This document shows, piece after piece, positions 1 through 22,861 of a DNA stretch of 22,861 nucleotides (its first letter is position 1; the number at the start of each line of letters is the position of its first letter). Below the pieces are notes generated by a model. The model was not told the DNA's origin and ran no database searches. It saw only the letters and a list, made by a program, of their open reading frames with translations. Both the position numbers and the translations under genes were made by a program. The stretch is from a virus, in IMG/VR virus record IMGVR_UViG_3300023110_001337, positions 1-22,861 of that record, one strand, 5' to 3'.

Positions 1-24
1 TCTAACTTGGATACCGTACTACAA

Positions 25-510
25 CTAGTAAGGAACGTAGTTAGGATTAGCAAGGCTAGGACATTCTGAATTGATTTCAGACTTCTTAGTTGCATTTCGC
101 TCTTTCTCCGTTAATGGACTGCCCATAGCAATCTCTACACATCTCATCGCTTTCTTAGATGCATTGTTAATAATACGCTCAACTGCACGATCTTTATCAA
201 TGGCAAGTTTTCCAATATCTCTAACTTCTCCCTTACCATTAATTTTGTTGAAACGTTCATCTAGGTTTTTAAATTCTGTTTGAAGCACTCTATTCTTATC
301 TTCAAGTTCTTTGTTTGCCGCTAGTATTTGTTTAAAATCTTTTGCTTGTTGCTCGATAACTGCTTTTTGCTCGGCAACACTATCTTGTAGTTTTGCATTA
401 TTGGCTTCACTAATAGCAAGATCGCTTTTAAGTGTTTTTACATACATAAATCCACCACCAGCACCTGCTAACATAATTAACACCATTGCAATTTTAATTG
501 AACCAAACAT
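25..510 (-). CDS. Spanin-like single-TM coiled-coil protein
   Basis: A 161-residue protein with a hydrophobic N-terminal segment at about residues 5-23, preceded by one lysine, then a long charged heptad-like region (about 28-90) and a C-terminal part with two cysteines. This matches the architecture of an inner-membrane spanin (Rz type), which spans the periplasm and disrupts the outer membrane at the last step of lysis. Its position supports that role: it follows the endolysin (626-1138) and a 39-residue protein, and its ATG overlaps the preceding TAA by one base. No lipoprotein partner (Rz1, with a lipobox) could be recognised nested in it or downstream within the window, so the lysis assignment is an inference from topology and neighbours. 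Other membrane-anchored coiled-coil roles are possible. Confidence 0.6.
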   Translation of the reverse strand: MFGSIKIAMVLIMLAGAGGGFMYVKTLKSDLAISEANNAKLQDSVAEQKAVIEQQAKDFKQILAANKELEDKNRVLQTEFKNLDERFNKINGKGEVRDIGKLAIDKDRAVERIINNASKKAMRCVEIAMGSPLTEKERNATKKSEINSECPSLANPNYVPY

Positions 511-629
511 TATTCTCTCCCGTGTTTGCAGACTTCTATGGTGACAGATTTACCGTCACCATCTGTGAACTCTTTATGTAAAGGTCCTTTGTGTAATTCG
601 TGTCCGCAATTTTTACAGGTTTTTATCAT
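510..629 (-). CDS. 39-residue Cys/His mini-protein in the lysis cassette
   Basis: A short ORF starts with an ATG at 629 that overlaps the TGA of the endolysin, and its TAA overlaps the ATG of the spanin-like gene. Both junctions are translationally coupled, which is the main reason to believe it is real. The 39 residues contain CKNC and GHELH near the N-terminus and VCKHG near the C-terminus, giving Cys5, Cys8, His10, Cys34 and His36. This spacing would suit a small treble-clef or ribbon zinc site. The protein is basic and has no membrane segment. Function is unknown. Possibilities are a metal-binding regulator of lysis or an unrelated morphon gene. Confidence in the coding call rests on the exact overlaps and the paired Cys/His motifs. 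Confidence 0.72.
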   Translation of the reverse strand: MIKTCKNCGHELHKGPLHKEFTDGDGKSVTIEVCKHGRE

Positions 630-1138
630 ATCATTTTTAGTGCGGCTTCAGTTGTTTCCTCTACACGACGAGTCCAACCTCTGCCAAATGTAGAAAATGT
701 ACTTAGACTTTCGTAATAACTTTGTCTTGCTGATTGAAACTCTTTGATTGCATGATCAACACCGTTTGCATCAATATATGCATCTAATGCTCTCAATGTA
801 TTAGGACCAATGCCTCCGTCAGCAACAGTACCAATCATAGTTTGCAAATATTTTGCACTACGCCCTGTACCTGCATTAACGCCAAAGTCAAATACACATA
901 AATCTAGTCCACTAGGAATATCATCGCACTTCATACGACCCCAGTAGTTCTTTTCGTAGATTGGCGCAACATCTTCAACAGTTAGTTCTTTCATGTCTTT
1001 AGTGCCGCCAAAATCTTCGTAAACTCTTTTAGTCACGCCCAAGTTGGTTTCGCCGCCTGGGTCTTTAGGGTGATTTACATAACCACCTTCGTGGTGCAGG
1101 ATCATGTCCAAACACGCTTCGTAGTTCTCTTTTGCCAT
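626..1138 (-). CDS. Endolysin, GH108 lysozyme family
   Basis: This 170-residue protein is a peptidoglycan-degrading endolysin. The N-terminus carries the GH108 signature, with catalytic Glu17 in an EGGYVNHPKDPGG context followed by TNLGVT. The C-terminal half (about 90-165), with DFGVNAG and GGIGPNTL segments, matches the peptidoglycan-binding domain usually fused to this family (PG_binding_3). The length is typical for the family. There is no signal peptide or SAR-like N-terminal helix, so export would depend on a holin. None is identified here, although small membrane proteins occur at 21788-21961 and 3543-3788. It leads a lysis cassette with the Cys/His mini-protein and the spanin-like gene. 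An AAGGAAAT-type Shine-Dalgarno lies just before the ATG. Confidence 0.9.
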   Translation of the reverse strand: MAKENYEACLDMILHHEGGYVNHPKDPGGETNLGVTKRVYEDFGGTKDMKELTVEDVAPIYEKNYWGRMKCDDIPSGLDLCVFDFGVNAGTGRSAKYLQTMIGTVADGGIGPNTLRALDAYIDANGVDHAIKEFQSARQSYYESLSTFSTFGRGWTRRVEETTEAALKMI

Positions 1139-1140
1139 TT

Positions 1141-1854
1141 TTATTTCCTTTTCAATACTTTTGTTCTTACGCCATTTGTAAAGAACAGATTTTCTTCGAT
1201 CTTGTATATGTTATAATTACCAAAGAATTTTGTTAACCACAGTACTTCTGAAACAGTTTGCTCGTCTAGTTTTGTTGCTCCAACAAATTGATTTACAATT
1301 TCTTGTGTTGTTCCTTCAGCAACAATTTCAAATCTAACACTACCACTTGCATGGCGTTTAAATTCAATTATGTTATTTCCAACATATTTTTGTTCTGTGA
1401 CACCTTTATTGAAAAATCTATCTAACTCACCTTGTTTGTAAGTTTCGACATATGCATTGTACGAGTCGCCATCTGTTGGAACTTCAAGTTCTTCTGTAAA
1501 TGGTTTACTTTCAATTTCTTTGTAATATCTATATTTCCACTCGTCAATGCCTGTAAGTTTTTGCACATCATCTAAAATACTTTTAATGTTTTTACCAAGG
1601 TATCTATTTCTTTCCATTTCAACAAATACATCGTATTTGCCTTTTCTATTTTCACCTGAACTAATGTCAGCATCTAAAATAAAAGGATATCCTTTTTCAA
1701 TAAAACTTACTAAATCTTTTGCAGGCTCTTGGTCCTGTACTTCGAAAGCAAGAACAGCAACTTCACTGTCTTTGCCCATTTTACTTTTAAACGAATCTAT
1801 TGTAAAGATTTCATTAACAAAACCTTCTAAGTCATTAGATTTGAGCGAGGTCAT
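1141..1854 (-). CDS. Hypothetical phage protein, 237 aa
   Basis: I do not recognise a family. The 237-residue protein is soluble and mixed acidic and basic, with no membrane segment or obvious catalytic motif. The C-terminal third is rich in aromatic residues and ends in a basic tail (RTKVLKRK). It overlaps the upstream gene (1835-2371) by 20 bases and ends two bases before the endolysin ATG, so it is co-transcribed with both. The start within the end of the upstream gene is taken from the first ATG of the frame. The pairing with the 178-residue gene suggests a joint role, perhaps structural or morphogenetic, but nothing in the sequence proves this. Confidence 0.7.
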   Translation of the reverse strand: MTSLKSNDLEGFVNEIFTIDSFKSKMGKDSEVAVLAFEVQDQEPAKDLVSFIEKGYPFILDADISSGENRKGKYDVFVEMERNRYLGKNIKSILDDVQKLTGIDEWKYRYYKEIESKPFTEELEVPTDGDSYNAYVETYKQGELDRFFNKGVTEQKYVGNNIIEFKRHASGSVRFEIVAEGTTQEIVNQFVGATKLDEQTVSEVLWLTKFFGNYNIYKIEENLFFTNGVRTKVLKRK

Positions 1855-2371
1855 CTGTTTGCTCCGTTGATTCTATATCGTTATTTGGTGTATCTTGAAT
1901 GTCTGGTTGCGTTGTAATTTGATCCATGCCATTATATAATTCTTCGTCTACATTTCGTAGATAACCTTTGTACATATCAAACATTAAACTTTTAGGCATT
2001 GTGATATTAACAATCCAAATAGGATGTCTATCAATTTTACCTTTTTTAGTGCCAGTACGATAATCGTCTGGTGTTTTAATTTTACGTGGTTGTGTTAAGA
2101 AGTCTTTTTTGTATGAAACTTTACAGTTATAGTCTAACAGTCTTTCACCTGCTTTAGGATTAGGCATACTTTTGTGTGGCCACATAAATGAACATCTAAC
2201 AGTGTGTCTGTCTACAATAGGACCTTCAACTAGTTCACCGTCTGCCCAGTTTTCAAACACATACAGATCTAATTCGTCTAAAACACGCTCAAAGTCCTTT
2301 AAGACCCTTAAAGTAGTATTAGACTCGTATATGCCCTTAATATTTTCAATTACTTTTACAACGTCATACAT
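1835..2371 (-). CDS. Hypothetical phage protein, 178 aa
   Basis: An unrecognised 178-residue soluble protein. It has an acidic N-terminal half, a central stretch rich in Trp, Pro and His (about 60-75), a basic patch at about 93-115 and an acidic, low-complexity Asp/Thr/Gln-rich tail (about 150-178). It is the first gene of a leftward unit that continues through the 237-residue gene to the lysis cassette. The ATG is preceded by a GGAGAA Shine-Dalgarno and, 17 bases further upstream, by a GATAAATA late-promoter-like octamer (2389-2396), which fits a late-expressed gene. The product could be a virion or assembly protein, but that is inferred only from timing and neighbours. Confidence 0.7.
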   Translation of the reverse strand: MYDVVKVIENIKGIYESNTTLRVLKDFERVLDELDLYVFENWADGELVEGPIVDRHTVRCSFMWPHKSMPNPKAGERLLDYNCKVSYKKDFLTQPRKIKTPDDYRTGTKKGKIDRHPIWIVNITMPKSLMFDMYKGYLRNVDEELYNGMDQITTQPDIQDTPNNDIESTEQTDDLAQI

Positions 2372-2388
2372 AATTTGTTCTCCACATT

Positions 2389-2396
2389 TATTTATC
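2389..2396 (-). promoter_or_regulatory. T4-type late promoter-like octamer (GATAAATA)
   Basis: On the minus strand the octamer reads GATAAATA, one mismatch from the T4 late consensus TATAAATA. It ends 17 bases before the ATG of the gene at 1835-2371, leaving room for a short leader with a Shine-Dalgarno. T4-like phages use such octamers with gp55 sigma and no -35 element. The assignment is by sequence resemblance and position only. Confidence 0.55.
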
Positions 2397-2485
2397 GTTA
2401 TTAGACTCTTTCAAAAAATTATATTATCGGTTAAAAACCGTGTGTTATTGTTAAATACTTTTGCAGTCGGACAACTAATAACCTT

Positions 2486-2492
2486 AAGGAGG
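2486..2492 (+). promoter_or_regulatory. Strong Shine-Dalgarno that sets the TTG start of phoH
   Basis: AAGGAGG lies six bases before a TTG codon at 2499-2501. The reading frame is open much further upstream (to an ATG at 2172), but that extension runs antisense through the 178-residue gene and gives unlikely protein. The ribosome site and the family length both place the real start at the TTG. Confidence 0.85.
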
Positions 2493-2498
2493 TACATA

Positions 2499-3209
2499 TT
2501 GTCAAGAGCAAAACGTAAAGAGCGTAATAGAAACAATCTCATTGAGATGAACAATTACGCCCACAAAAAACAGGAAGTTTCAATACTTCCACGCAATGTA
2601 AACCAAGAAACCTACCTAGAAACACTTAAAGACAGGAAAAAAGACATAGTATTTGCAGTTGGCCCTGCAGGCACGGGTAAAACCCTGTTAGGCGTTATGA
2701 TGGCTATCAAAGCGTTTAAGGAAAAACAGGTTGATAAAATCGTGATCACAAGACCTGCTGTAAGCGTCGACGAGCAACACGGTTTTCTTCCAGGAACACT
2801 TGAACAGAAAATGGAGCCATGGACAAGACCCATTTTTGATGTTTTTAGGGAGTATTTTTGGAAACATGAACTACAAGGAATGATAGAAGAGGAAATAATT
2901 GAAATATCGCCTTTGGCTTATATGCGAGGACGAACATTTAAAGATGCTTTTATTATTGCTGATGAAATGCAAAATGCTACACCAAGTCAAATGAAGATGT
3001 TGCTAACCCGCATCGGTCAAGGATCTCGTATGGTTGTGACCGGCGATTTACAACAAGCAGATAGAATGACTTCAAATGGCTTGTTAGACTTTTGCCAACG
3101 AGTTTCAAAAAAGGAGTTAAGTAAACTCGCAATTTGTAATTTTGAGAAAGGCGACGTTGAACGTCATGAAGTAGTAAAAGAGGTATTATCCCTTTACGGC
3201 GAAGATTAA
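2499..3209 (+). CDS. phoH: PhoH-like P-loop ATPase
   Basis: A 236-residue PhoH family ATPase. From the TTG start, Walker A is GPAGTGKT at 55-62, the TRPAV segment is at 84-88, Walker B (AFIIADEMQN) is at about 150-159, and a VTGDLQQ segment follows. These are the canonical PhoH features, and the length matches phage PhoH proteins rather than the longer bacterial ones. PhoH is widespread in marine phages and is often called an auxiliary metabolic gene. Its biochemical role (ATPase, possibly RNA-related) is not settled. It is one of only two rightward genes here. Its stop codon overlaps the ferredoxin stop from the other strand inside a 12-base palindrome. The N-terminal 25 residues are strongly basic (SRAKRKERNRNN). 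Confidence 0.93.
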   Translation: MSRAKRKERNRNNLIEMNNYAHKKQEVSILPRNVNQETYLETLKDRKKDIVFAVGPAGTGKTLLGVMMAIKAFKEKQVDKIVITRPAVSVDEQHGFLPGTLEQKMEPWTRPIFDVFREYFWKHELQGMIEEEIIEISPLAYMRGRTFKDAFIIADEMQNATPSQMKMLLTRIGQGSRMVVTGDLQQADRMTSNGLLDFCQRVSKKELSKLAICNFEKGDVERHEVVKEVLSLYGED

Positions 3210-3213
3210 TCTT
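3202..3213. repeat. 12-base palindrome at convergent stop codons
   Basis: AAGATTAATCTT is a perfect palindrome spanning the overlapping stop codons of phoH (plus) and the ferredoxin gene (minus). Both proteins end in Asp-stop because of it. There is no loop or T-run, so it is not a standard terminator. Confidence 0.7.
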
Positions 3214-3541
3214 TACCAGGATTCTTACTGAATAATTTGGTTTTGTCCGACTGCATACTAAATTTTTCATATTCAGGCATAGGATCTTTACTTGAAATAA
3301 TATTGGGCCAGTCGGCATCAATTGAAAAATACTCGTTGTGTTTATACCACGGGTCATTAACATCGTCTGTTTGATATATTGCTTCTTCCGGACACTCCGG
3401 AACACATACCCCACAGTCAATACATTCGTTAGGATTAATCACTAACATATTTTCACCTTCGTAAAAACAATCCACAGGACATACTTCTACGCAAGTAGTG
3501 TGCTTACACATTATACATTTATCGTTTACTAAGTGTGCCAT
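3206..3541 (-). CDS. fdxA: 7Fe ferredoxin (FdxA / Azotobacter FdI type)
   Basis: A 111-residue protein closely resembling bacterial 7Fe ferredoxins, which carry one [3Fe-4S] and one [4Fe-4S] cluster and act as low-potential electron carriers in the cytoplasm. By analogy with Azotobacter FdI, Cys9, Cys17 and Cys50 would bind the [3Fe-4S] cluster and Cys21, Cys40, Cys43 and Cys46 the [4Fe-4S] cluster. Extra Cys12 and Cys25 are also present. The segment CVEVCPVDCFYEG and the following CIDCGVCVPECP are near-diagnostic. The roughly 55-residue C-terminal extension, with its Trp-Pro-Asn-Ile and Lys-Asp-Pro segments, is also as in the family. All ligands are intact, so it should be functional. It follows the small membrane protein (3543-3788) and ends convergent with phoH. 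It is likely an auxiliary metabolic gene captured from a proteobacterial host. The electron partner is unknown. Confidence 0.93.
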   Translation of the reverse strand: MAHLVNDKCIMCKHTTCVEVCPVDCFYEGENMLVINPNECIDCGVCVPECPEEAIYQTDDVNDPWYKHNEYFSIDADWPNIISSKDPMPEYEKFSMQSDKTKLFSKNPGKD

Positions 3542-3542
3542 A

Positions 3543-3788
3543 TTATCCTATCCAATTCCATACGCCTCTAACTGCTAATAATAGATACATTAATTCCATT
3601 AATGCTCTTGGCGTATCTTTATCTTTAACTCCCATCCAAATCCAAATACTACAAGATGCTAACGCAACTGACCAACCTAACCATTGTACATTAGGATTTC
3701 CGCCACTTAGCGTAAATGCACTGATCATTGCTAGTGTAAATCCTAACCAACGCCAGCCATCTATCTTATGATAGTATCTTATCTTCAG
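3543..3788 (-). CDS. Small multi-pass membrane protein, probable non-AUG start
   Basis: The first ATG in frame (3728) gives 61 residues, but the frame stays open and protein-like upstream, encoding a segment such as YYHKIDGWRWLGFTLA that completes a first transmembrane helix. With the extension there are three hydrophobic stretches: the GFTLAMISAFTL region, VQWLGWSVALASCSIWIWM, and LMELMYLLLAVRGVWNWI. No ATG or GTG exists upstream in this frame before the clamp-loader gene. A CTG at 3788-3786 follows an AAGGAATG Shine-Dalgarno-like run, and ATA codons are also present nearby. I give the CTG-based extent of 81 residues as a hypothesis. The alternative is the ATG at 3728. It lies between the clamp loader and the ferredoxin. 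Function is unknown. Confidence 0.55.
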   Translation of the reverse strand: MKIRYYHKIDGWRWLGFTLAMISAFTLSGGNPNVQWLGWSVALASCSIWIWMGVKDKDTPRALMELMYLLLAVRGVWNWIG

Positions 3789-3789
3789 A

Positions 3790-4719
3790 TCATTCCTTTC
3801 CTAGCCTTGCTAATTTAATAAGTGTAGCACTCATATTAATTTCTGGATCTGCAACAAATGAATGATCTACTAAACCTTGTTTAATAATTAATACTGCTTG
3901 ATCTTGTTTATCTTCTTCTTTAGAAAATACATCCAAGTTGTCATAGCACCAACGGAAAATATCTTCCATCTCCTCAGGTCTTGCTTGATTACAAACTAGT
4001 TTACGTGCTTCTTGGATCTTGCCTGCTTTAAACAGTTCAACCATTTCAACTTTGTAATCACTTTCACCTGTATCACCTTTCTGTGGTGGCAATAGTTTTC
4101 CTGTTGTACTGTTCATTTGACACATATTGATACACTTACGCATATCAGGATATGTTGCTTTTACAAATGTATCAAGTACATCAAGGTCTGGCTCAACACC
4201 TTCTTCTAATAGAATAGTTGCGATACGTGCTGTGAACTCTGTTTGGTCAACGTTTGTAATATGGAAACCTTGACAACGTGAATGAATCGCTGGAATAATT
4301 CTATTAGGATAATTACAGGTTAAAATAAATCTTGCTGTGTTATGGTATTCTTCCATAACCCCACGCAATGCGGCCTGTGCGTTTGGCGACAGGTAATCCG
4401 CCTCATCTAGTAAAACAACTTTAAAGTCACCAAATGGAATCATTTGTACAAAGTTAACAATTTTGTCTCGCACATCTTCTACAGAGTTTGTACGTGATGC
4501 GTTAATCTCTAATACATCATATTCGTTAACTTCAAGTTCATTTAGCAACACTTTTGCAAGTGTTGTTTTACCTATACCAGCGTGTCCACTAAACAGCAAG
4601 TGTGGAATGCTTTTGTCCTTTACCCAACCATTAACTTGATCTTTTTGTGCTTGATCTCTAAACACATAATCTTTAACAGTCTTAGGACGATATTTTTCTA
4701 CCCAGAGTTCTTTAGCCAT
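3790..4719 (-). CDS. 44: Sliding-clamp loader large subunit, T4 gp44-like
   Basis: A 309-residue AAA+ ATPase of the RFC/gp44 type, which loads the sliding clamp on primed DNA for the replicative polymerase. Visible motifs are the N-terminal RFC box (LWVEKYRPK at 5-13), Walker A GHAGIGKT at 45-52, Walker B LLDEAD at 103-108, sensor 1 (FILTCNYPNRI) at about 131-141 and the SRC arginine-finger motif at 147-149. The length matches gp44. It overlaps the upstream nucleotidyltransferase by eight bases. In T4, gene 62 (the small loader subunit) sits beside gene 44, but I see no recognisable gp62 here. The downstream membrane-protein frame begins at its stop codon. Confidence 0.93.
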   Translation of the reverse strand: MAKELWVEKYRPKTVKDYVFRDQAQKDQVNGWVKDKSIPHLLFSGHAGIGKTTLAKVLLNELEVNEYDVLEINASRTNSVEDVRDKIVNFVQMIPFGDFKVVLLDEADYLSPNAQAALRGVMEEYHNTARFILTCNYPNRIIPAIHSRCQGFHITNVDQTEFTARIATILLEEGVEPDLDVLDTFVKATYPDMRKCINMCQMNSTTGKLLPPQKGDTGESDYKVEMVELFKAGKIQEARKLVCNQARPEEMEDIFRWCYDNLDVFSKEEDKQDQAVLIIKQGLVDHSFVADPEINMSATLIKLARLGKE

Positions 4720-5122
4720 TTTTAATCCTTTTTCTTAGTCCAGTTGTGCTGAACGAATGTTGTCTACTATTATAATACAATTCTATGCCTTTGTCAACAC
4801 ATATTTGCTTACCTGTGAACTCCAAATTTTTATATTCTTCTCCAATAAAACGAACATCAATTTTGTATGTTAACAATATGTCTAACAAATCTTTTTCCGT
4901 TTCGTATGGAATAACTTCGTCAATGTATTTGCAACCTTCTAATTGGACATACCGTTCAAATACACTTTGAATTGGTTTGTTTTTAGTATCTGGGCGATCA
5001 ATTGTAGGATCTGTTTGTAATCCAACTATCATATAGTCACAATTTGCTCTTGCTTCTTTGAGCATAGCAACGTGACCTGAATGAAATAGATCAAATGATG
5101 AAAATGTAATTCCTGTTCTCAT
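4712..5122 (-). CDS. TagD/GCT-like cytidylyltransferase-family nucleotidyltransferase
   Basis: A 136-residue protein of the HxGH nucleotidyltransferase superfamily, closest in layout to glycerol-3-phosphate cytidylyltransferase (TagD). HSGH at 14-17 is the nucleotide-binding motif. The ERYVQLEGCKYIDEVIPYE segment (about 56-74) is typical of the TagD group, and FSTTGLRKRI near the C-terminus replaces the usual serine/threonine-rich ISTS-x-IR signature. The length fits a single-domain enzyme. Members of this group activate glycerol phosphate or similar alcohols with CTP, so a role in modifying a surface glycan or lipid precursor is possible. The substrate cannot be read from the sequence. The ATG overlaps the TAA of the acidic gene upstream, and the 3' end overlaps the clamp loader, so it is embedded in the replication-gene run. 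Confidence 0.85.
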   Translation of the reverse strand: MRTGITFSSFDLFHSGHVAMLKEARANCDYMIVGLQTDPTIDRPDTKNKPIQSVFERYVQLEGCKYIDEVIPYETEKDLLDILLTYKIDVRFIGEEYKNLEFTGKQICVDKGIELYYNSRQHSFSTTGLRKRIKNG

Positions 5123-5358
5123 TAGTGTATTGTTGGGTTTTCTTCTTCTGCAAATAGTCTATCAAAAATTTCTTCAAGTAGATCCCAATATGCATCATCT
5201 TCTAAATTTTCTTTCCACAAACTTAAAGCCTGTGAAAACAAATAACTTGCTATTCGGATAGGATCTTTATCTTCACTAGATAATTTTTTTACTATCTCGT
5301 GAATTTCTTCATAAAGATCGGTATCTTCGTCGTATTCGTCGTCTTCGTGTGTCGTCAT
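5122..5358 (-). CDS. Small acidic hypothetical protein, 78 aa
   Basis: A very acidic protein (TTHEDDEYDEDTDLYEEIHE at the N-terminus) with predicted helices, including a segment IASYLFSQALSLWKENL and a C-terminal EEIFDRLFAEEEN. I prefer the ATG at 5358. A GTG at 5373 would add five residues, but neither start has a clear Shine-Dalgarno. Its TAA overlaps the ATG of the nucleotidyltransferase gene. I do not recognise the family. Its place upstream of the clamp loader made me consider a reduced gp62-like partner, but it is much shorter than T4 gp62 and no motif supports this. The high negative charge would also suit a DNA-mimic or protein-binding role, which is speculation. Confidence 0.65.
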   Translation of the reverse strand: MTTHEDDEYDEDTDLYEEIHEIVKKLSSEDKDPIRIASYLFSQALSLWKENLEDDAYWDLLEEIFDRLFAEEENPTIH

Positions 5359-5379
5359 AATATTATAATACACTAAAAA

Positions 5380-5769
5380 TTAATAATTGTCAACTCTTTC
5401 CCATACATTATCTGCTGTAAATTTAAAACTTCCTTTAGATTCCCAGGATACACGATTGGGTTCTATAATACTTAGGAACAGTTTGTTATCGCTACCTACA
5501 TAAAGATAATATGTTTTCCCTACAACAGGAATAAATGCATACCTAGCATTATATACCATTTCACTATCTTCTGCTATTTGTACTAATTTAAAATATTCTT
5601 CTTTTAGTTGATCAAATTTTGTTTCAAGATAGTGTATGGCGTTTGTTCCACGTTCTTTTTTATTTTTTAAAACATCAGGAACGGTAAAGGCAGGAGCACC
5701 GACGTTTGTTGGATAAGGCTTTGATTGTGGATTGTCCACAACCATATCTGGTTTCTTTTTATCATTCAC
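5380..5769 (-). CDS. DUF2452-like protein
   Basis: A 129-residue protein that I recognise as resembling the DUF2452 family (Pfam PF10504 from memory), a family of unknown function found in some bacteria and eukaryotes. Typical features are the PTNVGAPAFTVPDVL stretch (about 20-34), a helical region HYLETKFDQLKEEYFKLV (about 46-63), the VVGKTYYLY segment and the C-terminal NVWERV ending. The start is a GTG at 5769 that overlaps the TGA of the MazG-like gene, and the two genes overlap by eight bases, which implies translational coupling. The Shine-Dalgarno is weak. No function can be assigned. Its presence among nucleotide and replication genes is noteworthy but not explanatory. Confidence 0.75.
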   Translation of the reverse strand: MNDKKKPDMVVDNPQSKPYPTNVGAPAFTVPDVLKNKKERGTNAIHYLETKFDQLKEEYFKLVQIAEDSEMVYNARYAFIPVVGKTYYLYVGSDNKLFLSIIEPNRVSWESKGSFKFTADNVWERVDNY

Positions 5770-6127
5770 TATTATTCACAAAAGGAGTAAGTTCAGGTGC
5801 TTTCCAACCTTCTGGTTTTAACACCTTGCCATCTTCACGTTTGCGTACTTTGCCTGTAGTAGGATCAATTTTGGCAAAGTTAGTTTTCATAACTTCGTTC
5901 CATGCACCTTCACCGTCAAACCCTGCTGTACGAATTGCACCTAGTGTGACAACAAGAATATCGATTAGTGCATCAAGTTGTTCTACCGGGTCGTTGTTTG
6001 CTAGTGCAAGTTGTAGTTCACCGTATTCTTCATCGATAAGTGAAAGGTACATACCGTAGTTGTCTCTACTAGGTTCTTGGTCACACGCTTCGTGGAACGT
6101 GTTAATATCTTTAAATAGATCTGACAA
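5762..6127 (-). CDS. mazG: MazG-like nucleotide pyrophosphohydrolase
   Basis: A 121-residue all-alpha NTP pyrophosphohydrolase of the MazG/PRA-PH superfamily. The magnesium-binding motifs are visible as EEYGE at 33-37 and ExxDxxxD (EQLDALID) at 49-56. The C-terminal tail with KIDPTTGKV and REDGKVLKPEGW is characteristic of a phage and bacterial subgroup of this superfamily. The enzyme would hydrolyse (d)NTPs to monophosphates. In marine phages MazG has been suggested to tune nucleotide pools or alarmones, but the substrate here is not known. The start is a TTG at 6127, eight bases after an AGGAG, chosen because no ATG fits the family N-terminus. It overlaps DUF2452 downstream. Confidence 0.88.
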   Translation of the reverse strand: MSDLFKDINTFHEACDQEPSRDNYGMYLSLIDEEYGELQLALANNDPVEQLDALIDILVVTLGAIRTAGFDGEGAWNEVMKTNFAKIDPTTGKVRKREDGKVLKPEGWKAPELTPFVNNSE

Positions 6128-6129
6128 TT

Positions 6130-6345
6130 CTATTTCTCCTGTGATTTTTTGTGTTCCCAGTAGATGAATTTTTCACCTGTTTTTTCATTTACTACTGGCA
6201 ACGAATACTTGTACTTGTCTGCTGGTTGCTTACCTACGTATTCCCATTTGTATCCTTGCTCGTTTTCTTTCTTAACTTCTGCAAAGAACTCTGCGTTATC
6301 GTAGCCAAACATACCAACCATAATGACTAATACTGCTGTAAACAT
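6130..6345 (-). CDS. Small membrane-anchored hypothetical protein, 71 aa
   Basis: A 71-residue protein with a short hydrophobic N-terminus (FTAVLVIMVGMFGY, residues 2-15) followed by a charged, lysine-rich soluble part (KKENEQGYKWEYVGKQ and onward). The N-terminus could be a signal anchor or a weak signal peptide. There is no lipobox. It sits between the co-chaperonin gene, two bases away, and the MazG-like gene, so it is part of the same transcript. No family is recognised. It may be a periplasm-facing protein that acts on the host envelope, but this is only a topology-based guess. Confidence 0.65.
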   Translation of the reverse strand: MFTAVLVIMVGMFGYDNAEFFAEVKKENEQGYKWEYVGKQPADKYKYSLPVVNEKTGEKFIYWEHKKSQEK

Positions 6346-6347
6346 TA

Positions 6348-6827
6348 TTATTCCTTTTCAGTTAGTGGTTTTGGAGCCTTTCTAATTGTAATAGAAGGTG
6401 CCTCCGATTTTTGATCTCTTGCTTCTTTTTGTTTTTTAATAAAGTTAGTTTTTTGTTGTGCTAGTTGAAGCCATTCGCCAACTTCTGCAGGTTCTTCTTC
6501 AGATACCATTAAAATACAATCTGTATCTGCTTTTCTAATAACCCACTCAGTTCCTTCTGAATCTTCAATTAGTACTCCGCGTCCCCAACGGGCGTGTTCC
6601 ATTAATACCCAATCACCAACATTAATAGCATCTTTATCTTTAAAGTTCGGACCAATGGAATATACTTGTGCCCAACGTGGTCTAATGCCTCGTTCAATTC
6701 CATCGTCTGAAGTAAGTATAATGCCTCCGGCAGTCTTTTCGTCGCCAAAATACATATTCGTCAAAAGTACATCTCCGCCTTTTGCTCTAACATTACCTAT
6801 TACTGTTTTTGTTATTGGTGCTGGCAT
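6348..6827 (-). CDS. GroES/gp31-like co-chaperonin
   Basis: A 159-residue protein with the GroES beta-barrel pattern. After GDVLLTNMYF comes a mobile-loop-like segment EKTAGGIILTS (30-40), in which GGIIL corresponds to the GroEL-contacting motif, then PRWAQVYSIGP, INVGDWVLMEHARWGRGV and a conserved-looking turn. It is longer than bacterial GroES (about 97 aa) because of a C-terminal charged tail of roughly 45 residues. In T4, gp31 replaces GroES so that the host GroEL can fold the major capsid protein, and a similar role is likely here. No GroEL gene is in the window. The gene begins within TAAATG at the end of the upstream 145-residue gene. Co-translation is likely. Confidence 0.85.
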   Translation of the reverse strand: MPAPITKTVIGNVRAKGGDVLLTNMYFGDEKTAGGIILTSDDGIERGIRPRWAQVYSIGPNFKDKDAINVGDWVLMEHARWGRGVLIEDSEGTEWVIRKADTDCILMVSEEEPAEVGEWLQLAQQKTNFIKKQKEARDQKSEAPSITIRKAPKPLTEKE

Positions 6828-7265
6828 TTATTCATCTCCTGTTGCGTCTGCAATACCACTACGTCTACGTCTTGCTCTTTGTACTGCTTCTACAGTTTTT
6901 TCAGCAACACGCTCTTCAACTTTAGCAAGTGATTCATTTTCCATTTCAGGTTGTTTCACTTCTTCAACAACATCAGATACTGCTGTATCTTCAATTTTTA
7001 GTGTTTGTGGCGGTGGAACTTGTGTTTCTACTTTAGGTTGTTGTGCTTTTGCAACTGTTCCTGGATCCGGTGCCGCTTTTGGATTTGCTTCGTAATATTC
7101 AGCCATAATTTGCTCTCTAGTACGAATAACCTTTCCGCCGGGGCCTAATTCATCACCTCTAGCATTAACTTTTGCGTTTCCAACCGCAGGCATTAATTCA
7201 TTTTGGGATTGTAGTTTTCCCATGTCAATCATTCTGCCTTGCATTGTTCTATATGTTTTTCCCAT
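6828..7265 (-). CDS. Proline/glutamate-rich hypothetical protein, 145 aa
   Basis: The N-terminal 50 residues are compact and look conserved (GKTYRTMQGRMIDM, then AVGNAKVNARGDELGPGGK), followed by REQIMAEYY and a disordered Pro/Val/Glu-rich linker (about 60-110). The C-terminus has a helical, Arg-rich stretch (about 115-140). From memory, similar N-termini occur in other marine T4-like phages, but no function is known to me. The low-complexity tail suggests an internal or assembly protein rather than an enzyme. A strong AAGGAGG Shine-Dalgarno precedes the ATG and abuts a 7-base-pair hairpin (7274-7295). The gene ends by overlapping the co-chaperonin start. Confidence 0.7.
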   Translation of the reverse strand: MGKTYRTMQGRMIDMGKLQSQNELMPAVGNAKVNARGDELGPGGKVIRTREQIMAEYYEANPKAAPDPGTVAKAQQPKVETQVPPPQTLKIEDTAVSDVVEEVKQPEMENESLAKVEERVAEKTVEAVQRARRRRSGIADATGDE

Positions 7266-7273
7266 ATGTCCTC

Positions 7274-7295
7274 CTTGATAGTATTACTTATCAAG
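7274..7295 (-). promoter_or_regulatory. Stem-loop abutting a Shine-Dalgarno
   Basis: On the minus strand CTTGATA and TATCAAG form a perfect 7-bp stem with an 8-base loop. The 3' arm merges into AAGGAGG, the ribosome site of the gene at 6828-7265. It lies just after the stop of the DnaE-like gene. With no T-run after it, an RNA-processing, stability or translation-control element is more likely than a terminator. Confidence 0.5.
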
Positions 7296-7301
7296 CATTA
7301 A

Positions 7302-7868
7302 TTACCTCAAAAATTCTTTTGGATCTAAATCATACTTAATGCTGTCCACTTTGTGTACACCTAGTAAGTATAGTACATAACTTGCAACACTAGATCCTCT
7401 ACCTACACCCCATACTATATTCTTTTCACGTAATGTGTCAACAATATATTTTAAACATTTTAAAACGTCTAACATAGCAAATGATGTATATAGTTCTAAT
7501 TCAAATTTAACACGATCAATTTCTGCTTCAGTTTTACACAAGTTTAAAATATGTGCTTCAATATCCATATCTTTATATTCTTGTGGAATAAACCAATTTT
7601 CACGCTGACGTTGATCAAAACCATCGCGATCAACATCTTCTAATTTGGTGTTTAATTTTTGAAAATTATCTCGATTAACATCAACAAAATGATTATACTT
7701 GTTAATATCATCACTTTCTTTGATAATACAACTATCTAAATTTTCTTTATCTTGATATAATAGTTCTAATATGTTAGTGTCGTTAAGAACTGTTTGGCCG
7801 TTTTGATTAACTTCTACCGCCGTCCACGATGGTTGGATTGAATTCTTTTTTTGGTGCATTTGATCCAT
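7302..7868 (-). CDS. DnaE-like fragment protein (GRGSS motif, no catalytic core)
   Basis: A 188-residue protein whose last 37 residues match the start of the polymerase core of bacterial DNA polymerase III alpha subunits: WGVGRGSSVASYVLYLLG, with GRGSS at 156-160, then DLDPKEFLR. In DnaE the catalytic PDxDxD aspartates follow shortly after this point, but here the protein stops. The middle region (about 75-145), with a PQEYKDMDIEAHIL segment and alternating helices, is compatible with the DnaE region that precedes GRGSS. It therefore cannot be an active polymerase. It may bind nucleotides or DNA or act as a partner or decoy. The start at 7868 overlaps the upstream 209-residue gene by 62 bases. 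A second ATG lies three codons downstream. Confidence 0.75.
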   Translation of the reverse strand: MDQMHQKKNSIQPSWTAVEVNQNGQTVLNDTNILELLYQDKENLDSCIIKESDDINKYNHFVDVNRDNFQKLNTKLEDVDRDGFDQRQRENWFIPQEYKDMDIEAHILNLCKTEAEIDRVKFELELYTSFAMLDVLKCLKYIVDTLREKNIVWGVGRGSSVASYVLYLLGVHKVDSIKYDLDPKEFLR

Positions 7869-8436
7869 AACCTAATTCTCTCCATGTTTTTGCACCTTGC
7901 CAATATTCTTTCTCACCAAGTACTTGATCGAACGTTGCTGTATCGTTTCGATCCCACCATGGTTGTGAAATAACATTAGTGTTCCATGCATCTGTTTGTA
8001 ATCGTGTGTTTTCATAACTGTCACTATCTACTGTATATTGTACATTATCACCTAGTTTGCTGTCAACCATTAATTGTCCAATATGGAGATATTTTCCAGC
8101 AATGGCTACGCATTTATTGTAAAGTGCAATACCTAACAGTTGATCGTGTGCATCACCCGGTAATAAGATTTTGTTTACGGGCATCTTAAAGAAAACACTT
8201 TCTAAATTAGATTTTGGTTTTAAAATAACACTGTTTTCACAAAGTTTTTCAAATAGATATTTTACTCTGTCAAAACTATTATTTTGTAATTTTATGTCTG
8301 TGACTTTTGGAAGGAAAGTTAATTTAATATGATAGTTGTTTGGGTATACAACGTCATCTACAATTACTATTGCGTCGAATTCAGTTTCCCATGAAAAGAA
8401 ATTAAAAATTTGGTCTGTGCTATCGCTTGTCAACAT
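7807..8436 (-). CDS. Hypothetical protein paired with the DnaE-like fragment, 209 aa
   Basis: A 209-residue soluble protein of unknown family. The first 70 residues look like a mixed alpha/beta fold (FDAIVIVDDVVYPNNYHIKLTFL region), followed by a motif-like stretch GDAHDQLLGIALYNKCVAIAG (about 114-134) and a Trp-rich C-terminal segment. It overlaps the next gene (7302-7868) by 62 bases and is overlapped at its own start by the coiled-coil gene (8420-8686), so the three form one translational unit. The unusually long overlap suggests co-evolution of the pair, and the two products may interact or be remnants of one larger gene. No catalytic motif is recognised. Confidence 0.65.
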   Translation of the reverse strand: MLTSDSTDQIFNFFSWETEFDAIVIVDDVVYPNNYHIKLTFLPKVTDIKLQNNSFDRVKYLFEKLCENSVILKPKSNLESVFFKMPVNKILLPGDAHDQLLGIALYNKCVAIAGKYLHIGQLMVDSKLGDNVQYTVDSDSYENTRLQTDAWNTNVISQPWWDRNDTATFDQVLGEKEYWQGAKTWRELGYGSNAPKKEFNPTIVDGGRS

Positions 8437-8686
8437 TTACTAACTCGTTTAAATCAGTTTCTACTTCTTGCTTTGCTTTGTCAACAGTATTTTGATACTG
8501 TCTTCTAAGCCTCCTGGATTGTTCTTCCTTGTAAGTACTTAGTAGCATCATCATCTGATGAAGCACAGACTGATTTCCTTGTCGAGTAGCCAGTGTATAT
8601 TTTTTTGAAAGTTCGCGAATACGTTCTTCAAGATCTTCGTCTTTAAGAACTGAAACATCTTCTTGAAAAGGATGTAGTCCAAACAT
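8420..8686 (-). CDS. Coiled-coil hypothetical protein, 88 aa
   Basis: The protein begins MFGLHPFQEDVS and then consists almost entirely of charged helix with heptad character (about 15-85, including RIRELSKKY and EEQSRRLRRQYQNTVDKAKQ). It has no membrane segment. It lies directly downstream of the smallest fibre gene (three bases apart) and overlaps the 209-residue gene by 17 bases. From memory, similar short proteins occur in other marine T4-like phages next to structural genes. An assembly chaperone or minor tail component is conceivable, but no function is demonstrated. Confidence 0.7.
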   Translation of the reverse strand: MFGLHPFQEDVSVLKDEDLEERIRELSKKYTLATRQGNQSVLHQMMMLLSTYKEEQSRRLRRQYQNTVDKAKQEVETDLNELVNVDKR

Positions 8687-8689
8687 TTA

Positions 8690-9313
8690 TTAACTCGCAG
8701 GTCTTGTGTATTTTCCTACGTATTCAACAAATAATTGCGAAGGTACACCACCTGATGTTGACCATGCCCAGCAATCAAAGATGTATCTTGAATCATCATC
8801 ATTTGCTAATCTAATAGGAAATTCTAATGCTGAGTTTTCATCATCGGGTCTTGTTTGTTTGATAAAGATTGGCGATCCACCAATGTTAATTTCAAAATCT
8901 CTATTACCACTGCTTCCTGGACTTGTGACTTCTAATCTAATATGGCTTAGTGTATCGTTAGGTCCAAAGTTTGAAAAGTTAATTGAATTAACTTCTGGTA
9001 GGTCTTGGTTTAGTGTCACACGCTGATAAGAACCACCACTGTAATCAATAGTGTCATCAGTGCCGTCGATGAAGTTAACAGCGGTTTTCTGTGAAGTATC
9101 AACTAATACTGCATTACTAATTTCGCCACCGTTAAAGTCGTTATTTGCTGTTAAATCAGGAGTATTATTTTGCAATGTAGTGATTTCACTTTTTGCTACA
9201 CCTAATGCTGTTTTAATATTTTGGAAATTATCTCTAAATCCCTGTGAATCATTATCCTGTCCAGCAACTGGATATGTATCATCAATGTTATTTGTATCTA
9301 TATTACTTGCCAT
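8690..9313 (-). CDS. Short tail-fibre-like protein, 207 aa
   Basis: The first 50 residues (NIDTNNIDDTYPVAGQDNDS followed by FRDNFQNIKTALG) resemble the N-termini of the two large fibres downstream of IscA in layout: a Gly/Asn/Asp segment, then an F-x-N-F-x-I helix. This is a probable virion-docking module. The remainder is beta-rich, with a C-terminal half containing INIGGSPIFIKQ and a final aromatic segment (YIFDCWAWSTSG). It is the last of four consecutive fibre or adhesin genes and begins just before the stop codon of the 751-residue adhesin on the same strand. A short fibre, baseplate accessory or fibre tip is likely. The exact part of the tail cannot be told. Confidence 0.75.
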   Translation of the reverse strand: MASNIDTNNIDDTYPVAGQDNDSQGFRDNFQNIKTALGVAKSEITTLQNNTPDLTANNDFNGGEISNAVLVDTSQKTAVNFIDGTDDTIDYSGGSYQRVTLNQDLPEVNSINFSNFGPNDTLSHIRLEVTSPGSSGNRDFEINIGGSPIFIKQTRPDDENSALEFPIRLANDDDSRYIFDCWAWSTSGGVPSQLFVEYVGKYTRPAS

Positions 9314-9314
9314 A

Positions 9315-11570
9315 TTATATTACCTTCCTTTTTGGAAATGCAATGTATTTATCACCCTTTTGACCCTCAACACTATCTATGGTTAAGCGGTCAATATCAA
9401 AGTGTATATTTTTGAAATCAAAACCACTATCTTTGATATTGTCAATAATACTTATGCTAGTTCCTGGTTTAACGTATGCAATCGGGACTGCTTTAATATA
9501 TCCTAAACTAGTTCCGGTTGTATCTTGAATACTTCGCATCCAAAGCGGTAAAAATGAATCACTAATTTTAATTAATGTACTATCATCTTCCGGATACATT
9601 TCAGCAAATCTTTGCTTCATTGCTGATGTACTGTTTGGATAAACAAATTTTTCAACTAACTGATCAATAGTTATTAAATTAGTTGAAACTTTGAATTTGT
9701 CTTGGCTGGCATCGATTGCTTTTGAATCTGATTTAATGTTGACTTGACTGCTTACACTTTTTCCATTGTACTCAAGATCATCAATCATCTCAACATATAT
9801 AATTTCGTATATAACTTCGTTTGCTGTGTTTTTAGCAACAGCACTTTTAATATTACCAAATGTATAAGATTTTCTACTAAAGTTTCTAGCAAGTGTAGGA
9901 ACATATTTCTCAATTAATAATGTTTCAATACCATGTTGCAACAACATTGATAAAGATTTTTGTGTTCCAAATTGTTCATCGTTTGGTCTATATAACGAAG
10001 TTAATGTAAAAATTTTATCATCCGTAATAAAGTTATAGTAGTCTGTTCGACTTGATTTTGAAAGTAAAGGTTTCAAATAAATGTTGCTGTACTGTGTTAA
10101 TGTATCAGCATTTACTAGAACTTTAAAATCTTGTGTTATTGCACTTGTAAGCAAGAAGTCTTTTGCTTGTACAGTAAATCTATATTCTTTATCAATAGAT
10201 GTTGTACCACCGTCTAGTTTAAAACTGTTTAAACCATAACCGTTAAGATCAATAGTTGTTAAACCGTTTTGTTCTCCCGCGTCTGGAATCTGTTGTACTT
10301 TACCAATTAATGATCCATCACCACCTAGTCTAATACCCGGCGGTAAATTTCCTGAAACTAGTGTATATCTAACGTCGGCATTTTCTAATGTTGTAGTTGC
10401 ATCAACTCTTAGTGTGCTATACTCGTTCGGAATAAGTGTTCCAACTAATTCGTCGCTTGTAAACTTAATTGTGCTATCAACTTCGCCTTGAATTTTTATA
10501 ATAAATTGACGTTGACTGTATGTTTGTTCACCATTTACACTATCAGTTCTAGTTGCTCTTATTCTAAATGTAAATGATTGTGTGACTGCTGGTTGATATG
10601 GTACTTTACCAAATAATACTCCGTTAGTTGAATCAATTTCAAGACCTGGAGGAAGTGTACTTGGAGAACTATCTTCTAGTTCTACAATTTCATAAACAAC
10701 ACTACCACTATATTGATTAGGATCAAAAACTTCTAATGGTAATGTAATATAATTGTTTGCTCTACGTATTCCTAAATTACCTGTTGTAATCCAAATAGGT
10801 GCTCTCAGGTATGTAGCACTTGCTAATAGTGTGTCAGCATCAGCATTAATTAATGTAGTATCTGATCTAAATTGCTGTTCGTTAATAACGAAAATTCTAA
10901 ATTTTCTTTTTTCTCTACTAATACCATCTGAAACAGTCACTTCAAATTCAAAGTATCTTGATAGATATTTTGGAACAGCATCGCCTTCTTCTGTTCCGCC
11001 ACCATAATCATATGGAAACGCATCAAACTGTTGTTGGTCGTAGTTTGCGTTTGTTGCTTTATAGTCTAATGTTAATTGTGCATTAACAATGCCCGATAGT
11101 TTACCTGTTTTTGAAAGTGTGACACCCGGTGGCAAACTTCCGCTTAGATCATCTAAGTAAAATTCTAACTCATCACCTGCACTTAAATCTAAATCACTTG
11201 CTGATAGTTGATAATCAATTGGTGATTTATTCATAATAAAATATTCACCATTAGGTCCGATATCAAGTGTTCCTGTAGGTGTTAACCATAACGGAGGATC
11301 TTCTCCTTCAACGTTTAGATAAAATGTTCTATCAATTGAACCTTCAGAATTTTTTGCTCTGATTACAAAATCAAATTTAGTTGTTTTTGCAACATCAAAC
11401 GGAGTACCAACTAAAGAAGCATTTTCTAATCTCATACCTCCGGGTAAACTACCACTGATTAAAGTCAAAGAAACATTGTCCCCTGTTGTTTGCAGTTGAA
11501 TATTTTGAGTTTCTTTCTCTTGGATAGTACCTAGATTACCTGCTGATGTGACCCATGTTGGTTTAGCCAT
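9315..11570 (-). CDS. Tail adhesin with four putative Ig-like repeats
   Basis: A 751-residue protein with four repeats of the putative-Ig (He_PIG-like) type, recognised by the sequence LPPG-x-x-L followed by G-x-L-x-G. Examples are SLPGGMRL at 41-48, SLPPGVTL at 145-152, TLPPGLEI at 305-312 and NLPPGIRL at 408-415. The repeats cover roughly residues 3-490. The last 260 residues are different and may be the attachment or receptor part. Ig-like repeats in phage virions are thought to bind cell-surface carbohydrates weakly. Lying between two fibre genes, this protein is probably part of the tail fibre or baseplate. A late-promoter-like AATAAATA (11588-11595) and a GGAGTG Shine-Dalgarno precede the ATG. 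Confidence 0.85.
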   Translation of the reverse strand: MAKPTWVTSAGNLGTIQEKETQNIQLQTTGDNVSLTLISGSLPGGMRLENASLVGTPFDVAKTTKFDFVIRAKNSEGSIDRTFYLNVEGEDPPLWLTPTGTLDIGPNGEYFIMNKSPIDYQLSASDLDLSAGDELEFYLDDLSGSLPPGVTLSKTGKLSGIVNAQLTLDYKATNANYDQQQFDAFPYDYGGGTEEGDAVPKYLSRYFEFEVTVSDGISREKRKFRIFVINEQQFRSDTTLINADADTLLASATYLRAPIWITTGNLGIRRANNYITLPLEVFDPNQYSGSVVYEIVELEDSSPSTLPPGLEIDSTNGVLFGKVPYQPAVTQSFTFRIRATRTDSVNGEQTYSQRQFIIKIQGEVDSTIKFTSDELVGTLIPNEYSTLRVDATTTLENADVRYTLVSGNLPPGIRLGGDGSLIGKVQQIPDAGEQNGLTTIDLNGYGLNSFKLDGGTTSIDKEYRFTVQAKDFLLTSAITQDFKVLVNADTLTQYSNIYLKPLLSKSSRTDYYNFITDDKIFTLTSLYRPNDEQFGTQKSLSMLLQHGIETLLIEKYVPTLARNFSRKSYTFGNIKSAVAKNTANEVIYEIIYVEMIDDLEYNGKSVSSQVNIKSDSKAIDASQDKFKVSTNLITIDQLVEKFVYPNSTSAMKQRFAEMYPEDDSTLIKISDSFLPLWMRSIQDTTGTSLGYIKAVPIAYVKPGTSISIIDNIKDSGFDFKNIHFDIDRLTIDSVEGQKGDKYIAFPKRKVI

Positions 11571-11587
11571 TGTTCACTCCTTGCAAG

Positions 11588-11595
11588 TATTTATT
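11588..11595 (-). promoter_or_regulatory. T4-type late promoter-like octamer (AATAAATA)
   Basis: The minus strand reads AATAAATA, one mismatch from the T4 late consensus, with 17 bases between it and the ATG of the Ig-repeat adhesin. It sits in the short gap between two fibre genes. The same spacing is found at the octamer ahead of the gene at 1835-2371. Confidence 0.55.
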
Positions 11596-11605
11596 TTGCT
11601 GTTTA

Positions 11606-14506
11606 TTACGATTCAATGTATTCACTTACTAGCCACCAACTTCCTGAGTGCCAAATAAGTGTAAGGGCGCCATGCTCATTATTGGTTCCATTACTTAATT
11701 CAATTGTACTTGTGGCACCATTAATTTTTAATGAAACTTCAAGATATCTATCAAAGAATGAAACGCTGTCTAATGAATAACGTCCTCTTGATTTCATTTT
11801 TAAAATTTTCATCTGTCCTTCTTGAGCACCGTCTGGTAAAGTAGCAAACGCCAATCCAGCACTTGCACTAGTCCAATCATTAGTAGTCACAAATGTCACT
11901 GTTGTGTTCATATTAATTGTTGATGGTGCTTGTGTTGAACCAATGATAAGTTCATTTGTTCCAGTTAGACTTAGTCCACCGTTTATTCTAATATCACCTT
12001 CTAATTCAACATAGCCTGTACCATTTGACGCAATTCTTAAATTACTATTAGATGTTTGTGTTTCAATATTATTTGCATCAATACGTAAGTCACCTAAATC
12101 AATTTGTCCATTAACATCAAGTTTGTTATTAATAGTTGTTAATCCACTTACTGTTAATGTTCCTGCAATGTTTGTATTGTCATTAATTTGAACATCACCA
12201 GATGCATTTGAAATTGCTCCACTTGCTGTAATATTATTAAATGCACTTGTGCCTGGACTTGTAATATCACCTGTGAATGAATTAGCAGTAATATTTCCTG
12301 TTGCACTCGCACTAGCAATATTAACAATATTAAATGTACTTGTTCCGCTAGTAGCATTTACATTACCATTATGTAATCCTGTTGTACTACCAGTTAAGTT
12401 TCCTGTGACATTACCTGTGACATTACCTGAAATATCAGCAGTAATACTACCACCACTTACTGATAAAGCACCTGTAAGTGTAATATTATTAAATGTACTT
12501 GTTCCAGTTGATGTGACATTGCCTGTTAAATCGCCTGTGACGTCACCAGTTAAGTTTCCTGTGACATTACCTGTGACATTACCTACAACAGCACCAACGT
12601 GCTGTCCTCTAAAGTTATTTGCATAAATGTCTCTTACTGGAGTTCCGCTTGTACCAATGTCAGTGTTTGCAGTTGCAATAATATCTTGTACTGTGATATT
12701 ACCACTAAATGTTCCGCCTGACTTAGGCATAAAGCCTTTACCTTCAATATATGTTGCATTAGCAATGTTATCAATTGAAGTAAATTCTAAACCATCACCT
12801 GTTGCATTTACTTGTACAATTTTATCAGCATCGCCTGCCAACGCCGCATATGATGTTGGAGTATCTGTTAATCCAACAAAGTCAACTGAACCAGTACCAC
12901 TTGCTTCGCCTGTTGCATAACCATCTGACACATATGCTGTAAATCCTGATGTATCAACAGTTGTGCTTAGTGTGTCGTCACTGTAAAGAGCAAAAGTAGT
13001 TGATGTTAATACATCTGCATAATACTCATTACCGTTAACTTCAGTCATTCCAACAACATCAGTTAATGTGACTGGTTGTCCATCACTTAAACCATGTGCT
13101 TCTGTAGTTGTGACAACACCCGGATCGGCTTGTGTAATACCACTAATAGCCTTAGGTGTACCACCGCCACCACCACCGCCTACGCCCCATTCTAGCACTG
13201 TACCACTAGTAGGAACCTTTAATACTTGTCCTGCTTGTCCAATGCTTCTTGGGAATTGATATGCACCGTATAAATCTACATAACCAGCACCGTCTGCATT
13301 AAGTTGTAAATTGTTGTTTGAAGTACCAACTGTTTCGATAGTACCTTCACTAATTTTAATTTGTCCTTCACCAGAACCTAAAATAATTTCGTTATTGCTT
13401 TTAAATTGTGCTACTGGTTTAAAGTCTTCTCCAACACCTAGTTGTGGATCTGCAGGTTGAATAATAAGTGAGTTTACAGTTGCAGATTCTCTATAATAAC
13501 CAAGTTGTCCTAATGAATCACCAACACCTGTTGATGTGCCAATTAAGAAATCAATACCAGCACCCATGCCATTGTTAACATTTGCTTGTGTTGTGTGGTT
13601 TGAAACAGTTAAGAAAGATTCAATTTGATCATTAGCGGTTCCTAACAATCTAAATGCCGCTGTTGGAGAACCTTCATCTAATTGTACGTAGAAGTCACCG
13701 TCTGCAATTTCGTTTGCTAAAACGTTGTTTATAGGATTACCTCTGCGTAATTTAAATCTATGACCACCTTCAATTGTGTGTCCGTTTGTAGCAAGATTAC
13801 CTGCTAGACCACCATTAATGTTTCCTATTAGTGTACCTGTGACATTACCTGTCACTGGACCTACAATTCCAGCCGGTGCAGTCACTTGGCCTGTTAGTGT
13901 AGTAAGACCATTTACTATAAGACTGTTTTGGACTGTTAGATCAAATATAGTTGCATCTGTAGATTCTATATTTGTTAAAGAAGTAATTTCACCTGGGCCA
14001 ATAATGTTATTTGATTGCATAGCAAGATTGCCACCTAGTTCTGGTGTGCTATCTTGATCAAGTGTAAATGAACCTGTAATTACTAAGTTTCTACCAGTTT
14101 GAGAAAGTGTAATATTTGTACCGCCTACAATACCAATACTTTCGTTTCCTGAACTAGTTGTAATAGAATTGTTAACAGCATTAATGTCATTACTCCACTG
14201 TATAGTTCTAACTGCTGGAGTAGCAACAGCACTGTTGTCTAGTATAATACTTTCACCGTCGCTGGTAATTGTTAATCTTGCAGGATCAGCACTTTTAATT
14301 CTTTTAAATCGTAAATCATAACCCGACTTGCCTGCAAAAATTGCTTGACCATCGGCTTGTTCAGTACCTAAGTTTACACCCGTATTACTTTCACCACCTC
14401 TAGCATCAACTTCCGCAAACTTGGCGTTGACCTTTTGGAAGGCTGTTCTTAGATCATCACCTGTTCCGTCGTTTACGTTATTACCAATTTTAACTACGTC
14501 TGCCAT
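11606..14506 (-). CDS. Long tail fibre protein, 966 aa
   Basis: The N-terminus has the shared fibre module (IGNNVNDGTGDDLR, then FQKVNAKF, residues 7-30). The middle is a fibrous region of short repeats, including VTGNVTG-type glycine repeats near residues 215-235 and 640-715. A run of seven glycines precedes a module at 453-529 (AISGITQADPG to FTAYVSDG), which resembles the FCCH-type beta module also found twice in the 2198-residue fibre. The C-terminal 120 residues, with a Trp pair near the end, look globular and may be the receptor-binding tip. It lies between the giant fibre and the Ig adhesin, has a late-promoter-like octamer upstream, and is surely a virion component. Confidence 0.88.
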   Translation of the reverse strand: MADVVKIGNNVNDGTGDDLRTAFQKVNAKFAEVDARGGESNTGVNLGTEQADGQAIFAGKSGYDLRFKRIKSADPARLTITSDGESIILDNSAVATPAVRTIQWSNDINAVNNSITTSSGNESIGIVGGTNITLSQTGRNLVITGSFTLDQDSTPELGGNLAMQSNNIIGPGEITSLTNIESTDATIFDLTVQNSLIVNGLTTLTGQVTAPAGIVGPVTGNVTGTLIGNINGGLAGNLATNGHTIEGGHRFKLRRGNPINNVLANEIADGDFYVQLDEGSPTAAFRLLGTANDQIESFLTVSNHTTQANVNNGMGAGIDFLIGTSTGVGDSLGQLGYYRESATVNSLIIQPADPQLGVGEDFKPVAQFKSNNEIILGSGEGQIKISEGTIETVGTSNNNLQLNADGAGYVDLYGAYQFPRSIGQAGQVLKVPTSGTVLEWGVGGGGGGGTPKAISGITQADPGVVTTTEAHGLSDGQPVTLTDVVGMTEVNGNEYYADVLTSTTFALYSDDTLSTTVDTSGFTAYVSDGYATGEASGTGSVDFVGLTDTPTSYAALAGDADKIVQVNATGDGLEFTSIDNIANATYIEGKGFMPKSGGTFSGNITVQDIIATANTDIGTSGTPVRDIYANNFRGQHVGAVVGNVTGNVTGNLTGDVTGDLTGNVTSTGTSTFNNITLTGALSVSGGSITADISGNVTGNVTGNLTGSTTGLHNGNVNATSGTSTFNIVNIASASATGNITANSFTGDITSPGTSAFNNITASGAISNASGDVQINDNTNIAGTLTVSGLTTINNKLDVNGQIDLGDLRIDANNIETQTSNSNLRIASNGTGYVELEGDIRINGGLSLTGTNELIIGSTQAPSTINMNTTVTFVTTNDWTSASAGLAFATLPDGAQEGQMKILKMKSRGRYSLDSVSFFDRYLEVSLKINGATSTIELSNGTNNEHGALTLIWHSGSWWLVSEYIES
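12376..12600 (-). repeat. VTGN-type glycine repeats in the 966-aa fibre
   Basis: Two blocks encode tandem GNVTGNVTGNLTG-type units, at about 12510-12600 and 12376-12440. At DNA level a unit close to GGTAATGTCACA is reused. Seven GTSAC motifs and no GTWAC occur in this short stretch. Such units form extended beta-rich fibre shafts. Confidence 0.75.
12920..13150 (-). repeat. FCCH-like module, copy in the 966-aa fibre
   Basis: Residues 453-529. The module begins GITQADPGVVTTTEAHGL, continues through VVGMTEVNG and ends DTSGFTAY. It is closely similar to residues 1852-1928 of the 2198-residue fibre (GVVGMTEING, DTFGFTAY). This indicates duplication or exchange of a beta-barrel-like module between the fibre genes. 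Confidence 0.75.
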
Positions 14507-14526
14507 AATCTCTTTTTCCTATACTG

Positions 14527-14534
14527 TATTTACT
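14527..14534 (-). promoter_or_regulatory. Late promoter-like octamer (AGTAAATA)
   Basis: AGTAAATA on the minus strand differs from TATAAATA at two positions and ends 20 bases before the ATG of the 966-residue fibre gene. It includes the TAA stop of the giant fibre gene. This is weaker than the other candidates. Confidence 0.4.
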
Positions 14535-17500
14535 GCCTTCCAACTACTACTTCGATGATACCAACTTCATCGCTATCATAGTTTTCAAGTGCTTTACCAA
14601 TTACTGATCCTAGTTTTGGATCATCACTTGCTTTACCAACACCTTCAATTGAACTAGCAACAATCATGTCGCCTTTCTCAATTTTACCAACAACTTTACA
14701 TGGTACTCTACCTTGTAATGCTAGTTGAACGACATTGTCACCTTCAAGTTTGTTATTCATAGTGTAGCCTGGTGCTGTTGAAACAACACCTGCAACCTTA
14801 GTAGTACCTTCAACAGTTGATGCAGTGACTTCGTTATCTCCACCAAACATTAAAACTGTTCCTGGTTCATAGTTATTATCTGCTAGATATTTTTCTGCCA
14901 AGTCAGCAAATTCTGCTTCAGCGGCAGTACCTTCAAATCTTACTGCATATACGTTTGCATATCTATTACTAACTTCACCAATATCATAAGTATTATCTGC
15001 ACCTGTGTTAACACCTCCTGCAACACTAGCACTTGGTGTAATGGCTCTAGTACCTAGTACACCAGTCATATTAGTGTCGTCAGTTAAACCATTTCTACGT
15101 AGGTATGTTCCATCATATGGCGAACCAGCCGCAACTGCCGCATTTAGTGTAATACTAATATCTTGACTACCATCAAATGTAGCACTACCTGTTGCCGCAC
15201 CTGTAAATGATATTGTTCTTGCAGTTGTAAGTGTATCTGAACTACCAATAAATCTACTATCAGTATAGCCATTTGTTTTATCTAATGTAAGGATAACTGT
15301 TCCGTCTGTACCTTTAATAAGATCAAATACAGATGTAATTGTTCCGCCGGAAGTATATGCTGTAAATCCAAATGTGTCTGTACCGTTTGTTAACGCTTCG
15401 TCTTCGTAAATTTCAAAAGAGTTAGTTGAAACACCGCCAACGTATTTTACTAATCCGTTGATTTCGGTCATTCCTACTACACCGCTAAACTTAACTTTAT
15501 CACCACTCTTAAATCCGTGATTGGATGCAGTAATTACAGCAGGATCTCCTTGTGTAATATTAGTGATTGAAACTGATTTACCACGTGCTTCTTGAATTGT
15601 ATCTGTGTTAACCTGTTTAGCATATAAGTTTCTATAACGTGCAGTTGTTAAACCTAGGTCACTTGATGCATCACTAGTTGGTCTTACTAGTAATGTTTGT
15701 AGTGTACCAGTCATTGTACCACCAGTTTTAACTAGGGCACCGTTAGCATCAAGTACGTTTTCGTCAATGTATGCTTCAACTTGATTATCAAAATCAATAA
15801 TTGTTCTAACCTGTGCAGGTGTAAGAGCAACAACTGCCGCTTCTTGCGAATCGTCATTACCTAGTATACTATTACCTGTCACAAATTCAATTTTGTTTAA
15901 TCCAACGCCGTCATCTGGATTAGCAAGTGATGGAGTTTTTAATTCAATAAATCCGTTTGTTGCTGTAAACTCAGTATTGTGGAAACTTGCTAGTCCTAAG
16001 TCTGCTTGTGTAATACCAGTTGCATTTGCTCTAGTACTTGCGGCTTCCATATCTAGTTTGCTTTGTGCAATCGCCGCCGCGGCACTTACGTCTGCATTTT
16101 TAACAGCACCATTTGCAAGTTGAATATTGAGTGAGTTATTTGTTCTTGTAAATCTAACATCAGAGCCTGTTCCTGTTGGCTCACCAAATGTTGGACTACC
16201 TCCTGTAGAATCAACAGTTGTATCTAGTGCAACGTTTACAGCACCTTCTGTTTGATCACCATCACCGTTAGTTCCGTTCTGACCATTAAACATTAACAAG
16301 TCTGTATTAGCAGGAGCACCTGTAATTACAACACTGTCTAAACCACCAATTCTATTTTGACCGTCAACATACTTTTTAGTTGCCGCGTCTGAACCATCTA
16401 CTGGATCACGCATTGATTTAATTCTGTTGCCGTTCATGTCAATAGCACCACTGTCAAGTGTACTATCGTTTAACATTTCAAATGCTACTACATCTGTTCT
16501 AATTGAATCTGTAGTTGCACCACGGAATACATTGTCTGCATAGTTTTTGTTAACACCGTCTGCATCTTGTGCGCCTGTCATTGAAATATTTGTAATTTTG
16601 TGCGAACTCATGTTAAGTTCACCAGCCATTTTATTCCAAGAAAGATTTGATGCGTTATAACCTGCTCTACTTAATAAACCAAATGAGCCACCGCCTTGTG
16701 AACCTGTTGTTGTCCATTCAGGGAATGTAGTTCCATCTTCGTGTTGTCCAATTACAGCACTGTTCAAGTAAGTCACAATTGATGCTTCTGTTGGAACAGC
16801 ATCGTCTGATTTTCCTAACAGTTTATCGTCTGTTGAAAACTCATCAATAACAGTACCTTTTGTAAATCCTAATCCATCAACGTTTGTCAAAGAAATATTT
16901 GCATTAAGTTCTACAGATCCGTCACCTTGGTTAACACGGAAGAACTTACCTACTCTAAAGTTTCCGTCTTGGTCTGTACTTGCATAGAATACTCTACCTG
17001 CACCAATCTCAACTGCTTCTGACGCCTGATCAGATGCAAAGTCTGGACGTCCACTTGGTGCACCAAACACATTGTTTGGGTAGTTAGAGTCTGCATAATT
17101 ACCCCAACCAATGTTTAGGAAATCGTGTCCTGTTGCTCTTAGTGTTGAAATTTTAGTTGTGACCTTAACAACATCACCATTAAATCTGTCTGCTGGGAAT
17201 GTTAAGTCTAAACTCATTTGCTGGTAATCAATATTTGAATCACCAGGTTCGTTTGTTGTTAATCTTTCAACACCTAAAATTCTAAATACTTCTTGATCTC
17301 CAGTTGCAAATTGCAATGCTGAACTTGGAAGTACTCTTGGTGTATCTGTTAAGTTTCTAACAAAAACTTTTTTACCAATTGTAAGAATTACTTCTGCACC
17401 ATCTGCAAGTGATGTTCCTGTACCAATTGCTAGTTGTTGTCCTAATTTTAATAACGCTCTACCACCACCTTTGGCCGTACAACCTGTACCATCATAATTT

Positions 17501-20500
17501 GGATTACCTTTTGCGGTTGTATCTAAAAATGTCGTTAGTGCAAGGTCTGTACACAATTTAAATGTAGTAGCACCTGTAGGTTTACAATAGTAAACACCAT
17601 CAGTTCCTGTCATTCCATTTGCATCAGCACCTGAAATTGTGACTACTGAACCTTCTCTAAAGAAGTGTGTTTCACTTGTTGTAAACACTGCCTCTGCCGC
17701 AATACTAATTCCTGTGACTGAAACACTTACTTCTTCAACTTCGTCAATTGTATATGTTGTTTTGTCATCATTAGTTGCATACTTTGTAAGTGTGAACTTA
17801 CTTCCTGGCATTGGAAAGTATTCAAAATCTCTAATAGGTAAGTCAGTAGCACCTGTGTTAATATCACCTGTCGCCGCAGGATCGTGTACCTTAAATGGTT
17901 GTGAATAATCACGTCTTGTTGAGTCTGCTTCTACTGTTGCATTTAATTCTCTAAAGAAGATTGATCCTGATTGAATATTTTCGTTTGGATCTGAACCTTC
18001 TGCTTTAAGAGCAAGTCTACCATAAGCATTAGATCCGTTAAGTGATCTAATCTGTCCACCGTTTCTTGCCCAGTATGCTGTATCACAATAGTATGTAAAC
18101 ACAGAAACTGTTTCAATTAATCCGTTGTTTGTAGCAACTAGACCATAACCATCGTTGTTAACTTGTGTAAAGTCGTTTGATGTCATGGACTTATTACCAG
18201 CAGTTTCAATTCTAATTTCCTCGCCTTGAGGAATAACACCAGCCGGTAGTGTCTTACTGGATGTAGTAATTTCTGTATCACTAGCAAGTGTTAGTTTTTG
18301 TTTGTATGTTGTTGGTGTATTACCATCACCGTCGTCAACAGGAGCAGTTGCTCCAATTACTCTATATGTTCCTTTTTCAGCACCGCCTAACCCTTGATAT
18401 AAGAATGTTGTTGGTAGTTGAATTTTTCTTGTAAGACCTTTAAGTGTAATTTCAAAACCACTTGCAGGATCATCTACAACAGTACCATATTGTACACCAG
18501 CATTACCATCAACCAACTGTCCTGCACCACCTTGTGATGAGAATGAAGAAGCAGTTTGTACATATGGTGATTTAGTTAAAATTTGACCTTCAGGGTCAAG
18601 CACCATTAATGCACCTTGATGCCTTCTAACAGTAATGTTTCTTAAAATACAAGCATTGTTAACTAAGAACACGTCACTGTGTTGGTTAAGCATTTTAAGT
18701 TCAATAACTGTGTTATTTGGTATATCGTCTTGTAATTGTGTTGTAGTTGTTAAGTTAATATCGCTGTAAAGAGATAAATCTGCTCTTGTAAAATCTTCAA
18801 CACCATCTGGATCAAAACTAATTTCTTTTACATAATATCGTGTGCCACTATATTCAAAATATTGACCCCAACGTGGATAGTAAACTAGATCTTTAAGTCT
18901 AATCTGTGATGCACCTGTTGCGTTAACACCACTAGTAGTATCTGCTCTTGAATATTGTGAGTCATAGTGATTTCTAAATCTTGCAATCTTAGGAGTACCA
19001 GAACCGTCATAACGTTTTTGATCACCTCTTTCAAATTTCATATCCAACGATCTTTGTGGAGGTCGAACACCTACTTTAGATTGAATAATTACTCGTCTAA
19101 ATTCGTCACCTTTGATAGAGCAGTTCTCTGGAACAACAATAGGAGTAAGTTCTTCATAGAAACCTGATTCAACATGGATAGTCACTTCAGGTAATGGAAC
19201 ATTTTGTTCTCTACCTTGTCCACCAATCTTAGCAGGTAAAGCGCCAAGACCTGTTGTGATAACGTTAGTAATGATAGTCATTAGACTACCAACTTCACTA
19301 CTTGCACCAGACTCAGCAACAACAGAACTATCAATAAATTGTGTTTCGCCGCTTTGGTTGCTGTATGGACCTTCGTATGCTGGTAAGTTGCCTAAGCCGT
19401 TATTAATAACGTCAGCAATCATATCCATATGTTCTTCAACAGTTGTGCTTGCCGCACTTTCACCGTTATTAGAAGTTATAACTTGTTCAGTTGTGCTTTG
19501 TAATGATGTAAACGCTGTGTTGTTTAAAATATAATTTCTTACAAGATCTTTAGCATAATCTAATGCCGCAACTGTTTGTGATTGTTGACCTGCAACATAA
19601 CTTGTTGCACCGTCCCAATAACGAGATGCGTTTTCTCTAGATTGACTATTACCACCAAATTTAATATCAAATGCAATACCATCTAAAATAATTTTAACAT
19701 CACGTTCACATTTTGCACTGTCGTATGTAAAGCCTGACCAAATACCTGTGCCTGCCGCAATTTGTTGATCAATATATGCAATAACTTCGTCTGCTACATA
19801 GTTTCTATTTTTAGTAATAAGGTCGTATGCATATGGATTTTGTGTATTAGAAGGTGCTACGTATTGTGTATTAGTTAAAACATAATTTTGAATTAAATCT
19901 TTTGCAAAGTTAATTGCCGCAACAGTTTCAGTTTGTTGTCCAGCAACTCTTGAAGTTGCTCCGTCCCAATATGAAGCCGCCGCATCTACAGTTTTACTAT
20001 TACCAACATAAGTTAAATCAAAACTTACAGCATCAATAATTAAACCAATATCTCTGTAGCAGTATTCTCTATCAAATGTAAAGTTAGTAGCAAAGTCATC
20101 TGTGTTATCACCGTCATTAATTTCTGCTTCAATAAATGCTAGAGTTTCTTCTTGAATAAAACTTCTATTGTTTACAAGTAATCTGTTTGCTAATACATAA
20201 GTTGTATCTTCTGTACCATCAGCCGCCATATTAACTGTATATGGTCCTGGCTTTTGACCCGGTACAGGGAAAACAACATCACCGTCATATAGTCCCTGTT
20301 TCTTAAGTTCTATATCACCTTTAATAATTCTTTCTGCATAAAATGCCGCTTCACGTACATTGTCAAAAGCATATGCAAGTGAGCGACCAATTTGCTCTCT
20401 ATCAACACCATCAGCAATCATTTGCTGTTCTGTACGACCTTCAGTACTTACAAACAAGTTCTTTTTACTTGTAAAACTGTTATTGTCTACGTACTCTTTT

Positions 20501-21126
20501 GTAGCCGCTTGTAAATCATTTGAAGTAGAAGAAGGTGTTTCAGACAGAATCAATGGTCCTGTCATTGTTTCACCTGCAATTCTTACTTTAGTGTCAGCAT
20601 ACTTTTTGTTAACTGCTTCGTCAGGATCATTAGGAACTCTTGGAACACCTGAATTTTGTAATCTAATTACACCAGTTGCAGTGTCACCAGCAACATCTAA
20701 GAACTTGTCATCTGCATATTTTTTAGTGACAGCGTCTTGATCTTTTTGTGGAGTGCCTAAGTTTTCAATTAAGAATGTTTGTGCATTTAAGTCACCACCA
20801 AGTTCTGGAGTAGTATCAAGTCTAATTTCAGTACCAGTAGTTCTTAAAATTAATTTAGTAGGATCAGATGTAAAGTCAATAGCAATACCTTCGCCTTCGA
20901 CTGTTCTTTCATTAACAGCATCACCAGCAGTATTTGTTGCTAATATTTTATTAGGTGTAAGGGTAGCAGGAGTGTCGTCTAATGCTGTAAATTGTAGGCC
21001 TCCGCCAAGTCCTAATGATGCATAAATTTCAGTAAAGTTTTGGTTAACTTTATTAAAACCTTCTCTGATACTATCACCAGTTGCGTCATTACCTGTTGTA
21101 CCAATGTTAATTATTTTACGTGCCAT
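14530..21126 (-). CDS. Giant tail fibre protein, 2198 aa
   Basis: The largest gene here. The N-terminus has the shared module (INIGTTGNDATGD, then FNKVNQNFTEIY, residues 6-35). Repeats ending in AVxKKYAD follow near 130-215 and recur near 1520-1600, as in many side-tail fibres. Residues 319-422 and 439-539 are an internal duplication. A beta-helix-like entry (TIHVESGFYEE, then CSIKGDEFRRVIIQS) starts near 647. Modules resembling FCCH occur near 1133-1212 and at 1852-1928. The C-terminal 130 residues (ADLAEKYL, VAGVVSTAPGY, GRVPCKVVG, VIGKALE) resemble the peptidase-G2-like terminal domain seen on many phage and bacterial surface proteins, which in some relatives is autoproteolytic. It is probably the long tail fibre or main host-recognition protein. 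It starts three bases after the IscA-type gene. Confidence 0.9.
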   Translation of the reverse strand: MARKIINIGTTGNDATGDSIREGFNKVNQNFTEIYASLGLGGGLQFTALDDTPATLTPNKILATNTAGDAVNERTVEGEGIAIDFTSDPTKLILRTTGTEIRLDTTPELGGDLNAQTFLIENLGTPQKDQDAVTKKYADDKFLDVAGDTATGVIRLQNSGVPRVPNDPDEAVNKKYADTKVRIAGETMTGPLILSETPSSTSNDLQAATKEYVDNNSFTSKKNLFVSTEGRTEQQMIADGVDREQIGRSLAYAFDNVREAAFYAERIIKGDIELKKQGLYDGDVVFPVPGQKPGPYTVNMAADGTEDTTYVLANRLLVNNRSFIQEETLAFIEAEINDGDNTDDFATNFTFDREYCYRDIGLIIDAVSFDLTYVGNSKTVDAAASYWDGATSRVAGQQTETVAAINFAKDLIQNYVLTNTQYVAPSNTQNPYAYDLITKNRNYVADEVIAYIDQQIAAGTGIWSGFTYDSAKCERDVKIILDGIAFDIKFGGNSQSRENASRYWDGATSYVAGQQSQTVAALDYAKDLVRNYILNNTAFTSLQSTTEQVITSNNGESAASTTVEEHMDMIADVINNGLGNLPAYEGPYSNQSGETQFIDSSVVAESGASSEVGSLMTIITNVITTGLGALPAKIGGQGREQNVPLPEVTIHVESGFYEELTPIVVPENCSIKGDEFRRVIIQSKVGVRPPQRSLDMKFERGDQKRYDGSGTPKIARFRNHYDSQYSRADTTSGVNATGASQIRLKDLVYYPRWGQYFEYSGTRYYVKEISFDPDGVEDFTRADLSLYSDINLTTTTQLQDDIPNNTVIELKMLNQHSDVFLVNNACILRNITVRRHQGALMVLDPEGQILTKSPYVQTASSFSSQGGAGQLVDGNAGVQYGTVVDDPASGFEITLKGLTRKIQLPTTFLYQGLGGAEKGTYRVIGATAPVDDGDGNTPTTYKQKLTLASDTEITTSSKTLPAGVIPQGEEIRIETAGNKSMTSNDFTQVNNDGYGLVATNNGLIETVSVFTYYCDTAYWARNGGQIRSLNGSNAYGRLALKAEGSDPNENIQSGSIFFRELNATVEADSTRRDYSQPFKVHDPAATGDINTGATDLPIRDFEYFPMPGSKFTLTKYATNDDKTTYTIDEVEEVSVSVTGISIAAEAVFTTSETHFFREGSVVTISGADANGMTGTDGVYYCKPTGATTFKLCTDLALTTFLDTTAKGNPNYDGTGCTAKGGGRALLKLGQQLAIGTGTSLADGAEVILTIGKKVFVRNLTDTPRVLPSSALQFATGDQEVFRILGVERLTTNEPGDSNIDYQQMSLDLTFPADRFNGDVVKVTTKISTLRATGHDFLNIGWGNYADSNYPNNVFGAPSGRPDFASDQASEAVEIGAGRVFYASTDQDGNFRVGKFFRVNQGDGSVELNANISLTNVDGLGFTKGTVIDEFSTDDKLLGKSDDAVPTEASIVTYLNSAVIGQHEDGTTFPEWTTTGSQGGGSFGLLSRAGYNASNLSWNKMAGELNMSSHKITNISMTGAQDADGVNKNYADNVFRGATTDSIRTDVVAFEMLNDSTLDSGAIDMNGNRIKSMRDPVDGSDAATKKYVDGQNRIGGLDSVVITGAPANTDLLMFNGQNGTNGDGDQTEGAVNVALDTTVDSTGGSPTFGEPTGTGSDVRFTRTNNSLNIQLANGAVKNADVSAAAAIAQSKLDMEAASTRANATGITQADLGLASFHNTEFTATNGFIELKTPSLANPDDGVGLNKIEFVTGNSILGNDDSQEAAVVALTPAQVRTIIDFDNQVEAYIDENVLDANGALVKTGGTMTGTLQTLLVRPTSDASSDLGLTTARYRNLYAKQVNTDTIQEARGKSVSITNITQGDPAVITASNHGFKSGDKVKFSGVVGMTEINGLVKYVGGVSTNSFEIYEDEALTNGTDTFGFTAYTSGGTITSVFDLIKGTDGTVILTLDKTNGYTDSRFIGSSDTLTTARTISFTGAATGSATFDGSQDISITLNAAVAAGSPYDGTYLRRNGLTDDTNMTGVLGTRAITPSASVAGGVNTGADNTYDIGEVSNRYANVYAVRFEGTAAEAEFADLAEKYLADNNYEPGTVLMFGGDNEVTASTVEGTTKVAGVVSTAPGYTMNNKLEGDNVVQLALQGRVPCKVVGKIEKGDMIVASSIEGVGKASDDPKLGSVIGKALENYDSDEVGIIEVVVGRQ
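15343..15573 (-). repeat. FCCH-like module, copy in the 2198-aa fibre
   Basis: Residues 1852-1928. It begins VSITNITQGDPAVITASNHGF, shortened here to its key parts: ITQGDP, NHGF, GVVGMTEING and DTFGFTAYTSGG. It matches the module at 12920-13150. A more divergent copy lies near 17490-17725. Confidence 0.75.
19510..19812 (-). repeat. Internal duplication, second copy, in the giant fibre
   Basis: Residues 439-539. It aligns with residues 319-422 along its whole length. Shared landmarks are a N-R-x-[FY] start, a C-x-R-D pair, SYWDGATS or RYWDGATS, VAGQQ and FAKDL or YAKDL, ending N-Y-[VI]-L. The copies are clearly diverged, so the duplication is old. Confidence 0.85.
19861..20172 (-). repeat. 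Internal duplication, first copy, in the giant fibre
   Basis: Residues 319-422, the partner of the copy at 19510-19812. Landmarks are EYCYRDIGLIIDAVSFDL, YWDGATSRVAGQQ and AKDLIQNYVL. A cysteine-containing helix and the YWDGATS turn are conserved between copies. Confidence 0.85.
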
Positions 21127-21129
21127 GTC

Positions 21130-21453
21130 TTAAAATCCTACTGATTCTCCGCAACCACAACTTGCAGTTGATTTAGGGTTGTTAATTGCAAAATATGATC
21201 CAAATACTTCTTTTTTGTAATCAATTGTACTTCCTAACAAATACATTATACTCGTTGCATCTATAGCAAACTTGCCTGTTTCAAGATCTATCGCTTCATC
21301 ATCAGATTTAACATCGTCATCCAATGACCAATCATATTGAAAACCAGCACATCCGCCACCTTTCATACTCAATCTAACAACAGATTTATTATGCTCTTTA
21401 AGCATTGTATTCATGCGTTCTTTTGCATTTTCTGTTAGACTGACTATGCTCAT
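21130..21453 (-). CDS. A-type Fe-S carrier, IscA/ErpA/SufA family
   Basis: A 107-residue A-type iron-sulfur carrier. These proteins receive Fe-S clusters from the scaffold and pass them to apo-enzymes in the cytoplasm. The N-terminus (IVSLTENAKERM) is typical, and the three conserved cysteines are present: Cys35 in GGGCAGFQY, and Cys99 and Cys101 in a C-terminal CGCGESVGF. The length is normal for the family, so all ligands appear functional. It lies three bases upstream of the giant fibre gene and is probably co-transcribed with it. A CATAAATA octamer ends only five bases before the ATG, which would make a leaderless message if used. Phage-borne A-type carriers are known from marine viruses. 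Which member (IscA, ErpA or SufA) cannot be told here. Confidence 0.92.
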   Translation of the reverse strand: MSIVSLTENAKERMNTMLKEHNKSVVRLSMKGGGCAGFQYDWSLDDDVKSDDEAIDLETGKFAIDATSIMYLLGSTIDYKKEVFGSYFAINNPKSTASCGCGESVGF

Positions 21454-21458
21454 GATAA

Positions 21459-21466
21459 TATTTATG
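21459..21466 (-). promoter_or_regulatory. Late promoter-like octamer (CATAAATA)
   Basis: CATAAATA on the minus strand, one mismatch from the T4 late consensus and a variant known to be tolerated in T4-like phages. It ends five bases before the ATG of the IscA-type gene, so a transcript from it would have almost no leader. It could be a real promoter for the long fibre operon or a chance match. Confidence 0.4.
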
Positions 21467-21535
21467 TTCTTTTTTTGTAAACCGAATGTAAATACGTTTA
21501 TGTATATAAGAACTGATACAATAACAAAATCCTAT

Positions 21536-21787
21536 ATGCGTAAGTCTAAAACAGGCAAATACCACCCTTATACACGTAAATCACAAGTTATAGTGTTTAA
21601 GTGTGATCAGTGTGAGGAAGAGTTTGTAAGAGAAAAGGGCAAGGTGGATCCTAGACGTTTAAACAACAACTATTTCCACGTTTGCCCTGAATGTGATCCT
21701 AAACGTTTTGCTCAAAAGCGTGGTGTTGAGAAACGTTTAGTATGGAATATGCCTGTAAGCACAGACAAACCCATTGGTAAGATGTAA
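21536..21787 (+). CDS. Zinc-ribbon-like basic protein, 83 aa
   Basis: A rightward gene whose product starts with basic residues (RKSKTGKYHPYTRKS) and then carries FKCDQCEEEF and, about 25 residues later, HVCPECDPKRF. The two CxxC pairs would form a zinc ribbon. The C-terminal part is also basic. I chose the ATG at 21536 because upstream sequence in frame (from 21413 or the ATG at 21500) is hydrophobic or of unlikely composition and overlaps the divergent IscA start. No clear Shine-Dalgarno is present for either start. It might bind nucleic acid or modify host transcription, but no family is recognised. Its stop is adjacent to the stop of the convergent 57-residue gene, with no base between. 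Confidence 0.75.
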   Translation: MRKSKTGKYHPYTRKSQVIVFKCDQCEEEFVREKGKVDPRRLNNNYFHVCPECDPKRFAQKRGVEKRLVWNMPVSTDKPIGKM

Positions 21788-21961
21788 TTATTCGGACTTG
21801 TAAATTGTCCAAGCACCGTATGCGATAGCCGCATAGGCTAGTAAACCTGCTAAAGGTTTAGCGATTAAAACAAGTACACCTAACAAGATTAACATTGCAC
21901 CATCCCAAGATGTACGCTCTGTAAATCTGTCTGATACCCAAGATTTAAATTTATCTAACAT
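21788..21961 (-). CDS. 57-residue membrane protein
   Basis: An ORF too short for most gene callers, but with an AAGGAG Shine-Dalgarno seven bases before the ATG. The product begins with an amphipathic charged segment (LDKFKSWVSDRFTERTSWD), followed by a hydrophobic helix (about 21-34, AMLILLGVLVLIA), a Lys-Pro break and a second hydrophobic helix (about 37-52, LAGLLAYAAIAYGAW), ending in YKSE. A two-helix hairpin in the inner membrane is expected. I recall similar short proteins in other marine T4-like phages, with no known function. A holin role is possible by size and topology but there is no direct support, since the endolysin is 20 kb away. Its TAA abuts the TAA of the zinc-ribbon gene. 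Confidence 0.8.
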   Translation of the reverse strand: MLDKFKSWVSDRFTERTSWDGAMLILLGVLVLIAKPLAGLLAYAAIAYGAWTIYKSE

Positions 21962-21971
21962 AGTAATCTCC

Positions 21972-22193
21972 TTATTTTTTAGGTTTTACTTCTTTCCATA
22001 ATTGATCAACCAATTTTGCTTTGGTTAATCTTTTGTCTAACTCGATGCCGTGGGCACGACCTAGTTGTTCTAGTTCTGCTTTTTTCATCTTCGTTAGTTC
22101 TGCTTTTTTCATTACAACAGGTTTGTCGAGTACTAATGATTCTTCTTTCTCTAAATCTGCTGGCATGAAAATACTTTTAAGCCACTTTAACAT
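21972..22193 (-). CDS. SAP/HeH-like small protein, 73 aa
   Basis: The N-terminus is short and amphipathic (LKWLKSIFMPADLEKEE). The C-terminal part, about residues 32-68, has a helix-extended-helix pattern (ELTKMKKAELEQLGRAHGI, then LTKAKLVDQLW) resembling SAP or HeH/LEM-like nucleic-acid-binding domains. A role in DNA or RNA binding is plausible but is inferred from pattern only. The gene overlaps the 3' end of the UV damage endonuclease gene by 17 bases and has an exact late-promoter octamer (22220-22227) 26 bases upstream, inside that gene. It is followed ten bases later by the 57-residue membrane protein gene, so the two are probably expressed together late. Confidence 0.75.
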   Translation of the reverse strand: MLKWLKSIFMPADLEKEESLVLDKPVVMKKAELTKMKKAELEQLGRAHGIELDKRLTKAKLVDQLWKEVKPKK

Positions 22194-22861
22194 TGTTTTC
22201 TCCTATGTTTGTGTTGTAATATTTATAAAGTGCATGACTGGCCAAATTTTTTGCTTTACTTTCGACCATAATATCTGCACGATCCCAGAAACTCAATGCC
22301 CAATCGTTTACTGCATTGTTCCACATAAAATCGCTATGAGCACGAAGTTTTTGTTTCTTGTAGCCGTTCATTAGCAAATACTCCATATCAGGACGTTCAT
22401 TGCTAGGCCATTCTGTAAGTAAATCTTCTTTGCTAACTGAATAATGTATTGTAGGACGCACACCACGCCACGAATCAATTATGCGATCAAATCTACGGTC
22501 GGTGGGTTGAATGTATTCTCCACTATTGACCCAGTGATGGTGTATGTCAAGAACGAGTGCGACATGGTTTGCAAGTTCGAGGCTTGCGTCGATGCCCCAC
22601 GACATTTCGTCATTTTCGATTGTGATTGTGTTCCTTGCTTCGGGCGATAGTCTTGGTAAGACGTCGATGATGCCTTGTGGACCTTTTCGACCCGATATGT
22701 GTACATTGCATTTAAAGTCTTGAAATGTCTGTCCGTATCCCATCCAGCGTATGACATCCACATGATACTCAAACTCCTCTATACTTCTATTTACAATATC
22801 AGGATTATCTGACGCAAGTACAGTAAACTGACCAGGATGCATAGAGAGCCTAACATCCAGT
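22177..22861 (-). CDS. uvsE: UV damage endonuclease (UVDE/UvsE), 5' end outside window
   Basis: The C-terminal part of a UVDE-family TIM-barrel endonuclease, which nicks DNA 5' to UV photoproducts and starts alternative excision repair. The frame is open through the window edge. The upstream codons read LDVRLS before MHPGQFTVLAS, as in the family, so the internal ATG at 22842 is not the start. Visible motifs are VHISGR, ITIENDEMSWG and LVLDIHHHW, which supply metal-binding Glu, Asp and His residues, and later IHYS and RAHSDF. Roughly 225 of an expected 280-320 residues are present. GC content is clearly higher in the upstream part (about half in 22561-22680) than in the rest of the window, which could mean more recent acquisition. 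It overlaps the SAP-like gene. Confidence 0.92.
   Translation of the reverse strand, partial: LDVRLSMHPGQFTVLASDNPDIVNRSIEEFEYHVDVIRWMGYGQTFQDFKCNVHISGRKGPQGIIDVLPRLSPEARNTITIENDEMSWGIDASLELANHVALVLDIHHHWVNSGEYIQPTDRRFDRIIDSWRGVRPTIHYSVSKEDLLTEWPSNERPDMEYLLMNGYKKQKLRAHSDFMWNNAVNDWALSFWDRADIMVESKAKNLASHALYKYYNTNIGENNVKVA
22220..22227 (-). promoter_or_regulatory. Exact T4 late promoter octamer (TATAAATA)
   Basis: A perfect match to the T4 late consensus on the minus strand, inside the 3' end of the UVDE gene and 26 bases before the SAP-like ATG. It would drive late expression of the SAP-like and 57-residue genes independently of UVDE. Confidence 0.6.

Follow-up and report, generated by a model that had tools for sequence, protein, structure and literature searches.

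The window analysed here, a stretch of 22,861 nt (about 22.9 kb) of viral DNA, contains an open reading frame whose product resembles DNA polymerase III alpha (Pol III alpha, DnaE) and stops just where the catalytic PDxDxD motif should follow. The locus thus raises the question of whether this protein is a broken polymerase, a fragment with a role of its own, or one part of an enzyme whose remainder is encoded elsewhere. The features that bear on this question are collected in Table 1, where N-half denotes the protein in question and C-half a second gene found in its relatives.

The DnaE-like protein and its end point

ORF 7302-7868 on the minus strand is an open frame of 188 aa with the C-terminal letters ...VWGVGRGSSVASYVLYLLGVHKVDSIKYDLDPKEFLR, the terminal sequence of the protein being GVGRGSSVASYVLYLLGVHKVDSIKYDLDPKEFLR, and its chain stops at EFLR, about eight residues ahead of the PDxDxD position. 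The protein scored 40.1 bits (E 4.2e-10) against Pfam DNA_pol3_alpha (PF07733), well above the curated cut-off of 23.9 bits, with profile positions 20-94 of 260 corresponding to residues 113-187, and it matched phrog_11127, a family of 171 positions already annotated as 'DNA polymerase', in full, up to and including its final position (171/171, E 8.7e-48). Because of the extent of these two matches, the resemblance is neither due to chance nor limited to a few residues, as the sequence-only reading had considered possible, and its identification of a genuine piece of Pol III alpha is borne out. Pfam detected positions 20-94 of PF07733 only in the 188-aa protein, and no PHP, fingers or clamp-binding region. 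Using a profile of the N-half family built from 55 relatives for a PDB profile search, we obtained an alignment to residues 320-392 of E. coli DnaE (2hnh). Since D401 and D403, the catalytic aspartates in the established numbering, are located about eight residues past this region, the N-half protein stops just before them, in agreement with the same reading; the chain itself lacks these aspartates and hence does not qualify as a full-length DnaE. The GVGRGSSVAS motif occupies residues 154-163, among which G154, G156-S159, V161 and S163 are invariant in the 55 relatives. These alignments show that, at the level of sequence, the 188-aa protein and the opening part of the DnaE palm are homologous as far as the FL helix, with an invariant GRGS loop.

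Table 1. Features of the window around the N-half gene, with the evidence for each
Positions	Strand	Feature	Basis
3790..4719	-	Clamp loader large subunit (T4 gp44 type), downstream in 101/118 loci	phrog_168, E 7e-81
6348..6827	-	GroES-like co-chaperonin, next gene in 117/118 loci	phrog_931 / phrog_3188
6828..7265	-	phrog_14844 protein, directly downstream of the N-half in 118/118 loci; possible partner	phrog match and loci
7302..7868	-	Putative N-half of a minimal DNA polymerase III alpha that is split; N-terminal part, nucleotide-binding, 188 aa	phrog_11127 family
7302..7304	-	Stop codon, coinciding with the split point; in relatives, the missing DxDxD is in another gene	Conserved end and joined profile
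7305..7532	-	Beginning of the C-family palm (residues 113-188), with homology to ~320-393 of E. coli DnaE	PF07733 and 2hnh profile alignment
7380..7409	-	GVGRGSSVAS motif, triphosphate-gripping loop of Pol III alpha	Conservation in 55 relatives
7807..8436	-	Upstream ORF sharing 62 nt with the start of the N-half; 32/118 loci; no family match	ORF list and loci
8420..8686	-	Small protein (phrog_15348), upstream in 101/118 loci	phrog match and loci

Among GenBank phages, 68 records matched at E <= 1e-5, nearly all of them jumbo phages (e.g., PA5oct, RaK2, GAP32, CBB, Atu_ph07, SCTP-2 and XacN1), the remaining few being ordinary or split dnaE genes. IMG/VR yielded at least 545 N-half stretches, with more from further searches, while only six N-half loci occur in the genome collection, all in metagenome-assembled bins and at least some apparently on phage contigs. 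A pattern scan with the SCTP-2 protein returned no matches. The family has a common end: in 118/118 loci (84 relatives and more divergent ones), which include independent assemblies as well as cultured phages, the stop codon lies at most eight residues (0-8) past EF(L/F/M/I). As judged from a dN/dS of about 0.2 in the comparison with the closest relative (77% identity), the N-half gene is under purifying selection, and the sequence downstream of it holds no further Pol III alpha sequence. The name of the protein and its missing motif are all that would speak for a full-length dnaE recently truncated, or frameshifted in the assembly as the sequence-only reading had allowed for; given the end point shared by the 118 loci and the low dN/dS, we regard this explanation as practically ruled out.

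The C-half gene and the probable division of one enzyme

Searches with PF07733 and PF17657 did not detect a second Pol III piece in the complete phages, and in four complete relatives no finger domain exceeded the cut-off. The lead to the C-half came from TIGR00594 with the limit loosened, alongside weak finger-domain matches; the weak matches fell on ORFs of 188-216 aa in Atu_ph07, Phosso, GAP32, XacN1 and RAS14, which begin at or near DIDIDF (e.g., MKNIPDIDIDF) and carry KxDFL, IRPxK and KKSHAxxYA in the DnaE order. The C-half is a distant gene of about 190-215 aa, usually starting with M-P-DIDIDF, with the motifs DxDID, KxDxL, RPxK and KSHA, so that it holds all three catalytic acidic positions, the KxD lysine and the RP and KSHA motifs. 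All 22 aligned C-halves share DxDID, KxDxL, RPxK and H without exception, and exactly two residues, mostly MP, precede DIDID in 39 of 57 parsed ones. The family corresponds to phrog_11778, likewise labelled 'DNA polymerase'.

A C-half profile found one copy each in Paride (15232-15789), SCTP-2 (158358-158921) and Vibrio 2.275 (11625-12209), and every one of the eight complete named jumbo phages that carry the first half also has the second; T4, which has no N-half, had no match either. The profile also matched 14 further IMG/VR virus contigs, mostly >180 kb, and two places in a bacterial bin, and at least 592 further C-half stretches were found in IMG/VR. It had no match in the window or in the 36- and 30-kb contigs of its two closest relatives, all of which are fragments, nor in two long N-half contigs of 543 kb (behind L063) and 245 kb (behind L075), whose C-half is lost, diverged or outside the assembled part. 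An 11.7-kb contig (L256) with a C-half carries the same metagenome number (3300044724) as the window's closest relative, which is suggestive only. In 42 of 57 loci, a DnaG-type primase (phrog_47) lies within about 2 kb of the C-half. In L204-L283 (e.g., L253:5325-6314), the C-half has a zinc-finger-like protein (phrog_11058) on one side and a protein of the virion structure on the other.

A PDB search with the C-half profile gave nine matches, all to Pol III alpha (E 0.002), with the collinear pieces SMPDIDIDF, KxDFL, ALxRP and FxKSHAxxY. When the N-halves and C-halves of ten phages were joined in one profile, the match to mycobacterial Pol III alpha (5lew) improved to E 7.5e-14, compared with 0.005 for the N-half and 0.002 for the C-half separately, and a single aligned stretch crosses the junction, running from the N-half through FL into SMPDIDIDF. 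In the complete relatives examined, the C-half begins exactly where the N-half protein stops. The gain in E-value and the stretch across the junction indicate that two genes divide one enzyme at one point, and the 188-aa protein is one piece of a split enzyme rather than a broken protein. Very probably, judging from these profile comparisons, the product of ORF 7302-7868 is the N-terminal half, binding dNTPs, of a small C-family polymerase specified by two genes in T4-related jumbo phages. As the window holds the N-half alone, we infer the partner in the window's own phage from these relatives.

This arrangement fits a published one. Iyer et al. (2021, PMC7824862), in a survey of jumbo phages, proposed that those of group 2.2 combine their family B polymerase with a phage-specific minimal Pol III alpha whose two parts come from genes lying far apart: an N-terminal protein that binds NTPs and a C-terminal one that binds Mg2+ and template. 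Their split Pol III (phrog_11127 plus phrog_11778) differs in nothing essential from ours, and the window protein appears, from its sequence, to be a new N-half of it; the relevant passages of that paper do not contain the exact junction, the block with phrog_14844 and the GroES-like gene, or the linkage of the C-half to primase. Two reports concern members of the same family as the window N-half: the one on Pectobacterium phage CBB (PMC5259590) already described CBB_328 as a Pol III alpha truncated to 172 aa, and the other predicted a Pol III alpha in Agrobacterium phage Atu_ph07 (PMC6102473); the relevant passages of these two reports do not mention the missing half.

As in bacterial DnaE, pre-palm helices, GRGS loop and FL helix are found in the N-half, with DxDxD, KxD, RP and KSHA following in the second gene. 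However, bacterial DnaE is a protein of about 1160 aa, whereas the phage enzyme would consist of two chains of about 380 aa in all, lacking the PHP, HhH, clamp-binding, OB and C-terminal domains and most of the thumb. Cellulophaga phage phiST likewise has its Pol III alpha divided between two ORFs, but these are adjacent genes of 525 and 673 aa, amounting to full size, and since the first one keeps about 58 residues past the FL position, the phiST break is located further downstream. The split dnaE of Pseudomonas phage PA5 was discarded as a parallel: in the record, the end of the first ORF resembles the product of a frameshift, and it includes LPDIDIDF anyway. The two 'DNA polymerase III alpha' ORFs of PA5 (KY000082, 39547-42653) look like one frameshift-broken gene, unlike those of phiST.

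Gene neighbourhood

In the 118 loci, the gene order is phrog_15348 (101 loci), a homologue of ORF 7807-8436 (32), the N-half, phrog_14844 (118), the GroES-like gene (117) and gp44 (101, some contigs ending early). The block at 6348-7868, comprising the N-half, phrog_14844 and the GroES-like gene, is almost invariant across these loci. ORF 7807-8436 was rejected as an obligate partner, as it is present in only 32 of the 118 loci. In named phages, phrog_14844 occurs in N-half carriers only, directly downstream of the N-half, and its product may be a third subunit or an assembly factor. The place of the N-half in a conserved phage core block, close to the clamp loader, is more in keeping with a core part of replication than with a host-specific inhibitor. 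The T4-related context proposed by the sequence-only reading holds, and a family B polymerase is found in 8/8 relatives as well as in T4; the window fragment itself shows the gp44-type clamp loader only.

The idea that the N-half replaces gp62 was dropped on account of XacN1, in which a divergent gp62-like ORF closely follows gp44. In XacN1 (AP018399), positions 133829-134281 give a weak gp62 (PF16790) match there, which suggests that the small subunit of the clamp loader, stated to be lacking in phage CBB, is present in N-half phages but highly diverged. The N-half is probably not a major virion protein, although the evidence is weak, because mass spectrometry of PA5oct marks the nearby EST35_0285 and EST35_0292 as structural and leaves the N-half unmarked. 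A scan for T4 late promoters (TATAAATA) gave fewer matches than expected by chance. At 2172-3209 of the window, a PhoH-like ATPase gene lies on the strand opposite to the surrounding block, and this strand switch recurs in several relatives.

Possible function and alternative explanations

The GRGS loop of Pol III alpha grips the triphosphate, and the two DxD aspartates, with a third from KxD, hold two metal ions; these roles are established for C-family and Pol beta-like nucleotidyltransferases. If the window's phage carries a C-half gene outside the 22.9-kb fragment, the two chains would pair into one nucleotidyltransferase active site, with the GRGS loop of the N-half holding the triphosphate and DxD plus the third aspartate of the C-half holding the two metal ions. 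As GRGS is in the window's protein and the acidic residues are in the partner, the site would be functional only in the two-chain complex. The continuous homology across the junction gives indirect support only to the view that the chains would form one active polymerase; in the literature searched, we found no biochemical test of such a split enzyme. In the C-half, DxD and KxD are spaced 62 residues apart, compared with about 150 in E. coli DnaE, which means that the thumb is largely absent. Judging from this architecture, a thumb-less two-chain enzyme would probably be distributive, and processive synthesis without a thumb is doubtful. A distributive enzyme fits an auxiliary task beside the family B replicase of the eight relatives, where the enzyme of about 380 aa may synthesise DNA, perhaps in primer extension or repair. 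More specifically, it might be specialised in extending primers before the family B replicase takes over, and be assembled with phrog_14844 as a third subunit and perhaps with the GroES-like protein; the N-half lies near the clamp loader and the C-half near primase, and we give this proposal a small chance of being correct.

Several other readings were weighed against an active split polymerase. The two halves might instead assemble into a non-catalytic or regulatory complex, a nucleotide-bound scaffold at the phage fork, as these phages already have a family B polymerase and the pair lacks PHP, thumb and clamp-binding regions (DxD-KxD spacing again 62 versus about 150). However, none of the 22 aligned C-halves departs from the acidic triad or the KxD lysine, and GRGS is likewise invariant in the N-half, which is the pattern expected for selection on catalysis, and we consider such a complex unlikely while granting it some weight. 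The sequence-only reading favoured a stand-alone, non-catalytic fragment of Pol III alpha with a new role, such as the sensing of nucleotides or primers, or interference with the host replisome. Its premises stand, namely a true Pol III alpha piece ending before the aspartates, and the chain by itself has no catalytic residues, nor does the window hold a second piece. The stand-alone role is not supported: in all complete relatives examined (8/8 complete named relatives), the part with the aspartates is encoded by a gene of its own that starts exactly at the split point, and the fixed core gene block is conserved across phages of very different hosts. We thus find this reading very improbable.

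That phrog_14844 (6828-7265) completes the fold, the pair acting without the distant C-half, is very improbable, even though this gene is immediately downstream in all 118 loci and its named-phage matches adjoin the N-half gene in N-half carriers. In the phrog_14844 protein, the acidic motif varies, the Asp is not strictly conserved and there is no second acidic residue that is conserved. An AlphaFold model of the fusion made by natural in-frame readthrough from the DnaE-like gene into phrog_14844 does fold, but the DnaE match is not extended (TMq x length about 70-80 residues with or without phrog_14844), and the coevolution signal was not above background. We therefore rejected phrog_14844 as the missing catalytic part on the variable Asp, the fusion model and the lack of covariation. 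The two genes are in frame in 36 of the 118 loci, near the one third expected by chance.

If the N-half and the distant C-half work together, two replicative polymerases, one bacterial-type and one archaeal/eukaryotic-type, would operate alongside each other in these phages, and the former would be a very small Pol III that is cut inside its own catalytic fold. Such a 380-aa enzyme, if real, would offer a test bed for the minimal needs of a C-family polymerase and for the origin of Pol III.
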